From positions 1 to 64,000 of the forward strand of contig JAJDAC010000050.1 of NCBI GenBank assembly GCA_029262065.1: 64,000 nt of DNA. The letters are read 5' to 3'. Made by a program: the position numbers and the translations under genes. Positions 1-64,000 of this stretch are shown here, piece by piece (the first letter of the stretch is position 1; every line of letters starts with the position of its first letter). This stretch comes from Candidatus Krumholzibacteriota bacterium (lineage in GTDB: Bacteria > Krumholzibacteriota > Krumholzibacteriia > JAJRXK01). The notes below the pieces were generated by a model. That model searched no databases, had not been told where the DNA came from, and saw only the letters and a program-made list of their open reading frames with translations.

Positions 1-1
1 C

Positions 2-550
2 GAGTACGGTATGTTGCCGCGCGCAACGAACGAGCGTACGCAGCGCGAAGCCATGCGTGGCAAGGTGGGCGGAAGAACTTCTGAAATCCAGCGCCTGATC
101 GGTCGCAGCCTGCGGGCCGTGGTCGACATGAGCGAGATGGGCGAGTTTACACTGACCATCGACTGTGACGTTATTGAAGCCGACGGCGGCACGCGTACCG
201 CCAGCATCACCGGCGCCAGCGTGGCGCTGTGGATTGCGTTGGAACGTATGCGGCGGCGGTTGAACCTTTCGGCGCACCCCATGAAAGATCATGTCTGCGC
301 GGTTTCGGTGGGCGTGGTCGAAGGAGAGTCGCGCATCGATCTGGAATACGTGGAGGACTCCGTGGCCGATGTGGACATGAACGTGGTGATGACCGGCAAG
401 GGCCAGTTCGTGGAAGTGCAGGGCACGGCCGAGGGTGGCACGTTCAACGACGGTGAATTGAACACCATGCTTGCGTTGGCCAAGGGCGGCGTGAACATCT
501 TGCACGACCTGCAGAAGCAGGCCTGTGAAGTGGCCCGGCAGGAACTGTAG
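2..550 (+). CDS. rph: Ribonuclease PH, C-terminal part (cut by window edge)
   Basis: The reading frame is open from the first bases and enters as E-Y-G-M-L-P-R-A-T, the conserved block of RNase PH, so the true start lies upstream of the window. RNase PH is a phosphate-dependent 3'-5' exoribonuclease that trims tRNA 3' ends. Visible family features are the R[13 protein letters not shown] helix, the T-I-D-C-D-V core strand, [11 protein letters not shown], and the [11 protein letters not shown] segment near the C-terminus. The stop lies 6 nt before the rdgB start, the classical rph-rdgB pairing. Family and role are secure; only the N-terminal part is missing. Confidence 0.95.
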
Positions 551-556
551 GTTGCC

Positions 557-1189
557 GTGACTCGTCGTCTGGTTCTGGCTACCCACAACGCCGACAAGGT
601 GCGGGAGATGCGGCGATTGTTTGCCGACCTCCCGCTGTCGGACGTGGTATCGGCCGAGGAGATCAACGCACCCGACGTGGTAGAAGATGGGGACACCCTG
701 AAGGCAAACGCGTTGAAGAAGGCGCGGGAGATTGCGGCCGCCACGGGTGAGCTTTCGCTGGCTGACGACACCGGACTGATGGTCGACGCCTTGGATGGTG
801 CGCCGGGCGTCTACAGCGCGCGATACGCTGGTGAAGACGCGACCTACCAGGACAACTGCTCGAAGCTGGTGCGCGAGATGGCCGGCGTGGCCGACGGCAA
901 ACGAACCGCCCGGTTCGCCACGGTCATGGCCCTGGTGGATCCGCACTCGAAGCGGGAGTGGACGGTCGAGGGGGTGCTCGAGGGCACCATTCTGACCGAG
1001 GGTCGCGGCGATCGCGGATTTGGCTACGATCCCGTGTTCTTTGCCCCAGAAGCCGGCCAAACGCTGGCTGAGATGTCGATCGCCGAGAAGAACCAGATCA
1101 GCCACCGGGCGCGGGCGGCCACGGCCATGCACGCGGTACTGGCGGAATTGCTGGGTCTCAACGAGAATAGGGAGTCTTCCGGGTCCTGA
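557..1189 (+). CDS. rdgB: XTP/dITP (non-canonical purine NTP) pyrophosphatase
   Basis: A Ham1/RdgB-family house-cleaning enzyme of 210 residues, the usual family length. It hydrolyses XTP, dITP and ITP to monophosphates and pyrophosphate in the cytoplasm. Signatures are the N-terminal L-A-T-H-N-x-x-K-x-x-E-M nucleotide-binding loop, S-L-A-D-D-T-G-L with the metal-binding acids, G-V-Y-S-A-R-Y-A-G, and the C-terminal G-F-G-Y-D-P-V-F and K-N-x-I-S-H-R-A blocks. The start is GTG, 6 nt after the rph stop, implying co-transcription. tRNA-Pro follows 18 nt after the stop. Confidence 0.96.
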   Translation: MTRRLVLATHNADKVREMRRLFADLPLSDVVSAEEINAPDVVEDGDTLKANALKKAREIAAATGELSLADDTGLMVDALDGAPGVYSARYAGEDATYQDNCSKLVREMAGVADGKRTARFATVMALVDPHSKREWTVEGVLEGTILTEGRGDRGFGYDPVFFAPEAGQTLAEMSIAEKNQISHRARAATAMHAVLAELLGLNENRESSGS

Positions 1190-1207
1190 GGGACTCCACA
1201 ATCTGGT

Positions 1208-1283
1208 CGGGGCGTGGCGCAGTTGGTAGCGTACCTGCTTTGGGAGCAGGGGGTCGCCAGTTCGAATCTGGCCGCCCCGACCA
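1208..1283 (+). tRNA. tRNA-Pro (anticodon TGG)
   Basis: A complete cloverleaf can be drawn by eye. The acceptor stem CGGGGCG pairs with CGCCCCG. The anticodon stem CCTGC/GCAGG holds the loop TTTGGGA, with anticodon TGG. The T arm contains TTCGAAT, the discriminator is A and the CCA end is encoded. It lies directly behind rdgB and 20 nt before the next protein start, so it may share the rph-rdgB transcript. Confidence 0.97.
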
Positions 1284-1303
1284 CTCGTTCCCCATTGAGG
1301 CCC

Positions 1304-2008
1304 ATGGCTTCGCGTTCGTTCCTCATCTTGATCCTGCTGGCCGCCGCATGGGTACCCGTGCGAGGCGAATCACCGGCCGGGACTCGCATCCTGCGTACGG
1401 GTGTCTTTCACGGCAACGAGGTCCAGGCAGAATCCGGCGAACGATGGTTTGGCCTCGTGCGCAACGAAGACGGCCTTCGTCTGGTGGGCGCTCCAATCCA
1501 GGTTACTGCGGTCAACGACGCCGTCATGGATGAAGATCCCGACGAGCGCTCGGGCCGGGAAGTGCGGGTCGACCTGGAAGAAGACCCAATCGTCCTGTTA
1601 GCTGGATCAGACTGGTCGGACCGGCCCGTTCCGACGGTCGACTACGAGTGGAACTGGGAGGCCCCGGCCGAGCCGCTACAGGTGACGTTCGCAGGCAAGT
1701 CGTACGAGGTGTTGGCGGAGTGGGATGGCGATGGCCAGCCGTTCGGTTCAAAACCCTTGACCAACTTCCGTTTGCGCCTGCAAACAGAAGGCCGAACCCA
1801 AGATCTGGTGACGCCCGAATGGTGTTGTGACGAGGCGTTTCCTCGCGTCGTATGGGCGGGCGATCTGGATCAGGACGGCGCCCTCGATCTCCTCGTCGAG
1901 GCGAGCTACCACTACAACGTTTCGACCTACGTACTGTTCCTGTCGACGGCCGCTGTCGAGGGGGACCTTATGGGCAAGGTGGCCACGTTTACGTCCACGG
2001 GTTGCTGA
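1304..2008 (+). CDS. Exported protein of unknown function with one FG-GAP/VCBS-like motif
   Basis: The start chosen is the ATG that opens a clear signal peptide (M-A-S-R-S-F-L-I-L-I-L-L-A-A-A); the open frame runs further upstream only through tRNA-Pro. About 234 residues. The mature part is acidic with no catalytic motif. Near the C-terminus the stretch A-G-D-L-D-Q-D-G-A-L-D-L-L-V-E resembles the calcium-binding loop of FG-GAP/VCBS repeats, so an extracytoplasmic beta-structured protein is likely. It ends in a cysteine. The family is not recognised; no operon partner is evident and a hairpin follows about 110 nt later. Confidence 0.7.
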   Translation: MASRSFLILILLAAAWVPVRGESPAGTRILRTGVFHGNEVQAESGERWFGLVRNEDGLRLVGAPIQVTAVNDAVMDEDPDERSGREVRVDLEEDPIVLLAGSDWSDRPVPTVDYEWNWEAPAEPLQVTFAGKSYEVLAEWDGDGQPFGSKPLTNFRLRLQTEGRTQDLVTPEWCCDEAFPRVVWAGDLDQDGALDLLVEASYHYNVSTYVLFLSTAAVEGDLMGKVATFTSTGC

Positions 2009-2118
2009 CTGGGCCCGAACCGGATGTCATGCCCATTGACGCCAGGTAAGTCATAGCCCAGTGTTCCTCATCTACCCGACCTCGCCAGTCTGACGTTACC
2101 AACCTTCAACAATTGCCA

Positions 2119-2139
2119 AGCGGCGAACTTTGCGCCGCT
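2119..2139 (+). other. Hairpin in the leader of the next gene
   Basis: Perfect 7-bp inverted repeat AGCGGCG / CGCCGCT with a 7-nt loop, ending 3 nt before the ribosome binding site (CAGGAG) of the gene that starts at 2155. It has no following T run, so it may act as an mRNA leader structure or as a weak terminator for the preceding gene. Confidence 0.35.
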
Positions 2140-2154
2140 CAGCCAGGAGTTGTC

Positions 2155-2808
2155 ATGATCCGGTTCATGTTAATAGCCCTCGCACTCGCGGGGTTGCTCC
2201 CAACCATCGCGGTTGCCCAGGAAGAAACCCCGGCGACCACCGAAGAGGTCCGGCCCGTCACGGCCAGCGAGATCCTGAAGGCGATCCTGCTGCCCCGCGT
2301 GACGCAAGAGGCGCGGGATGTCGGCGTGGCCGAAGAAGACATTCGCGTGGTCCTCGAGGAATCGCGCCGTCGTCGCGTTCCGGCCGAACGTACGCAGGAA
2401 GTGTTCGAGGAAACCACGCGCGCGGCGAAAGAAAACGGACCCGTCGACAACTTCGGCGCGTTTGTTCAGGCCCGTCTAGATGAGGGACTGCGCGGCCGTG
2501 AACTGGCCGAAGCGATCCATGCCGAACACCGCGTGCGGGGCAAGGGAAAGGGATGGAAGGACAAGGATAAGAAACCCAAGAAACCCAAGAAGGCGGGCCA
2601 ACGATCCGATCACGACGACGGCGACGTGCACGAGCACGACGCTGATGACGGTCACAAGGAAACCCATGGCGATGCGCCGGCCAAGCCCGCGAGCAAGAAA
2701 GACAAGGGCAAGGATGACCAGGATAACAAGGGCAGGGGTCAGGTCAAAACTGACAAGGGCAAAGGCCAGGACAACAAGGGCAAGGGAAACAGCGGGGGTG
2801 GACTATGA
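2155..2808 (+). CDS. Exported protein with a lysine/aspartate-rich low-complexity tail
   Basis: The start at 2155 is supported by CAGGAG about 7 nt upstream and by the signal peptide M-I-R-F-M-L-I-A-L-A-L-A-G-L-L ending A-V-A-Q. The mature N-terminal half (residues ~20-120) is a predicted helical, charged domain. The last ~75 residues are a highly charged tail with repeated K-D-K-G-K-type runs plus a His/Asp patch, possibly binding metal or polyanion. The stop overlaps the following lipoprotein start by 4 nt (ATGA), so the two are translationally coupled. The family is not recognised. Confidence 0.72.
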   Translation: MIRFMLIALALAGLLPTIAVAQEETPATTEEVRPVTASEILKAILLPRVTQEARDVGVAEEDIRVVLEESRRRRVPAERTQEVFEETTRAAKENGPVDNFGAFVQARLDEGLRGRELAEAIHAEHRVRGKGKGWKDKDKKPKKPKKAGQRSDHDDGDVHEHDADDGHKETHGDAPAKPASKKDKGKDDQDNKGRGQVKTDKGKGQDNKGKGNSGGGL

Positions 2809-3128
2809 ACCGCGCACAGTTGGTAATGTTGTCGTTGCTTGCCGCTACATTGGTGGGTTGCGGTTCGTCGGATTCAACGGAGCAGCCGATTGAAAAAATG
2901 GTTCCGCAAGCCGATACGGCAACCGCGAAACTGAACACCGCCGATCAGGCGCGCGTGACCAAGGTAATAACGATTGCCAAGGAGATCCGCGCGAACGCCG
3001 CGCAGGCGCAGAGCATTCTGGAAAATCACGGCATGACGCTGCAGCAGTTCGAAGACGAGCTGTACGCGATATCGGCTGATGCCGATTTGTCGGCGGTCTA
3101 CAACGCGGCGTTGGATGCAGACGGGTAG
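2805..3128 (+). CDS. Small lipoprotein, DUF4168-like in appearance
   Basis: A 107-residue protein with a type II signal peptide and lipobox (L-V-G-C, lipidated Cys about position 19). The mature part is short and helical, with a Q-F-E-D-E-L-Y-A-I-S-A-D segment that resembles small periplasmic DUF4168-like helical proteins; that likeness is weak. It is coupled by a 4-nt overlap to the preceding exported protein, and the pair probably works together in the envelope. No catalytic residues are visible. Confidence 0.75.
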   Translation: MNRAQLVMLSLLAATLVGCGSSDSTEQPIEKMVPQADTATAKLNTADQARVTKVITIAKEIRANAAQAQSILENHGMTLQQFEDELYAISADADLSAVYNAALDADG

Positions 3129-3173
3129 CACGTAGGCGCACCCAGGTGGGACCCACTTCAGGAAAGCTGCGCA

Positions 3174-3361
3174 TCAGGCCTCAGGAACATAGTCGATCGC
3201 CTGAATGACCTCGACCATCTTCGGGCCGTCTGGTTTTCGTACTCACGTGGATGACGGCCGAGAATGCAAATAGCCTCGAAAGGCTCGTCCTTACCTTGAG
3301 CTTTGAGAATCTTCGCGATTCCACTGCGGGGAGCGGTGGTGGGATGTACCTCGTGTGAGAG
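3174..3361 (-). pseudogene. Possible frameshifted gene remnant
   Basis: On the minus strand one frame reads sensibly as E-V-H-P-T-T-A-P-R-S-G-I-A-K-I-L-K and on to R-H-P-R-E-Y-E-N. The text then continues in another frame as K-P-D-G-P-K-M-V-E-V-I-Q-A-I-D-Y-V-P-E-A followed by TGA. Joining the two through one indel would give a plausible ~60-residue C-terminal segment. No start codon or family was recognised. It lies immediately downstream of another damaged minus-strand gene, so this stretch looks like decaying sequence. Confidence 0.3.
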
Positions 3362-3363
3362 CG

Positions 3364-3759
3364 CTACTCGCGGCTGCAAACCAGATCGCACGACGTCTGG
3401 GCGCACGCAGTGAACTTGCCTTCAAGGAAGGTCGCTACCGCATCGAAGGACGAACCTATCTGCTCGGTGGTGTTGGTAAAGGCGTTTCTGCACGCAGTCC
3501 CGTCCGCCGCCGCGACCTGAGTGCACTCGCTTAAAGTGCCGCCGCTCGAGATGCAGTCCTCGTAGGCGCCGCTGTTCACCTGCCAATAGCAACCCGCGGG
3601 CGTCTGGGATGGGCAATCGAAGTCTGGCGGTACGGGTACCGAGAGATCGCATTACGGGTTCAGGATCGATGGTTGCGACGACGTTTGGGCGGGTGCCGAG
3701 AGAATTGCCAGTCCCACGATGATCATGAGAACTTGAAGGCTTCGGCTGGACTGTAGCAT
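3364..3759 (-). pseudogene. Exported Cys-rich protein interrupted by an in-frame TAA
   Basis: An ATG at 3759 opens a signal peptide (M-L-Q-S-S-R-S-L-Q-V-L-M-I-I-V-G-L-A-I-L, then S-A-P-A-Q). The frame then meets TAA at 3654-3652, codon 36. It continues in the same frame for 95 further residues containing eight cysteines and stops at 3364. The total of 132 codons fits one intact gene with a single nonsense mutation. A sequencing error or recoding are the alternatives. The mature part is a small disulfide-rich domain of unknown function. Confidence 0.6.
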
Positions 3760-3881
3760 TTGATGCTCCCCGGAGAATGACGAGTCTGTGGAAATTATGC
3801 TAGTTGGCGTACGTCCAAGTCAGGGAGCGAACTGCTCCTGCCACCCGTGCGGCGATGGAATGGTCCGTCGGCAGTCGGTTA

Positions 3882-5942
3882 CTATTTCGGCACGGCTGCC
3901 TGCAACACCAACGCGGTCTTCTCGAAATCGTGGACCTTCCGCACGGACGAATCCATGGACCCCAACCGCTGACCTCGGCTGGTCCCGGCCTTGAGGGTGA
4001 TGGTCCGATTTAGCACTACCTCGTCGCCGTCCACTGCAACCGAGGCCTTGTAGTGAAACCGATGCGCAAGAGTGTCAACTGGCCGAACCGGCTGAATGCT
4101 GGACCATCCCTCGGGCAGTGGCATGCGACACTCATATACCATGGTTATCCCATACGGCACATGAAACGGCGTACGATCGGGTCCGGACCAGTCTTCCAGG
4201 AACGGCTTTCCGAATACGATTTCGGCCGGCAATACCCAGGTGTCGCCCGAGGCCGGCGGCAAGAGTGATGTGCTGAAGGACCCCGACATGGCGACGGCCG
4301 TTTCGTCGTTCTCGTCGGCTGCGCTTTGGTCGGCTGCGCTCAGGACCGCTACATTCGCGATCCGCCTGTCCAGGTACTCGTTCAGTCGCTCCTGCGGGTC
4401 TTCGTAGCGTCGCTTCAGGTTGATGAGTCGGTTGAAGCCCCAAGAAGCGAGCTCGATTTCGGCTTCGGGGTTGCCGGGTTGCATGCGCACCAGCTCTGTC
4501 AGCGTACCTCCCATGGCGTCCGGATCGCCCGGTGTATCAACGAATTCCTGCCAAGGTTGTTGAGCTACTCGTCGCAGATAGAGCGGGACGAACGTCGGGG
4601 CGTGGTACTCGGCTTCCCGCCATAGTTTTTCCTGGAGGTCGTCATTCTTCTCTTCCAGCCCACGGAAGATGCGAAACGCAGGGACCTTGCGCAGGCCATG
4701 CGGGAGGATGCCGGGAGGACAGCTTCGACAGGATGGATTGAACCAGCGCGGGGTGTTGCCCAGTTGGACCAGCACGTCGGAAAACTGCCAGAGTCCAGGA
4801 TTGGTCTCGTCCAGTTCGCCCCAGAACGCGTTGCGCGCAAACGAAATGTTTGCCGGCAGTCTCAGTGACCGCATGAGGCTGGCCAGTAGGAAACCCTTCT
4901 CCAAGGAAGTTGCGTTGCGGCTCTTCAACGTCTTGCTAGGTCTTCGAAGGCTGTCGTCCAACTCCTGTGACTCGATGAGCAGGATTTCATCGCGCACAAA
5001 CCGGTAGAGGGCATCGGTTCGCAAGTTGGGGTCGCTGATACCAGCCACTATCGTTTCGGCCTGAGCACGAATTTCCTTGTTGGGGGCGACGTACTTGTCA
5101 ACTTCGCCTTCCATGTTGGCGGCGGTTTGGCTCCACGACTTGTTGAAGATCCATCCGAAGTTCTTGCTGTAGCTACCCCGATAGGACAGCCACACGTGCG
5201 GCTCGCGTCGCGCGTAGGGCAGCATGAACGAATCGGATGCAATGGCTGCGATGTCGCGGTACTCGACACGGACCACCGCTGGCGCACCATTCAGTTTCTT
5301 GAGAACCTTTGCATCGCGTTTGTTATCGGGGACGTTTTTCATGAGCAGCCGATAACCCAGGATTCCGTCGGTGCTCAAGGTCACGTGCCCCACCTTGACC
5401 GGATAGGGTTGGGACAAGCCGATGCTGTAGGTGAATGGAGCTTCCTCGTGATCGACCATGTACGACAGCCCCAGAATGTCGCCCGGCTGGGCCTGGGTGA
5501 ACGCAAAAACGACGCTGCCGGGAACATCGTCCTTCATCTGACGAACTCGGATGCTTTCGTCCGCGATCCACTCGAAAGTGTCGTCTTGGCGCAGGACCCA
5601 TGCTTTGGCCATGTTCACTTCGCCATAGATGGAATCGAAGGTCTGCGTAGCGACGTGTTCGGCCGAGGGATCGGCGACGTAGGTAATACGGTTGACTCCC
5701 AGGTTGAGGCCCTTCTTCTGGGTGGCGTTGAATAGAACGGTGTCATACAGGATGAGCGCACCATCCGCGCCCTCGATCGAGGGGCCTTCCCTCGCTAGCA
5801 GCTTGGCCACGACTTCGCGAACGTCTTTCTCCGAACGGCTGGAAATGCTCCAGCTGGCCCCGAGGGCTGTTTCACAGTTCAGCAACAAGATCAGACTCGA
5901 GATGAGTAGGCAGCGACTCACGGGGTACCTCGCTTCTTTCAA
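3882..5942 (-). CDS. DUF3857-type protein with a degenerate transglutaminase-like domain
   Basis: An exported protein of 686 residues with an N-terminal signal peptide (L-L-I-S-S-L-I-L-L-L-N-C). The layout matches its upstream neighbour: a DUF3857 beta domain (residues ~60-290), a transglutaminase-like core (~310-450) and a C-terminal beta domain. The catalytic triad is not recognisable. The G-D-C-K position reads N-A-T-S-L-E-K, the His strand lacks His, and the usual W-x-D-P reads W-F-N-P-S-C. It probably binds peptide or a partner rather than catalysing. It is encoded 9 nt after the active-looking paralogue, so both are co-expressed in the envelope. Confidence 0.8.
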   Translation of the reverse strand: MKEARYPVSRCLLISSLILLLNCETALGASWSISSRSEKDVREVVAKLLAREGPSIEGADGALILYDTVLFNATQKKGLNLGVNRITYVADPSAEHVATQTFDSIYGEVNMAKAWVLRQDDTFEWIADESIRVRQMKDDVPGSVVFAFTQAQPGDILGLSYMVDHEEAPFTYSIGLSQPYPVKVGHVTLSTDGILGYRLLMKNVPDNKRDAKVLKKLNGAPAVVRVEYRDIAAIASDSFMLPYARREPHVWLSYRGSYSKNFGWIFNKSWSQTAANMEGEVDKYVAPNKEIRAQAETIVAGISDPNLRTDALYRFVRDEILLIESQELDDSLRRPSKTLKSRNATSLEKGFLLASLMRSLRLPANISFARNAFWGELDETNPGLWQFSDVLVQLGNTPRWFNPSCRSCPPGILPHGLRKVPAFRIFRGLEEKNDDLQEKLWREAEYHAPTFVPLYLRRVAQQPWQEFVDTPGDPDAMGGTLTELVRMQPGNPEAEIELASWGFNRLINLKRRYEDPQERLNEYLDRRIANVAVLSAADQSAADENDETAVAMSGSFSTSLLPPASGDTWVLPAEIVFGKPFLEDWSGPDRTPFHVPYGITMVYECRMPLPEGWSSIQPVRPVDTLAHRFHYKASVAVDGDEVVLNRTITLKAGTSRGQRLGSMDSSVRKVHDFEKTALVLQAAVPK

Positions 5943-5951
5943 CGTTTCAGG

Positions 5952-7958
5952 CTATCGCCCCTCGACAGTCGTCAGTTCCAGGGAAAGGAACTTGTTCTCG
6001 GCCTCGTGGGCACGATCCAGGGCTTCTACCAGTGGGATCAGTTGTTCGGGCGGCAGGATTTCATGCGACCAGACAATTTCTCGGGACAGGTGCAAGACGT
6101 TCTCTTCCTGCCAGGCTCGGCGAGTCCAGGTAAGTCCCTGAACCTCAATTCGCAGGTCTTCTACGGGACGTAGATTCACGCCAGGTGGTAGGCGGATCTT
6201 CCATTCCTCGATTCGGGCGGGAAGAAAACGCAGATCGATCGGCGTGACTCGGTCGGTCAGATACAGACGGCGCTCGGGCAGGGGAACCAGTATCCGGGGC
6301 AGGAACAGTTCGTTCTTGCCCCGCGGCAACGTGGAGGTGGTTTTTGCCGATAGCTGGCACTCGATGTCGGCACGCCAATCATCGAGCGACACGACACTGG
6401 CCGATATCGCCTGCGCCGATACGCTCTTGGGAAGCAGGCGCTTGGAGATCATGGCGGCTTGCTGAGTCTTGGTGGCGAACAGCGCCTTGATTCTCACGCC
6501 CAGCGCGGTCGATCCAGCGCAGCGCTCGGAGAGTTCGAAGCTGATTTCGCCATTCTGGTGGAGCTCGCCGTTCAGTCGCAGGCGCACCGGGCTGGGTGCC
6601 CACAGGTCGGTAGGAATTCTGCGAATCTCGGCACCGGTGGGGCGAAGTACTACCACTGGCCAAGCTGCGTTCTGATCGGGCACAACGCCAGCGGGACAGC
6701 CGTCGTACGTAGGATCCAGCCACAGCCCATCCTTGCCGTCGTTGGCCCACACCGTGAAATGGTTGAATTGCGTCATGTTGGGAATCGATGCGTCGTAGGG
6801 TCCAGCACTGCGGGTTCTTACCAGCACCGGGAACGCCTCGATGTCCACTTCCCGCAGCATTGTGATCAACAGGGTGCTGAGGCCTTTACAGTCTCCGTAA
6901 CCACTGTCGTGCACTTCCTTGGCGGGCCGTGGGATGATTCCATCCAACCCCTCGAACAGTCCCAGGTAGCGACAGCTCTTTTGCACGTGCGTGTAGAGCT
7001 CGTTGATCCGGTCCTTGGGATCTTCCAGGTTCGCCACAACCGATTTGGCCGTGCGAGTGATCTCTTCGTTGCTCTCGAAGACCTCGTCGATCCGATTCAG
7101 GTAGCGCTGGCCCACGGCCTCCCAGCTGGTTCCCGACGCGAATGCCTGATCCGGGTATTCTTTTCCAAACGAAGTAACGTGCGGCGTGATGACTACCGAT
7201 TCACTAGGCACCCCGTACGAGAGTTGTTCGTAGCGATGGGGCTGGAGGTCGCGCATGCGCCAGGAATAGATTTTGCGCCTGCCGTTCTCATCGATGGATT
7301 CTTCTACGCGCGAAACCAGATTGCTCGGCCCGCGCCGACCGATCACGAGGGTGTGACTGCTCGGAAGCTCCAAAGTAAACCGTGATTGCGCGCACGGCGC
7401 ATCGTAGCCGCCGAATTTCCAGGTGGGGAGCCCATGCACGCCTTTGTACTCGTATTCCTGCTCAATCCAGACGCGATCTCCTGCGCGCAGCCCGGGAATG
7501 ACCGCGTACGACTGTACGGCGTCGAAAGTGAATACAAGCCCGTCCTGGGACGATCGCTTGACCCACTGCAGGTCCCCTTTGTCAAACTTCTGGTGTCGCC
7601 CGTCGGCCGATTCCACTTCGACTTTTATGCCCTTGAACCTGCGAATCGGCCCGTCGTAGGCGCCTACCCGGGCAACCGATTCTACTCCGCGCGCATTCCG
7701 TAGCCAGTACTCCTGGCCCCGGCGCACGCGCCCGTGGATACCATCACTCTTGGGCTTGTACTCGCCTTTGAAGTGCTCCCACTCGCTCAACACCAGGACC
7801 GAGGCATCGGGATGCGCGCGGGCAAAGGCGTCGAGCTGCTCGGATGTCATGCGAGGATTGTCGTCTTTGGCCCACACAGCGCTGCTGGACGGGGCCATGC
7901 AAATGAAGGGCGCAATAAGGGTCAGGATCAGGAATGCAAGCCTGGGCGGGCGGGGCAC
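5952..7958 (-). CDS. DUF3857 and transglutaminase-like cysteine protein, exported
   Basis: 668 residues starting at GTG 7958, with AGGAGTGA just upstream and an N-terminal signal sequence. It has a DUF3857 domain (~50-260) followed by a transglutaminase/protease-like core. The triad is intact: Cys357 in G-Y-G-D-C-K-G, His400 in Q-F-N-H-F-T-V, and Asp415 in L-W-L-D-P-T-Y-D-G. Such proteins are predicted periplasmic or surface proteins; substrates are unknown. It is the first gene of a two-gene unit with the degenerate paralogue 9 nt downstream, suggesting an active/inactive pair. Confidence 0.85.
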   Translation of the reverse strand: MPRPPRLAFLILTLIAPFICMAPSSSAVWAKDDNPRMTSEQLDAFARAHPDASVLVLSEWEHFKGEYKPKSDGIHGRVRRGQEYWLRNARGVESVARVGAYDGPIRRFKGIKVEVESADGRHQKFDKGDLQWVKRSSQDGLVFTFDAVQSYAVIPGLRAGDRVWIEQEYEYKGVHGLPTWKFGGYDAPCAQSRFTLELPSSHTLVIGRRGPSNLVSRVEESIDENGRRKIYSWRMRDLQPHRYEQLSYGVPSESVVITPHVTSFGKEYPDQAFASGTSWEAVGQRYLNRIDEVFESNEEITRTAKSVVANLEDPKDRINELYTHVQKSCRYLGLFEGLDGIIPRPAKEVHDSGYGDCKGLSTLLITMLREVDIEAFPVLVRTRSAGPYDASIPNMTQFNHFTVWANDGKDGLWLDPTYDGCPAGVVPDQNAAWPVVVLRPTGAEIRRIPTDLWAPSPVRLRLNGELHQNGEISFELSERCAGSTALGVRIKALFATKTQQAAMISKRLLPKSVSAQAISASVVSLDDWRADIECQLSAKTTSTLPRGKNELFLPRILVPLPERRLYLTDRVTPIDLRFLPARIEEWKIRLPPGVNLRPVEDLRIEVQGLTWTRRAWQEENVLHLSREIVWSHEILPPEQLIPLVEALDRAHEAENKFLSLELTTVEGR

Positions 7959-8070
7959 AGATCACTCCTTGGCTGCGGTGACCCAAAGTGTACGCCGGTC
8001 GGGCGCCGCTATTCCTCGCCCTCGAGCTGCGAGAACAGACACGCCGACCGCTCAACCACCGACGCCCAGC

Positions 8071-8994
8071 TCAGGGCGCGGGCCCAGAATTCAGGCAATC
8101 GATGAGGTCGTTAACCGAGACATTCAATACTCCGTCCACGACGATACCCCACACCAGCGAAATCGTGCCGGGGCGCACCGGGATGGTGGCCGGTGATTCG
8201 AACGAGAGTGCTCGACCCACGTTGGTATCGACGATCGTGATTTCGATGGAGTCGTCAGTAGAAGCGGGGTCTCCAAACGAGAGGGCCCAACCATTTACAT
8301 CCGTTTCGGAGTCAGCCGACTCGCAGATGGACTCCGACTGAACGGCCAGATCGACCCCGAAGGTCCGCGAGTTCAAGGGATAGCACATCGGGAAATCTGT
8401 CGATGAGGCCGTGACCTGAATACCTTCGAGGAACCGCTCGTCGGGGCTCGCCCCTGCAATGGCATCGCATTCCCAAAACAGGGCCGTGACGATCCCCGCG
8501 CTCGCTGCCGAGCTTGTGGCGGCGAAGGCATCGCCGTTTGTCTGATCATCTTGATTCGCCAGATAGTCGTCCCAGATCGCCACGCTTCCGCCGGCAGTGC
8601 CGGAGGTCGCCGGACAGGCGTGAATGATCAAGCCTTCGATGTCCTCGTTGGCGACGACAAGTGGCATCTCGACGTTGATCAGAGGGAACCAGTTGTCGGC
8701 CTTGGCCGTCGGCGGATCATCGGTGAAGAGCAGGAGCTCGGAGCCTTCCGGGACATCGATCGAAAACGCTCCGTCCGTCCCCGTCATGACGGCGTCGGTG
8801 TATTCCGTGTCGAGGAGCGACACCAGCACACCCTGCGCGATGGTCGCGTCGTCGACGTTGACCACGATCCCCTGCACGGTCACGAGCGTCACGTCGCCGC
8901 CCACGATTTCATCATCATCACAACCGACGCCGAAAGGTGGCATCGAGAGCAGCAGCAGAGCCGCGAGTCTGGTTCCGAGGTGAGTCTTCGTCAT
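8071..8994 (-). CDS. Lipoprotein with a carboxypeptidase-regulatory-like beta domain
   Basis: 307 residues. A type II signal peptide ends in F-G-V-G-C followed by aspartates. Residues ~35-110 read as a transthyretin-like carboxypeptidase regulatory fold (V-Q-G-I-V-V-N-V-D-D-A, then T-D-G-A-F-S-I-D-V-P-E-G). The rest is an unrecognised beta-rich region. The start is supported by AAGGAG upstream. It sits 30 nt behind the beta-barrel gene in a minus-strand block with two kinases, suggesting a surface-displayed partner of the barrel. Confidence 0.75.
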   Translation of the reverse strand: MTKTHLGTRLAALLLLSMPPFGVGCDDDEIVGGDVTLVTVQGIVVNVDDATIAQGVLVSLLDTEYTDAVMTGTDGAFSIDVPEGSELLLFTDDPPTAKADNWFPLINVEMPLVVANEDIEGLIIHACPATSGTAGGSVAIWDDYLANQDDQTNGDAFAATSSAASAGIVTALFWECDAIAGASPDERFLEGIQVTASSTDFPMCYPLNSRTFGVDLAVQSESICESADSETDVNGWALSFGDPASTDDSIEITIVDTNVGRALSFESPATIPVRPGTISLVWGIVVDGVLNVSVNDLIDCLNSGPAP

Positions 8995-9024
8995 TGCAGT
9001 CAGCTCCTTGATTGGGGGGCGTGA

Positions 9025-10008
9025 TCAGAGCCAGAGCTTTCGTGGGGCCCAAGGTGTCGTGAAATCCAGGCCGAGGCTCACAGAGAAAAAGTCACCGTCT
9101 AGAGTGTTCTCACCGTCGAGAATGGAGATATACAGGATGCTGGCCGTCCAGTTTTCGAAGAGCGTGTAGCTCAGCCCGAGGCCGGCGCGTAGTGAGCGAA
9201 TCTGGGAAATTGTCGCATCGAGTTCTCCTTGCGCCGACGATCCGTGCCCGGCGGAACCGTCAGAGCCCCACGCGCTGCCACCGCTCGTCGCAGAGAGCGC
9301 GGAGAGGAAGCGGAGTCGAAGATTGCGCGCAGCTCGATAGCCGATCTCGATGTCGACATCGTTGCGGTTCAACCGAAAACCCTGATTCTCCTCGTCGGAA
9401 CTGTGCCCATAGCGAAGTTGTGCGTACATGCGCGGCAGCCAGGGGCTGAGGGAGCGTCCCACGTACACGCCCAACGACCAACTCACGAGATGCCGACCCG
9501 GCGCGGCGTGGCCCACCGTTTCGTACCGGGAAATCGGGAACTGGATCGCCGCGTAGGGGACGAGCCGCACGGGAGCTCGGCTGGTCAGTGCACGTAGTTG
9601 GATTCTCGCGTCCTGGATCGTCGCGTGATGCTGACCGTCATCGAGATTGAGATTCCAGGGGGCGTTTCCCTCGTACCGCGCCGCGACCCAACTCGCGCTC
9701 GTCGACACCGCTAAGCGCTCGCTCAGGCCGAGATCGAGATGAGCGGAGACGCTGTGATTGCTCTCATCACCGAGAAACCAGCGATCGCCGTCTGCGGTAT
9801 AGCCTCGCGTGCTCTGGCCATCGATGGAATCCGTCGGATAGAGATGATCTCCGCCATTGAAAAACGCATAGCTGAGGCCGAAGCTGCCCTCCCCCTTTTT
9901 CGGGAGCCAGGCCTGCGCGTCCGCGATGCTGGGGTGCAGCACGCCGGTGAGCGCGAAGATCGCCACAGCGCATCGAAGAATGCACGGTTGCGATGCATTC
10001 CTGCGCAC
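9025..10008 (-). CDS. Outer-membrane beta-barrel protein
   Basis: 327 residues from GTG 10008, with a signal peptide ending near S-I-A-D-A-Q-A. The mature protein opens W-L-P-K-K-G-E-G-S-F-G-L-S-Y, a typical first barrel strand. It continues as alternating amphipathic strands with glycine- and aromatic-rich turns and ends in a strand near the C-terminus (F-F-S-V-S-L-G-L-D-F). About 10-12 strands are likely. It overlaps the upstream gene by 1 nt (TAGTG), implying coupled translation with the receiver-like protein. A transport or porin-like role is an inference from fold only. Confidence 0.75.
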   Translation of the reverse strand: MRRNASQPCILRCAVAIFALTGVLHPSIADAQAWLPKKGEGSFGLSYAFFNGGDHLYPTDSIDGQSTRGYTADGDRWFLGDESNHSVSAHLDLGLSERLAVSTSASWVAARYEGNAPWNLNLDDGQHHATIQDARIQLRALTSRAPVRLVPYAAIQFPISRYETVGHAAPGRHLVSWSLGVYVGRSLSPWLPRMYAQLRYGHSSDEENQGFRLNRNDVDIEIGYRAARNLRLRFLSALSATSGGSAWGSDGSAGHGSSAQGELDATISQIRSLRAGLGLSYTLFENWTASILYISILDGENTLDGDFFSVSLGLDFTTPWAPRKLWL

Positions 10009-10529
10009 TACGAGGACTCGGGACTTTCGCGCAGCATGATGGCTTCGTCAATGAGCCCGAATAGTTCACTGGGGTGTCCGGGCAACGCAAATGCTTGCCC
10101 GAAGGACCGCCGTGCTTCTTCGAGTTCGGTGATGCTTGGATCGTCCAGCAGCGGAAGGAATGCCCAGTTGAGCCCCTCGCTCTGCATGAGCGCGCGCATT
10201 GCTTCAGCGCTCGACCCGGAGAAGAGCGCCAAGTCCAGCTCGTCGGCGGGAAGCTTTCGGAGTGCCTCGAGATCGTCGACGACGGTCACGTGATGCCCGA
10301 TCGTCGCGAGAGTTTCGATCAGCTCGTCTGTGAAAATCTCACGATCGAGCTCATCCGATGCGACGCGCAAGACGACGATCGCCGAGGGTGCGAGCGAAGC
10401 CAGCTGCGTGCCGTCGGCACCCGGTGGCGTATTCACGAGGAACTTGTCGCCGCAGGCGGAGGCGTCCGTCGCCGAGCCCATCCAGAGGATGGCGGCAGTC
10501 AGGACGAGAGTAGGGACTTGGACGCTCAT
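10008..10529 (-). CDS. Exported protein with a receiver-like alpha/beta domain
   Basis: 173 residues with an N-terminal signal peptide ending A-S-A-C-G-D-K-F-L. The mature part alternates strands and helices (A-I-V-V-L-R-V-A, H-H-V-T-V-V-D-D-L, D-L-A-L-F-S-G, W-A-F-L-P-L-L-D-D) in the order of a response-regulator receiver. It lies outside the cytoplasm and lacks a clear phospho-acceptor aspartate after strand 3 (F-S-G instead of D-x-x). It is coupled to the downstream outer-membrane barrel gene. A structural or sensory role in the envelope is possible; no enzyme function is claimed. Confidence 0.65.
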   Translation of the reverse strand: MSVQVPTLVLTAAILWMGSATDASACGDKFLVNTPPGADGTQLASLAPSAIVVLRVASDELDREIFTDELIETLATIGHHVTVVDDLEALRKLPADELDLALFSGSSAEAMRALMQSEGLNWAFLPLLDDPSITELEEARRSFGQAFALPGHPSELFGLIDEAIMLRESPESS

Positions 10530-10624
10530 TGGGCACTCTCTCTTAAGAGCGGGGATGGTGGTTCAGCTTAACCCACGGTCGGCTTCCATGACAAGAATCA
10601 ACGCTCTGGCGGAGTTACACCCCG

Positions 10625-13144
10625 CTAGAAGCGAATGCGCTCGCGCAACTGTCGGCCGAATTCGTGGGATTCTTCGGCGAATTGCGCGCTCAACGGGTTT
10701 TCAGCGACTTCGCCTCCCTGGAGGACGGACAGCAGCTCCCGTTGGACGGGGTGTCCGACATGAGCCAAGTGCTGGCGAAAGCCCGCCTCCGTGAGCTCCG
10801 CTGGGTACGCCCCGCCGAGCATGGCGAGGCGGTAGCTGATCTGGGAATTCTGATCCGCTGATGGCGCGATCCAGCGCTGCTTGAGCTCGGTCGCCTTTGA
10901 TGCATCCAACGCGCGATCCGCAGTGATCGTGAGGAGCGTTGCCAATCGTGGGTTCTGGGGATACCGCGCGAGGCGCGCCTGTGCCCAGCTGATCCCGCGG
11001 CTCCACACACGCTGGGCTTCTTCCTGCTTGCCGGCGCGCATCAACACCAATCCTCTCCACCAGCAGATGTAGGCCTGGTTCTCGTCGCCCCACTCTTCTT
11101 GGGCGACGCGGAGTTCGTTGATCGCCCGGCGGTGATTTTCCAAGGATGAGAACGCCATGCCGCGCCAGAGTCGAACCTCGGGGTCGGAGCCAAAGCGCCG
11201 GAGATAGTTTGCGCTCTCCTTCAAGCAGGCCTCCGTGTCCCCTGCCCACAGCGTGGCAAAACTGAGAAACCACTGAGCGGCTTGGTTGGCTGGGTCCTGG
11301 GCGATGACGCGTTCGAAGATTTCGATCGAACGGTCCGCCATGCCGCCCAGGGTGTATGCCACTGCGCGCAGCACGAGGCTCTCGATGTCGGAGCCGTGCG
11401 CCCAGGTCGCATCCTGAACGCGCTCCAAAAGGCGCACGTACTCCGATCTGTGATAGTCCGTCTTGACGAGACCCAGCAAGGCGCTCTTCAGGCGCGGGTC
11501 GATCTGGAGGGCCCGCGTGAAATGTCGTTCGGCCAGTTCAAGATTATCCAGCCCACCACTGTGCGCGGTGTAGTAGTGATCCAGATGGATGGTGCCAACA
11601 CCCACATGTGCTTCGATCAGGTCGGGGTCTATCGCCAAGGATTTGTTGAAATACTGATACGCCGAGTCCATTGCTTCCGGCGTACCGATTCGAAACTCCC
11701 GGGCACCCCGTGCATAGTACTCGTAAGCCTCGATGCTACGCGTGACCGGCTTCGCATCGACGACGGCCTCGCCATCGCTTCGTCCCGGAACGAGTTTGGC
11801 TGCAACCCGTCTGGCCAGCCTTTCTTGGAGGAGGAAGACTTCGTCCAGCTGCCCGCTGAACTCTTCCGACCAGAACTGAAAACCCTCTGCCTTCGCGACC
11901 AGGCCGATCGATACCTGGACCTGATCACGAATGACACGGTAGTGGCCCGTGATCAGGATCTCGGCGTTGAGTTGATCTGCGATATCGGCCAGTTCGAGCT
12001 CGCTGGGATCGTATCGAGCCGAGCTGAGCCACGGTCGCATGCGTAGCCCCTCGATTCGACTGAGCTTGTTCACGAGATCGGAGCCGAGGGCTTCGACGAG
12101 CCAATTCGTCGGTTCCTTGTCGGGGCTGATGTTTTGCAGCGGAAGGGTCGCCACGGATGCCTGGGAGAACCCGCCTTGTTCCGTCACATTCCTCCCGGTC
12201 AGCATCCAACTCACGGCGAGCAGCACGGTCAGGACACCTGACGCGGCCAGCCATCGTTTCCTGGCATCGCGCATCGGAGGCAGGTTGCCGGCGGGATGGG
12301 CTTCATCCCCCGACTCGAGTTTCGCGCTGAACTCCCGGCCCGAGCCAGTGCTCAAGATACGCGAGAGTTCGGAGGCCGATGCGAAGCGATCGGCGGGTCT
12401 CTTTTCCAGGAGCCGCCGAACGACGGCATCGAGCTCGGGGGGCACTTCAGCTCGAACCTTGCTTGGCGCCGTCGCCGGCTCGTTCACCGTGGCATAGAGA
12501 ACTTGTTCCAGGCGATCCCCGGTGAAGGGGCGTCGGCCGGTCAATAGCTCGTACAGGATCACGCCTAGGCCATAGAGATCTGTCTGGGGCGTGGCTTGTT
12601 GCCCCTGGATGGCTTCCGGCGACATGTAGCCTGCGGTGCCTATCTGGCCGCGGCCCATTGTGAGGCGCGTTTGGTCGATGTCCAGCGCGAGACCGAAGTC
12701 GACGACGACCGCACGGCCGTCCGCGTCGACCATCACATTGCGGCTGGTGATGTCCCGATGGAGCACGCCCTGATCGTGGGCGTGCTGAAGGGCCTCGGCG
12801 ACTTCAATAGAGAGGCGACGTGCGTCGGCCACGGGAACCTCACCCGAATCGATCAGATTACGTAGAGTCAGCCCCTCGATCAGCTGAAAGGTGATGAAGA
12901 GGACTCCATCAATCTCGCCGGTATCGTACACGGTGGCGATACCGGGATGCTGGAGGGCCGAAGCTGCCTTCGCCTCCCGGAGAAATCGACTGCGGATCTT
13001 GGGAGATTCTTGGACATCTCTTGGAAGCGTCTTCAGTGCGACATCCCGCTCCAACAGAGTGTCGCGTGCACGCCAAACGGCGCCCATGCCACCCTCGCCG
13101 AGCTTCTCGATGATTTCATAACGGCCCAGGCTTCGACCAATCAT
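10625..13144 (-). CDS. Hanks-type protein kinase with TM segment, TolB/FlgO-like domain and TPR repeats
   Basis: 839 residues. The cytoplasmic kinase domain (~8-265) has the glycine loop G-E-G-G-M-G, Lys38, catalytic loop H-R-D-I-T-S-R-N (Asp131, Asn136), D-F-G (Asp149) and S-P-E. A membrane helix follows at ~300-318. Then comes a TolB-N/FlgO-like domain (T-L-P-L-Q-N-I-S-P-D through L-L-Q-E-R-L-A-R-R-V) and about 350 residues of TPR. The catalytic loop lacks the usual Lys of Ser/Thr kinases and resembles the H-R-D-x-x-x-R-N of tyrosine kinases. It lies 47 nt behind a close paralogue. It probably senses through the extracytoplasmic TPR region. Confidence 0.88.
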   Translation of the reverse strand: MIGRSLGRYEIIEKLGEGGMGAVWRARDTLLERDVALKTLPRDVQESPKIRSRFLREAKAASALQHPGIATVYDTGEIDGVLFITFQLIEGLTLRNLIDSGEVPVADARRLSIEVAEALQHAHDQGVLHRDITSRNVMVDADGRAVVVDFGLALDIDQTRLTMGRGQIGTAGYMSPEAIQGQQATPQTDLYGLGVILYELLTGRRPFTGDRLEQVLYATVNEPATAPSKVRAEVPPELDAVVRRLLEKRPADRFASASELSRILSTGSGREFSAKLESGDEAHPAGNLPPMRDARKRWLAASGVLTVLLAVSWMLTGRNVTEQGGFSQASVATLPLQNISPDKEPTNWLVEALGSDLVNKLSRIEGLRMRPWLSSARYDPSELELADIADQLNAEILITGHYRVIRDQVQVSIGLVAKAEGFQFWSEEFSGQLDEVFLLQERLARRVAAKLVPGRSDGEAVVDAKPVTRSIEAYEYYARGAREFRIGTPEAMDSAYQYFNKSLAIDPDLIEAHVGVGTIHLDHYYTAHSGGLDNLELAERHFTRALQIDPRLKSALLGLVKTDYHRSEYVRLLERVQDATWAHGSDIESLVLRAVAYTLGGMADRSIEIFERVIAQDPANQAAQWFLSFATLWAGDTEACLKESANYLRRFGSDPEVRLWRGMAFSSLENHRRAINELRVAQEEWGDENQAYICWWRGLVLMRAGKQEEAQRVWSRGISWAQARLARYPQNPRLATLLTITADRALDASKATELKQRWIAPSADQNSQISYRLAMLGGAYPAELTEAGFRQHLAHVGHPVQRELLSVLQGGEVAENPLSAQFAEESHEFGRQLRERIRF

Positions 13145-13191
13145 AGCTCAAGCCTACTGTAGAAGTAGTCTCGCCGGAATCATTGTTGTCG

Positions 13192-15687
13192 CTAAGGCGT
13201 TGGATTCAGCCCGAATGTGTATCTGGCCATCAGCTCGGCCCGGATTTCTTCCGCCTGTCCGAGGAGAGCCCCGAACGCTGGGAAATACTCATAGCTGGAT
13301 TCGCGCATGAGTCCCAGATCCATCTCATTGAACATGCCACTCGACCAGCAGTCTCGATAAGCTTCCCGCGCCTCCTCGTCCAGGCCCACGATCGCGAGAG
13401 CTCGGGCGTGCATGCAGTCGATGGTGTTCGTATTGGTGGAAACGAAGGCCATGGACTCCTCAAGACACGCGAGATTCCCGGCGAGCGCGCAAAGATAGGC
13501 TCGGGTTCCGTGTAGTTGGACATTCTCCGAATATGCGAGAAGTCGGTTCTCGATATAGCTGAGGCTCTCGCCGAGCCGCGAGCGGAACATTTGGTCGTCG
13601 CCGAGGAGATGATAGGCTTGTGCGAATACTTGCATTACCGACCAGTTGAAATCTTCTCCGTACAGGCTGCGCGCCCGTTCGATGCTCGCCTTTGCAATGG
13701 GCAGGCGACCGAGCGCGATGTACGCGCTGCCCATCTGTAGTCGGATCTCGGCATCTTCTCCGAAGCGGAAGAGATAGTCATTGCCAGAGCGGATGCACTC
13801 CGCAGGGTCATTGGCCCAGAGACTAGCAAAGGTGTAGTGCCACAACGCACGCTCGTTTTCCGGATCTAGCTCCAGTACACGCCGAAACAATGCCAGAGAG
13901 CGCTCGGCCAGGCCGCCGAACAGATAGGCGAGGGCCTGCGAGAAGACCGCATCGAGATCCTCGCGGCCAGTCGCGGCAACAAGTTGCCCCTGCTGGAGAC
14001 AACGCTCATTTAGACCGCGATACCACGCGACATTGATCAGTCCGATCCTGGCATCCAGCAGCCCGGAGTCCAACTCCAGCGCACGCGCGAAACGCTGTTC
14101 CGCCAACGCCAGATTCTCGTAGCCGCCGCTCCACGCGAACCAGAATGCCTGGGCGTAGATCGCGCCCAGCCCGACATGCGCGCGGGCAAGGCTCGGATCT
14201 CGATCCAGAGCTCGTTGAAAGAAGGACTGAGCCTTCCGCGCGCCCTCTCGCGACTGATCCTGAAGATGCATCGCGCCCTGCACATACAGCTGAAAGGCCT
14301 CCGAATCCTCGGCGACGGGTCGGGCGATGCCCTCGCGTTGGGAGCGGCTCAGTTCTTCCTGCAGCTGCGCGGCAACCTGCTCGGAGATCATGCGTTCCAG
14401 TTCGACGAGCTTGTCAAAAGGCTCGTCGAACTCCAGCGTCCAGAGCAGAGCTCCGTCGAAGCCTCCGAATAGGGCGATGCTTCCGTAGATACGGTCATTC
14501 GTTTCGGCCACTTGCCCGCCCACGACGGCCTCAACGCCGAGTGACCTCGCAAGTTCTGCTATCCCCTGCGCCTGGCGCGCCCCTCGCAAGGATGTGCTCC
14601 ATGGGATGACGCGCAGCGCGGTGAAGCGATTCAACTTGCTCTGAACGCTAGCCAGCACCGCCTCAGCGATTCCGAGCACCGGCGTCGGCGCGCCCGCCAC
14701 CGCGCTCAGGGGGATCACGGCGACGGATCGAAACTCCGGAGCGTTACGCGAATCGCTCGGAATTTGTTGGAGCAATAGCCAGGCCCCCAGCACCAACAGG
14801 AGCCCGAGGATTCCCGCGCGCGCGATCGTTGAGCGCGGCCAGACGCGAGTTCGGTTTCGGAGAGTGCCTGCGGACTGACCATCGGGGCGCTCCAGCTGAA
14901 GTGCGTCCTTGAACTCCGAGGCGCTACCGAATCTCTCTGCGGGAGTCTTGGCCAGGCCACGCGCGAGAACCTGGTCGAGGGTCGCCGGCACACTCGGATT
15001 GTGGCGGCTGGCCGGCTCGACCCGACTGTGGACCGTCGCATAGATCAGCGCCTCGACCCGCTCCCCTTCGAAGGGCATCCTGCCCGCGACGAGTTCGTAG
15101 AGCACGATGGCGAGGGAATAAATGTCGGAGCGCGCTGTCGCCGGCTCGCCCTGCGTGACCTCCGGCGCGATGTATCCCGCCGTGCCCAGTGGCTGAGTCG
15201 CGAGGGTGCGCGTAGTGTCGGTGCGGGTAGCGAGTCCAAAATCCAGCAGAATCGCGCGGTTGTTGGCATCAACCATGATGTTTCGGGCCGTTACATCACG
15301 ATGAAGCACGCCTCGTTGGTGCGCATGTTCGAGTGCTCCACAGATATCCCTGATCCAGGCAAGCGCCTGTTCGATCTCGACCGCTTTCCCGCCGCAGGTT
15401 TCCTTCAGCGTCGAACCCGTGATGAGTTCGAAGGCAATGTAGATTTCACCGTTCGCCTCGCCGGCGTCGAGCACGGCAGCGATGTTCGGGTGATCGAGTC
15501 GGGATGCCGTCTTTGCTTCGCGCAGGAGGCGAGCGCACGCTTCGGCGGAACTCGCGAACTGGGAGCCGACGATCTTGATGGCCACATCCCGTCCCAGCAC
15601 GCGATCGCGCGCGCGCCAAACGGAACCCATGCCGCCCCGGCCCAGGGAAGACAGGATCTCGTAACGTCCGAATTCGCGTCCAATCAT
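13192..15687 (-). CDS. Hanks-type protein kinase with TM segment, TolB/FlgO-like domain and TPR repeats (paralogue)
   Basis: 831 residues with the same architecture as its downstream neighbour. The kinase domain has G-R-G-G-M-G, Lys38, H-R-D-V-T-A-R-N (Asp131/Asn136), D-F-G (Asp149) and A-P-E. A membrane helix follows at ~288-306 (L-G-L-L-L-V-L-G-A-W-L-L-L), then a TolB-N/FlgO-like domain and C-terminal TPRs. The two proteins share layout and M-I-G-R-x-x-G-R-Y-E-I starts, so they arose by tandem duplication. It is the first gene of the minus-strand block running to the lipoprotein at 8 kb, divergent from the thioredoxin-fold gene. Confidence 0.88.
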   Translation of the reverse strand: MIGREFGRYEILSSLGRGGMGSVWRARDRVLGRDVAIKIVGSQFASSAEACARLLREAKTASRLDHPNIAAVLDAGEANGEIYIAFELITGSTLKETCGGKAVEIEQALAWIRDICGALEHAHQRGVLHRDVTARNIMVDANNRAILLDFGLATRTDTTRTLATQPLGTAGYIAPEVTQGEPATARSDIYSLAIVLYELVAGRMPFEGERVEALIYATVHSRVEPASRHNPSVPATLDQVLARGLAKTPAERFGSASEFKDALQLERPDGQSAGTLRNRTRVWPRSTIARAGILGLLLVLGAWLLLQQIPSDSRNAPEFRSVAVIPLSAVAGAPTPVLGIAEAVLASVQSKLNRFTALRVIPWSTSLRGARQAQGIAELARSLGVEAVVGGQVAETNDRIYGSIALFGGFDGALLWTLEFDEPFDKLVELERMISEQVAAQLQEELSRSQREGIARPVAEDSEAFQLYVQGAMHLQDQSREGARKAQSFFQRALDRDPSLARAHVGLGAIYAQAFWFAWSGGYENLALAEQRFARALELDSGLLDARIGLINVAWYRGLNERCLQQGQLVAATGREDLDAVFSQALAYLFGGLAERSLALFRRVLELDPENERALWHYTFASLWANDPAECIRSGNDYLFRFGEDAEIRLQMGSAYIALGRLPIAKASIERARSLYGEDFNWSVMQVFAQAYHLLGDDQMFRSRLGESLSYIENRLLAYSENVQLHGTRAYLCALAGNLACLEESMAFVSTNTNTIDCMHARALAIVGLDEEAREAYRDCWSSGMFNEMDLGLMRESSYEYFPAFGALLGQAEEIRAELMARYTFGLNPTP

Positions 15688-15794
15688 CGGCTGAGACTAG
15701 CGGATCGTCATCGCGCGGGCCAGTAGCGGCGACGCGCTCCCCATCGATGGCCTATACTGGCCGCGACATCCGTCCCAGTGTGAGGGGAATCCGC

Positions 15795-16997
15795 GTGCTT
15801 CGAACCGTGCTCTGTTGGTCTCTGCTAGTCGCCGCGGCGAGTGCGTGCGCAGCGGACTCGGGCCTTCAACGTTGGGAGGCCTGGCTGGAGGCTCCGATCG
15901 GAAGGCTTGAATTCGAGCTCTACCTCGATCTCGAACAGGGCGTGGCGGAGATTCACAACGCGGAAGAGATCATCCAGATCGCCGATTTCACGCGCAACGC
16001 AGACACGATTGAGATTACGTTCGAATACTACGAGGCGACGCTTCGAGCTCGCCTATCGGCAGACGGAAACACGATGCAGGGCCTCTGGCGCCGTCGCTTC
16101 AGTGACGAGTTTTGGGCCCGACTGATCTTTCACGCGCGTCGGGGCGACGATTCGTCGGACTGCGCGGACCCTGAGCCATTTCTCGGCCGCTGGGATGTGG
16201 AATTCGCCGACCTCTCTGAGCGGTCGGTACTCGTAGTCTCGCGAACGCACGGAATGGGCGTCAGCGCAACCGTACTCAATACGACGGGCGACTATCGCTA
16301 TCTCGGCGGCTGCGTGGATGGGAATCGACTACGACTGTCCCGATTCGATGGTGCCCACGCATTCGTGCTTGAGGTTGTTCGTTTGGACGACGGAACGCTC
16401 ACCGGAAAGCTCAGTGAAGGAAGCTATCGAGAGACGGTCGTATCTGGCTTCCTGAGTCCGGAAGTGCAGGACCCGCCTAGCTATGATCAGCTCGACTACG
16501 CGGGTTCGGTCGATCTCGACGCAGCAACCGTCTACCGCCTCGGCGGAGGAGAGACCACGCTCGCGGAGCTGACCGACGGCGCGAAGGCGGTCGTCATCGA
16601 GATACTGGGATCTTGGTGCCCGAACTGCCATGACGCCAGTCGCCTTCTCGATGAGCTCCAGCGTCGCTACGTGCATCTCGGGCTGCGCGTGGTCGGCCTC
16701 GCGTTCGAACTCAACGAGGACGCCGAGCGAAATCGTAGCGTGCTCCGGCGCTACCAAGAGCGGCATGAGCTGAGTTATCCCATTGTCCTCGGCTTCGAAG
16801 ATGTGCCGCGGGGGCCAGCGGCGGTGTTTCCGACCGTCGAAGGCATGTTCAGTTTTCCTACGGTGTTGTTCTTGCACGGCGATGGGAGGATTCGGACGGT
16901 GCACACGGGCTTCACTGGTCCGGCGACTGGGGATTCGTTTGTTCGGTTGAAACGGGACTTTGATGGGCTTGTTGTTGAGTTGTTGGGTGCGGAGTGA
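15795..16997 (+). CDS. Exported thioredoxin-fold protein (TlpA/ResA-like C-terminal domain)
   Basis: The start chosen is GTG 15795, with GAGGGG 7-8 nt upstream, opening a signal peptide that ends A-A-A-S-A-C-A-A-D; lipidation is possible but the lipobox is imperfect. About 400 residues. An N-terminal ~230-residue beta-rich region is followed by a TlpA/ResA-like thioredoxin domain with redox motif W-C-P-N-C (Cys275/Cys278) and a cis-Pro region (S-F-P-T-V-L-F-L). The role is probably thiol-disulfide exchange in the periplasm. It is divergent from the kinase block, and TATACT at 15753 could be a -10 element. Confidence 0.82.
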   Translation: MLRTVLCWSLLVAAASACAADSGLQRWEAWLEAPIGRLEFELYLDLEQGVAEIHNAEEIIQIADFTRNADTIEITFEYYEATLRARLSADGNTMQGLWRRRFSDEFWARLIFHARRGDDSSDCADPEPFLGRWDVEFADLSERSVLVVSRTHGMGVSATVLNTTGDYRYLGGCVDGNRLRLSRFDGAHAFVLEVVRLDDGTLTGKLSEGSYRETVVSGFLSPEVQDPPSYDQLDYAGSVDLDAATVYRLGGGETTLAELTDGAKAVVIEILGSWCPNCHDASRLLDELQRRYVHLGLRVVGLAFELNEDAERNRSVLRRYQERHELSYPIVLGFEDVPRGPAAVFPTVEGMFSFPTVLFLHGDGRIRTVHTGFTGPATGDSFVRLKRDFDGLVVELLGAE

Positions 16998-17045
16998 TTC
17001 GTGTCACTGAGACCCTGCTCAAGGCCGAGTAAACGAGCCATACCA

Positions 17046-17490
17046 TCACCGCAACAACACGATCTTCCTCGTCATCCCCTCCGAGAACCCGTCGCCCCTA
17101 ACCGACAGCCGCCCGTAGTGCTGGCCATTCCCCACGTCACGCGACTGGCTATCCCGGCCGTCCCATCGGATCAGATGTTCGCCCGCGCTCTGATCTTCCT
17201 TGACCAGGGAACGAACCCGCCGACCGCTTAGGTCGAATATGTCGAGCTGGACCACGGCGCGCTCTGGCAGCCGGTATGAGAGCATCGTGCGATCGCTCGA
17301 TGGTGACGGCCTTGTCGTGGCGTTGAGGTCTGCCGCCGCGCCGAGTCCAAACGTGGTGCCTGCAGATATCGCCGGGCCGACTGTTGCGGCGGCAGAGAAG
17401 TCGCCGTCGTGCATGATCTTATGCAGCGCGCCGTGGACTTGAATGTCTGGCGCGGCGCTTCGATGCGGTCGCCGGGTGTAGGTGGCCGCA
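17046..17490 (-). pseudogene. Remnant: acetolactate-decarboxylase-like N-terminal piece joined to an FlgD-like sorting tail
   Basis: The C-terminal 90 residues are a good FlgD-like immunoglobulin sorting domain (L-S-Y-R-L-P-E-R-A-V-V-Q-L-D-I-F-D, then G-R-R-V-R-S-L, ending R-K-I-V-L-L-R). Upstream in the same frame the text reads D-I-Q-V-H-G-A-L-H-K-I-M-H-D-G-D-F and T-F-G-L-G-A-A-A-D-L, like the start of acetolactate-decarboxylase-fold proteins. It then jumps to the sorting domain, so the catalytic middle appears deleted. No signal peptide is left. The downstream ATG (17414) ORF is therefore probably not a real gene. Confidence 0.5.
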
Positions 17491-17494
17491 GCAA

Positions 17495-17650
17495 ACGATC
17501 CGGACCTTGAACCTGAATTCCGAAGGCCTGGATGTCGACAAGGTCGTGATCGCTTGCTGCGAGTGCACGGTCTTGGAGATTCGTTTGATCGGCCCGACCA
17601 TCGTGAGCAATGAGGACCGAAGCTGGGGAGTGATCAAGGCGCTGCACTGA
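17495..17650 (+). pseudogene. C-terminal remnant of an exported protein with the S-W-G-x-I-K tail
   Basis: 51 codons read T-I-R-T-L-N-L-N-S-E-G-L-D-V-D-K-V-V-I-A and on to I-V-S-N-E-D-R-S-W-G-V-I-K-A-L-H, then TGA. The ending matches the tails of four intact exported proteins in this window. Upstream in this frame there is no plausible start or signal peptide. It abuts the opposite-strand ALDC/FlgD-like remnant, so this spot holds the broken ends of two different cargo genes. Confidence 0.5.
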
Positions 17651-17698
17651 TCGAGTGATTCAGTCGGATTCGAAGGCTTCGCTGGCGCTCTGCCGTCG

Positions 17699-19807
17699 TC
17701 AGCGCAGCAGCACCACCTTGCCGGTCGCGCGTTGTACCCCGCCTTCACTCCGTGCTTCCAGCGTCACGAAATAGAAGCCGCGGGCAACTTGCGTTCCCCG
17801 GCTATCGCGGCCCTGCCAATGCAGCCGATGCGAACCAGTTCCAAGCGCGTCGCTCAAGAGGCTCGCGATCACCCGACCACGCGCATCGTAGACGGCGACG
17901 TCCACGTTGGCCGGCCGATCCAGATCGAACGCGATCGTCGCCGGTCCACCAAAGCCCTGGTCGTACGACACCCTCAGTGCAATGGACGCCGGTATCCGGG
18001 GCGTCGGCGCGGCAGTGACCGACGGCTGACAAGCCAGCGTCAGCCACGCTGCTCCATCCACCGTTCCACCGTCGTTGGCCAACACGTCAAGAAACACGCC
18101 GGTGGTGCCATCGTACCTCAATACCAAACTGTTGTTGAAGCTGGCTACGTACAGGTTTCCGTCGGGACCGAACTCCACGTCGTTGGCCCGGTCGAGCCCT
18201 CCGCTGCCACTTGTCACGAAAACGTCGATGAACGCGCCCGTCGCACCGTTGTAGCGGCTGACGCTATCCTGGGTCTCTTCGCCAATGTAGAGGTTTCCGT
18301 CGGGGCCGAACACGAGACCTCGGGGACTCGACAGGCCACCGCTTCCGGCCGTTACGAAATCGTCGATGAACGCACCGGTGCTGCCGTTGAAGCGCAGCAC
18401 CTTGTTACTGTTGCGGCTGCAAACATATAGATTGCCGTCCGGACCGAAGACCAACGCGGTGGGGTTGTTCAGCCCGCTTCCGTTGGGGACGAAGGTGTCG
18501 ATGAACGCACCCGTGGAACCGTCGTAACGAAGTACCGAGTGGTTCAGATTCGAAACCACGTAGAGGTTGCCGTCGGGACCGAAGTCGAGCCCCACGGGAA
18601 GGTTCAGACCGCCACTTCCGGTCGACACGAAGACGTCACTGAACTCGCCGGTCGATCCATCGTATCGATAAACGCGGTCGTTCAGTTGGCTGCTGACGTA
18701 CAGATTGCCATCGGGCCCGCAGGTGAGTTTCGAGGGCCCGTTCAAACCGCCGCTTCCGCCGGCATGAGGCACCATGACCTGCGGCTGGCGACTCAGAAAG
18801 CTGTACCGGACGATACGATCGTTCTGGAAACTGCTCACGAGCAAGGTAGCGCTACACAGCGGATCGCCGTCGGCCACGGTTACCTGAACGGGGTCGCTAG
18901 GGGTGGCGTTGGCTTGGCTATCGGTGACGATCACCCGGTAGCGGGACGACACGAGAGGGTTGGCGGCCTGGGTGCTTTCGGTCCCCAGATCCGACCACAC
19001 ACCGGCCGACACCTCGAGCTGCCACAGGTAGGTGTACTGAGGAACTCCGCCCGACACTTCAGACGACAACAGCACGCGTTCGCCCGGACAGGTCGAATCA
19101 GCATTGGTGGAGGCCGTGACCGTGGGCGGCCCGGGCAGGGTCGACACGGAGAAATTGTCGAAGGCCAGGCCGACGTTCGACGCTTCGCCGGTGTGTTTGA
19201 GAATGATAGAAGAGATTTGCGGAGTACCCACGTCGACGACCCAACCGAATGCCTCGGAATCGCCGGGCCCAGCGGCCGGTGTGGCGCACTGGGGGTTGGT
19301 GGGTCCTACCGGTCCGTCGAGAATCACGGTCTGCAACAGAGCATCGGTCGCGTCGTAGGCGGTGATGGTCCACTGCTCGCAGGGTGCACCGCCGCCAATG
19401 CGGCAGTCGATGTCGAGAATCACGCCCGAGGCCTGCGCCACCGGTGACGAGTACTCGATCTTCAGATCGCCCTGAACACCCAGACCCGTGCCGTCGGTAA
19501 GGAAGCTGCTTCCCAGACCGATGGTGGGAAGCGGTGTGTCGGCGCCGAAGCAACCCTCGAACGCGGTCTGAGGCAGGCCCGCTTTGGCGATGAGCGGGAA
19601 TCCCGAAGGCACCCCGGTGATGGGATCGAGCAGCGTGAACGTGACGCCAAACGTCGCGTACTCGGTGGAAATGGTCTGCTGATCGACGGTGGCTCCACCC
19701 GCGGGAATGGTCTCGAAATCGATGACCTGGGCTGAAGATCCTGCTGCGTGGAGCACGAGCAGCAAGAACGTGGCGTACCAAGGGGGAGCGAAGAAAGGGC
19801 GCAGCAT
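17699..19807 (-). CDS. Exported NHL-type beta-propeller protein with Ig-like and FlgD-like sorting domains
   Basis: 702 residues with a signal peptide (F-L-L-L-V-L-H-A-A-G-S-S-A-Q). Order: an N-terminal ~200-residue jelly-roll-like domain (V-I-D-F-E-T-I-P-A-G-G through F-D-N-F-S-V), one Ig/PKD-like domain (~225-310), a propeller of about six NHL-like blades (~320-590) with five copies of G-P-D-G-N-L-Y, and a C-terminal FlgD-like domain ending G-K-V-V-L-L-R. The last is typical of type IX secretion cargo, so it is predicted to be on the cell surface or secreted. A damaged copy of its N-terminal coding region lies at 22557-22625. Confidence 0.85.
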   Translation of the reverse strand: MLRPFFAPPWYATFLLLVLHAAGSSAQVIDFETIPAGGATVDQQTISTEYATFGVTFTLLDPITGVPSGFPLIAKAGLPQTAFEGCFGADTPLPTIGLGSSFLTDGTGLGVQGDLKIEYSSPVAQASGVILDIDCRIGGGAPCEQWTITAYDATDALLQTVILDGPVGPTNPQCATPAAGPGDSEAFGWVVDVGTPQISSIILKHTGEASNVGLAFDNFSVSTLPGPPTVTASTNADSTCPGERVLLSSEVSGGVPQYTYLWQLEVSAGVWSDLGTESTQAANPLVSSRYRVIVTDSQANATPSDPVQVTVADGDPLCSATLLVSSFQNDRIVRYSFLSRQPQVMVPHAGGSGGLNGPSKLTCGPDGNLYVSSQLNDRVYRYDGSTGEFSDVFVSTGSGGLNLPVGLDFGPDGNLYVVSNLNHSVLRYDGSTGAFIDTFVPNGSGLNNPTALVFGPDGNLYVCSRNSNKVLRFNGSTGAFIDDFVTAGSGGLSSPRGLVFGPDGNLYIGEETQDSVSRYNGATGAFIDVFVTSGSGGLDRANDVEFGPDGNLYVASFNNSLVLRYDGTTGVFLDVLANDGGTVDGAAWLTLACQPSVTAAPTPRIPASIALRVSYDQGFGGPATIAFDLDRPANVDVAVYDARGRVIASLLSDALGTGSHRLHWQGRDSRGTQVARGFYFVTLEARSEGGVQRATGKVVLLR
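18060..18830 (-). repeat. Tandem ~138-nt propeller-blade repeats inside the NHL protein gene
   Basis: Five copies of the G-P-D-G-N-L-Y coding segment occur near 18145, 18283, 18424, 18559 and 18697, spaced 135-141 nt. They are diverged coding repeats, one per propeller blade, not a CRISPR array. Confidence 0.85.
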
Positions 19808-20081
19808 GGGGGACTACCTCGACCGGCGAAGAAGGGAACTGTTCGACAAAGATCAACGGTACCACGAAATGAGTGGGCTTTGCTGGTTCTGCTGTCCATC
19901 TATCGTCGGAGTGTCCTTTGGGAAACGGCGCGGTTATTCGGTCTACTTGACGGGAGCCCACGGCGTGCCACCTGCGAGACCACAAACGTGCGAGAATGGT
20001 ATAGGATCGAAGCGAGCATCCGAGCAGAGCACGATCCGTTGTCGCTCACGCAATGGACCAACTCCGTCCCCCCGGAAGCGA

Positions 20082-22541
20082 ATGCGTACCATCTTTGCCG
20101 CGGTTCTCTCCTGTGTGGCACTTCTCATCATCTTTGTCGAGCCTGCGCGGGCAAGAGAGTGCGCCGACTATGGCGTCTTTCCAACTCGGGTCATCGGTGA
20201 GTTCACAACAAGCGACGAAGCGACCGACATCTTCATGGTCGGCGACTTGGTCTATGTGGGTTCCTATGGAACGCTCACGGTAGTAGATATTTCGGACCCG
20301 GATGCCCCGCGAGAAGTCGCTGTGCTGGAGGGTTTCCAAAGTATCAATGACATCATCGTCGATGGAATATGGGCGTACGTTTCTGATCGCAGTGGAATGG
20401 GGATTTGGGTCGTCACCCTGTTTGACCCGGAAGCCCCTCAGATTTCAACTAATTTTGGCCCTACTTCTTCCTGGGTCAATGCTCTGACCAAGTCGGGGGA
20501 TTCGCTGTACGCGGTCTATAACGACGGCTCGCTGCGAATCTACGATACGACGGCGCCATGGCTTCCCCAGGAAGTGGGAAGTGCGGACTACTTCAGCCGA
20601 GCAACCGATATCGTAGTCTCGGACGGCTACGCGTATTTGGCCCGTCAATCGGACGGTCTCATCGTCGTGGACGTATCCGACCCAGCACTTCCGTTCTGGG
20701 TCGATGCCACCGTACCAGGATTTGAGCCGACGAGCTACGAGCCCCGTATCGAGCTTGTGGGGCAGATGGCGTACATCGCGACCGGACTTCACGGCCTCCA
20801 AGCCTTCGATGTCTCGGATCCGACGCAACCATACCTGGTGAGTGAAACCAGCTTGCCTCGGAACAAGGCAGAGGGTGTTGCCTACGACAATGGCGTGGTC
20901 TACGTCGCGGCGGGCGGGCTCGCCACTGCCTCGGCTACGTTTGCCCTTAGTCTTGCCGATCCGGGTTCGCCGGAAATCATCGGGTTCTTTCCATCTGGAT
21001 ATTCTCCGTCCGAAATCGAGATAGCGGGTGGCAGCGCTGTTGTCGCGGTACGCGATGGCGTTCAGCTGGTCGACATTCGTCACCCTGGATCAGAGCTCAG
21101 CGGTTTTCTGTTCGAAGATCTTCGCAGTCAAGCGGCGGTGGGATATGGCCATGCGTTCTTCAGCCTTGGGAATAGCTTGGTTGCCGTGAATCTCCCAGCG
21201 GATGGAAACCCCGAGGTCGTGGGTTCCTTGCCCTTCAACACCGACGCCCTGAGTCTCACGCCCGATGGGCGTCATCTCTGTCTGAAGGTTCGCCCGTTCT
21301 CGAACAACTTGGGTGTGGCGAACGTCGAGGACCCATCCAACCCAGTACTTCTCGGTCAGGTCCATGCGGAGCCAGACGTAATCCAGACGACCAACACACA
21401 CGCATTTGCCGCGGAGTCCAAGATCAGGGTGATCGACATCACCTCACCCAGCGTGCCACAAGTTGTCGATAGCCTTTGGCCGGGCGATGAGAACGATGCA
21501 AGTCACTCCATCCATGACCTGGTTCTCCAGGAGAATCATCTTCTGTCGGTATCGACCGCGGGTCTGAAGATGTTCGACATCACAAACCCCGTCGATTCGA
21601 GCGTGCTTTTGGACCATCGGGTGACGGGTCTCAAGTTTGGAGCCGTCGCCGGCGACTTCATCTATACGGCCGATTCCGACGGTATCGTTCGGGTCTTCGA
21701 CATCTCCAGTCCGTCAGCGGTTGAACAGATTCAGATGCTTCCAACCGTTTCGGGCGTCACGGAATTTGTCCTCGGCGATGGGGGTATCTATCTCGGTGCC
21801 AGCCAAGCGGGGGGTGGAACTCTGGTCGTGCTGGACGCCAACACCCCGGGGACGATTTGGCAGGTAGCCCACCACGAACTCCCTGGCCCACCCATCGGAA
21901 TCTCCGTGCGGAACCATTCGGTCTATGTCGCGGTTACTTCGTTTGGATTGCTGGTGTTTCCGGAGCACTGCCTGGAGTCCGTTCCGACGCGGTTGATGCG
22001 TTTCGATGTGCAATGGAAATCGAACGGCGTGAGAGCGGAATGGGTGGCGCCCGTCGAACCACGGGAGGGATTCACGCTGGAGGCAACGGTAGGAACACGC
22101 GCCTGGCGGGTTCCGGTGAAACGCTTGGGCCAGGATCTCTATCAGGCGCACGACGCCACGGCATTGGAGCACGACGGAGAGGTCCGCTACCGGTTGTTCG
22201 AGGGGTCGAGCGAATCCGGCGAACTGTTGGCGGAGAAGACGGTGCGGTCTCCTGACTTGGGTTGGACCATCCGATTCGTTGGTTCTGCCCCCAACCCGTT
22301 CAACCCACGCACGATGATCCAATTCGAATTGGGTAGGCCTCAGCGCGTACAGCTGACTGTTTTTGATTCAGCGGGCAGGCGCGTAAAGCGTCTGGCCGAT
22401 CAGACATTTCCAGCGGGCTCCTCTGAGTTGCCATGGCTCGGTTTCGATGAGACGGGAAGCCCCGCTGCTTCGGGGGTGTACCATGTTCGACTCCAGTCGG
22501 AGTCTGGTTTCGACGCGATGAAGCTCAATCTCATTCGGTAG
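20082..22541 (+). CDS. Exported LVIVD-repeat propeller protein with FlgD-like sorting domain
   Basis: The start is placed at ATG 20082 because it opens a signal peptide (M-R-T-I-F-A-A-V-L-S-C-V-A-L-L-I-I-F); the frame upstream has no coding character. About 819 residues. The body carries repeated V-x-D-[IV]-S-D-P-x-x-P blades of the LVIVD family (~40-640), a likely surface beta-propeller. The C-terminal domain has P-N-P-F-N-P-R-T-M-I-Q-F, then S-A-G-R-R-V-K-R-L, ending A-M-K-L-N-L-I-R, an FlgD-like type A sorting domain. It is divergent from the NHL propeller gene, and both may use the same secretion route. Confidence 0.86.
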   Translation: MRTIFAAVLSCVALLIIFVEPARARECADYGVFPTRVIGEFTTSDEATDIFMVGDLVYVGSYGTLTVVDISDPDAPREVAVLEGFQSINDIIVDGIWAYVSDRSGMGIWVVTLFDPEAPQISTNFGPTSSWVNALTKSGDSLYAVYNDGSLRIYDTTAPWLPQEVGSADYFSRATDIVVSDGYAYLARQSDGLIVVDVSDPALPFWVDATVPGFEPTSYEPRIELVGQMAYIATGLHGLQAFDVSDPTQPYLVSETSLPRNKAEGVAYDNGVVYVAAGGLATASATFALSLADPGSPEIIGFFPSGYSPSEIEIAGGSAVVAVRDGVQLVDIRHPGSELSGFLFEDLRSQAAVGYGHAFFSLGNSLVAVNLPADGNPEVVGSLPFNTDALSLTPDGRHLCLKVRPFSNNLGVANVEDPSNPVLLGQVHAEPDVIQTTNTHAFAAESKIRVIDITSPSVPQVVDSLWPGDENDASHSIHDLVLQENHLLSVSTAGLKMFDITNPVDSSVLLDHRVTGLKFGAVAGDFIYTADSDGIVRVFDISSPSAVEQIQMLPTVSGVTEFVLGDGGIYLGASQAGGGTLVVLDANTPGTIWQVAHHELPGPPIGISVRNHSVYVAVTSFGLLVFPEHCLESVPTRLMRFDVQWKSNGVRAEWVAPVEPREGFTLEATVGTRAWRVPVKRLGQDLYQAHDATALEHDGEVRYRLFEGSSESGELLAEKTVRSPDLGWTIRFVGSAPNPFNPRTMIQFELGRPQRVQLTVFDSAGRRVKRLADQTFPAGSSELPWLGFDETGSPAASGVYHVRLQSESGFDAMKLNLIR

Positions 22542-22556
22542 TCGAACCGAGGCCGA

Positions 22557-22625
22557 ACACCCAGACCTGTGCCGCGGTAAGGTAGCTGCTTCCTGGACCG
22601 ATGATGGGAAGCCGTGTGACGGCAA
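22557..22625 (-). pseudogene. Degraded copy of the NHL-propeller N-terminal domain
   Basis: On the minus strand the text reads R-L-P-I-I-G-P-G-S-S-Y-L-T, matching P-L-P-T-I-G-L-G-S-S-F-L-T of the intact gene. At nucleotide level this block parallels 19478-19543, with scattered mismatches over about 65 nt. It has no reading context and must be what is left of a duplicated or recombined cargo gene. It lies just upstream of a sigma-54 promoter. Confidence 0.6.
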
Positions 22626-22636
22626 TACGGGCCAAT

Positions 22637-22652
22637 TGGCGTTCTTTTTGCA
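22637..22652 (+). promoter_or_regulatory. Sigma-54 (-24/-12) promoter
   Basis: TGGCGTTCTTTTTGCA has GG and GC with exactly the sigma-54 spacing, a TGGC -24 box, a T-rich spacer and TTGCA at -12. The predicted transcription start is about 12 nt downstream, giving a leader of about 30 nt to the TTG start at 22693 with its GGAGGT site. Confidence 0.6.
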
Positions 22653-22692
22653 TCATCTACCTCGGCCGATCCATGTCCGCCGGAGGTAGACT

Positions 22693-23832
22693 TTGAGCAC
22701 GAGCATTCCCAAGCCCCAGAACGCATGGACCAATGGTACCGGGCGTGGGCTCATCAACTGGTTCCTATACTGCTTCGCGGCCTTGACCGCGGCGCTCGAG
22801 GCCATTTCGATCAACTCGGTTTTCGTGGGCGATCGCGCGATGGGGGCACTACAGGCCTTTGCTGTCGCCGCCGTCCTGCTCGCGGTCGCTGTCTACGCAC
22901 TCACGCCCGTTGCGTCGCGGCACAAGTTCCTGGCGCGCCTCATTACCGTGTTTTCGGTCTCCGCGGTGCTGGGACTATTCGTCATGAAGGGCAAGGTCAA
23001 CCAGCTTGAAATGGCGGGGAAGAGCGCGGCCGAGCTGGCGATGGCTCCCACGTTGGTAACGTTGCTCGTGCAATTGGGGCTGGCCTTATTCTACCTGTTC
23101 CACTCGCGCCAGAACCCGCCTGGTCCATCCAAGCGTCCACCCACCACGCCGTGGTGGGTATGGGGACCGGCGGTCTCGTTCGGACCCCTCTTCATCGTGT
23201 GTGGACTGGTCGCCAGCACGCTTCTGGGGTGGGGTGGATCGGGGTCGAGCGTCGAAAGCTCACGCGTACAATCGGTCCGGAACGGATCGGGCGAAGAGAA
23301 ATACTCGCGTTTTCCGAGGCCCGCCGATTTCGAATTCGCCCAGGAAACAGACCGCGTGGGCAAGGACTTCGGCGGCCAGTTCATCCACTACCACACCGGA
23401 CAGCGGCCGCTGCTGGGCATCGCGTTCAGCAACCGCGAATGGCACCGGCGTCTGCGCGTAGCCGATGACTTGCGCGGCATCTTTGATCGCGAAGCCGCGG
23501 TCGACGGCGAGCATGTCTTCCTGGCCGAACCCGGATACGTGGTGGCGGGCATGCAGGTGCAAGAGGACGAAAAGGTGCTGGCCTTGCGCGTGCGATTCTC
23601 GTACCTGGACGAGTTGGGACTGGACGAGGCGAAGCTGAACCTGTCCGACTCCTATTGGAGCGATTGGGCGGGTGGGTTTGACCGAAGCGCGCGCGTCGTG
23701 GAACTCGGCAGCACCGGTCACATGGTGCTGGGCATCACAGGTACGGCGGGGCTCGTGGTCAACTCATTCGGTCTCTTGATCGATGGTTCAGCGCCGCAGG
23801 AAGCCCTTGGTCCTCGCGGCACGGCTCGCTGA
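22693..23832 (+). CDS. Polytopic membrane protein with a C-terminal soluble domain
   Basis: 379 residues starting at TTG 22693, with GGAGGTAG 4 nt upstream. Five hydrophobic helices are visible in residues ~20-180 (for example W-F-L-Y-C-F-A-A-L-T-A-A-L and V-T-L-L-V-Q-L-G-L-A-L-F-Y-L-F). A ~190-residue hydrophilic domain with beta character (H-V-F-L-A-E-P-G-Y-V-V-A-G-M) follows. No family was recognised. It stands alone behind a strong sigma-54 promoter candidate, so it is expected to depend on an enhancer-binding protein, possibly the one encoded at 36555-37592. Confidence 0.72.
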   Translation: MSTSIPKPQNAWTNGTGRGLINWFLYCFAALTAALEAISINSVFVGDRAMGALQAFAVAAVLLAVAVYALTPVASRHKFLARLITVFSVSAVLGLFVMKGKVNQLEMAGKSAAELAMAPTLVTLLVQLGLALFYLFHSRQNPPGPSKRPPTTPWWVWGPAVSFGPLFIVCGLVASTLLGWGGSGSSVESSRVQSVRNGSGEEKYSRFPRPADFEFAQETDRVGKDFGGQFIHYHTGQRPLLGIAFSNREWHRRLRVADDLRGIFDREAAVDGEHVFLAEPGYVVAGMQVQEDEKVLALRVRFSYLDELGLDEAKLNLSDSYWSDWAGGFDRSARVVELGSTGHMVLGITGTAGLVVNSFGLLIDGSAPQEALGPRGTAR

Positions 23833-23852
23833 TGAACCCTGACGGGTGGGGC

Positions 23853-23873
23853 TGACGCCAGGACGTCGCGTCA
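23853..23873. terminator. Hairpin between convergent genes
   Basis: Inverted repeat TGACGC / GCGTCA with a 9-nt loop in the 60-nt gap between the plus-strand membrane protein and the minus-strand anti-sigma gene. It is a modest stem without a T run, and bidirectional termination is only a suggestion. Confidence 0.3.
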
Positions 23874-23892
23874 CACGCCAGGGGACCGGCCT

Positions 23893-24504
23893 TCACTCAG
23901 CCAGCGTTCTCTGCAGATCGGCCAGCATGTCCGCAACCTGTTTCCTCCACGGCTGGGGCAAAAGCCCCTCCTGGACCAGCGGAGTGAGGACCTCGGCTGC
24001 TTCTCGTGCGCGACCCGCCTGCTGGAGCGCGCTGCCCAGGTAGCAATCGCGAACGCGCGCCAGTTCCGGTGACAATTCAAGGCCCTGGAGAAGTTCGATC
24101 GTGCCCGGCGCGTCCCGGTCGGCGTACCGTTCGAGGCCCGCGCGCAACGCCGCGGGTGCTGATGCCTCAGTCGAACGGGTGATCAACTCGGGAGACACGT
24201 CGAGCCAAAGATGGTCCGGCCCGCGTGGGACCAACATCAGAAGCACGATGGCCGCCGCGGCCAGCGCGCCACCGCTGACCATCCATCGCATCCGGCGCGG
24301 GCGATGCCGGGCGCCACTCGTCGTCTGGCCTGCGCTGGGGCGGCGACCTCGCAGGCTTTCGACATCGCCCAGGTGCTGTTGCAGACGATTGGCACACGCC
24401 GAACAAGCTTCCGCATGCTCGAGCGAACGCTGCACTTCTTCTGGGGCCAGTAGACGCAGGGACAGGTCTACCAGCTCGTCGTCAGTCAAATGATCGTGCT
24501 GCAT
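23893..24504 (-). CDS. Zinc-finger (zf-HC2) transmembrane anti-sigma factor
   Basis: The start at ATG 24504 (GGGGGAAG upstream) overlaps the end of the sigma factor gene by 23 nt. About 203 residues. A cytoplasmic anti-sigma zinc finger is formed by H-A-E-A-C-S-A-C (His-x3-Cys-x2-Cys) in residues ~30-37. One membrane helix follows (M-V-S-G-G-A-L-A-A-A-A-I-V-L-L-M-L-V, ~75-93), then a ~105-residue periplasmic helical region. It should hold the ECF sigma factor encoded upstream until its periplasmic part is processed or perturbed. The CHAT protease encoded just beyond the sigma gene is a candidate processor (inference). Confidence 0.85.
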   Translation of the reverse strand: MQHDHLTDDELVDLSLRLLAPEEVQRSLEHAEACSACANRLQQHLGDVESLRGRRPSAGQTTSGARHRPRRMRWMVSGGALAAAAIVLLMLVPRGPDHLWLDVSPELITRSTEASAPAALRAGLERYADRDAPGTIELLQGLELSPELARVRDCYLGSALQQAGRAREAAEVLTPLVQEGLLPQPWRKQVADMLADLQRTLAE

Positions 24505-25243
24505 CAAACTTCCCCCGTGGGTCGAGGCTCGCGTGCTCACTTTTTTGGAAGCCACGCCACAAGGCAACGAAACTTCCGGGAGTAACGTCGTCGCGGCCAA
24601 ATCCCTTTCGCTTCAAACAGGCACTGACCTGGTCACGGGCGCGCGAGATCATCATGTCGACGTTCGTAGCCTTGGCGTCCACCTCAGGGTGGGCGCCGAT
24701 GTTCGCGCTCGACATTTCGTAGCACACTCTTAAGAACCAGGCATGGCGTGAGCGCGGCTTCAGGCCTTCGGAGCACTCGAGCAACGCGTTCACGAAATCC
24801 TCCTGTTCCGACTCGGCCGCCGGCGGAGGGGCCGGCCCTCGCTGGCGCTCGATGGCTTCATGATAGTCGGTCTCCATATCGATGGGACGCACCAGGCGTC
24901 CGTGCCGGCGCTGCGCGTCGATCAGACCGTTGCGCGCGACGCGTGAAACGAAGCTGGCCCCCTGTGCCAACTCGGATTCGTGGGGGGTCCATACTCCCTG
25001 ATCGATTCGGCGCAGCAGATCCAACGCTTTTTCTGCGGCCAGATCGCGCAGGTCATCTTCGCCGAGTTGACCTACCGTCGACGAGTGCCGTCTTAGGGCG
25101 CGCATGAGGGCGTGGCTCAGAATCTCCCAGATTCGTCCGCGTAGCTGTTCGCGGCCCGCCCCGGCGGGCATCGCCAGGAGTTGCCGGCTATGCTCGACGA
25201 GTGCCTCGGCCCATCGCGAGGCTCCCGTATCCCGGTTGGACAT
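24482..25243 (-). CDS. ECF-family RNA polymerase sigma factor
   Basis: The start chosen is ATG 25243; the frame runs further upstream, into the divergent CHAT gene, without coding character. 253 residues. The sigma-2-like region includes D-D-L-R-D-L-A-A-E-K-A-L-D-L-L and F-V-S-R-V-A-R-N-G-L-I-D-A-Q-R-R. The sigma-4-like region is around S-R-H-A-W-F-L-R-V-C-Y and N-V-D-M-M-I-S-R-A-R-D-Q-V. The stop overlaps the zinc-finger anti-sigma start. It is transcribed divergently from a CHAT protease gene with a 49-nt gap, which probably holds promoters for both. Confidence 0.82.
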   Translation of the reverse strand: MSNRDTGASRWAEALVEHSRQLLAMPAGAGREQLRGRIWEILSHALMRALRRHSSTVGQLGEDDLRDLAAEKALDLLRRIDQGVWTPHESELAQGASFVSRVARNGLIDAQRRHGRLVRPIDMETDYHEAIERQRGPAPPPAAESEQEDFVNALLECSEGLKPRSRHAWFLRVCYEMSSANIGAHPEVDAKATNVDMMISRARDQVSACLKRKGFGRDDVTPGSFVALWRGFQKSEHASLDPRGKFDAARSFD

Positions 25244-25292
25244 GCCCGATTCGCCTTTCCTCTGACCCCCACGGTGAGTGTAGAGTCGTAGT

Positions 25293-27515
25293 ATGGAATT
25301 CGACAACCGACGTATCCGAAACGGGTTGGCTCCATTGGCGGGCATCCTGGCCCTTATTCTTGCCGATGCGTCGAGCGCCGGCCGAATTCCGGACGACGCT
25401 GACCTGCTATCGGCCGTGGCCGTATCGGTGGACGAACTGGCATCGTCCTGGCGCGCGCGGGGCCCGCGGGATCCGGGAACGCTGCGCGCCATGCTTCGCA
25501 CGGTCGAGCTGAATCGACTCGCGGGTCGGCGCGATCAGGCCGCGGTGCTCGTTGAGCGCTGTCGCCAAGTCGCTGATGCGGAGCTCGACCCAACCGACCC
25601 GCTTCGGATCGAACTCTGCTTCCAGGAGCTGCGGCTCAGCAAGAGCCACGGGGCCGAAGAGAAGTTCGCGCGGGCGCAGGCGAGCTATGACGAGGCCCAG
25701 CAGGTGCTGGCGGCCCACCCCAATGCGTTCCCCGAGCTTCAGGCCGACGTTTGGCAGGCGTGGGCCAACCACCTGCGATCGGTCGGTCAACTCGACGAGG
25801 CACTGGCTTTCTACCAGAAGGCACTTCGGTTGAGGCTCGAGTCGTCGTTGCCCAACGTTGCGTTGGCCAACAACCTTACCTGGTTGGCATGGGTTCAGTT
25901 TCTGTTGGAGAACCTGGAAGAGTCAGAGGCAGGTTTCCTCGAAGCAACGACCGTTCTTGACCAGCTGGGGCTTACCACCCATCCCCTTCGGTGCACGATC
26001 GAAGCGAATCTCGCTCGTTTTCGAGAGTTGGAGCATGACTCCGCCGCGGCTGGCGAGCATCTCGAGAACGCCATCGAGCATTGCAACAAAGCTCGGCGCG
26101 GTTTGCCTGTGGGCACTTCGCGCAGCGGTTTCGCGGTGCACGAGCACCGCGCGAGACTGGCGTTGTGGCAACACAAGAACGGGCATTCGCTCCAGAGTTG
26201 GAATCTTCTGAAGCATGGCCTGGGGGCCACGTCGACCGGCCACCTGGAGTTGTCCGCTCGCTCGGCCGATCTGCTCTCGGTTCCTGTTTCGTTGGATCCC
26301 ACGCAATCCGGTCCTCTGCGACGTGAGGAAATTGATGGGTTGGTCCGTGAAGTCCAGCGATTGATGCAGCAGCGTCAGGTAGTCGATGAAGACACAGCCT
26401 CAGACGAGTGGCCGCTTTCCCGGGTCCAGCGGTATCTGGATCCAAGCACGGCGATGCTGTCGTGGGTCGAGACGCCTGGATCTTCACCGGGCTCCGAGTT
26501 TCCCAACGTTCACGCGGTAGTCCTACGCGACAACGGCGACCCGCGTTGGATTGCGTTGTCTGGAGATGTACCGACACCCCAAGCAGAAACGGCCTGGGCG
26601 GCCCTGCAAAGGATCCGTCGACGCATGCAGGTGGCTAGCACGTGGCCGTACGGCGTCGCGGTGGACGATGAGCTGGAACTAGACGCACGCGCGGTGGGCT
26701 CGATGTTCTGGCAACCGCTGGAAGATGCCCTCGAGGGAGTGGATCGGGTCGTCCTGTTGCCGCCCTCCGGCAGGGTTCTCGCCGAGCTGCTTCAGTCGAG
26801 CGATGGAACGTGGTTCGGGGAGCGGTACCGGATAAGTTATTCGCCGTCGCCGGTTGCTCACGCTCAGTGGCGGGAGACCGCAACGCGAGCGAACGGCGGC
26901 CGCGCGTTGCTCGTGAGCCAGGCGAACGGATCGGATTCGTTGGCGGAGCTTCCGGGCGCCGCCGAAGAGGTTCGCGCGTTGGCATCCCTGTTCCCCTCGG
27001 TGCGCCGGTTCGGCGGTTCGACCGCGACTCTCGAGGCTCTGCAGGCCCTTGCCTCCAACGATTCGCTTGGCGGCTTCGACGTTCTGCATTTCGCCACGCA
27101 CGCCCAGGTCGAGTCGCGCATTCCCGAGCGTAGTTGGCTCGCGCTGTCCAACGGAAAACTGCGAGCCGATACCATTCTCTCCACATGGTCGCTGGACGCA
27201 TCTCTCGTCACCTTGAGCGCATGCCACACCGTTCGCTCGCCGTCGACCGGATCAGACTACACCGGCTTTGCCCAGTTCTTCCTCGGGGCCGGCGCGCGCT
27301 CGCTCCTGATGAGTCGCTGGAGGGTGGCCGACCGCCCTACTCGCGTGCTGATGGAGCGGTTCTATTTGAACTGGCTCGAGCGCGGCCTCGACCGCGCGGC
27401 GGCTCTACAGGAGGCCCAGGCTTGGCTGCGGCGTTGGCAAGACGAAGAGGGCCGCACGATCTGGGCCCATCCGGCGTACTGGGCGGGGTTTCTTCTCTAC
27501 GGCGACCCCGGTTGA
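25293..27515 (+). CDS. TPR-CHAT caspase-like protease, probably exported
   Basis: 740 residues. The N-terminus (residues ~10-28, G-L-A-P-L-A-G-I-L-A-L-I-L-A-D-A-S) looks like a signal peptide. Helical TPR-like repeats (~35-330) follow, then a CHAT domain (~370-740) with catalytic His603 in L-H-F-A-T-H-A and Cys644 in T-L-S-A-C-H-T, both with correct spacing and flanking strands. CHAT proteins are clan CD cysteine peptidases. Its placement opposite an ECF sigma/anti-sigma pair suggests it cleaves, or is controlled by, that pathway. Export is uncertain since the hydrophobic stretch is short. Confidence 0.85.
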   Translation: MEFDNRRIRNGLAPLAGILALILADASSAGRIPDDADLLSAVAVSVDELASSWRARGPRDPGTLRAMLRTVELNRLAGRRDQAAVLVERCRQVADAELDPTDPLRIELCFQELRLSKSHGAEEKFARAQASYDEAQQVLAAHPNAFPELQADVWQAWANHLRSVGQLDEALAFYQKALRLRLESSLPNVALANNLTWLAWVQFLLENLEESEAGFLEATTVLDQLGLTTHPLRCTIEANLARFRELEHDSAAAGEHLENAIEHCNKARRGLPVGTSRSGFAVHEHRARLALWQHKNGHSLQSWNLLKHGLGATSTGHLELSARSADLLSVPVSLDPTQSGPLRREEIDGLVREVQRLMQQRQVVDEDTASDEWPLSRVQRYLDPSTAMLSWVETPGSSPGSEFPNVHAVVLRDNGDPRWIALSGDVPTPQAETAWAALQRIRRRMQVASTWPYGVAVDDELELDARAVGSMFWQPLEDALEGVDRVVLLPPSGRVLAELLQSSDGTWFGERYRISYSPSPVAHAQWRETATRANGGRALLVSQANGSDSLAELPGAAEEVRALASLFPSVRRFGGSTATLEALQALASNDSLGGFDVLHFATHAQVESRIPERSWLALSNGKLRADTILSTWSLDASLVTLSACHTVRSPSTGSDYTGFAQFFLGAGARSLLMSRWRVADRPTRVLMERFYLNWLERGLDRAAALQEAQAWLRRWQDEEGRTIWAHPAYWAGFLLYGDPG

Positions 27516-27603
27516 TTTTTCTCGTTAGGACTTCCGCTCCGGATCGTTCAGGTAGCAAACCGGCCCCCATTTTCTACCCGTGCCCAATCCCAGGAGCAAG
27601 TTC

Positions 27604-28530
27604 ATGCGCTTTTCCAAGGTATTCCCGCTGGTTGTCCTTCTGATGGCTCTCATGGTGCAGGAAGCGGGCGCGGCCCAGGTGTACTGCAAGATCACCAGTG
27701 TCTGCGATCCTCAGGGTGTGGATCGCGGCAACCATGTCTTGTACGACGGCTCGTGCGCCTCGAATTCGGCCAAGGCCAGCGCGATTGGTTGGAATGTGAA
27801 AGAGTGCCAGGAGTTCGTTCCGGCCGGGGTTCCGCCGACCCTTCTGGACTACGAGGCCCTCATTTTCGAACCGAACGGATCCAGCGGCGATCTCATTGGT
27901 TTTGGTCCCATGGCGAGCATCGTGGACGTGTTCCACATGAACGTGGGTCCGGTGGCCGTGCGTGAAATCAACGGCTTCATCGAAGTCGCTCCTTTGCCGC
28001 TTCCTACTTACGGACTGCCGCAGATCGACGCGGCCTCCGGCGATTTCTTCGCACGGTACTGCGGCGTCGAAGGCGACGTCATCAACACATGGGGTGGCAA
28101 CAATCTCGAGTTCGCGCCGGGTGATTTCGAGATCATCTACGCGTACTTCCAGGAGGATAGCGGCGTGGAAACCATTGAACGCTATCCGATCGACATTTCT
28201 ACCCTGAGCTTCTATTCCGTTGCACCCACTGCTGCACCGACCATGCTGCCGCTTGCAGCGCTGGAGCCGAACTTTCCCAATCCCTTCAACCCGATTACCC
28301 AGATTCGATTCGAGTTGGGTCTGGACACGACGGCCAGCATCGATGTGTTCACAGTCAGCGGCCGGCTGGTGCGCAGACTGCTGGATGGGGCGGCCATGTC
28401 GGCGGGATCGCATCGAGTCACCTGGAATGGCAAGGACGACGATGGCGGCGCGGTAGCGGCGGGCACCTACTTCTATCGGCTCGAGGCCGGTGAGTTCAGC
28501 GCGGTTCGAAAGATGACGATGGTCAAGTAG
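27604..28530 (+). CDS. Exported protein with FlgD-like sorting domain
   Basis: Start ATG 27604 with AGGAG 6 nt upstream. 308 residues with signal peptide (V-V-L-L-M-A-L-M-V-Q-E-A-G-A-A). The central region (~25-205) has six cysteines and no recognised family. The C-terminal ~95 residues are an FlgD-like domain: F-P-N-P-F-N-P-I-T-Q-I-R-F, then S-G-R-L-V-R-R-L-L, ending R-K-M-T-M-V-K, as in type IX secretion cargo. A second exported protein with the other tail type follows 96 nt downstream. Confidence 0.8.
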   Translation: MRFSKVFPLVVLLMALMVQEAGAAQVYCKITSVCDPQGVDRGNHVLYDGSCASNSAKASAIGWNVKECQEFVPAGVPPTLLDYEALIFEPNGSSGDLIGFGPMASIVDVFHMNVGPVAVREINGFIEVAPLPLPTYGLPQIDAASGDFFARYCGVEGDVINTWGGNNLEFAPGDFEIIYAYFQEDSGVETIERYPIDISTLSFYSVAPTAAPTMLPLAALEPNFPNPFNPITQIRFELGLDTTASIDVFTVSGRLVRRLLDGAAMSAGSHRVTWNGKDDDGGAVAAGTYFYRLEAGEFSAVRKMTMVK

Positions 28531-28626
28531 GTCCGGTTCTAATAGAATGCCCCACGTTCCAATGGTTGCCCCGGTATTCGGTAAGCGCCCTGACTCTACA
28601 CCTTTGCTTGGCCCTGGAGGTCGATT

Positions 28627-29352
28627 TTGAAACGTCGCTTGATAACGCTACTTGGCTTCAATATCGCGATTCTCTGTTTCTTCTCCGCCGTGTCTTTCGC
28701 GCAGTTTTCGCTCGAAGGGAACATCCGCGATTTCAACGATAGCCACCCCGACTTCGAGTCGGTCATCGCCACCGACCCCGGAATCGTGCTGCCCGATCTG
28801 GGTGTAGACAAGAAGCCGGTCTACGCCGGACTCGCCGGGAATCCCTCCACGCACGGTCAGGCCGCATTCGACGAATGGTACCGTAGTGTGCCTGGGGTCA
28901 ACATGACCGCCACGCACACCATTGACCTCACGTCCACGGCGAGCCCCGGCGTGTTCGAGTTCTGTAGCAATTCGTTCTTCCCTCTCGATGACCAACTGTT
29001 TGGGAATCAAGGGCGCGCCCACAACTACCATTTCACATACGAAATCCACGCCGAGTTCTTCTACGGAGGCGGCGAGGTCTTTACGTTTACGGGCGACGAC
29101 GATCTTTGGGTGTTCCTGAACGACAAGCTGGTCATCGACCTGGGAGGCGTTCACGTCGCGCAAACCGGAAGCGTCGATCTGGACGCCGTGGCTGCTTCAA
29201 TTGGGATAGTTCCGGGCAGCAACTATGACTTCGATCTGTTCTTCGCCGAACGGCACACCACCCTGTCGAACTTCTGCATCGAAACCTCACTGCAGTTGGT
29301 GATTCCAACCCAGGTGGAGTCTTGGGGAGCGGTGAAGGCGTACTTCGACTGA
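28627..29352 (+). CDS. Fibro-slime domain exported protein with S-W-G-x-V-K tail
   Basis: Start TTG 28627 preceded by GGAGG; 241 residues with a signal peptide. The body matches the fibro-slime/PA14-related domain: H-P-D-F-E near the N-terminus, then [23 protein letters not shown], and [12 protein letters not shown]. This domain occurs in slime-mould and bacterial carbohydrate-associated surface proteins. The protein ends [12 protein letters not shown], one of four intact proteins here with this tail. It carries no FlgD-like domain. Confidence 0.82.
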
Positions 29353-29373
29353 GCCGCGACTAGTTGTCGAGGG

Positions 29374-29397
29374 GCGGCCAGGTGGAATTCTGGCCGC
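29374..29397. terminator. Hairpin after the fibro-slime gene
   Basis: GCGGCCAG / CTGGCCGC, an 8-bp perfect stem with an 8-nt loop, 21 nt past the stop codon. It lies before an AT-richer stretch leading to the Fic gene. Probably a transcription terminator. Confidence 0.5.
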
Positions 29398-29461
29398 TCC
29401 CTTGATAACCTGTTCCAATAATTGTAGTTATGGTTCCAGCCCAGCTTGTCCGTCGTTCTTG

Positions 29462-29535
29462 TGAGCCGGTTGGAAACAATAATTGGCTCATTATTAACTG
29501 GATAATGAGCCGATTACTTCGTATATTCGGCTCAT
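29462..29535 (+). promoter_or_regulatory. Cluster of TGAGCC/GGCTCA operator half-sites before and over the Fic start codon
   Basis: Four half-sites occur in 74 nt: TGAGCC at 29462, GGCTCA at 29485, TGAGCC at 29506 and GGCTCA at 29529. The middle pair forms a perfect 10-bp inverted repeat GGCTCATTAT / ATAATGAGCC (29485-29511). The third and fourth form ATGAGCCGA / TCGGCTCAT, whose last bases include the ATG start codon at 29534. GATAAT (29501-29506) inside the palindrome could be a -10 box. The arrangement fits autorepression by the encoded winged-helix Fic protein. Confidence 0.6.
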
Positions 29536-30646
29536 GCGTTACAACTGGCAGCAACCGGACTGGCCCGAATTCCGTTTCGATGCATCGGCTCTGGAAGAGA
29601 GTCTCTACCAGGTCCGTGAGAACGCTGGCCGCATTGCCGGTGCAATGGGGGCGCTCGCCGAATCCGAGAGGAACGACACGCTGACTGATCTGCTCGTTGT
29701 CGAAGCTCTCAAGACATCGGAAATCGAGGGCGAACGACTGCATGTTGAGCATGTGGTGTCGTCGATTCGGATGCATCTGGGTCTGCAAGACCCCGGCGAC
29801 GAAACGATCGATGCGAGGGCACAAGGAGCGGCCGAACTGATCCTGGCCGTGCGGCGCACACTTCAAACTACACTCACCGAGGAAATGATCCTCGATTGGC
29901 ATACCACCCTCATGCGTGGGTATAGAAACACGGCGAGGGGCGTGTGGCGGACGCACGACGAGCCCATGCAGATCGTATCGCGAGCCGAACGTGTGCGGCC
30001 GCGGGTTCATTTCGAGGCTCCGCCGTCAAACCGGGTTCCCGCTGAGATGCAGAAGTTCATCGTGTGGTTCAACACCACTGGACCGGGTGCGGCCAGCGAG
30101 ATCAAGTCGGCGGCTATCCGATCGGCGATCGCTCATCTGTACTTCGAGTCCATCCATCCGTTCGAAGATGGGAATGGACGCATCGGACGCGCGGTCGCCG
30201 AGAAGGCGTTGTCGGAGAGTCTCGGCTACCCGTCGCTCGTGCTGCTCTCGAGATCCATCGAGTCCGAGCGACGTGACTACTACCGCGCTTTGGAACGAGC
30301 CCAGAGATCCAATGAGATTTCGGATTGGGTGAAGTACTTCGTCCACCTCATCCTGAAGGCGCAGGTCGAGACCGAGCGGACGATTGCTTTCGTCATCCAG
30401 AAGGCGAGATTCCTGCAGCGCCATCGCAACGTGCTGAGCGAACGTCAACTCAAGGTGGTGCAGCGCATGCTCGAATCTGGTTCCGTCGGTTTCGTGGGGG
30501 GAATGACGGCGAGGAAGTACGGATCGATCACGAAGGTGTCAAAGGCCACCGCTACGAGGGATCTGTCGGAGCTGGCGAAACTGGAGGTGTTGCGGCTGGT
30601 GGGTGCGGGCCGAAGTGTCAGGTACGAGTTGAATCTTCGAGAATGA
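29534..30646 (+). CDS. Fic-domain AMPylase/regulator with C-terminal winged helix
   Basis: 370 residues with no signal peptide. The N-terminal DUF4172-like helices contain the inhibitory motif T-S-E-I-E-G (Thr61 to Gly66, pattern [ST]-x-x-x-E-G), which blocks the active site in class II Fic proteins. The Fic core has H-P-F-E-D-G-N-G-R-I-G-R (catalytic His208). The last ~90 residues look like a winged helix-turn-helix (S-K-A-T-A-T-R-D-L-S-E-L). Members transfer AMP to proteins. Its start codon lies inside an operator-like palindrome and its leader is AT-rich compared with its surroundings, consistent with autoregulation and possibly recent acquisition. Confidence 0.88.
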   Translation: MRYNWQQPDWPEFRFDASALEESLYQVRENAGRIAGAMGALAESERNDTLTDLLVVEALKTSEIEGERLHVEHVVSSIRMHLGLQDPGDETIDARAQGAAELILAVRRTLQTTLTEEMILDWHTTLMRGYRNTARGVWRTHDEPMQIVSRAERVRPRVHFEAPPSNRVPAEMQKFIVWFNTTGPGAASEIKSAAIRSAIAHLYFESIHPFEDGNGRIGRAVAEKALSESLGYPSLVLLSRSIESERRDYYRALERAQRSNEISDWVKYFVHLILKAQVETERTIAFVIQKARFLQRHRNVLSERQLKVVQRMLESGSVGFVGGMTARKYGSITKVSKATATRDLSELAKLEVLRLVGAGRSVRYELNLRE

Positions 30647-30724
30647 CGACTGGGCCGGTCATCGAGGCGGCGTACGGACACGGCTCCATCTAGAGGGGAA
30701 CGTTTTCCGGAAACGCGTGTTCAA

Positions 30725-30745
30725 GGGTTGCTCGCCAGGCAACCC
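30725..30745 (+). other. Leader hairpin before the DUF4349 gene
   Basis: GGGTTGC / GCAACCC, 7-bp perfect stem with a 7-nt loop, ending directly at the GGAGAG ribosome binding site of the lipoprotein gene at 30757. It could modulate translation or end transcription from the Fic gene. Confidence 0.4.
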
Positions 30746-30756
30746 GGAGAGTAACC

Positions 30757-31410
30757 ATGCGTTTCTCAGTCCCGATCCGCGTCCTAGTCGTACTTCTAAG
30801 TATCTCACTCACGATTGGCTGCGGATCCGCCGCCGATCTCCCACCGTTCGAATCCTCCGTCCAGATCCCCAGCGCCGACCGCAACGTCATCCGTTCGGGC
30901 GATATCGTCGTCTCTGCTGAGTTCCCGGGCGAAGTGGCCAAGGAGGTGGAGAGCGTCGTCAACGCTGCCGGCGGCTTTGTCGAGCGCTCGGTGGCCAATG
31001 ACACGAGCGCTGCCTTGACCTGTCGGGTTCCCGCTGGTCAACTCGGCCACGTCATGAACGCTATCGCCGAACTTGGCTACGAGGAACGCCGTTCGGTTTC
31101 GGCCGAAGATGTCACCGAGCAGTACATCGATCTTGCATCCAGGATTCGAAATCAGATTGTGCTGCGCGAGACCGTGCGGAAGCTTTTGCAAGATGCCGAC
31201 GACATGGACGAAATACTCTCGCTTGAAAAAGAGTTGAGTCGACTTCAGGCGACAATCGAGACCATGCAGGCGCACTTCGAACAACTCAAAGCCGATGTGG
31301 CGTTTGCGTCTCTGTCGGTCAAGCTGCAGCACAAGCGTGTTCTGGGGCCGATAAGCTACGTTGGTCGCGGTGCCTGGAAAGTGGTGTCGAAGCTGTTCGT
31401 CCTCCGTTAG
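30757..31410 (+). CDS. DUF4349-family lipoprotein
   Basis: 217 residues with a type II signal peptide ending L-T-I-G-C. The body follows DUF4349: two ferredoxin-like halves (V-V-S-A-E-F-P-G-E-V-A-K-E-V-E, then L-T-C-R-V-P-A-G-Q-L) and Q-Y-I-D-L-A-S-R-I-R-N. A coiled coil follows (D-D-M-D-E-I-L-S-L-E-K-E-L-S-R-L), leading to a C-terminal strand. Typical DUF4349 proteins end in a membrane helix, which this copy lacks; it is anchored by lipid instead. The function of the family is unknown. Confidence 0.83.
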   Translation: MRFSVPIRVLVVLLSISLTIGCGSAADLPPFESSVQIPSADRNVIRSGDIVVSAEFPGEVAKEVESVVNAAGGFVERSVANDTSAALTCRVPAGQLGHVMNAIAELGYEERRSVSAEDVTEQYIDLASRIRNQIVLRETVRKLLQDADDMDEILSLEKELSRLQATIETMQAHFEQLKADVAFASLSVKLQHKRVLGPISYVGRGAWKVVSKLFVLR

Positions 31411-31456
31411 TTCCGCGATGTAGATTGATCGCGTGGTTCTTGTGAAATGCGCGAAA

Positions 31457-31488
31457 GAGGGTCGCGTTGATCCTGCAACACGACCCTC
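31457..31488. terminator. Bidirectional terminator hairpin
   Basis: GAGGGTCG-c-GTTG / CAAC-a-CGACCCTC: twelve pairs with one mismatch around the 6-nt loop ATCCTG. It stands between the converging DUF4349 gene and the minus-strand cohesin-like gene, where a shared terminator is expected. Confidence 0.65.
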
Positions 31489-31510
31489 CCGCAACAATGG
31501 GAACTGGACG

Positions 31511-32473
31511 CTACCCATCCCGGCCATACATGGCCTTGATTCCTCCCCAGCTGCGCGACGTGGTGGGCACCGGGGTGCTTACGATCAGGTCCAGGCCGTT
31601 GCAGACGACCCGTCCGCCGACGCAGGTCTCGAACACGGAAAACTGGGGATCTTCCAGAGTGTTGGCCAGCACACGCACGGTTCCCCCCGGAGCTCCCGGG
31701 GCAAGCTGGAACGTCTCGCGCATGAGCACGATGGGGTTGCCGAACCCCGGGACGCACCCATCCAGGGTTAGCTGATATCCCTCGGGATCGGTGGCCAACG
31801 ACGATCCGTACGTGGGGACGGCATCGATGTCCAGGCTGAGAAGGTCGCCTCCCAGTCCACTGCCGAAGCCCGTGACTTCGCGTTGCCAAGCCACGTCGGT
31901 GGCCGAATCATCGGTGAGTAGAATGTAGTACACGTCGAATTCCAGCGGCTGACCCTGGGCGGCCGAGGGCTGCAGGAATTGAACTGCTCCCGCCACGTCG
32001 GCGTAGGCGCCAACGGTGCATCCCAGCTGTTGCGACACCACGGTGGCCACGCCCGATTCGCGGTCGGGTTGGGCTTCGTTCAGTCCCGCCGAGTACAGGC
32101 CCAGCACGCTGTTTCCCACCGCCACGCCCTCCAGATCCACCTCGAACAGGTATTCTGGATCGGTCGCGGGGAAGGCGCTGGCAATCGCGATGGCCAACGT
32201 TCCCTCATACACGTTGAATATCGGCCCGCCCCAGGCGGCGAGATCGCTGCCCGTGCGAACCGCGGCTACCGAGACCAGTTGCGGATCAAACGTGAACCGC
32301 ACGGATACACCATAGACGTTCATCGGATCTCCGGAGGGAACAAACCGTATATAGGTGGTTCCTACTTGGCCGACCTCCATCGATACGTCGACGACCTCCA
32401 CGGTTGCTCCGTGAGCGGCGCTGGCCAGACAAAGGCAAAGAATGATTCCTGCCAAACGAACGAAAGAACTCAC
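31511..32473 (-). CDS. Exported cohesin-like domain protein with S-W-G-x-I-K tail
   Basis: The start is placed at GTG 32473, because GGGAGG lies 8 nt before it; the upstream in-frame GTG at 32482 overlaps that same site. About 320 residues with signal peptide. Residues ~25-140 form a cohesin-like beta sandwich (V-Y-G-V-S-V-R-F-T-F-D-P-Q-L-V-S-V), followed by an unrecognised Cys-containing beta region. It ends S-R-S-W-G-G-I-K-A-M-Y plus four residues. It is the last gene of a unit of three cohesin/dockerin-type proteins, 5 nt behind the vWA gene. Confidence 0.78.
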   Translation of the reverse strand: MSSFVRLAGIILCLCLASAAHGATVEVVDVSMEVGQVGTTYIRFVPSGDPMNVYGVSVRFTFDPQLVSVAAVRTGSDLAAWGGPIFNVYEGTLAIAIASAFPATDPEYLFEVDLEGVAVGNSVLGLYSAGLNEAQPDRESGVATVVSQQLGCTVGAYADVAGAVQFLQPSAAQGQPLEFDVYYILLTDDSATDVAWQREVTGFGSGLGGDLLSLDIDAVPTYGSSLATDPEGYQLTLDGCVPGFGNPIVLMRETFQLAPGAPGGTVRVLANTLEDPQFSVFETCVGGRVVCNGLDLIVSTPVPTTSRSWGGIKAMYGRDG

Positions 32474-32478
32474 GGTGC

Positions 32479-34404
32479 TCACCTCCCTTCCTGTCGGTTG
32501 TGTTGGCTTTTCATTGGCGCAGCGCCCGCTACATCGGGCGGCTCCGGAGTCCAGCTTCCCGTGCAGTCGCCGGTAAGGACGCCCACCACGTCGGGGATCG
32601 TGTCCCCCTCGCTCAACTCCACGTTTTCACAGAAGAACTTCCAACCACCGGCGGGAAACGCATCGATTGCACCTACCGCGAACTGAAGCAGCAGTGACGC
32701 GTCGTACGCGCTGATGGTGCCGTCGCCCGAAACGTCGGCGGCGATATCCATGGGGCGGATGATGTCTTCGCCGCAGCCCACCGCTATGTCGGCGAGACTC
32801 GGATCTTCAGCTCCGACCACACACTGAAGCACATATGCAGCGTCGAGCGCCGATATGGTGGGGGTTTGATCGAAGGGGCGTTCGAAACTCAACTGCACAT
32901 TTTCGCCGTGCGTCAGGCATACCTCGTATGACCCGTCGTCGGCCGAGACCGCCCGTAGCACGCGCGCTTGCTGCTGGCTGATCAGCACATTCGGCACACC
33001 GCGACTGGGATCCGACCAATAGCTCACGCGGCCTGGTGCGCAGCGTTTCGTCACGCACAGCTGTCCGTCCACTTGAACGGGCGCCGGGTGCCCTTCGTTG
33101 AACACCACCTCTTCGAAACTCAGGTCCACGCACTCCAGGGGAGCATCGTCGAAAACCCTGGCGCGCAGTCGAACGAGGGTGCCCGCGGCCGGAAGCGGCT
33201 CGACGCCAGCGCCGGACAAGCGAATCTCGCCAGGGTGTGGCTGGTAGAACACCGGAGCACCCCAGCCGGCCTCGCCCGCCATGGTAGCGGCGTCGTGCTG
33301 GGCGCTAAGCACCTCGAGTATTGGAACGCTCGTGACCACACGTACCATGTAGGAAGTGATGTACGAGTGTTCGCCGTGGGCAATCCGCAAATCGATGTCC
33401 ACCTCGTGCCCGGCCATGGTATCGAGTTCGGGCAACGAAAATTCCAGAGGTGCGTCCGGCGGACAGAACGGCGGGTCGCACGGAGCCACGTAGGTCAGTG
33501 TCGCGCAGTCCGCCTGCCAACAAATGGAAAGCTCGCGTGAAGTTCCGTCGGTGTCGGCCAGAGGCGACGCGAACGTAGCTCGGTGCAGGCAGCAGTCGGC
33601 CGTGGCTCCGCCCAACATGGCCGTCTGCTCGACGGGAGTGACGTCTGCAATGCGGTAGTGCTCGCCACCCAGTTCGTGACTCAGATTGCGCAACCAGGTT
33701 TCATTCAATGGCCACGTGGACACCGCGAAGAACCTGGTGTCGCAAGTTCCAATGGCCGTCAATATCTGTTCACGGTCGTCGTCCAGCGTTCCGTCGTAGG
33801 ATCCGTTCAACGGCAACGCGCAATCCTGACTTTGAAGGTCGATGCCGTTGCCAATGTAGACGGCTGAAGTAGCGCCTTGGGCGCAGGCGGTGGTCAGCCC
33901 CAGGTACACGGCATCGGCCATCGCCGCGCCGCCCTGGGCAATGAGCTGGTTCAGTGCATCGCGCACCGCTTGCATGTTCGAGGTCATTTCCACTTCGACG
34001 GCAGCACAACCGGCGTACACCACCAGGGATGCCTGGTCTTGGGGGCCAAGGGTGTCTAACAGGTCCAGTGCGAGCTGCCGGGCGCCGTCGAGTTGGCCGG
34101 CCATGAGGGCTCCTGCCGACAGAATCAGGACAACTCTGCGGCCGCAGTTGCCCCCGCTCAGGGGGTCCACCTGCAGGTCGAGCACGGGCACTCCGTTTTC
34201 GTTGACTGATAGATCCCCGGCTTCCAGGGCACAGAGTGGATTTCCTAAGGGGTCGGTGACCCGCAGATCAACGGTGAGTTGGGGAAAAGAATCTCGGTCG
34301 AACTCCAGGATCTCAACTGCGCTTCGCGAAGAACCCGCGGTCATTCCCAGAAGCAAGGCCGTGATTGTGGTCAGTACAGTAGATCGATAGCAGTGGTGGG
34401 ACAT
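32479..34404 (-). CDS. Exported von Willebrand A, cohesin-like and dockerin protein
   Basis: Start ATG 34404 with AGGAGG upstream; 641 residues with a signal peptide. Order: a vWA domain (~60-270; the metal-site motif is imperfect, L-I-L-S-A-G instead of D-x-S-x-S), a cohesin-like domain (~325-450), a carboxypeptidase-regulatory-like domain (~465-520), and a dockerin type I pair (~530-600) with D-V-S-G-D-G-T-I-S-A-Y-D-A-S-L-L-L-Q. There is no FlgD-like or S-W-G tail. It sits between two related genes and may bridge surface proteins. Confidence 0.82.
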   Translation of the reverse strand: MSHHCYRSTVLTTITALLLGMTAGSSRSAVEILEFDRDSFPQLTVDLRVTDPLGNPLCALEAGDLSVNENGVPVLDLQVDPLSGGNCGRRVVLILSAGALMAGQLDGARQLALDLLDTLGPQDQASLVVYAGCAAVEVEMTSNMQAVRDALNQLIAQGGAAMADAVYLGLTTACAQGATSAVYIGNGIDLQSQDCALPLNGSYDGTLDDDREQILTAIGTCDTRFFAVSTWPLNETWLRNLSHELGGEHYRIADVTPVEQTAMLGGATADCCLHRATFASPLADTDGTSRELSICWQADCATLTYVAPCDPPFCPPDAPLEFSLPELDTMAGHEVDIDLRIAHGEHSYITSYMVRVVTSVPILEVLSAQHDAATMAGEAGWGAPVFYQPHPGEIRLSGAGVEPLPAAGTLVRLRARVFDDAPLECVDLSFEEVVFNEGHPAPVQVDGQLCVTKRCAPGRVSYWSDPSRGVPNVLISQQQARVLRAVSADDGSYEVCLTHGENVQLSFERPFDQTPTISALDAAYVLQCVVGAEDPSLADIAVGCGEDIIRPMDIAADVSGDGTISAYDASLLLQFAVGAIDAFPAGGWKFFCENVELSEGDTIPDVVGVLTGDCTGSWTPEPPDVAGAAPMKSQHNRQEGR

Positions 34405-34423
34405 CGGGGCTTCCTCCTGGGGG

Positions 34424-34452
34424 GTCCGGGGGGAACCATGCGCCCCCCGGAC
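34424..34452 (-). other. Strong hairpin between the two large cohesin/dockerin genes
   Basis: GTCCGGGGGG / CCCCCCGGAC, a perfect 10-bp GC-rich stem with a 9-nt loop, just upstream of the AGGAGG site of the vWA gene. No T run follows on the minus strand. It could be an mRNA processing or stability element setting the ratio of the two proteins, or a partial terminator. Confidence 0.5.
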
Positions 34453-34468
34453 TTGGGCTCTCGGCAAG

Positions 34469-34493
34469 TCTGGTCAATGTCTATTTGACCAGA
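34469..34493 (-). other. Hairpin spanning the stop codon of the cohesin/dockerin/FlgD gene
   Basis: TCTGGTCAA / TTGACCAGA, 9-bp perfect stem with a 7-nt loop containing the TAG stop at 34481. It stands close to the GC-rich hairpin at 34424-34452, so two stems lie in tandem in the 76-nt gap between genes. Confidence 0.5.
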
Positions 34494-36301
34494 GTCATCT
34501 TGTGAGAGCTCGACCACTCGCCCGCTTCAACGCGGACGAAGTAGGCCCCACTGGAGACTTTCACTCCTCTCTCGTTGCTACCGTTCCATTCCATGTTCAC
34601 CAGGCCGTTCATCAGCTCTCCCTGCGCGAGAGTTCTCACCAAGCGCCCGGCGGCGCTATAGATGCGAACGCTCGTCGCGCGTTCGGAGGGCAGGTAGAAC
34701 GAGATGGTGGTCTTGGGGTTGAAGGGATTCGGGTAACTGCCGAATACCTTGAACAGCGTCGGAGTGGCGCCCGCACCCGAAGACTGCGAAATGACCGCCT
34801 CGACGGATCCGTCGTTGAGGGTAGCGGTCACGTGGGTGAGTTCCACTTTACCGGTAGTCGTGGCGAACTGCAGTTCCAGTACCTTGTCCTGTCCTTGGAC
34901 CAGTTCAGAACCCGCGAAAGCGATCCGCAGTGACGTGCCGTGCTGATTGCCGTGCACCATGAACGTTTCGCACAGCCCGGCGCCGCGGGCGCCCAGGAAA
35001 CGCGATCCGGGATCCACGGTCATTTCCATGACGCCGCCGAAGACTCCAGTGTTGGCGTCCATGGTCACAGGCACGGTAGCCACGTCATGATCGATCGACG
35101 TGTCACCCATGTGCATGGCAACGACGTGCATGGGCGCCTTGCCGCGTCCCTGACGCCATTTGCCGTCTACATCGCCCATGAGAATGGCGACGAACTCGTC
35201 GCCGCGATCTCCTGAGCTTGCACCGCACTGCCCTTCGTTGAAGTCAGAGCCGTTGTGGTTGCAGAATACCCATTCCTCGCCACCGTGGGCTGGGAACCGG
35301 TAGTTCTGCGCCGGGTGCGAGGCCAGCATCTGCAGGATCAGCGCTGCATCGTAGGGGCTGACGGATCCGTCGCCGGAGACATCGGCCACGTATTGGGCTG
35401 CGTCCGATCCGTCAGGAAGATCAACCAGCCCAAACGGGTTGGGTCCTAGCTCCACTGGAATCGGCTTGCCGATGACGAAGTGAAGAATCAACGAGGCATC
35501 GGTCACACCAATGCTGAGGTTCCCGGTGGCATCGTCATCTTCTTCCACGTACGGCCGCGAAAGGCGGATAGGCTTCGGCTGCTCGGGATCGCCCAGACCG
35601 TAGGGCAGGCAGTTGAAGCTGTAGTTGCCCGTGCCGTCCGTGAACACGGTGTCGATGACCTGTTGGGCTTGCAGGATCACGCGAACGCGATCCACGGGCT
35701 CATCGTTCCGCCAGAACTTGATAGCACCACTACTGTGGTAGTCGTCCACGTACGCCTCGCCACTGTGGAGCATGGTGGTGATGGCGAAATTCGGCTCGTT
35801 GAACTCGAGGCTCACCAACTCGATGTCGGTGGCGTCACAGGCAACGGCGCCCGCGTTGACCTCGAACATGAACCTGGCCAGGAGATCAAGATCCGGATCC
35901 TGGGGAATCGTGCCCGTATCGGGTAGCGGAGTGGCGCCGGCCGCCACAATGGTGATCAATCCGGGCGGATCCTCGTAGTAGACCGGGGAGCCCCAGCCCG
36001 CTAGTTCCGGAAGCGTTCCGGTGTGGACCACGAAGGGTGCTCCCTGTCGCTCTCGCGGGAACAGCATGTTGTCGGGGAGGTTGTAGCGGATCTTCATCTT
36101 GTAGCTCAAGATCTCGTGTTCCGCGTGGGCAACGTTGCGAATGTAGACCGGAAATTCCTTGTCATTGTCCCCCGGGGTAACCGAGGTGTTCTCCTCGAAG
36201 AAGACATCAACCATCGCCAGGGCTTGGGTTGGGGCAAGCAATGCAACCGCAAGTACGATTGCCAAAGTTGCTCTTCCCCAGCCGGCGTAACAGCTAGTCA
36301 T
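34481..36301 (-). CDS. Exported cohesin-like, dockerin and FlgD-like sorting-domain protein
   Basis: 606 residues with a signal peptide (I-V-L-A-V-A-L-L-A-P-T-Q-A-L-A). Order: a cohesin-like domain (~30-185), a regulatory-like beta domain (~195-240), a long dockerin region (~265-350, with D-V-S-G-D-G-S-V-S-P-Y-D-A-A-L-I-L-Q), a second cohesin-like sandwich (~385-490), and an FlgD-like tail (P-N-P-F-N-P-K-T-T-I-S-F, ending H-K-M-T-L-V-K). It should be a large surface or secreted scaffold. It has a sigma-54 promoter candidate 105 nt upstream and lies directly downstream of a sigma-54 activator gene. Confidence 0.84.
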   Translation of the reverse strand: MTSCYAGWGRATLAIVLAVALLAPTQALAMVDVFFEENTSVTPGDNDKEFPVYIRNVAHAEHEILSYKMKIRYNLPDNMLFPRERQGAPFVVHTGTLPELAGWGSPVYYEDPPGLITIVAAGATPLPDTGTIPQDPDLDLLARFMFEVNAGAVACDATDIELVSLEFNEPNFAITTMLHSGEAYVDDYHSSGAIKFWRNDEPVDRVRVILQAQQVIDTVFTDGTGNYSFNCLPYGLGDPEQPKPIRLSRPYVEEDDDATGNLSIGVTDASLILHFVIGKPIPVELGPNPFGLVDLPDGSDAAQYVADVSGDGSVSPYDAALILQMLASHPAQNYRFPAHGGEEWVFCNHNGSDFNEGQCGASSGDRGDEFVAILMGDVDGKWRQGRGKAPMHVVAMHMGDTSIDHDVATVPVTMDANTGVFGGVMEMTVDPGSRFLGARGAGLCETFMVHGNQHGTSLRIAFAGSELVQGQDKVLELQFATTTGKVELTHVTATLNDGSVEAVISQSSGAGATPTLFKVFGSYPNPFNPKTTISFYLPSERATSVRIYSAAGRLVRTLAQGELMNGLVNMEWNGSNERGVKVSSGAYFVRVEAGEWSSSHKMTLVK

Positions 36302-36387
36302 GGTTAGACCTTTCTTAGCTCAGCTGGGGCTACGCAGATGGGGGGCATGGATTCCAGGGGCCTACCGGTCGGCGCAGCGAAAACAGG

Positions 36388-36405
36388 TTGTCGGTTGCCC
36401 GACAA
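36388..36405 (-). promoter_or_regulatory. Palindrome at the predicted sigma-54 transcription start
   Basis: TTGTCGG / CCGACAA, a perfect 7-bp inverted repeat with loop TTGC, immediately downstream (minus strand) of the -12 box at 36406. It could be an operator or the 5' hairpin of the cohesin-cluster mRNA. Confidence 0.4.
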
Positions 36406-36421
36406 AGCATCGCACATGCCA
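36406..36421 (-). promoter_or_regulatory. Sigma-54 (-24/-12) promoter for the cohesin/dockerin cluster
   Basis: Read on the minus strand, TGGCATGTGCGATGCT matches TGGCACG-N4-TTGCW at 10 of the 12 fixed positions and keeps the obligatory GG...GC spacing. The transcript would start near 36394 with a leader of about 93 nt to the ATG at 36301. An enhancer-binding protein gene ends 133 nt further upstream. Confidence 0.55.
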
Positions 36422-36554
36422 TCACGCGCAAGCGGCTGCCGCGCACACTCAACACGAGTTCCTGAAACGCGTTGCGCAGTAAACTCAAGTGTGGGAAGCA
36501 ACTGCCGTTGCCGTGGATCGTATCTCTGGTGTTGATGAACTGTGTCCGCGACGT

Positions 36555-37592
36555 TCAGTGTTCGGTGTGTCCACTGATGCCCAGCTCCTTCAGCATTCGA
36601 TGCAAGCTGGTGGGAAGCACGCCGGCGTCGCGGGCCGCGCGGGAAATACTGCCGCCGGCGCAACCGATGCGGTTCTGCCAGTAGATCCGCTTGAACTCGT
36701 TCATCACTTCCTGTTTCGCTTCCTGGTAGGGAAGCTCGAGCAGAGCACGGCTGGGATTCAGGCGAAACGGATCGACGTGGCGTTCTTCGGGCGGTAGGTC
36801 GCTTACCGAAACCTGGCCGCGCAGCGCGGCCGAGGCCATTCCCTGGATAACGACATTCTCCAGCTCGCGCACGTTGCCCGGCCACTCCCGGCCTCGCAGC
36901 ACCGCGTAGACTTCTTTCGAAATCGGAAGGCTGGTAGCGCAGCCCACTTTGTGGGCGTGCTTCTGCATGAAATGCTGTACCAGCAGCGGAATGTCGGTCT
37001 TGCGGTCCGCTAACGAGGGTACCTGTACCTCCAGCATTTTCAGACGGAAGTACAGATCCTGCCGAAACTGTTTGTTCTGGACCTTGGCCCAGAGATCTTC
37101 GTTGGTGGCGGCGATGATACGAGCGTTGGTGTGAATGTTCCGGGCTGACCCCAGCGGCGAGAATTCACGTTCCTGGAGAACGCGCAGAAACATGCTCTGG
37201 AACGCCAGGCTGATGCTGGACACTTCGTCCAGGAACACCGTGCCTTGGCCTCCCGTTTCGAAGGCGCCGACATGCTTCTCGCGGGCATCGGTGAACGCGC
37301 CCTTTTCGTGCCCGAACAGTTCGCTGCCGGCCAGCTCTCGAGGCACATAACTCAGATCCACGGCGATGAACACGTTGCCGCGGGTCTTGGGGTTCTGCTG
37401 GTGAATGGCCTTGGCGACCAGTTCTTTGCCCGAACCGGTAGGCCCGCGAATCAGGATGGTGATCTGGGGGTCAGACCGTGCGACGACTTCGATCCGGTTG
37501 CGCAACTCGCGCATGACGCGACTCATGCCGACAAGGGGTTGTCGGCTGGGGTCTGACTTCAGCTGGGAAAGCATGGTGAGTCCATGAGCCAT
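36555..37592 (-). CDS. Sigma-54-dependent transcriptional activator, AAA+ and Fis-type HTH, no sensor domain
   Basis: Start ATG 37592 with GGGAGA upstream; the open frame continues upstream without coding character. 345 residues. The AAA+ core begins near residue 20: Walker A G-P-T-G-S-G-K (50-56), loop G-A-F-T-D-A (98-103; the canonical sequence is G-A-F-T-G-A), Walker B F-L-D-E (D122-E123), and R-E-W-P-G-N-V-R-E-L. The C-terminus has a Fis-like helix-turn-helix (S-I-S-R-A-A-R-D-A-G-V). No receiver, GAF or PAS domain is present, as in PspF, so control must come from a partner protein or level. It likely activates the downstream cohesin cluster. Confidence 0.85.
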   Translation of the reverse strand: MAHGLTMLSQLKSDPSRQPLVGMSRVMRELRNRIEVVARSDPQITILIRGPTGSGKELVAKAIHQQNPKTRGNVFIAVDLSYVPRELAGSELFGHEKGAFTDAREKHVGAFETGGQGTVFLDEVSSISLAFQSMFLRVLQEREFSPLGSARNIHTNARIIAATNEDLWAKVQNKQFRQDLYFRLKMLEVQVPSLADRKTDIPLLVQHFMQKHAHKVGCATSLPISKEVYAVLRGREWPGNVRELENVVIQGMASAALRGQVSVSDLPPEERHVDPFRLNPSRALLELPYQEAKQEVMNEFKRIYWQNRIGCAGGSISRAARDAGVLPTSLHRMLKELGISGHTEH

Positions 37593-37777
37593 TCTGCATT
37601 TCTCCCGACTTGGGTATTGTGCAGCGTTGACTCGAGGACCCCCATGCGAATTTTGTGACGGGCGTTGGTTTTCAGTTCGTGGGTGGGAGCGTGCTTTATC
37701 CGAAACCCAGAATCCTGGCTTGGTACTATACTCACGCAGTTCGCGGCTATTCACTCGAATGAGAGGTCTGGGTCGGC

Positions 37778-39016
37778 ATGTCGGCATACGTGAGCCACCT
37801 CGAGGCCGCAATCGATGGAACGCGCCTGCCGGCGCGCGAGCAACATACTCTGCACGAGGGCAGGCCGCTCTGGGTCCGATATGACCTGCAGGAGGTCTCC
37901 AGAACGCTGAGCAAGGAGGCGCTGCGCCAACGACCGCCCACCCTCTGGCGCTATCGTGAGCTACTGCCGGTCGAGGACGAACGAGACATCATTTCGCTCG
38001 GCGAGGGCATGTCGCCGCTACTGCGTTGTGATCGTCTCGGTAGCTCATTGGGCCTGAGTACCCTGTTCATCAAAGACGAATCCCAAATGCCTACTGGTTC
38101 ATTCAAGGACCGCGGCCAGACCGTCGCCATTAGCATGGCCAGGTCGTTTGGCGTGACGAGAGTTGCAATTCCTACCGCGGGCAACGCCGGCGGTTCGATG
38201 GCGGCGTACGCAGCCCGGGGGGAAATGGAAGCCTTCGTTTTCATGCCCGAAGACACGCCCGAAATGAACCAGTACGAAACCGTCCAGGCCGGCGCGCGCG
38301 CGTACCTGGTCAACGGACTGATCGGTGATTGCGCGAAGATTGTTCTCGATGGACGCGAGAGAATGGGGTGGTTCGACCTCTCCACCTTGAAGGAACCGTA
38401 TCGGCTGGAAGGTAAGAAGACGATGGGGCTCGAGTTGGCCGAACAGCTGGACTGGTTGCTCCCTGATGTCATTTTGTATCCGACTGGCGGAGGCACGGGG
38501 CTCATTGGTATGTGGAAGGCATTCCAGGAGCTGCAAGAGTTGGGATGGTTGAAAAGTGAACGCATGCCCCGAATGGTCGCGGTTCAATCGGATGGTTGTT
38601 ATCCGATCGTCAGGGCGTTCGATTCGGGAGAGCGGTTCGCCCAGCCGTTCGAACACGCAACCACCATCGCGTCGGGTCTGCGGGTGCCGGCGGCCATCGG
38701 CGACTTCATGATTCTCGACGCGGTCAGGGAAAGCCATGGTTGTGCGATCGCGGTAGAGGACAGCCGAATTGTCGAATGGATGAAGGTCGCCACCGCAGCC
38801 GAAGGCATCTCGGTGGGTCCCGAAGCCGCGGCCTGTGTGGGCGCGGTCGGGCATCTCCTCGATTCGGGTTGGCTGTCGCCGCACGAGAGCGTCGTCTTGT
38901 TCAACTGCGGCGGCGCAAGGAAGTACCCGAAGTTGATGCAGGTGAATCTGCCCCGGCTGGACAAAGAGCAAGGGCTGGACTGGGCGTCGTTCGCGACGGA
39001 CTTGCGACGCAGGTAG
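37778..39016 (+). CDS. thrC: Threonine synthase
   Basis: 412 residues; a PLP enzyme of fold type II that converts O-phosphohomoserine to threonine. The PLP lysine is Lys110 in P-T-G-S-F-K-D-R-G. The phosphate-binding glycine loop is P-T-G-G-G-T-G-L-I-G. The N-terminal S-L-G-E-G-M-S-P-L block and the substrate loop P-T-A-G-N-A-G-G-S (the asparagine stacks over PLP) are also seen. Cysteate synthase and other family relatives share these motifs, so the exact substrate is likely but not proven. It is divergent from the sigma-54 activator gene. GAGAGG lies about 11 nt before ATG. Confidence 0.85.
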   Translation: MSAYVSHLEAAIDGTRLPAREQHTLHEGRPLWVRYDLQEVSRTLSKEALRQRPPTLWRYRELLPVEDERDIISLGEGMSPLLRCDRLGSSLGLSTLFIKDESQMPTGSFKDRGQTVAISMARSFGVTRVAIPTAGNAGGSMAAYAARGEMEAFVFMPEDTPEMNQYETVQAGARAYLVNGLIGDCAKIVLDGRERMGWFDLSTLKEPYRLEGKKTMGLELAEQLDWLLPDVILYPTGGGTGLIGMWKAFQELQELGWLKSERMPRMVAVQSDGCYPIVRAFDSGERFAQPFEHATTIASGLRVPAAIGDFMILDAVRESHGCAIAVEDSRIVEWMKVATAAEGISVGPEAAACVGAVGHLLDSGWLSPHESVVLFNCGGARKYPKLMQVNLPRLDKEQGLDWASFATDLRRR

Positions 39017-39067
39017 GCCTGATCGATTGCCACGGCGACAGGTACCAGCGAGCTGCCAAACTCGCTC

Positions 39068-41374
39068 CTAACGTCGGGCGTACCGCTCGGTTCGCTGCTT
39101 CAATCCCTCGTGGTCGGGAAAGCGAGCGCGGGCCTGCTGCGCGTGCCCAGCCGCATCGTCCATCAGGCCCAGGCGCTCCAGGACCTCGAGGTACACATCG
39201 TGGTAGTCGGCCTCGCCGGGCTGAAGATCCAGCGATCGCGCGGCGTGTGCTCGGGCCTGGTCCGCGGCGTCATTCTGCGTGGCCAGGATCCAGGCGAGGC
39301 GACTGTGGGCCAACGCGACGGTTTCGCTACGCCCCAGGCTTTCCCGGTACAAGTACATTGCCCTCGTCGCATCGCCGTTGTGTTCGTGGGCCAGCCCCAG
39401 CAGCGCCAAGGATAGCGGGTCGTTTGCCAACGCGGCCGGCATGGGTTGAAGATAGGCGAGCAATAGAGCCCACTGGCCGCGCGCGCGAAAGTACCTTGCC
39501 TTCAGCTGGTGCAGCTGCGCGTCGGGGTCGAGTCGCTCGGCCGCGTCGAGGTTTTGTTGGCACTCATCGAGCGTTCCCGCCTGCAGACAGAGCCATCCCA
39601 TGGCTACGTGCAGCAACGAGCGCGTCTTGTCGTCTTCCCCTCGTGTAAGACGAAGCCGGGTAAACGAAGTTGCTTCGGGCAATGAACCGGCCGCGGACAG
39701 GAAGCGTACGCATTCCAGGAACACGTTAACGTCGGGGGGATCCAACTCCAGAATGAACGCGAAGCTCTGGCTGGCTTCTTCCGTGTCGCCCGCTGCCTGT
39801 TGCAATCGCGCCAACGCGATGCGCGGCTCCACCCCCGTCGGTTGTCGGCGCACCTCCACCTCATACATTGCGATCGCGCCTTGGGAGTCGCCGGCGTCTC
39901 GGAGGCACGCGGCGAGAAGACTTCGCGCGAAACCGTTCTCTTCGTTCGCGGCGAGCACTTCGCGCAGCAGGGACAATGCCTCGTCGTGGCGGCGTTGGCG
40001 AATCAGCTTCATGGCGCGGCGCACGCGCTTGCGTTCGCCGAGCTGTTCAGTGGGATCTGGACGTTTGTGCGTGGCCTGCAACAGCGTGTCATCTACCCTG
40101 GGTGGTGCCCCCTGTACGTAGCCAAGGGCCGCCAGGGCCTCCGCTTCCTGGACCGATGGTTGCCGTGACGATCGATCGGAGGAACCGTTGTTTGCGGCAC
40201 GGACCAGACTATCGAGTTGCGACAGCAATGGCGCCGCCCAGGTCGCTCTTGTAATAAGATCAGTTTCTTCGTCCGGGTCGGTGGTCAGGTCGTAGGCCCG
40301 CGAACGCGCCGAACGAAACACCTTGTGCTGTCCGGCCCGCAGGCTGAACGAAGGACTCCACCCGAATGCCTCGTAGCCGTAGAGCGTCTCGGAGTAGAGC
40401 TCCCGGGGCTTCGTAGTCCCGTTGATCGCAAGCACGGTCCCGTCGGCCTGGAGTTGAGTCGTCGGATCTCCGCCGACCCACGCCAGAATCGTCGGCGCCA
40501 GATCGATCAGCCCAACGGGGGTTTGCACCACGCTTCCGGCTGCGACCTCGCCGGGCCAGTGCACGATCAACGGAACACGCAGCGTGCTCTCGAACAGGAA
40601 CAGGGAGTGCGTATCTTCGCCGTGCTCGCCCAGCCCCTCGCCGTGGTCGGAGGTGACCAACGTCAGCCGAGAGCGAGATCGCGGCCATTGCGCGAGCAAC
40701 AACTCCAGCGCTGCGTCGGCCGCGGCGACCTCGCCATCGTAGGGGGAATCGGCGAAGCGGACCGCCAGTTGGGATGGCGGCGTGTACGGGACATGGGGCT
40801 CGAAGAAGTGCAGCCACATGAGCACGGGCGTTTCCTTTGGTTGTTGTCGCAACCACGCCAGCGCCGATTCGACCACGTCAGGAGCGGCCCGCTCCTGGAC
40901 GTCGAACATCTTCAACTCCGATCCGGAAAAGCTATCGTCGTAGGGTGCGAATCCCCGGTCCAGACCGAAGCGAGAATCTACCGGAAACGCACCGACGAAC
41001 GCCGCGCATTGGTAACCACGGGTTCGCATGGCTTCGGCCAGCGTGGGTATCTCTGGCGGTAGCCGGTAGGTGAGGTTGTTGCGCACTCCGTGGCGTAGAG
41101 GCAACTGACCGGTGAAGAGCGACGCGTGCGCCGGCAGTGTGATGGGCACCGGACTGACGCAGTGTGCGTAGCGCCGGCCCTCGGCGGCAAGGCGATCCAT
41201 GGTGGGAGTGAGAGCTTCCGAATAGCCGTAGCAACCGACGCGGTCGGCGCGCAGCGTGTCGATAGTGATCAGGATGACGTCGGGTGGGGTCGCGGTGTTC
41301 GCGCAGCCGCATACGATCATGCAGATCAAGGAGCCCAGCAGGGGTCGTTGGATGTGTAGCCGCCGCGTTCGCAT
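39068..41374 (-). CDS. Sulfatase-family lipoprotein with C-terminal TPR repeats
   Basis: The start is the ATG at 41374; an in-frame TTG 12 nt upstream overlaps the GGAG ribosome binding site. 768 residues with lipobox V-C-G-C. The alkaline-phosphatase-fold sulfatase domain (~30-370) has the metal-binding D-V-I-L-I-T-I-D-T-L-R-A-D-R start, G-Y-x-C-A-A-F-V-G and S-D-H-G-E-G-L-G-E-H. The nucleophile position is Thr79 in P-I-T-L-P-A-H-A-S-L-F-T-G instead of C/S-x-P-x-R, so it cannot form formylglycine and may be a phosphohydrolase or phosphotransferase. About 330 residues of TPR follow. Confidence 0.85.
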   Translation of the reverse strand: MRTRRLHIQRPLLGSLICMIVCGCANTATPPDVILITIDTLRADRVGCYGYSEALTPTMDRLAAEGRRYAHCVSPVPITLPAHASLFTGQLPLRHGVRNNLTYRLPPEIPTLAEAMRTRGYQCAAFVGAFPVDSRFGLDRGFAPYDDSFSGSELKMFDVQERAAPDVVESALAWLRQQPKETPVLMWLHFFEPHVPYTPPSQLAVRFADSPYDGEVAAADAALELLLAQWPRSRSRLTLVTSDHGEGLGEHGEDTHSLFLFESTLRVPLIVHWPGEVAAGSVVQTPVGLIDLAPTILAWVGGDPTTQLQADGTVLAINGTTKPRELYSETLYGYEAFGWSPSFSLRAGQHKVFRSARSRAYDLTTDPDEETDLITRATWAAPLLSQLDSLVRAANNGSSDRSSRQPSVQEAEALAALGYVQGAPPRVDDTLLQATHKRPDPTEQLGERKRVRRAMKLIRQRRHDEALSLLREVLAANEENGFARSLLAACLRDAGDSQGAIAMYEVEVRRQPTGVEPRIALARLQQAAGDTEEASQSFAFILELDPPDVNVFLECVRFLSAAGSLPEATSFTRLRLTRGEDDKTRSLLHVAMGWLCLQAGTLDECQQNLDAAERLDPDAQLHQLKARYFRARGQWALLLAYLQPMPAALANDPLSLALLGLAHEHNGDATRAMYLYRESLGRSETVALAHSRLAWILATQNDAADQARAHAARSLDLQPGEADYHDVYLEVLERLGLMDDAAGHAQQARARFPDHEGLKQRTERYARR

Positions 41375-41511
41375 TCCGGTCTCCAAGTTGATTAGGGGAA
41401 TCCATCATACTCCTGCTTGGCGTGTCCGTCCCATCCCCTGTGCAAATGGGGTCCTCCAAGTGTCCTCCTCATTAGAAAGGTCAGAACCGCCCCCGTCCCC
41501 GAGGAGGACCC

Positions 41512-41925
41512 ATGCAAAAACTGACCATTGCGATAGCCCTCATCAGCCTGCTGACTTCCGCTGCCTTGGCCTCCGAGGCTCTCGAGCCCGCCCCTGCCTC
41601 TGAGCAGAAGGCGCCAGTGGAACTGGTCCAGCCGAAGATTTCTCCTCGCCAGGCCTTTCGCGAGGGCCTGGATTCTCTCCGGGAAAATCTGCATCGCGAT
41701 CTGGGCGAGCTGCGCGAGGTATCGAAATCGGCGCAGACCCCGGAGCAACGACTGGCGGCCGACCAGGTGAGTCAGGAACGCAAGCAACGCTACGAGTTGG
41801 ATCTCCTGCGGCTCCAGTTGACCTTGGCGCAAGCTGAGGGTCAGGCGGAGAAATCCTCCCAGCTGCAAAACACCCTTGAGCGGCTCGAGGCTCTCTACTC
41901 CCAACGCGGGGAGGACAAACAATGA
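41512..41925 (+). CDS. Small exported coiled-coil protein, partner of the large metalloprotease
   Basis: 137 residues, ATG 41512 with GAGGAGG upstream and a signal peptide (I-A-L-I-S-L-L-T-S-A-A-L-A). The mature part (residues ~45-135) is almost wholly helical with heptad-like Leu spacing and many Glu/Arg/Gln residues. The stop overlaps the metalloprotease start by 4 nt (ATGA), so translation is coupled; it could be a chaperone, prosegment-like inhibitor or secretion partner of the downstream protein. No family was recognised. Confidence 0.75.
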   Translation: MQKLTIAIALISLLTSAALASEALEPAPASEQKAPVELVQPKISPRQAFREGLDSLRENLHRDLGELREVSKSAQTPEQRLAADQVSQERKQRYELDLLRLQLTLAQAEGQAEKSSQLQNTLERLEALYSQRGEDKQ

Positions 41926-44900
41926 GGAGGCTGTCGACCCTGATTCTGTTCTTGATGCTGGCCTCCGATGCCCAGGCGGGGTTGCGGACGCACGGACTTA
42001 CCATTGACCTTTTGCCCGGCTCCTCGCCGCTGGAAGGTGCCACCTACGACGGCGTCTTTCGCGTTTCGTCACGCGGAGCCACTTCGTTTGCATTGAGTGC
42101 CATCGACTCCGACGACGACGGTTGGACCCAACTCTCGTTGGATACGATCGGCTACACGCTCGCGGCCGGGGAGTCGATCGACTTGCCGTTCCAGCTCACC
42201 TGCCTGGATCTGTCCACCGGGTTCTACCTGGAGTATGTGGTGGACGATCAGGTCTTCCGACGGGACTTCATCCCCGTATCGCGCGCGCTCCGCAACGCCG
42301 TGGAGGCTCCACCGGGAATCTTCGTGCCGGGCAAGCAGGAATCCTCCGAGGCCTCCCCTGATCCGTTGCCAAGGCCAGACGTTGCGGGACGCGATCGGCT
42401 CGGGACCACGACCGAAGGTCTGGACGACACGGGTGAGGACACCGCCGGTTTGGCCAAGGGTGTAGTTACGGTCCATGGACGGATCGTGTACCAACGCTGG
42501 GGTCAGGAATGGACCGGGGCCGATGGCGTTACCGTCCATCTGTGGGACGAGGACTCCGGTGCCGACGATTACCTGGGCGGCACGTCGACCGACGAGCAAG
42601 GTCGGTTCAGCGTGACATTTTTCACGGGTGAGAATCCGGACATCTACGCCGAGTTTCTGGCCGGAAATACCAAGGTCGAGGTCCAGGAGCCTTCGTTCTT
42701 CGAACCCATCTATTCATGGATCACCCCGACGTTTGCCAACCAGGCTAGCTCCGGCACGGTCAACCTGCCCGACTTCACAGCCCACGATTGGACCGGGCGA
42801 CGGGTCATGCACCAGATCACGTCGGTCACACGGGCCTGGCGCTGGCTGTACGGACTGGGCTACGGACACATCGACGACGTTGATATCTTGTTCCCGGATT
42901 CGGACTGGCCGCACTACGAGTCGTTCGAGGAGGAGATCCATCTACCCAGCACCTGGGGTTGGAACGACGGCACCATGTGGCACGAGTATGGGCATCACTT
43001 CATCGACGACTTCGGTGACTCCGACGGCGGGGAGTACTGCAACGCCGGGGACCGCTGTGATTCCGATGACGACTGCAAGCACTGTACCTGGTGCAAGGAG
43101 AACGAAGGCGTAGCCTGGTCCGAGGGCATCGCGCAGTTCTTCGCAGATCGTATCACGGTCTACGTGGACGACACCTACGGCTGGATGGATGGCGACGCGA
43201 TCAATGGCAGGACTTTCGAGACCAACGACAAGTGCTGGTCTGGGAGTGGTGGCAATAACGCCTACGATGATCCCTCCAAGACCGAAGGGGCGCTGGCCGG
43301 CCTGATGCGTGACCTTGCCGATGGTGATGGCGACTCCGACCCACGCGGTGGAGGACGTTCGTTCGACTACCTCCAGCTTGGATCGAAGTCCGTGTTGGAT
43401 GTCGCGGCCATCGACGACCCCATCACGCCGTGGCAATTCATCAACGCTTTCCGGGCCCGTCACCCATCCTTCGGGAACGGGATCTGGAACGCCGCCTGGA
43501 ACAACGGCTACAACTTCGACGTGACCCCCCCGGGAACGGTGAGCAGTCTCACGTCGACCAGTCACATCACCAGCGGGGATTCGCCGGACGGGACCATCGA
43601 TTTCCAGTGGACCACGCCCAGCGACGATCTTTCCGGGGTGTGGGGATACAGCCTGTACATCGCCAACACCCCGACCTTCCCGGATGCCAGCGTGGATCTG
43701 GACTCCACCGCACCGGTCGGCAACACCCAGGCCTACACCACCGGGGAGCTGGGGCCAGGCACGTACTATTTCTCGGTGCGCACGGTGGACAACGCCGGCA
43801 ACTGGAGCGGGTCGTACATTTCGTTTGGTCCGATCACCGTGCGGGATCCGTATCCCGCCGACCTGGTCGCGGTACACCACCCCAGTTTCTTCGACGCGCC
43901 GCTGGTGCCCAGTAACTCGTCGGCGATGCCCAGCGGGCGGGGTATTGCACCCAACACCCTGGGTCCGGTTACGCCGACCTACCTCAACCTGCAGTTGTTC
44001 AACTCGGGGGAACAGGCGACGCCGCCGGGGCTGATCGAGATCACGCCCACGGTAGACGGTGTGTTGGCGACGGTGTTGTCCATTTCGTCGGCGAACCCGC
44101 TGGGGGGAATGGGTTACCTCGCATGGAACAACATCGGGCCGCTCCAGGTCCCAGGTGGTCGCCATACCATCGGGTATTGGGCGGACTCCGGGGAAGACCT
44201 GGCCGAGGCCAATGAGTTCGACAACCGCCATGTGGGTCAGTGGGTGTGGAGCCTTCCGGGAGTGGCATCAGGATTTACGCTCGGGCGTGGAACCCCGCCG
44301 TGGGTACATGCCGGCGGTGGGATCGAAAACAACTCGGATGGCATCTCGATCGCAGTGGAGACCGGATTCGGCGGCGTGGTCATGTGGCCCGACAACGAAG
44401 CCGACAACTACGACCTGGTCCTCCATTCGGCGTCGAACGGATCGCAGCAGGGGTTTGAGCTGGCCACCAAGAAGGTGGATTCCCAGCGAGCCGTGGGATG
44501 TCTGGACGGTGTGCTCTACAACGGGTTCGGTATTCGCGTCAATAAGCTGGACGTGGCTACGGAACGTTGGGACAGCGAACGAACCGCAACCTACGGCGGG
44601 TACCAGATCCAGACCCTGATCAGTACCCCCATTCCCTTCAACGCGAGCCAGACCAGCTCGTGGGCGCAGGACGAACGGGTCACGGTGTTGCACTTCGACC
44701 TGCTTCCCGCCGACGTGGGTGAGGTCGAGGTCATCCTGCAGGCGGATCCCGCGGTGGGAAGAATGTGGCTGCGCGTCATGGACGGCGAGAACGATTGGTT
44801 CAACCTCCACAACCAACCCAAGGCCGACGACACGGATGCGAACGGTCTGGCTACCAAGCTCGTGGTACTGGATGAAGGAAAACACGGAATCGTGGTCTGG

Positions 44901-46409
44901 CGTGATCCGAAGGATCAACCGGATCCCGAGCGGCCTGCGTCGGCCACATCGTGGGACGTTCTGGTTCGGCCGGCCCGTCCGGACCCCGCGACCGTTACCC
45001 CTCCGGGTTGGGTCGAGACGTTCGTGCCGAGTCCGTTGCCCAATGGCCAGGATATCCAGGTCGTGATCCCCGATGATCTGTATGGGAACGGGAGCACCTG
45101 GCTCAACGTGACCATGGCCAACCTGCGGGCCAATCCGGTTCTGCAGGTTCCCATGGAAGAGTACCTGGACGGCGAGCTGCTCATGAGCCGGACGGCCAGC
45201 CTGCTTGGCCACGCGCAGTTTTCCCTGAACAACCTCGGCCCGTTCACCATCCGCGGCGGACGCCATTCCCTGACCCACCGGCTGGATCCGCTGGACATCA
45301 AGGACGAGAACGACGAGACCAACAACGTCGCCGGTGGGCAGTGGGTCTGGACCGGCCTGCCGATGTCGGTGGGAAGTACTATCACCCGGGCGGTTCCTCC
45401 GGACCTCACCGGCGGTTGGGCCGACGTGAGCGTGTTCGGTACGCTGTTCTTCAACTCCGACGGACTTACGACTCCCATCCCGTCGCCGGCGGGAGAAGAC
45501 GGAAGGTGGCACGGTCTCGCGGTGGTTCCGGGTTCGTCCAGCGACGTCGACCTGCGGTTGCACAAGCAGGACGCATCGCTGTACGGAATGTACGGTGGCT
45601 TCGCCGAGGTCGAGGTCGCCTCGTCGGCGGGCGTTGGCTTGGTCGACTTCGTCCTGGTCAACCATCGCTTCCGGCAGCCGCGCCAGTACGACGCGGGCGT
45701 GATCCGTATGGAAGGCAACGAGGACTACACGGCAACCCTGGTCGAGTCGACCTGGTTGGGAGATCAACCCTCTGGCACGTTGGGACCCTTCGCCCTGGTG
45801 TCTGGCGAAGTGTTGCAGCTGCGGGAGATGACCCTGTCGGCCGGCCGGCACGTGATCGAAATCGGGAACCTGTCTGGCAACGCCGACCTCGGAGTCTCTC
45901 TGCACGCACCGGAACAATATCTGGCCGCACGCGATCTGGGGGTGCCGCGCGGCATCGCGTGGGTCGAGGAAGCCGGAGCCGACGAGAGCCTGATGGTGGA
46001 CCTCGCCGCCGAGGGGAAATACTGTCTCGCGGTATGGAAGGTGGGTTCGGCCGACAAGGACCTGACCGCCACCTACCAGATCACCATCGACGACGGTGTT
46101 ACCGGCGCGGATTCGACCCCGGCATCGAACCGGCGGGACAGGATCGTGGGCATCCATCCCAATCCCTTCAATCCCCGGACGACGATCTCTTTCGAATTGG
46201 CTGATCGCACCTTTGTCAGCATGGGCATCTATGACCTGCGCGGCCGGTTGGTGCGCGAGCTGGTTGCAAAAGAGTGGGATGCCGGGCGCCACGAAGTGGT
46301 GTGGGACGGCATCGACGCCGCCGGGCGCATCGTCTCCAGCGGAGCCTACTTGGCCAAGCTGGAGGGTAGCGGGATTCGCAGCATCAGGAAGCTGACTCTG
46401 CTCAAGTAA
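41922..46409 (+). CDS. Very large exported zinc metalloprotease with CARDB-like and FlgD-like domains
   Basis: 1495 residues with a signal peptide. After a ~180-residue prodomain-like part and a transthyretin-like domain comes a gluzincin-type site: His354-Glu355-Tyr-Gly-His358, with the likely third ligand Glu401 in W-S-E-G-I-A-Q-F-F-A-D. A Cys cluster between them suggests disulfides. Then come a fibronectin-III-like domain (~530-645), two CARDB-like regions ending D-N-R-H-V-G-Q-W-V-W and N-N-V-A-G-G-Q-W-V-W, beta regions, and an FlgD-like tail (P-N-P-F-N-P-R-T-T-I-S-F, ending R-K-L-T-L-L-K). Predicted to be secreted and to degrade external protein. Confidence 0.86.
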   Translation: MRRLSTLILFLMLASDAQAGLRTHGLTIDLLPGSSPLEGATYDGVFRVSSRGATSFALSAIDSDDDGWTQLSLDTIGYTLAAGESIDLPFQLTCLDLSTGFYLEYVVDDQVFRRDFIPVSRALRNAVEAPPGIFVPGKQESSEASPDPLPRPDVAGRDRLGTTTEGLDDTGEDTAGLAKGVVTVHGRIVYQRWGQEWTGADGVTVHLWDEDSGADDYLGGTSTDEQGRFSVTFFTGENPDIYAEFLAGNTKVEVQEPSFFEPIYSWITPTFANQASSGTVNLPDFTAHDWTGRRVMHQITSVTRAWRWLYGLGYGHIDDVDILFPDSDWPHYESFEEEIHLPSTWGWNDGTMWHEYGHHFIDDFGDSDGGEYCNAGDRCDSDDDCKHCTWCKENEGVAWSEGIAQFFADRITVYVDDTYGWMDGDAINGRTFETNDKCWSGSGGNNAYDDPSKTEGALAGLMRDLADGDGDSDPRGGGRSFDYLQLGSKSVLDVAAIDDPITPWQFINAFRARHPSFGNGIWNAAWNNGYNFDVTPPGTVSSLTSTSHITSGDSPDGTIDFQWTTPSDDLSGVWGYSLYIANTPTFPDASVDLDSTAPVGNTQAYTTGELGPGTYYFSVRTVDNAGNWSGSYISFGPITVRDPYPADLVAVHHPSFFDAPLVPSNSSAMPSGRGIAPNTLGPVTPTYLNLQLFNSGEQATPPGLIEITPTVDGVLATVLSISSANPLGGMGYLAWNNIGPLQVPGGRHTIGYWADSGEDLAEANEFDNRHVGQWVWSLPGVASGFTLGRGTPPWVHAGGGIENNSDGISIAVETGFGGVVMWPDNEADNYDLVLHSASNGSQQGFELATKKVDSQRAVGCLDGVLYNGFGIRVNKLDVATERWDSERTATYGGYQIQTLISTPIPFNASQTSSWAQDERVTVLHFDLLPADVGEVEVILQADPAVGRMWLRVMDGENDWFNLHNQPKADDTDANGLATKLVVLDEGKHGIVVWRDPKDQPDPERPASATSWDVLVRPARPDPATVTPPGWVETFVPSPLPNGQDIQVVIPDDLYGNGSTWLNVTMANLRANPVLQVPMEEYLDGELLMSRTASLLGHAQFSLNNLGPFTIRGGRHSLTHRLDPLDIKDENDETNNVAGGQWVWTGLPMSVGSTITRAVPPDLTGGWADVSVFGTLFFNSDGLTTPIPSPAGEDGRWHGLAVVPGSSSDVDLRLHKQDASLYGMYGGFAEVEVASSAGVGLVDFVLVNHRFRQPRQYDAGVIRMEGNEDYTATLVESTWLGDQPSGTLGPFALVSGEVLQLREMTLSAGRHVIEIGNLSGNADLGVSLHAPEQYLAARDLGVPRGIAWVEEAGADESLMVDLAAEGKYCLAVWKVGSADKDLTATYQITIDDGVTGADSTPASNRRDRIVGIHPNPFNPRTTISFELADRTFVSMGIYDLRGRLVRELVAKEWDAGRHEVVWDGIDAAGRIVSSGAYLAKLEGSGIRSIRKLTLLK

Positions 46410-46417
46410 CGCAAGGC

Positions 46418-46449
46418 AGCGGAGGGGTGGCAATGTTCGCCCCTCCGCT
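46418..46449 (+). terminator. Terminator hairpin after the metalloprotease gene
   Basis: AGCGGAGGGG / CCCCTCCGCT, a perfect 10-bp stem with a 12-nt loop, 9 nt after the stop codon. It lacks a T run, but its position and strength fit termination. Confidence 0.55.
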
Positions 46450-46560
46450 CGTGCGCATGCCGAAAGAGCGTCGGGAGATTCCGGCTTCCTTTCAAACAGT
46501 CTGGAGCAAGGGGTACATGATGCTCCCGAATCCAGTCATGTTCTGCCAAGGAGTCTCGGA

Positions 46561-47484
46561 ATGAGTCGCGTCGCTGTGATTGCCCTATTTCTTCTTACTT
46601 CCCTCTGCGTCTGCACGGTTGAGGCTCAGGCCAGCATCGTCTGGAAGTGGAGTTGGAAAGGCGAAGCGGGGCAGTTTGTCACCGACGGGGCTCTCGCAGA
46701 GGGATCTGCACCCGCCGGTACCTATAGTATCCTGGACTTCTCGGTAACGAACACGGCGTTGGGCGCGTCCGGCGCCGTTGTCGGATCGATTTCCGGTGGC
46801 GAGTACGATGAGGGATCTCAGCCCGGGCAGGGATTCTTCTGGGACGGCCGCGCGGTGACTCAGTGGTTTCGGGACGGGGGCGTGCTTACCAACGGGGCGA
46901 ACCTCTACGTCAGTGGTAGTGGCGATACGCGGTACCTGTTCGAAATAGGCTTGTACCTGTTCAGGGAATTTAGCGGAGGTGACGCGGACGTCAGCTCCAC
47001 GGTCGATATGACGCCATTGAAGGAACCGACCGAAACGATCTGCTGGAACTGGAGCTGGAACGGAGAGATGGGACAGATCACCACCGACGGGCTCCTGATC
47101 GGTGGCACCGCTCCGGCCGGTACCTACAGAATTCTCGATTTCTCGGTGACCGATACTGCTCTGGGTGGGTCCGGTGCCGTCGTTGGATCGATTGCAGGCG
47201 GGGAGTACGATGAGGCATCTCAGCCCGGGCAGGGATTCGTCTGGGATGGCAACGCAGTGACCCAGTGGTTTCGGGATGGGGGCGTGCTTACCAACGGGGC
47301 GAACTTCTACGCGACCGCCATCGGCGGTGGAAGGTATGTGTTCGCAATTGGCTTCTACGCGTTCAGGAATTCCGATGACGATGACGTTGACGACAGTTCC
47401 ACCATCGATTTCGGGACGAAGGATCTGGAGTTACCGGCCTCGGCCGGGCAGGTTTCCTGGGGGCAGCTCAAGAGCCAGTATTGA
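46561..47484 (+). CDS. Exported protein with a tandemly duplicated ~110-residue domain and S-W-G-x-L-K tail
   Basis: 307 residues; ATG preceded by AAGGAG; signal peptide (I-A-L-F-L-L-T-S-L-C-V-C-T-V-E-A). Residues 28-138 and 162-270 are two copies of one domain (W-x-W-S-W-x-G-E, A-P-A-G-T-Y, I-L-D-F-S-V-T, S-Q-P-G-Q-G-F, T-Q-W-F-R-D-G-G-V-L-T-N-G-A-N). The domain resembles ones seen in PEP-CTERM-type exported proteins, but no named family is claimed. It ends A-G-Q-V-S-W-G-Q-L-K-S-Q-Y, the shared tail motif. It is flanked by secreted protease genes. Confidence 0.8.
   Translation: MSRVAVIALFLLTSLCVCTVEAQASIVWKWSWKGEAGQFVTDGALAEGSAPAGTYSILDFSVTNTALGASGAVVGSISGGEYDEGSQPGQGFFWDGRAVTQWFRDGGVLTNGANLYVSGSGDTRYLFEIGLYLFREFSGGDADVSSTVDMTPLKEPTETICWNWSWNGEMGQITTDGLLIGGTAPAGTYRILDFSVTDTALGGSGAVVGSIAGGEYDEASQPGQGFVWDGNAVTQWFRDGGVLTNGANFYATAIGGGRYVFAIGFYAFRNSDDDDVDDSSTIDFGTKDLELPASAGQVSWGQLKSQY
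46642..46974 (+). repeat. First copy of the internal domain duplication
   Basis: Codes for residues 28-138 of the protein above. It pairs with 47044-47370 at an offset of about 402 nt. The two copies share identical stretches such as TCAGCCCGGGCAGGGATTC, showing a fairly recent duplication. Confidence 0.85.
47044..47370 (+). repeat. Second copy of the internal domain duplication
   Basis: Codes for residues 162-270. It is a near repeat of 46642-46974 and keeps the same motif order. The short linker between the copies (residues ~139-161) is not duplicated. Confidence 0.85.
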
Positions 47485-47729
47485 TAGCGACGCGATCTAC
47501 GACGACATGCCATCGAGACAGCTTGCTTGAACCAACACAGATTTGACCAAGCACCCAAGTAAACCGTACCATTGAGGTGTCCGGGTTCTCCCATCTTCGC
47601 GCCGCGGGCGCAGGATACCCTCTAGTCCGACCCGGACGCGAAGCTACAACCCACCATGACCCATGGTGTCAGCGCGCGTTTGTCGCAGCTGAATGTTGTT
47701 TCCGTACATCATGCACCGGGAGAACTCGA

Positions 47730-48935
47730 ATGAACCTGTTCCGGAATCACCGTATTGCCGCAGTTGCCTTCGCCGTCATGTTGATGGTGGTCGGTTGCGG
47801 TGATGCTTTGGTCGAAAATACATCCCCTCTTACCGAAACCGCCGATCTAGCCCCGAACAAGACCGGCACACCCTCTTGGTTGGTCCTCATGCAGCCAGGA
47901 GTTGCCCCCGGCCCCGTGGCTTCTCGCAACCAGCTGACGGTGAGTGGTTACTATGCGGCGGGCGATCTGGCCCTGCTCGAGGGCAACGTTAACCCAGTCG
48001 ATCTTGAGAACGATCCCGACGTTTTTCTCGCTCAACAGAACCTGGCCATCAGCCTGGGGCCCATCGACTTGATCATGGGTTTCTACGAGGGCGAGCTGAC
48101 CATGACGAACGTTCGTACCCAACCCTCGCTCGCGCCCATGCTTCTGGACCAGGTCCACGCCGCGGCTGCGGGTGGACTGGTACGGGCGGCTGTCCTGGAC
48201 ACAGGTATTGATCCCAACCATTCCCATCTGGCCAACCGATGGATACTCGACCCCGTCGCCGAATTGGGCGATCCGTTCGAAGCCAAGAACAACCGCGACG
48301 ATGACTTCGACGGATTGACCGACGAGGGGTACGGCCACGGCACCCACGTGGCCGGAACCATTCTGACGGTGGCTCCTGGCGCCAAGGTAGTTCCCTACAA
48401 AGTACTCGGCGAAGACGGCAACGGCAGCGACTACACCTTGGCGGTGGGGTTGATGGCAGCCAAGAACGCGGCTGTGGACGTCATCAACATTAGCCTGAGC
48501 CTGAACGACAATTCGCCGGTGATCGAAGCGATTCTCGATCGTGCCAAAGCTCTTGGCATCGAAATTTTCGCAGCGGCGGGTAACACGGGTGCGGACCCGG
48601 TATTTCCGGCGACGCATTCTTCCGTGTGGTCGGTGGCCTCGACCGACGCTTCCGACGCCTTGTCAGCCTTCTCTGCACGCGGTGCCGTGGAATTCGCCGC
48701 ACCCGGCGAGGGAATTGTAAGCAGCTTCCCCAACCAACGCATGGCAGTGGGAGATGGCACCTCCATGGCATGTGCGGTGGCATCAGGAGCAGCGTGCCTC
48801 ATGCTCGGGCCGGGTCCGTACCTGGCCAATGACCCGCTGGCCGAATTGCGCGTGCACACTGCACCCATCACACCGGCCACCGCCGTCCACTCCGGTCGTG
48901 TCGATCCCTTCGAAGCCTACGAAATGGGACCGTAG
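47730..48935 (+). CDS. Subtilisin-like (S8) serine protease lipoprotein
   Basis: Start ATG 47730 with CGGGAG upstream; 401 residues. The type II signal peptide has lipobox M-V-V-G-C (Cys23). A prodomain-like part of ~120 residues precedes the S8 domain with the full triad: Asp157 in A-V-L-D-T-G-I-D, His203 in G-H-G-T-H-V-A-G, and Ser345 in G-T-S-M-A-C-A, plus oxyanion Asn285 in A-A-A-G-N-T-G. The domain is compact. It should act at the membrane surface facing the periplasm or outside. The stop is only 5 nt from that of the convergent TPR-CHAT gene. Confidence 0.9.
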   Translation: MNLFRNHRIAAVAFAVMLMVVGCGDALVENTSPLTETADLAPNKTGTPSWLVLMQPGVAPGPVASRNQLTVSGYYAAGDLALLEGNVNPVDLENDPDVFLAQQNLAISLGPIDLIMGFYEGELTMTNVRTQPSLAPMLLDQVHAAAAGGLVRAAVLDTGIDPNHSHLANRWILDPVAELGDPFEAKNNRDDDFDGLTDEGYGHGTHVAGTILTVAPGAKVVPYKVLGEDGNGSDYTLAVGLMAAKNAAVDVINISLSLNDNSPVIEAILDRAKALGIEIFAAAGNTGADPVFPATHSSVWSVASTDASDALSAFSARGAVEFAAPGEGIVSSFPNQRMAVGDGTSMACAVASGAACLMLGPGPYLANDPLAELRVHTAPITPATAVHSGRVDPFEAYEMGP

Positions 48936-48940
48936 GTCTC

Positions 48941-51697
48941 TTACGAGGCCACCAGAAACGGGGCCCAACTGAAGGGATGGGGCATTTCGCGGCGGAGGTC
49001 GCGCCGAGCCAAATCGGCTGCCTCCGCCGCGTCCATTCCCGTGGTCCAGTGCCCATAGAATTTCTTCGCGAATGCCTGCACCGATCGATCGTCCAATCGC
49101 CAGAGCGTGAGCACCATCTCCTTGGCGCCCGCACCGAATGCTACCGACATCCAGCCGTCGGGATCGAAGCCGGGCAAAGCATAGTCCAGGCCCGATTCGC
49201 AGCTACCGAAGAACACGAGAGCCTCGTTCAAACGCGCGGCATCGAGATGCTCGAACCCCAACCATCCGTCGGCCAGGCGAAGGCCATTGGATAGCCACCG
49301 GCCGGGGTCGTAGCAACCGTGCGCCGCGACGTGAAGCAGCGACACCGCGTCGTGCTTCTTTTCGTACTCGCGGCGGCGGCTGGCCGTATCCACGTGGAAC
49401 CCCTCGCCGCGAAGCAGGTGACGCAATTGTGCGATCTCTGCTTTGGAGCCTTCTGAACCGTCGTGCATGAGCATGACACGGCCTTCCCGTTTCCGCGGCG
49501 ATCGATCCCTCCGCAAAAGGGCCGGATGAGGTAGTCGCGACAACGTGAACGGCGATTCGCCCGACATCGGAAGGCACTCGAGCGGAAGAGAACGCAAAGG
49601 TCCCGAGGGAATCAGAACCACTCGCTTCCTCTGCAAGGGCAATGGGTCCAGAATTTCCTGCCGCAACTCGACGAGGGCCCGGTTGGCCTCCTGAAGTGTT
49701 TCGTCGAGAATCTGATCACGCCGCGAGAGTGGCAGGTGGGACGCCTGTTCCAAGGAAAGCCTAACTGGAAGCCATGACTCGTGAACCGCTTCTAGCGCCC
49801 GGGGTAGATCGACTCGTTCGACGGCGTGTTCGGAATCGACAACGTAGGCTGCGCAACTCGACTCCCGCGCGTCGAAAAAAACGACGGCCCGATCTCCCAA
49901 GTGCGGCGCCCACTGCTCGTATCGGCGCCGTTCGATTGCGCGCCTGGTCGTGGCCGGAAAGCTGCGCAGCTTGCGCGCGAGCTTCGCGTCGAGATCCGTG
50001 AGGGATCGTTCGAGCTGTTGCGAGCGGATATCGCTGGGAGTCTGTCTGGTCTGATCCAGAAGTTCCTCGCGTAGGCGAGTGATCGATGCGCGCAGCTCGG
50101 GGTCGAGGCCGGTGTCCTTGCGCAGCATGGCCTCTATCAGTTGTGGAGCCTTCGCTCGACTCAGTAGGTCGAGTGCTCGGCGAGGGGCGGCTGGCCCGCC
50201 CAACTTCAGCACCAAGTCGATAGCTCGTTCGTACACGTCTTCGCGGGAACCGGCGATGAGGGTCTGGATGACGCGGCTTCCCAGGGTCATATGTAGCTGT
50301 TCAACTCCGTCGACAGCGCGTCCCATCCAGCGCAGGCTGCCGCGGGTGTCACCCGCCGCGACCTGGGCTTGCGCACAGATCAGCGCCATCCAGGGCCTCT
50401 CGAATCGCATGGGATAGGTGCGCGCCATTGAGTGGGATTGTCGTGCGATTGCAAAGGCCCGCGCATGATTTCCCTTGGCCAGATGAGCAGCGGCGGTGAT
50501 GTGTCGGCACCGGAGTCCTCCCATCTTGGGATCCTTGCGTGTGAGATAGCGGCCGGCCGTTTTCAGCAGGGCGAGCGCTGCGTCGGCCTCGTGGTGCTGC
50601 AGAAGAATGGAGGCAAGTTCTACTTCGGTGCGATGTCGGGCGGTCACGTCGCCACTGTCTCTCAGATGCCTCAGTGCCGATTCAATCTGTGACCGAGCCT
50701 CGAATGGCCGCCCAAGAGCACTCATGATGCGACCGCGCAGCAACGCCAGATGGGCTACCGAGCGGGAAAGGCCCTGAGTTTCATAGGCGGCCTGAGACCG
50801 ACCGGCCATCTCATGGGCCGTTTCGAGCGCGCCCACGGCGGCCAGAAACTGAGCCAACTCACGCTGCACCGACGCGGTGGCGCGCGCGTCACCTAGTTTT
50901 TCGAACTCGGATAGGAGGTCTTCCAGGGACTCTTGCGCGGCGCCCGTGTCTCCTTCCAGTAGATCCACGATCGCCAGACTGAACTGAGCGTAGAGCTGCT
51001 GGGCGCGACGGCGCCCACGCACGAACTCGTCGAGTGCACTCTCGATCTCGCGTCGCGCTTCGTGTGGACGCGCCAGGTAGATAAGCGCGTGGCCCAGATT
51101 GTAGGTCGCTATTGCCCAATCTTGCTGGAACCCCACTCTGCGAAACGTGTTTCGGGCCTTGCGATAGCTGTGTGCCGACGACTCGAAGTGGCCGCAAAGG
51201 TACTCCGTGTTGCCGCGATTGGAGTGTAAGCGCGCTCTCAGGATCGGCTTGTTGCGTGGAATTCGCCGTCGCGTCAATTCGGCGATTTGCCGTGCTTCTT
51301 CGTAGCGGCCCAGCTGGGCAAGCACGTTTAGCCAGCCGATTCCGGTGATGGCCATCTGCTCACCGTCGTCTTGCTTCTCGAAGTCCTGCCAGGCTCGACG
51401 GTACTCGGAATCGGCGTCCGTGTATTTTCCCAGGGCGGTGAAGAGGTGGCCGCGCAATCGACGCAGCGCAGTCTGTTCGGTGGGCATCAACCGTCGTGTG
51501 TCCGATGGCCGGACTCGGTCAAGCGCTTGCAATGCCTCGGCGGGGTCCACGCGAGAGTGGGTCATGAGCGCCGCGTAGAACCGCTTGAAGGGCTGTTCCG
51601 CGCCGCGCGCTGCCCACTGATCTACCCACGTTGCGTCGGCCGGCGCAGCGATCCACCGCCGAACATTCCGGGCCAGGGTTCGCGCAGACGGGGTCAT
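48941..51697 (-). CDS. TPR-CHAT caspase-like protease, cytoplasmic
   Basis: The start at ATG 51697 overlaps the preceding stop (ATGA). 918 residues with no signal peptide. About 500 residues of TPR-like helices (~20-530) are followed by a linker and a C-terminal CHAT domain (~620-918) with catalytic His793 in L-L-H-V-A-A-H-G and Cys833 in V-F-F-G-S-C-E-S-G. CHAT proteases cleave specific proteins when an upstream sensor is engaged; Craspase and gasdermin-cleaving enzymes are known examples. It is the third gene of an operon with an ECF sigma factor and a small soluble protein, which is a natural candidate substrate (inference). Confidence 0.88.
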   Translation of the reverse strand: MTPSARTLARNVRRWIAAPADATWVDQWAARGAEQPFKRFYAALMTHSRVDPAEALQALDRVRPSDTRRLMPTEQTALRRLRGHLFTALGKYTDADSEYRRAWQDFEKQDDGEQMAITGIGWLNVLAQLGRYEEARQIAELTRRRIPRNKPILRARLHSNRGNTEYLCGHFESSAHSYRKARNTFRRVGFQQDWAIATYNLGHALIYLARPHEARREIESALDEFVRGRRRAQQLYAQFSLAIVDLLEGDTGAAQESLEDLLSEFEKLGDARATASVQRELAQFLAAVGALETAHEMAGRSQAAYETQGLSRSVAHLALLRGRIMSALGRPFEARSQIESALRHLRDSGDVTARHRTEVELASILLQHHEADAALALLKTAGRYLTRKDPKMGGLRCRHITAAAHLAKGNHARAFAIARQSHSMARTYPMRFERPWMALICAQAQVAAGDTRGSLRWMGRAVDGVEQLHMTLGSRVIQTLIAGSREDVYERAIDLVLKLGGPAAPRRALDLLSRAKAPQLIEAMLRKDTGLDPELRASITRLREELLDQTRQTPSDIRSQQLERSLTDLDAKLARKLRSFPATTRRAIERRRYEQWAPHLGDRAVVFFDARESSCAAYVVDSEHAVERVDLPRALEAVHESWLPVRLSLEQASHLPLSRRDQILDETLQEANRALVELRQEILDPLPLQRKRVVLIPSGPLRSLPLECLPMSGESPFTLSRLPHPALLRRDRSPRKREGRVMLMHDGSEGSKAEIAQLRHLLRGEGFHVDTASRRREYEKKHDAVSLLHVAAHGCYDPGRWLSNGLRLADGWLGFEHLDAARLNEALVFFGSCESGLDYALPGFDPDGWMSVAFGAGAKEMVLTLWRLDDRSVQAFAKKFYGHWTTGMDAAEAADLARRDLRREMPHPFSWAPFLVAS

Positions 51698-52167
51698 GAT
51701 TCGGGTCGGAAAATCGCTACCGACCCGTCGGCCAGGTGGAATTCCAGGCGCCAACCCGGCAACAGCACTTCCTCGAACTCGAACACTTCGCCGTGGGCAA
51801 CCTCATGAGTGGCCATGACGCTCTGGTGGCGAGCCAATACCACGAGGATGACCTCTTCGCTGCGAGGGTTCAACCAGCTCCGGCCCTTGATGACGGACAG
51901 ATGTTCACCGGTCGGCCGCTGAATGCTCACTGTAACGTCGATGCCGTCGAGGTTTCGCGTCACGAACGAGCTCTGCGGCTGGGTGTGCGTGCCGGCTGCG
52001 CGAACGTCGGTTGGTGACACGGAATGGGCTGTGTCGGCATCGCTTGGCCGAGGCACCGGCGCATCTCGGTGCATTTGGCCAACGGCATCGACCAAATCAG
52101 ACGGCGCGGGCGCCCAGTCTACGTCTATGGCGTCTTGATATTGATTGAGGAGGTCATTCCATTTCAT
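51694..52167 (-). CDS. Small soluble protein between the ECF sigma factor and TPR-CHAT
   Basis: 157 residues starting at ATG 52167, overlapping the sigma stop (ATGA) and itself overlapping the CHAT start. It has no membrane helix, signal peptide or anti-sigma zinc finger. The N-terminal ~25 residues are helical (M-K-W-N-D-L-L-N-Q-Y-Q-D-A), then a ~45-residue proline/serine-rich flexible linker, then a beta-rich domain (~75-157, I-D-V-T-V-S-I-Q-R-P through W-R-L-E-F-H-L-A-D-G-S). Helix, exposed linker and domain would suit a cleavable sigma-binding protein. Not recognised as a known family. Confidence 0.75.
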   Translation of the reverse strand: MKWNDLLNQYQDAIDVDWAPAPSDLVDAVGQMHRDAPVPRPSDADTAHSVSPTDVRAAGTHTQPQSSFVTRNLDGIDVTVSIQRPTGEHLSVIKGRSWLNPRSEEVILVVLARHQSVMATHEVAHGEVFEFEEVLLPGWRLEFHLADGSVAIFRPES

Positions 52168-52724
52168 TGTTCGGACTCCAGGAGTTTGCGTAGGCTCCGT
52201 AGACACCGCGTTCGCAGCGGACCGACGCTGTGGGACATGAGTCCCATGTCGTCTGAAATCTCCTGATACGTGGACTTTCGACTCGAGTAGAAGAGCATTC
52301 TAAGTAGGCGTTCGCAGCGGTCGCTGATCTTGCCCAGGGCTACTTCGAGTTCGTGCCTCTGCTCCAGTGCCACGAGGTGTGCATCGGCACCGGGCGCCGG
52401 TTCGATGCTGTCTTCTTGTACGTCATGAAGCCATCGTGAGGCGACCACGGCATTGCGATAGGCGATACGTCGGGTCGTGACCACCAGCCATCGCGGCACC
52501 GCGCGGAGGTTGTCGATCCTATCCAGGGATCGATGCAACTCCATCCACACCTGTTGAAACACGTCGTTGGCCACATCGGTGTCGATTCCCGTTTGCATGG
52601 CGGCTGAGTACACCAGATTGCTGTACCGAGCTACCAGTTCCCGCCAAGCGAGATCGTCACCCTCGATGCATCGAGAGAGCAGTTCGTCGTTGTCGAAAGG
52701 GTCCTTGTTGGTTCCGTGTTCCAT
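52164..52724 (-). CDS. ECF-family sigma factor of the CHAT operon
   Basis: The start chosen is ATG 52724; earlier in-frame starts (52748 or further) would add an unusual N-terminus. 186 residues. Sigma region 2: Y-S-N-L-V-Y-S-A-A-M, D-V-A-N-D-V-F-Q-Q-V-W-M-E-L-H, then W-L-V-V-T-T-R-R-I-A-Y-R. Region 4: L-R-M-L-F-Y-S-S-R-K-S-T-Y-Q-E-I-S, then M-S-H-S-V-G-P-L-R-T-R-C-L-R-S-L-R-K-L-L. There is no zinc-finger anti-sigma next to it, so control probably comes from the two coupled downstream proteins. Confidence 0.88.
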   Translation of the reverse strand: MEHGTNKDPFDNDELLSRCIEGDDLAWRELVARYSNLVYSAAMQTGIDTDVANDVFQQVWMELHRSLDRIDNLRAVPRWLVVTTRRIAYRNAVVASRWLHDVQEDSIEPAPGADAHLVALEQRHELEVALGKISDRCERLLRMLFYSSRKSTYQEISDDMGLMSHSVGPLRTRCLRSLRKLLESEQ

Positions 52725-52891
52725 AAGACCGCCGGGCTGGGTGCCCATTGATTCGCGGGTCGTCTCCCTGGTTTTCCCTCTAGTCCAGACCGGGCGTCGC
52801 CAAGACCTGGGCCCTGATGACGATCCGGATGCGACCTGCGTTTCTCTGGTCACCCAGCTCGGTGAGGGAGGCCGACATGTGCTGACCTCAC

Positions 52892-52953
52892 ACACATGTG
52901 TACGCAGCTCGCAAATTCGTTCACATCATGACGCACTTTTCAGGAAATTTCCA
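52892..52953. promoter_or_regulatory. Two perfect 10-bp palindromes upstream of the sigma/CHAT operon
   Basis: ACACATGTGT at 52892-52901 (with another ACATGTG at 52875) and GGAAATTTCC at 52944-52953 lie 168-230 nt before the sigma start, between the operon and the small Cys-rich gene. They are possible operators; no factor can be named. Confidence 0.3.
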
Positions 52954-52962
52954 CGCGGACCG

Positions 52963-52996
52963 GGGATGGCGGATTCATTAGAACCCGCCATCCCCA
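52963..52996 (-). terminator. Terminator hairpin after the Cys-rich exported protein gene
   Basis: GGGGATGGCGG / CCGCCATCCCC, an 11-bp perfect stem that continues through one mismatch into TTC/GAA with loop ATTA. It starts 12 nt past the stop at 53008 on the minus strand. Confidence 0.65.
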
Positions 52997-53007
52997 CTCT
53001 GAGGGCT

Positions 53008-53427
53008 CTAACTGGCGTTGTAGCGGAGTCCACCGCAATGACCGTTCAGCACGTCTTCCCATGACGTACCTGGGGTCAGAGCCAGCGTGTGGGTCTTGCC
53101 ACACGCCGAATAGGTGAGCACATTGTTCTGCGATCCGCACAGGATAGCGGTCTCGGGTCCGCCCGAACAGCCAGAGGCGACACAATCGGTCGAGAACGAG
53201 ACCAGCACAAATGGGACACCTTGCTCACAGACAGGGTAGGGCGGCGGTCCTGTGTATTCGGTAAGGGTGATGGTGGCGCGGCAACCGTTGTCGGACTTGT
53301 AGCAGGTGGTGCTACCCGAACCCACGGCCGACCCAACCGGGGCCATCAGGCCAATAGCGACTATCGACACCGTAATCACTGCGAGAACGGCGAACAGGCG
53401 ACCGCGTTGTTGAAAGGCACGAGTCAT
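53008..53427 (-). CDS. Small exported Cys-rich protein
   Basis: Start ATG 53427 with AAGGAGAC upstream. 139 residues with signal peptide (L-F-A-V-L-A-V-I-T-V-S-I-V-A-I-G-L, cleavage after G-S-A). The ~100-residue mature part has eight cysteines (C-Y-K-S-D-N-G-C, V-C-E, D-C-V-A-S-G-C, L-C-G, A-C-G-K, H-C-G-G) and beta character. The disulfide-stabilised fold is unknown. It is monocistronic, with a strong terminator behind it and about 270 nt of non-coding sequence before it. Confidence 0.75.
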   Translation of the reverse strand: MTRAFQQRGRLFAVLAVITVSIVAIGLMAPVGSAVGSGSTTCYKSDNGCRATITLTEYTGPPPYPVCEQGVPFVLVSFSTDCVASGCSGGPETAILCGSQNNVLTYSACGKTHTLALTPGTSWEDVLNGHCGGLRYNAS

Positions 53428-53701
53428 GATCGTCTCCTTGAATTCTAGACTTACGAACATGAAGACTCGACCGCCGCGCGTAAGAATGCGTCGCTGGAGA
53501 AGACACCCCGGCGTTCACCCGAACGACTACGTCGGATCGATATCTTTACTATGGAGGGATTTGCGGAGAACGATCAGAGTCGAGGAGGGAAATGCCCTGA
53601 CCGGTTTCAAACTTACGACATGCGAGCGCGGAGTTCAAGTGAAAGCGCGAAGCCCCGAGCCAAAGGCCCGGGGCTTCACTTGCATCGAGTCAGCCTTACG
53701 A
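53428..53701. other. Non-coding gap with a terminator hairpin
   Basis: No convincing gene is seen. The gap holds the leader of the Cys-rich gene and, at its right end, a strong stem that belongs to the lipoprotein gene at 53702. Open frames crossing it have no coding features. Confidence 0.5.
53649..53677 (-). terminator. Terminator hairpin after the BsuPI-like lipoprotein gene
   Basis: GAAGCCCCG / CGGGGCTTC continues through one mismatch into GCC/GGC with an AAA loop, about 13 pairs in all. It lies 24 nt beyond the lipoprotein stop at 53702 (minus strand). Confidence 0.65.
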
Positions 53702-54211
53702 TCAGTCGAGCTCGATCGACAGGTTCGGAAACCGCAGTGCGCTTCCGTCCTCGAGTCCCGCCGATGCCTTGATTTCGTAGAAGTCACGGTCCACCGGATC
53801 GCGCGTGATCCGGTGATCCTGATTCCAGGTGTACTCGTAGTGCAGGCTCTTGCCAGCTTTCAGCGTGTACTGGTCGTACTCGCCTTCACCCGCTGCGAAG
53901 ACCGAAAAATCGGTGTCATCCTGCACGTTGACGTTCACGTTCGAGTACCGGGCGGGACGACCGCGGAAGAAGTCGAGCTCCTGATCCTGGCCCGAAACGT
54001 TCTTGAGGTTGGCGTGGATCACGATGTCCTCGCCGAAGGCGTAGGTGGCCTTGGCCGTGCTGATCGTGAGCTCGAAACCGTCCTGGACGGTCTTGGCGCT
54101 GTGCGAGGGGGCCGTGGGGCCGGTGGCGCTGTCGCTACCACAGGCGGCCAGCAGAGTCAGAGAAAGAGCCGTAAGTGTCGCTTTTACAGTGTTGTTGATG
54201 CTCATGTCCAT
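53702..54211 (-). CDS. Lipoprotein with a BsuPI-like (proteinase inhibitor) beta domain
   Basis: Start ATG 54211 with GGGAGA 7 nt upstream; 169 residues with lipobox L-L-A-A-C. The mature domain (~40-169) reads F-E-L-T-I-S-T-A-K-A-T-Y, F-G-E-D-I-V-I-H-A-N-L-K-N, then L-K-A-G-K-S-L-H-Y-E-Y-T-W-N-Q, the strand pattern of BsuPI/intracellular proteinase inhibitor-type Ig-like domains. In a window with several secreted proteases an inhibitory role is attractive but unproven. It stands alone, directly downstream of the response regulator gene on the same strand. Confidence 0.75.
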   Translation of the reverse strand: MDMSINNTVKATLTALSLTLLAACGSDSATGPTAPSHSAKTVQDGFELTISTAKATYAFGEDIVIHANLKNVSGQDQELDFFRGRPARYSNVNVNVQDDTDFSVFAAGEGEYDQYTLKAGKSLHYEYTWNQDHRITRDPVDRDFYEIKASAGLEDGSALRFPNLSIELD

Positions 54212-54341
54212 TTTCAGTTCTCCCAGTTTCGGGTGTGTGGGGGGGTCATATACAGATGCGACGGGGCGAGACCGAACGCGCAGAAAAATCCAAGAAAAAT
54301 TGCGAGGTGGCCGACCTGGCACCGTCCGTCACCGCTGAAGA

Positions 54342-55016
54342 TCAGGGGACGAATTTGTAGCCCACTCCATGCACGGTCCGGATGTGTTGGGGGCGTCTGG
54401 CGTCTGGTTCCAGCTTCTGGCGCAACCAGGAAATGTGCACGTCGACGGTGCGCGTCGGGGGTGGGATGTCGTAGTTCCACACTTCGCTCAACAAGCGATC
54501 GCGGGACAGAACCACTCCAGGGTTCTGGGCCAGGTACACGAGCAGGTCGAATTCCTTTACCGAGAGTTCCAGAAGCACTCCGTCACGCTTGACCTCACCG
54601 CGCTCGGGGTTGATATCCACGTTCGCGAAACGAAGTGTGTCCGTGGAGGAAGGGCTGGTCCGTCGCAACAACGCCTCCACGCGCGCCAGCAGCTCGGCCA
54701 TTTCGAACGGTTTGGTCAGGTAGTCGTCGGCTCCCAGGCGTAGTCCCACGACCTTATCCGCCAACTCGCCGCGGGCGGTGAGCATGAGAATGGGCGTGTC
54801 GTTGCGATCGGCGCGGAGGTTGCGGCAGATATCCAGGCCGCTTCGCCCCGGCAACATGAGGTCCAGGATCAGCAGGTCATAGGTCTTGTTGCGAGCCAGC
54901 TGTTCGCCCTCTTCGCCATTGAGGCTCGACGAAACCAGGTGCCCCTCGGCCAGCAGGCGATCGGTCAGAACGTCCACCAACGCGGCTTCGTCTTCGATGA
55001 TCAGGATATGGGTCAT
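54342..55016 (-). CDS. OmpR/PhoB-family response regulator
   Basis: 224 residues. Receiver domain with acidic pocket (I-I-E-D-E), phospho-acceptor Asp52 in L-I-L-D-L-M-L-P-G, and Lys in Y-L-T-K-P-F. The C-terminal winged-helix DNA-binding domain (~128-224) has V-K-E-F-D-L-L-V-Y-L-A, R-T-V-D-V-H-I-S-W-L-R, and ends T-V-H-G-V-G-Y-K-F. It overlaps the sensor kinase gene by 4 nt. The TTAACG palindrome at 56817 upstream of the kinase gene is a candidate binding site. Confidence 0.93.
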   Translation of the reverse strand: MTHILIIEDEAALVDVLTDRLLAEGHLVSSSLNGEEGEQLARNKTYDLLILDLMLPGRSGLDICRNLRADRNDTPILMLTARGELADKVVGLRLGADDYLTKPFEMAELLARVEALLRRTSPSSTDTLRFANVDINPERGEVKRDGVLLELSVKEFDLLVYLAQNPGVVLSRDRLLSEVWNYDIPPPTRTVDVHISWLRQKLEPDARRPQHIRTVHGVGYKFVP

Positions 55017-56746
55017 GTCGATATTACCGGAAGGCGGAGGCTGAACGCGGTTTCGCCGCCCGGACTGCTGGTCATTCTTACCGAGCCGCCGAGTTCGTCG
55101 GCTACTTGCTTGACGACACTGAGCCCAAGGCCGGATCCCGGTAGCTGCGCCTCACGCGCCGCGCGTCCGCGGAAGAACGGTTCGAAGAGTTGCGATTGCT
55201 CGCTGCTTGGAATGCCTGGGCCTCGATCCCACACCGTGATGTCCACGTGCAACGCATCGGGGGAACTTACCCGAACGCCGACCTCGGGTGGGTCGCCGCC
55301 GTACTTGAGGGCGTTTCCCAGTAGGTTGGACAACACCTGCTCCAGTGCGCCGGGGTCAGCTAGTACGGGCGCTACTTGTGCCGACATTTCCGGATGGGGA
55401 GGCGATCCGCTCCGATTGTTTCTCGTCCAGTATCGCTGCAGGGCAGTAGGTAGGAATTCGGCCAGCTCCACGGGCTGAACTTTCACTCGCGTAGCCGCGC
55501 GGTTGGCGCCGGCCAGGGTCAGTGCTCCTTCGATAAGGTCGCCTAGCCGCCGGCCCTCGTCGTAGATGAGTTGTCCGTAGTGCCGGGATCGCTCGGGCCC
55601 TTCCACGACACCGTCAATGAGGTTTTCGGCCGCCGACTGAATCACGGTGAGAGGTGTCCGCAACTCGTGCGTGACACCGGCCACGAAGTCCATTTGCTGT
55701 CGTGCGACTCGTCGCGACCGTTGTTCAGCTACCAGAAGCAACCCCGTGGTCAGCGCAAGGAGTCCCAGAATTCCCAGTCCCATGGCCAGGTTGCGACGCC
55801 GCACCGGTGCCACCGCCGCGGCCACCGATCCCGCGGTGTGGCGTGCCCGAAATTCCCAAACCGGCGACACCACCACCCGACGAAAGCGAGTGTCCGATGC
55901 CATGTCGGTGTCGTGCACGCGTTGTTCGGTTTCCAGAATGGAAACCGCATGATCTTCACCGCCCTGTGACGACACGACCCGTCGATCGCCACCACTCGAG
56001 CGTTCCAACCTTTCCTGGGTTCCCCCCAGGCGAATGACGGCGTCGGCCGGCAGGAGTTCTTGGCCAAGATTGCCGTTCGAGTCGTAGACGATATCCCCAC
56101 CCAATAGCACCTGTACGTCGAGGGCCCCGTCCAGGTCCTGGCCCAGATGGTGTGCGACGAGGGTGGGAAAGAAACAGGTCTTCATCTGTTCTCGGTCCAG
56201 TAGTACGACCGCGGCATACGGTCCGATCACGGGGTCGGGGCTCAACAGTGGTATCAACATGCCGGGCGGATCGTGTGGAACCACGACCGGCGACTCATCG
56301 GACGACCGGTCCGAAAGAATCAACGTGACGGCACGTTGCCATTCTGATTGGCCGCGGCTCCATTCTTCGGCCGTAATGGAACCAGTCTGGGGATCAACAA
56401 TCCATGGCGTGGTTGGTGACCGTGGATCGACCCATAGTATCCGGGAGACCAGCTCGGGGTGCGCGGTTGATGACCGCCATTGGTCCCACCGTCGCGCCAG
56501 CTCGGATCCGAAATCAGCCGATATTTCTCCGGTGCCGCGTAGTAGACTCGCCAACTCGGTCAGTTCCCGCTGTGAGTCCATGGCAACCTGGTTGGTGCCC
56601 GTGGCAATTGCATTTGCAAGCCGGCGAGCCTCGCCTTCTCCCAACGCGTCGATCCACCGCAATTGCAGGATCGCCAGTACGGGAAGCAGGACCAACAAAA
56701 TCCCCACCAGGGTAGGGATCCACCAACTGCGCAATCGTGATCTCAT
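55013..56746 (-). CDS. Sensor histidine kinase
   Basis: 577 residues from ATG 56746 (an alternative GTG lies 27 nt upstream). Two membrane helices (~10-30 and ~320-340) bracket a ~285-residue periplasmic sensor region of unknown fold. The HisKA motif has phospho-His360 in V-T-H-E-L-R-T-P-L, followed by an ATPase domain with N box (L-S-N-L-L-G-N-A-L-K-Y), G1 (W-D-R-G-P-G-I-P) and G2 (G-S-G-L-G-L-S-V-V-K). It phosphorylates the coupled response regulator. The pair is divergent from the inactive-looking serine hydrolase gene. Confidence 0.92.
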   Translation of the reverse strand: MRSRLRSWWIPTLVGILLVLLPVLAILQLRWIDALGEGEARRLANAIATGTNQVAMDSQRELTELASLLRGTGEISADFGSELARRWDQWRSSTAHPELVSRILWVDPRSPTTPWIVDPQTGSITAEEWSRGQSEWQRAVTLILSDRSSDESPVVVPHDPPGMLIPLLSPDPVIGPYAAVVLLDREQMKTCFFPTLVAHHLGQDLDGALDVQVLLGGDIVYDSNGNLGQELLPADAVIRLGGTQERLERSSGGDRRVVSSQGGEDHAVSILETEQRVHDTDMASDTRFRRVVVSPVWEFRARHTAGSVAAAVAPVRRRNLAMGLGILGLLALTTGLLLVAEQRSRRVARQQMDFVAGVTHELRTPLTVIQSAAENLIDGVVEGPERSRHYGQLIYDEGRRLGDLIEGALTLAGANRAATRVKVQPVELAEFLPTALQRYWTRNNRSGSPPHPEMSAQVAPVLADPGALEQVLSNLLGNALKYGGDPPEVGVRVSSPDALHVDITVWDRGPGIPSSEQSQLFEPFFRGRAAREAQLPGSGLGLSVVKQVADELGGSVRMTSSPGGETAFSLRLPVIST

Positions 56747-56816
56747 GATTCTATTATCGCAGGGGCAGCTCACCGAGTCATCCGTGACCAGGAATGAAAT
56801 GGGGTATTTTACATTC

Positions 56817-56830
56817 TTAACGAGCGTTAA
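56817..56830. promoter_or_regulatory. TTAACG palindrome in the two-component / serine-hydrolase intergenic region
   Basis: TTAACG-AG-CGTTAA, a perfect 6-bp inverted repeat that also reads as TTAA direct repeats spaced 10 nt, the spacing used by OmpR-family regulators. It sits between the divergent sensor kinase gene and the gene at 56919, close to TTGACA at 56838. Confidence 0.4.
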
Positions 56831-56918
56831 TACTGCTTTGACAACTTCCCGTGCGCGACCTGCGGATAATAGGAGCGTACCATGCCGGTATCACCGTCCG
56901 CTCGATAGGAGACCAACG

Positions 56919-58280
56919 ATGCGATCAAGACTCTGGCTCATCACACTGCTTCTCATTGCGATTGCCGAACCGTCCGCGGGCCAAACCGGGAAGATCCGCG
57001 AAATGCGAAGTATGGCGACCGAGCACATGATCGAGGGCGAAGGTGATGCCTCGTTGCTGGACTATGCGCACAAGCACCTGGCCGCGGACTACCGCGATTC
57101 GTTCGCGGATGAGGCCGCCTTGTTGGACCACCTGCGGAACATCCGGGACGCCGTAGCTCCCCTTGGTGGCGTTGGTCTCATGATCGACGGAGCTGGCGTG
57201 GTTCGACTCCATATTTCCAACCGGGCCAAGAAGTCGGTCGTGGCCGTGCGTCTGGAAAAGGACGATCCATACGCGATCGTGGACATCACGCTCGAAAGTA
57301 GTGAGGCGCGAGCGGCGGGGCCGAGCGTGAGTTGGGACACCCTTGGGGATACGATGCTTGAAGCCGAACAGAAGGGCTTCTGCGGATCGATTCTGGCGGT
57401 GCGCGATGGAAACGTGGTTCTGGACCGTGGGTACGGGCACGCCGACCCCAAACGCCAGCACAAGGTGTCACCGACCACGTTGTTTGCCATCGGTTCCACT
57501 CCTATAGATTTCACGCACGGGGCTATTCTGGAGTTGGAAGAGTCGGGCAAACTATCCCTGAGTGATCCCATCACCAAGTTCTTCGACGACGTGCCAACCG
57601 ACAAGCAATCCATAACGCTGGAACACCTTCGGACTGGGCAGTCGGGTCTGCTTGACTTCCCCGGCCTACCGGAAGTGGACGCGAACCTGGATCTCAGTTG
57701 GATCGGCCGCGATGAGTTCATGCGGCGGGTGCTGTCGGCGCCGCTTCTGTTCGAGCCAGGAACCAGCGAGAAGCATTCACACTGCGCGTGGGGAGTTCTG
57801 ACCGCGGTGGTGGAGCTCGTGTCGGGTCAGCCCTACGAACAATACCTGCGCGAGACGTTCTTCGAGCCCGCCGGCATGACCAGGACGGGCAACTATCCCC
57901 TGTCCAAGTCGTTTCCGGACTCCGAGGTGGCCGTGGGCCTGGGCGGAAACCAGTGGGGTGAAGTGAACTCGCCGCAGCACTGGGGCGAGACGTCGTGGTT
58001 GGTCATGGGCAGTGGTGGCATGGTCTCCACGCCGCGGGACCTGCGCCGCTGGCGTGACTTCATGAAGAGCGGCAAGGTCCTGGGCCCGGCGGCCCAGAAA
58101 AAGTACGGAGTTGAGGGGGTCTTCGCGGCCGAAGGGGGCAATGACCGCGGGTTCATCAATACCATTGGTGCACAAGGCGACGACCTGGTGATCATGTGCA
58201 GCAATTCCCACACGGGAATGGCCGATTTCGCGGCGCAGCTGGGCGAGGCGCTCACAGAAATGGTGCTCGACGAGCCTTGA
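56919..58280 (+). CDS. Exported beta-lactamase/serine-hydrolase-fold protein, apparently inactive
   Basis: Start ATG 56919 with TAGGAGA upstream; 453 residues with a signal peptide. The N-terminal ~105-residue domain (after the signal) is followed by a class C beta-lactamase-like fold (~145-450): G-S-I-L-A-V-R-D-G, L-F-A-I-G-S-T-P-I-D-F-T, L-R-T-G-Q-S-G-L and F-E-P-A-G-M-T-R-T. The catalytic S-x-x-K reads Ser193-Thr-Pro-Ile196, so Lys is missing, and the Y-x-N element is not found in H-S-H-C-A-W-G. It is probably a binding or sensing pseudoenzyme, perhaps controlled by the divergent two-component system. Confidence 0.82.
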   Translation: MRSRLWLITLLLIAIAEPSAGQTGKIREMRSMATEHMIEGEGDASLLDYAHKHLAADYRDSFADEAALLDHLRNIRDAVAPLGGVGLMIDGAGVVRLHISNRAKKSVVAVRLEKDDPYAIVDITLESSEARAAGPSVSWDTLGDTMLEAEQKGFCGSILAVRDGNVVLDRGYGHADPKRQHKVSPTTLFAIGSTPIDFTHGAILELEESGKLSLSDPITKFFDDVPTDKQSITLEHLRTGQSGLLDFPGLPEVDANLDLSWIGRDEFMRRVLSAPLLFEPGTSEKHSHCAWGVLTAVVELVSGQPYEQYLRETFFEPAGMTRTGNYPLSKSFPDSEVAVGLGGNQWGEVNSPQHWGETSWLVMGSGGMVSTPRDLRRWRDFMKSGKVLGPAAQKKYGVEGVFAAEGGNDRGFINTIGAQGDDLVIMCSNSHTGMADFAAQLGEALTEMVLDEP

Positions 58281-58307
58281 GGTAGCCCGGTTGCGGCGTG
58301 GTATACT
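58277..58307 (+). promoter_or_regulatory. Possible vegetative promoter
   Basis: TTGAGG at 58277 and TATACT at 58302 with a 19-nt spacer, 37 nt before the ATG at 58344. The -10 box is good; the spacing is slightly long. Confidence 0.35.
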
Positions 58308-58343
58308 ACGAATCCTCCCGGTACCCGGACGATGGAGGTTCCA

Positions 58344-59036
58344 ATGCGCCTATTGATCGTGTTTTCCATTCTCTTGCTGGCCGTGCCCTCGCCCGCGGAC
58401 GTTCCAGGTGAACCACCCGAGTTCAGCGACCTCGAGTTGGATCTGATCTGTGGTATCACGGCGCCCACGTCGGTTCTCATTTCCATGACCATCGGTGTCA
58501 ATTTCGATGGGGGCGTGCAAGGCCTGGCGTTGGAACGAAGCGAGTTGGGAAACTGCGCCTCGGCGGTGCGCATCAACGAAATCCAGTACGGTACGCTCGC
58601 GGCTGGCGCCCACACGGTCATGTGGACCGACGCATCGGCCGTGTTCGGCATCGCCTATCGCTATCGGGTCATTGGTTTGAAATCGAACGGTGACGAAGTT
58701 TCTCTGTGGCCCTCCTTCGACATGGCGTCTCCCGTCGACTACGCTACCTGCGGCGATCCGGTCGTGGGCCACGGGCTTATCACGTCGGATATTGCGCCGG
58801 GGCTGTTGGAACCCTGCGACGGCGGCTGCTGGGACTTTTTTACCGTGGAGGTAGGCGACCCCATTCTGGATCCGTTTGTGGAAAGCGGAATTCCCGTTCA
58901 GTTGATTGGCTCGATCGACTGCACGTTGGGTAATGTCGAAGGCTGCCACCTCAACGTGACCGAGGTCATCGCGGTGCCTTGCCCCGTGGTGGCGACGCAA
59001 AAGGACAGCTGGGGCGCGGTGAAGGCGCGATTCTAG
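58344..59036 (+). CDS. Exported protein of unknown function with S-W-G-x-V-K tail
   Basis: Start ATG 58344, because GGAGG lies 5 nt before it; an earlier in-frame ATG contains that site. 230 residues with a short signal peptide (L-L-I-V-F-S-I-L-L-L-A-V-P-S-P-A). The body is beta-rich with cysteines (L-I-C-G-I-T-A-P, T-C-G-D-P, C-D-G-G-C-W). It ends A-T-Q-K-D-S-W-G-A-V-K-A-R-F, the shared tail. The stop codon overlaps that of the convergent hemerythrin gene within CTAG. Confidence 0.78.
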   Translation: MRLLIVFSILLLAVPSPADVPGEPPEFSDLELDLICGITAPTSVLISMTIGVNFDGGVQGLALERSELGNCASAVRINEIQYGTLAAGAHTVMWTDASAVFGIAYRYRVIGLKSNGDEVSLWPSFDMASPVDYATCGDPVVGHGLITSDIAPGLLEPCDGGCWDFFTVEVGDPILDPFVESGIPVQLIGSIDCTLGNVEGCHLNVTEVIAVPCPVVATQKDSWGAVKARF

Positions 59037-59608
59037 TGACACCCCGGTTGGACCTCGAATTTTTCCCGGTCCACGCCCAGCCGCCCGGCCAGTTCGCGCG
59101 CCCAGGCCTCGTAACGGTCATGGACATCGGCCTCGAAATCTCGCGACTCCGCGGCCGCGTAGGCGTTGGCCAACTGTGTCAATTGGTGCTCTGGTAGCAT
59201 ACGTGCCGCCATGGGAAAGAGGATGTTGTCTTCCTTCCCGATGTGTCCACGTAGCAGCGTAACGAACTGCATTCCGGGATCTGCGATTGCAGACACACTG
59301 AAGCCCTGACCATCGCAGATCTCGGCCATGTGCCGTACGAGGGCCCGCCCCTCTTCGTGCTCGTGGCGCATGACCGCCGTGGGCCCGTTTTCGGCCGGCA
59401 TGCCGTTGCTTTCCATGGCGGGAAAAAGGAGGGACTCCTCTTTCCCGTGATGCAGCCGGTCGGCGTAGGTTCTCAGGAAGTCGACGATGGCGGAGAATGT
59501 GGCTACTGGTTCTTCCCGATACGCCTCGTCGCTCACGAGCTTCTCGACACACGCGAGTACTCGGAGAATCGTCTGGTGCTCTTCGCTGAGGGTCTCGGTC
59601 GCATGCAT
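59033..59608 (-). CDS. Hemerythrin-like (HHE) cation-binding protein
   Basis: Start ATG 59608 with AGGAG upstream; 191 residues, cytoplasmic. Four-helix HHE fold with metal-ligand motifs S-E-E-H-Q (N-terminus), L-H-H-G-K-E-E-S-L-L-F-P, M-R-H-E-H-E-E-G, and L-L-R-G-H-I-G-K-E-D-N-I-L-F-P-M, the spacing of a di-iron hemerythrin domain. Such proteins bind oxygen or NO or help repair iron centres. It is convergent with the exported protein gene, sharing the CTAG stop overlap, and divergent from the GGCT gene. Confidence 0.9.
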   Translation of the reverse strand: MHATETLSEEHQTILRVLACVEKLVSDEAYREEPVATFSAIVDFLRTYADRLHHGKEESLLFPAMESNGMPAENGPTAVMRHEHEEGRALVRHMAEICDGQGFSVSAIADPGMQFVTLLRGHIGKEDNILFPMAARMLPEHQLTQLANAYAAAESRDFEADVHDRYEAWARELAGRLGVDREKFEVQPGCH

Positions 59609-59656
59609 GGGTCTCACTCCTGTGGTCATTGGTCAGGGCCGAGGCAGCAGGGTATC

Positions 59657-60106
59657 ATGTTGGTCATGACCGACGCCAATCCCACGGAATTTCAAGGATC
59701 CTCTGGGGTCTTTGTCTACGGAACGCTTCAACGGGCCGAGAAACGCGGGCGTATGTGGCCCCATGAGCCGCTCTGCATCGAATCGGCTACGGTCCAGGGC
59801 CGCCTGTACGATTTCGGTGAGTATCCAGGACTGGTGGATGGGTCCGACCCGATCGTGGGTGAGTTGTGGTCGTTCGAACCCAAGCACATGGCCAGGGTAC
59901 TCGAGGTGCTGGACGAAATCGAAACGTTCAACCAGGAGAATCGAATCGACCGCTACGTTCGGCGGCTGGTTCCGGTAACGCTAGGCGACGGGAAAACCCA
60001 TCAGGCCCACGCGTACTTCTTTGCGAGGCCGGATGAGTTGTTGAACGCGATCGCGGTGCCAAGGGGTGAACAGGGGTTTGTTCAGTGGCGAAGGCTGGCC
60101 CTCTAG
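59657..60106 (+). CDS. Gamma-glutamylcyclotransferase-like (GGCT/AIG2) protein
   Basis: 149 residues; ATG 59657, with a second ATG 9 nt later as the alternative start. The GGCT fold signature is the N-terminal F-V-Y-G-T-L-Q substrate loop, then G-R-L-Y-D-F-G-E-Y-P-G-L-V, G-E-L-W-S-F, the catalytic Glu region V-L-D-E-I-E-T-F, and Y-x-R-R-L-V-P-V. Members cleave gamma-glutamyl bonds by cyclisation, but substrates of the AIG2-like branch are often unknown. It is divergent from hemerythrin with only 48 nt between them. Confidence 0.88.
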   Translation: MLVMTDANPTEFQGSSGVFVYGTLQRAEKRGRMWPHEPLCIESATVQGRLYDFGEYPGLVDGSDPIVGELWSFEPKHMARVLEVLDEIETFNQENRIDRYVRRLVPVTLGDGKTHQAHAYFFARPDELLNAIAVPRGEQGFVQWRRLAL

Positions 60107-60204
60107 TTGTTCAAATATCGGTCTTGGCCACGGTAAACCAGAGCCTCGGTGTTGAAGGCCCATGTGATCCTGGGTGGAGATCACCAATTCGCAGTGCCCG
60201 TTCC

Positions 60205-60234
60205 TTGGTGGGAGGCACTCGCGACGGTTACAAT
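60205..60234 (+). promoter_or_regulatory. Possible vegetative promoter of ppk2
   Basis: TTGGTG at 60205 and TACAAT at 60229 with an 18-nt spacer. The start would lie about 60 nt upstream of the ATG at 60302. The -10 box matches 5 of 6 positions; the -35 box is weaker. Confidence 0.4.
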
Positions 60235-60301
60235 CAAAAACTAGGCACGGGCCTGGTTCAGAGATTTCGCAGGCGCAATCGCGTACACGCAGGGGAGTGC
60301 A

Positions 60302-61267
60302 ATGGCCGCCAAAGAGACCCGACCCACCGTTTCGGCCAAACCGACGGGGTCGACTGCCTTGATCCGCGACGTGGTTCAACGCGTGGAAGTCGACGGCAAG
60401 CGCATGAAGATCAAGAAGCGCGTGCGCAAGATTCACGAGGAAATGCGTAGTCGGGACCTGACTCAACTCGCCGAGGCGGCGCTGACGAGCTACCTGGAAA
60501 GCGAAGATCTGAAACCGTATCAGGTCGAGCTGATAAAACTCCAGCAGCACCTCGAGCGAACCCGCAAGAAGCTGATCGTGTTGTTCGATGGGCGAGACGC
60601 GTCGGGCAAGGGTGGCACCATGCGTCGCGTCGTCCGGTACATGAACGAAAAGCACTACCAGGTGGTGGCGTTGGGGAAGCCATCGGACAACCAGAAAACC
60701 GAACTACACATGAAGCGCTACATCGAGTGCTTTCCGCATGCGGGTGAGACGGTGCTCTTCGACCGAAGCTGGTACAACCGGGCCATGGTGGAACCGGTCA
60801 TGGGGTTCTGCACCGATGCGCAGTACCGGGAATTCATGCGTCGAGTGGTGGGTTACGAAGAAAGTTTCATCAGCGATGGTGATACGTACCTGATAAAGCT
60901 CTACTTCTCGGTTTCCAAGAAGGAGCAGAAGCGTCGTTTCCAACGCCGTAAGGACGATCCTCTTCGCAAATGGAAGCTCAGCGAGGTCGATCTGCAGGCG
61001 CAGGGCCTCTGGGACGAATTCACCGACAGGAAATTCCGTCTATTGAAACGCACTCACACCGCGAACACGCCGTGGTGGGTCATTCGATCCGACGACAAAC
61101 ACCTGGCCCGGATTGAATCCATGAAGACGATTCTACGATCGGTTCCCTACCGAGGGCGAAGCAGGAAGCTCAGCTTCGAACCCGATCCGGCAATCGCGAT
61201 CAACGGCAAAGACGAACTGAAAATCATGCAAGCCCAGCGACGGAAGCACGGCAAGTTCCTGAGTTAG
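60302..61267 (+). CDS. ppk2: Polyphosphate kinase 2 family protein
   Basis: 321 residues, cytoplasmic. The PPK2 core (~70-300) has Walker A F-D-G-R-D-A-S-G-K-G-G (Lys103), a lid region with R-R-x-x-R, Walker B V-L-F-D-R-S-W-Y-N-R (Asp154), and the C-terminal K-F-R-L-L-K-R-T-H-T and W-W-V-I-R-S-D-D-K blocks. It transfers phosphate between polyphosphate and nucleotides. The N-terminal ~60 residues are charged and helical. It converges with the Na/Pi cotransporter gene at a 4-nt gap, giving a phosphate-linked pair. Confidence 0.93.
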   Translation: MAAKETRPTVSAKPTGSTALIRDVVQRVEVDGKRMKIKKRVRKIHEEMRSRDLTQLAEAALTSYLESEDLKPYQVELIKLQQHLERTRKKLIVLFDGRDASGKGGTMRRVVRYMNEKHYQVVALGKPSDNQKTELHMKRYIECFPHAGETVLFDRSWYNRAMVEPVMGFCTDAQYREFMRRVVGYEESFISDGDTYLIKLYFSVSKKEQKRRFQRRKDDPLRKWKLSEVDLQAQGLWDEFTDRKFRLLKRTHTANTPWWVIRSDDKHLARIESMKTILRSVPYRGRSRKLSFEPDPAIAINGKDELKIMQAQRRKHGKFLS

Positions 61268-61271
61268 CGTT

Positions 61272-63002
61272 TCATGCTTCGGTGTCTTCGCTTGACGGGT
61301 CTTCTTGCAGGTAGTGCATATCCACTTTGGCTACGACTTTCGCGATGCGCTTGGCAAAGTAGTAGATCCGTTTCTGGTTCTCGATGATGTCGGTCTCCAC
61401 ACGAAACGCAGCCAGACGATTGGCGTCTTCGGCGACCAGGCGCTGCGCCAGGTGCCGTTCTGCTTTCAGAACCAGCTGGTTGATCGATCCCTTTTCCTGC
61501 ATGACACGCTTGGCCAGATCGCGGTCGTCCTGAACAAATGCCGTCACCGCTCGCTCCACGGCCATCGTCACCTGATCGTGCAAGTTGGTCAGAAGTGCGG
61601 TCGTGGCCGGGCTCATTTCAAAACCCCATCGCAGGCGTTGTGTTCCCGCTTCGAACAAGTCGGTTTCGATGACGTCGCCCACGTTTTCAATGTAGTTTGC
61701 CGCCGCCAGGCAGTCGTGCAGCTGTTCCGACTGCTCGCTGGAGATGCTCTCCATGGACAGTTTCCCCAGGTAGGTCACAATGGCGCCATGAAGTGCGTCG
61801 AGATCGTCGTCCTTGTGCTGCAGCGCTTCCAGGTCTTCGCGGCGTCCGTGCAGAATGGCTGTCCGCGCCACGGCGAGCATCTCGATGGCCAGTCGACCCA
61901 GGTCTTCGAGTTCCCGGCGGACACGGTCGAGGGCCAGGTCGGGCGCCTGTAGGACGATGGGGTCCAGAAAACGAGGGTGGACCGGATCTATCTCGTGCAC
62001 GCGGCGGTCGGGCACAAGCCGGGTAGTCAGTTTGGCGAGCGGCCCCGTGAACCATATGAACAAGGCCGTGTTAGTAAGGTTGAATGCCGTGTGTGCATTG
62101 GCAATCTGTCGCGGCACCGACGCGGCGAGGCGGTCGGGACCCTCCAGGCCTGATAGCGGCGGTGACAGCCAACGGACGAACGTGGCCAGTTGATCGATGA
62201 ATCCTACCCACAGAATGACGCCAAGCACGTTGAACATCACGTGCACCATGGCCGCGCGTACCGCCTCGGGTGGTTTGCCGATGGCGGCCAGCGTTGCCGT
62301 GACGCAGGTACCCACGTTGGCACCGAATGCCAGGGCAATTCCGGCCTCGATCGAAATGAAACCCTGGCTAGCCAGAACGATCACAACCCCCAGCGTTGCC
62401 GATGAACTCTGGACCAGACCCGTGAACAGCGCGCTACATAGGATTCCAAGCGCCGGATTGCTCATGCGCTGCATGACATCGATGAACGGTTGGTAGGACC
62501 GCAGTGGGCGAGTGCCGTCGCTCATGAGCTGCATCCCGTAGAACACCATGCCCAGCCCCATGATCAGCGCTCCGTACCGCCGGATCTTGTCATTCTTGGC
62601 CAGAAAAAGAACTGCGAAGCCGCCGGCCACGAGCACCAGGGCGTAGTGCGTTACCTTGAACGCGACAATCTGCGCGGTAACGGTGGTTCCGATGTTGGCC
62701 CCGAGAATCACACCAATGGATTGGGGCAAGGTCATGAGTCCCGCGGTGACGAAGCCAACGACCAGGACGGTGGTGACCGACGATGATTGGATGATCGAAG
62801 TCACGAAAGCCCCTGCCAACGCCGACTTGACCCGGTTGGTGGTGACCCTCGCCAAGAACCCTTTCATTCGGTTTCCGGCCACGATCTTCAGGGCGTCGGT
62901 CATCTGATCCAGACCAAACAGGAAGAACGCCAGTCCGCCCAACAGACCCATGAGTACGGGAGCGAGCGGAAAATCCGCGGTCAGTCCGGGTGGGGCATCC
63001 AA
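61272..63002 (-). CDS. Na/Pi cotransporter family protein with C-terminal PhoU-like domain
   Basis: 576 residues starting at TTG 63002; no in-frame ATG precedes residue ~18, so a shorter start is the alternative. Two inverted Na_Pi_cotrans repeats have the diagnostic Q-S-S-S motifs (I-I-Q-S-S-S-V-T-T and V-Q-S-S-S-A-T-L) and G-A-N-I-G-T-T-V-T / G-A-N-V-G-T-C-V-T. Eight or more membrane helices lie in residues ~15-340. The C-terminal ~220 residues are PhoU-like helices. It imports or exports phosphate with sodium (NptA/YjbB type). Confidence 0.92.
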   Translation of the reverse strand: MDAPPGLTADFPLAPVLMGLLGGLAFFLFGLDQMTDALKIVAGNRMKGFLARVTTNRVKSALAGAFVTSIIQSSSVTTVLVVGFVTAGLMTLPQSIGVILGANIGTTVTAQIVAFKVTHYALVLVAGGFAVLFLAKNDKIRRYGALIMGLGMVFYGMQLMSDGTRPLRSYQPFIDVMQRMSNPALGILCSALFTGLVQSSSATLGVVIVLASQGFISIEAGIALAFGANVGTCVTATLAAIGKPPEAVRAAMVHVMFNVLGVILWVGFIDQLATFVRWLSPPLSGLEGPDRLAASVPRQIANAHTAFNLTNTALFIWFTGPLAKLTTRLVPDRRVHEIDPVHPRFLDPIVLQAPDLALDRVRRELEDLGRLAIEMLAVARTAILHGRREDLEALQHKDDDLDALHGAIVTYLGKLSMESISSEQSEQLHDCLAAANYIENVGDVIETDLFEAGTQRLRWGFEMSPATTALLTNLHDQVTMAVERAVTAFVQDDRDLAKRVMQEKGSINQLVLKAERHLAQRLVAEDANRLAAFRVETDIIENQKRIYYFAKRIAKVVAKVDMHYLQEDPSSEDTEA

Positions 63003-63034
63003 AGTGGTGATTCTTTCGCGAGAGGGAGGGAGGG

Positions 63035-63160
63035 TCAGTTTCCCATGCTTCGGTCCGCGCGCTGGAGCTTACGCCCCAGGCTGACGGCCAGATTCTGGTA
63101 GACGATGACGCCTATGTCGGGACGTTGTCGAACCAGGGATGTCAGTACCTGCGATTCATG
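63035..63160 (-). pseudogene. C-terminal remnant of a cyclic-nucleotide-binding protein
   Basis: The minus strand reads H-E-S-Q-V-L-T-S-L-V-R-Q-R-P-D-I-G-V-I-V, then Y-Q-N-L-A-V-S-L-G-R-K-L-Q-R-A-D-R, and TGA. This is the helical end typical of cNMP-binding (Crp-type or SulP-associated) domains (R-P-x-x-x-x-x-x-x-R-N-L-A-x-x-L-x-x-R-L-R). No start codon is available and the text begins at the stop of the M20 gene, so only the tail survives. Confidence 0.45.
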
Positions 63161-64000
63161 ATGTTTTCCCCGCGGGCACCCCCGTCGACAGCTGCTCAGA
63201 TGCTTCGCGGGCGACGCTCGCCAGCCACGCGGCTCCTGTGGTTAGCGCCACTTCGCTGAAGTCGAACTTGCTCGAGTGGGCGGGGTAGAGCTCCCGCCCT
63301 GGTACCTTGGAGCCGAAGCGGACGTAGCATCCGGGTACGTCTTCCAGGAAGTAGGCGAAGTCTTCGCCTCCCATGTTCGCTGTGCGCAACTCCTGGATGT
63401 GTTCGGAGGGAAGCACTCGCTGGGCGGCCCGCCGCGAGAGTTCGGTCATGTCGGGCCGATTGATCAGGGCCGGTGTGCCGCCCCGAAAGGCTATCTCGAC
63501 CTCGGCTCCGTGCAGTTGTCCGATTGCGTTGGCAATACGTCGTACAGAGTCCTTCAGCGACTCGCGAAGTTCAGGATCGTGCGATCGAATCGTGCCCTCC
63601 AATCGCGCGGTACCCGCGATAACGTTCGAGGCCTGTCCGGCGTGGAAGCTTCCCACCGAAACCACCGACGGGTGGGCGGGGTCGACCTCGCGTGACACGA
63701 TGGTCTGAATCGCGGTGACCAGCAGGCTACCCGCGACGATTGCGTCGAGAGCCTCGTGAGGCCTGGCACCGTGGCCTTGCTGTCCGTGGATGTCGATGAA
63801 GAACGCATCGGTGGCGGCATTCACCGTTCCGTCGGTCACCACGATCGTCCCGGGATCGTGGTGACGATCTACATGTCCTCCGAAGATCAGGGCGACATCT
63901 TCGAGAACCCCTTCTTCCTTCATGAACACCGCTCCGCTGCCCAATTCCTCAGCCGGTTGCCAGATCAATCTCACCGGAAACTCGAGAGTTCTCCTCCAGT
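63156..64000 (-). CDS. M20-family amidohydrolase, C-terminal part (cut by window edge)
   Basis: The frame is open to the edge (…L-E-F-P-V-R-L-I-W-Q-P-A-E-E-L-G-S-G-A), so the N-terminal third lies outside. It matches the M20D (hippurate/IAA-amino-acid hydrolase-like) family: catalytic Glu in Q-P-A-E-E, F-G-G-H-V, the dimerisation domain with G-x-Q-G-H-G-A-R-P-H-E-A-L-D-A-I, S-N-V-I-A-G-T-A-R-L-E-G-T-I-R, and the metal-binding end M-G-G-E-D-F-A-Y. It hydrolyses N-acyl amino acids or related amides, probably in the cytoplasm. The stop is followed at once by the cNMP-binding remnant. Confidence 0.9.
   Translation of the reverse strand, partial: WRRTLEFPVRLIWQPAEELGSGAVFMKEEGVLEDVALIFGGHVDRHHDPGTIVVTDGTVNAATDAFFIDIHGQQGHGARPHEALDAIVAGSLLVTAIQTIVSREVDPAHPSVVSVGSFHAGQASNVIAGTARLEGTIRSHDPELRESLKDSVRRIANAIGQLHGAEVEIAFRGGTPALINRPDMTELSRRAAQRVLPSEHIQELRTANMGGEDFAYFLEDVPGCYVRFGSKVPGRELYPAHSSKFDFSEVALTTGAAWLASVAREASEQLSTGVPAGKTS

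Follow-up and report, generated by a model that had tools for sequence, protein, structure and literature searches.

Can a caspase-like protease and an ECF sigma factor form a regulatory relay in a genome where no RAMP-type RNA-guided effector was found to join them? This question is raised by a three-gene operon within a window of 64,000 nucleotides (the whole stretch of DNA that was analyzed) from a Candidatus Krumholzibacteriota bacterium, which belongs to a little-known bacterial group. The operon and the features associated with it are as follows.

52164..52724, minus strand: ECF sigma factor of 186 amino acids (ATG at 52724, stop at 52164), matching Sigma70_r2 (3.5e-7) and TIGR02937 (3.8e-19).
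51694..52167, minus strand: middle protein of 157 amino acids (ATG at 52167, stop at 51694), a predicted degenerate class I anti-sigma factor in which the zinc motif is lost and the W-x-x-x-P helix is kept, followed by a disordered linker and a beta-sandwich.
52000..52008, minus strand: D54-V55-R56 codons of the middle gene, encoding the invariant D-x-R within the predicted-disordered linker; candidate CHAT cut site.
48941..51697, minus strand: TPR-CHAT caspase-like protease of 918 amino acids (ATG at 51697, stop at 48941), with His793 and Cys833.
47730..48935, plus strand: S8 subtilase with a lipoprotein signal (MNLFRNHRIAAVAFAVMLMVVGC), convergent with the CHAT gene at a distance of 5 bp and with its D/H/S triad kept; predicted output of the module.
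52864..52894, minus strand: weak, low-confidence match to the promoter motif (TGTGTGAGGTCAGCACATGTCGGCC), 170 bp upstream of the sigma start and rank 14 on its strand.

As the original prediction stated, the three minus-strand genes are joined by two 4-nucleotide ATGA overlaps, in which the stop codon of the sigma gene overlaps the start of the middle gene and the stop codon of the middle gene overlaps the start of the CHAT gene. The sigma factor contains only the sigma2 and sigma4 regions and scores well above the cut-off of the ECF model (TIGR02937, 68.9 bits versus 42.9). The protease combines TPR repeats with a CHAT domain (Pfam PF12770, 3.6e-25; 89.4 bits versus a cut-off of 24). Its catalytic His and Cys, which the same prediction had placed at residues 793 and 833, are present there and are invariant among the CHAT proteins of trio loci (13 of 13). 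The middle protein has no Pfam matches.

We give a probability of about 0.5 to the reading in which the operon encodes an autonomous, autoregulated proteolytic sigma switch, with a caspase-like protease that frees a sigma factor from its anti-sigma factor. The middle protein, as a class I anti-sigma factor, would sequester the ECF sigma factor by means of a part resembling helix 4 and, in its relatives, also by a zinc-bearing three-helix bundle. The TPR part of the cytoplasmic TPR-CHAT protease would sense a signal and thereby activate the protease, and the CHAT domain would then cut the anti-sigma factor in its disordered linker, beside the invariant Arg of D-x-R. The cut would separate the sigma-binding part from the beta-sandwich, which is probably a docking domain, and so free the sigma factor. 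The free sigma factor would recognize a promoter motif with the short form TGTATCA-N14-GGCCCTTCT and transcribe its own operon, together with the neighboring exported lipoprotein subtilase and some neighboring lipoproteins. What the computations support is that the operon is conserved, that the middle protein is of anti-sigma ancestry, that the catalytic residues are intact, that the disordered linker contains an invariant motif and that many loci share a promoter motif; we infer that the sigma factor is bound, that cleavage occurs and where it does, and which part is the sensor. We regard the proteolytic step as plausible.

The trio is conserved, a point on which the original prediction had been staked beforehand, and is found at roughly 20 loci, in Krumholzibacteriota as well as in other bacteria. 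Gene order, strand and overlapping or nearly overlapping junctions recur across the trio loci, so the arrangement of sigma, middle and CHAT genes is not due to chance. The genome that contains the window (5.77 Mb in 59 contigs, with 32 CHAT genes) holds seven complete trios, namely the window and L051-L056, in addition to one sigma-middle pair that has no adjoining CHAT gene (L050) and two CHAT-subtilase loci of a related kind (L057 and L068). Trios or partial trios also occur in genomes G001-G003 (L061-L066), G082 (L084/L098), G084 (L111), G089 (L108-L110) and G098 (L107), and in G083, a metagenome-assembled genome (MAG) labeled Gemmatimonadetes (L099). A second sigma-middle pair without a CHAT gene is present in G082 (L097).

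A search with the middle protein alone revealed eight copies in the window's genome, including that of the window, and a further six spread over three genomes from its family; within this small phylum, the middle protein was found only in the window's own family. Named relatives of the window's CHAT protein belong mostly to Candidatus Krumholzibacteriota MAGs. The scan of genome contigs for relatives used CHAT, and the middle-protein alignment is too variable to yield a pattern. A tree of the sigma factors is poorly resolved, includes an L054 row that is out of frame, and supports no claim.

Several middle proteins retain features that point to their ancestry. Eight of them (L052, L053, L054, L056, L066, L099, L108 and L111), including one from a MAG labeled Gemmatimonadetes, carry H-x5-W ... 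H-x3-C-x2-C, which is the motif of zinc anti-sigma factors, at the N-terminus. The L099 protein matches the zf-HC2 model just under its cut-off (2e-4; 21.8 versus 22.2 bits), and those of L052, L054 and L066 have weak matches to RsrA or general anti-sigma models. The AlphaFold2 model of the L111 protein comprises helices at residues 10-17, 23-35 and 37-54, another at 63-70, and then a beta-sandwich. This predicted three-helix bundle with a separate fourth helix is the layout of class I anti-sigma factors, a group whose zinc and non-zinc members intermix and in which sigma2 is bound by helix 4 (PMC7406223). The relatives of the middle protein resemble RsrA, ChrR and RseA, which share this fold, are encoded in ECF sigma operons and, in their zinc forms, have H-x3-C-x2-C (PMC7406223). 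In contrast to these class I anti-sigma factors, the module's protein has a disordered D-x-R linker and a beta-sandwich attached, and its operon includes a CHAT protease.

The copy in the window has diverged further. Its AlphaFold2 model agrees with the helix, linker and beta domain originally proposed: two short helices are left (3-14 and 23-30), and disordered residues separate them from a beta-sandwich that spans 66-153. Anti-sigma helices 1-3 have been lost and, unlike in zinc class I anti-sigma factors, so has the zinc bundle; inhibition by this copy may be weak or of another kind. Because eight relatives carry the zinc motif within a predicted anti-sigma fold and the window copy has lost that motif, we take the window's middle protein to be, in all likelihood, a class I anti-sigma factor that has degenerated. 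For the family as a whole, sequence motifs and structure models make the anti-sigma identity well supported. The earlier statement that the operon has no zinc-finger anti-sigma factor holds for the window copy but not for the family. The proposal that the middle protein inhibits the sigma factor gains a family recognizable as anti-sigma through its zinc-bearing paralogues, with sigma binding itself a presumed property. Foldseek searches of both middle-protein models against the PDB returned nothing under E 0.001 and only generic beta-sandwiches, which indicate no family. At L068, the genes that come after related sigma genes encode proteins whose N-terminus is anti-sigma-like, and a zinc-like protein of this locus matches the middle-protein profile over its N-terminal part (E 4e-5, probability 70%).

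In the window protein, the linker that leads from the helices to the beta-sandwich is predicted to be disordered, with a confidence (pLDDT) under 50 at residues 45-50 and 52-62. Across the family this linker has a median pairwise identity of 0.12 (12%), whereas its residues D54 and R56 are shared by all 20 aligned middle proteins (pairwise identity 1.0). The residue after the Arg is Gly, Ala or Ser, and the only exception to D-x-R that was seen is a paralogue outside the 20-sequence alignment (L109, D-S-M-R-A). So short an invariant motif in a disordered region suggests protease recognition or docking. The solved structures closest to the CHAT profile are the Craspase CHAT/Csx29 chains (2e-6), followed by separase, and separases require Arg at P1 and cut after it (PMC4626109). 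The CHAT protein is a candidate separase-like protease for which D-x-R is a candidate cut site. By contrast, the cut site of Csx30, which lies in a flexible loop, has no essential sequence (PMC10028731), a point against the cut-site reading. The sigma-middle pairs at L050 and L097 keep D-x-R despite having no adjoining CHAT gene, which also counts against that reading, and the motif could instead serve in docking.

These two pairs also lend some weight to the possibility that the anti-sigma factor releases its sigma factor without being cut. Release might then follow from binding of TPR-CHAT or a ligand to the beta-sandwich, or from a zinc or redox change in the zinc-bearing copies, and the target of CHAT would be something else; it might, for instance, cut another protein of the cell and so serve as an effector of stress or death. 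Conformational change is the usual mode for soluble zinc anti-sigma factors (PMC8999054). However, many copies, that of the window among them, no longer have the zinc motif, it is difficult to see why D-x-R would be invariant in a disordered region unless a protease or docking partner recognizes it, and the CHAT catalytic residues are all kept. We consider release without proteolysis unlikely, although not far-fetched.

Among known systems, one of the closest to the proposed proteolytic sigma switch is Craspase, a type III-E CRISPR system in which a TPR-CHAT protease cleaves Csx30, the protein that restrains an ECF-type sigma factor (PMC10028731). Like the Csx29, Csx30 and CASP-sigma proteins of that system, the module combines a TPR-CHAT protease, a sigma-restraining protein and an ECF sigma factor, with restraint in the module being predicted. 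Craspase has an RNA-guided effector, whereas the window's genome (95.6% complete) has no match to RAMP (PF03787), the family that includes Cas7-11/gRAMP-type effectors. A type III CRISPR link was rejected on this ground, and the result supports the idea that any such relay here would operate without a CRISPR part. The two systems also differ in that Csx30 is cut at residues 427-429 (PMC10028731), whereas the module's middle protein is 157 amino acids in total, and in that anti-sigma ancestry, the invariant D-x-R and the predicted subtilase output are features of the module. In the open-access literature we found no description of such an operon, which is not proof of absence.

The subtilase gene was listed as an ORF at 47577-48935, and its probable start is at 47730. 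A subtilase adjoins most module loci in varying orientation, and its Asp, His and Ser catalytic motifs are conserved. Because lipobox-like matches occur in 17 of 19 scanned copies (that of L052 being unconvincing), the subtilase is predicted to be an exported lipoprotein.

A de novo search for pairs of boxes in the upstream regions of the sigma and subtilase genes revealed GTATC-N16/17-GCCC in 9 of 32 regions, versus at most 5 for any box pair in shuffled sequences. The refined motif is TGTATCA-N14-[GC]GCCC[CT]TCT. An initial scan with a loose pattern gave 23 matches versus 18 in shuffled sequence, which is about equal, and the promoter claim is therefore carried by a leave-one-locus-out test and a strict genome-wide search. 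In the former, the best site within 350 bp upstream was taken to pass with a score over 12 and a rank of 1 or 2 on the whole strand; 10 of 19 sigma operons (L051, L052, L053, L054, L055, L062, L066, L084, L099 and L111) and 5 of 17 subtilase genes (L053, L062, L066, L110 and L111) pass. Several gene starts in this test were estimates, made from the conserved protein region when the first sites were already known. The L061 sigma operon and the L064 subtilase gene are borderline (each 11.6, rank 1). The strict pattern has nine matches in seven whole genomes, of which four are at the L111 locus, two at L062, one at L055 and two elsewhere, whereas its reversed control has three in all.

The leave-one-out scan found no clear copy of the motif at the window operon and several other operons. 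The sequence GTACAC is common to the window, L050 and L107 in the same upstream region, and is perhaps a diverged promoter. Since the motif lies upstream of many sigma operons and some subtilase genes, we predict that the module's output is the subtilase, a role that the upstream sequences support fairly well for the family but not at the window. The motif also precedes other genes, whose products are lipoproteins or are secreted; among them are CARDB lipoproteins, at L111 as well as at L055.

These predicted targets bear on whether the module might be an abortive-infection or conflict system, in which infection would trigger CHAT and the sigma factor would mainly raise toxic outputs such as the subtilase. 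Predicted conflict systems do pair caspase-like proteases with ECF sigma factors (PMC8195603), and there are several paralogues of the module per genome. However, exported lipoproteins are more suggestive of an envelope or secretion response, and the PADLOC matches are to general TPR and subtilase models only, with no specific defense system. We consider a role in conflict very unlikely; at the level of mechanism, it is compatible with the proteolytic sigma switch.

Subtilase and CHAT genes near a sigma gene are also characteristic of the ECF54 group. The passages of PMC8999054 that concern ECF54 (Casas-Pastor 2021; Huang 2015) propose proteolytic control without an anti-sigma factor, because carboxypeptidase, subtilase and CHAT domains occur in its context. 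The window's sigma gene likewise has CHAT and subtilase genes nearby, a likeness of gene context alone. In those passages ECF54 is stated to lack an anti-sigma factor, whereas the window module has a small protein of anti-sigma ancestry whose gene overlaps the sigma gene. An ECF54-like layout is also present in Nonomuraea (L090), where a subtilase gene and a CHAT gene accompany a sigma gene that has the same GSIGPTR region-4 motif and is overlapped by a small gene. The Nonomuraea subtilase has no signal peptide by eye, whereas those of the module are predicted lipoproteins. The small protein was rejected as a homologue of the middle protein, as the profile comparison is not significant and only the layout is alike.

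Proteases might act on the sigma factor itself, as proposed for ECF54, with the middle protein as an adaptor or protease inhibitor. But middle-protein paralogues show the zinc anti-sigma motif and a class I anti-sigma fold, and subtilases that are predicted exported lipoproteins would be unable to reach a cytoplasmic sigma factor. This arrangement seems to us quite unlikely. Overall, the relay of the original prediction is partly borne out, by the conserved trio, the anti-sigma relatives, the invariant CHAT residues and the Craspase-like CHAT profile, but that prediction missed the subtilase, the promoter motif and the ECF54 group.

We tentatively propose, at somewhat less than even odds, that these loci form a guide-free, genome-multiplied family of CHAT/anti-sigma/ECF relays, in which a separase-like cut at D-x-R would release a sigma factor that acts on its own operon and on an exported subtilase. 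Such a family would be both a CRISPR-independent counterpart of the sigma arm of Craspase and the source of the missing anti-sigma factor of ECF54-like systems. The switch looks like one known from a CRISPR system, minus the CRISPR part. If this is true, protease-to-sigma signaling of the Craspase type exists without RNA guidance and has multiplied within one genome. ECF54-like sigma factors, which have been described as having no anti-sigma factor, would gain a candidate inhibitor, cut site, promoter and output, and specific predictions, based on the D-x-R and promoter motifs, would take the place of a loose genomic association.

Most CHAT-domain genes in the genome to which the window belongs (32 across its 5.77 Mb) lie outside the module of ECF sigma factor, middle protein and TPR-CHAT protein. 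One such gene, of a different kind and outside any trio, is found in the window itself at 25293-27515 (+), where an open frame of 743 amino acids includes a CHAT domain (E 1.9e-52).

Sigma-middle pairs that carry the linker motif D-x-R also occur with no detected adjoining CHAT or subtilase gene, at L050, in the same genome, and at L097, in another:

L050 4212-5227, (-), sigma-middle pair with D-x-R
L097 6888-8095, (+), sigma-middle pair with D-x-R

At L068 (5201-12150), a CHAT-subtilase locus of the window's genome is flanked by two sigma genes. The anti-sigma-like proteins encoded after these two genes differ from each other: one is zinc-like, the other is not.

The main promoter motif has no clear copy in the window's own subgroup (the window, L050 and L107, a related locus in another genome), whose members share the sequence GTACAC (about 52895-52905 in the window) ahead of the sigma gene, with much the same spacing to its start. 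Also upstream of the window's sigma operon, 53008-53460 (-) encodes a small protein that is rich in Cys and has a hydrophobic N-terminus; other loci have no similar gene.

Copies of the main promoter motif precede lipoprotein genes, CARDB lipoproteins among them, at both L111 (10904-11829), in another genome, and L055 (14339), in the window's genome. These genes are possibly further members of the regulon.
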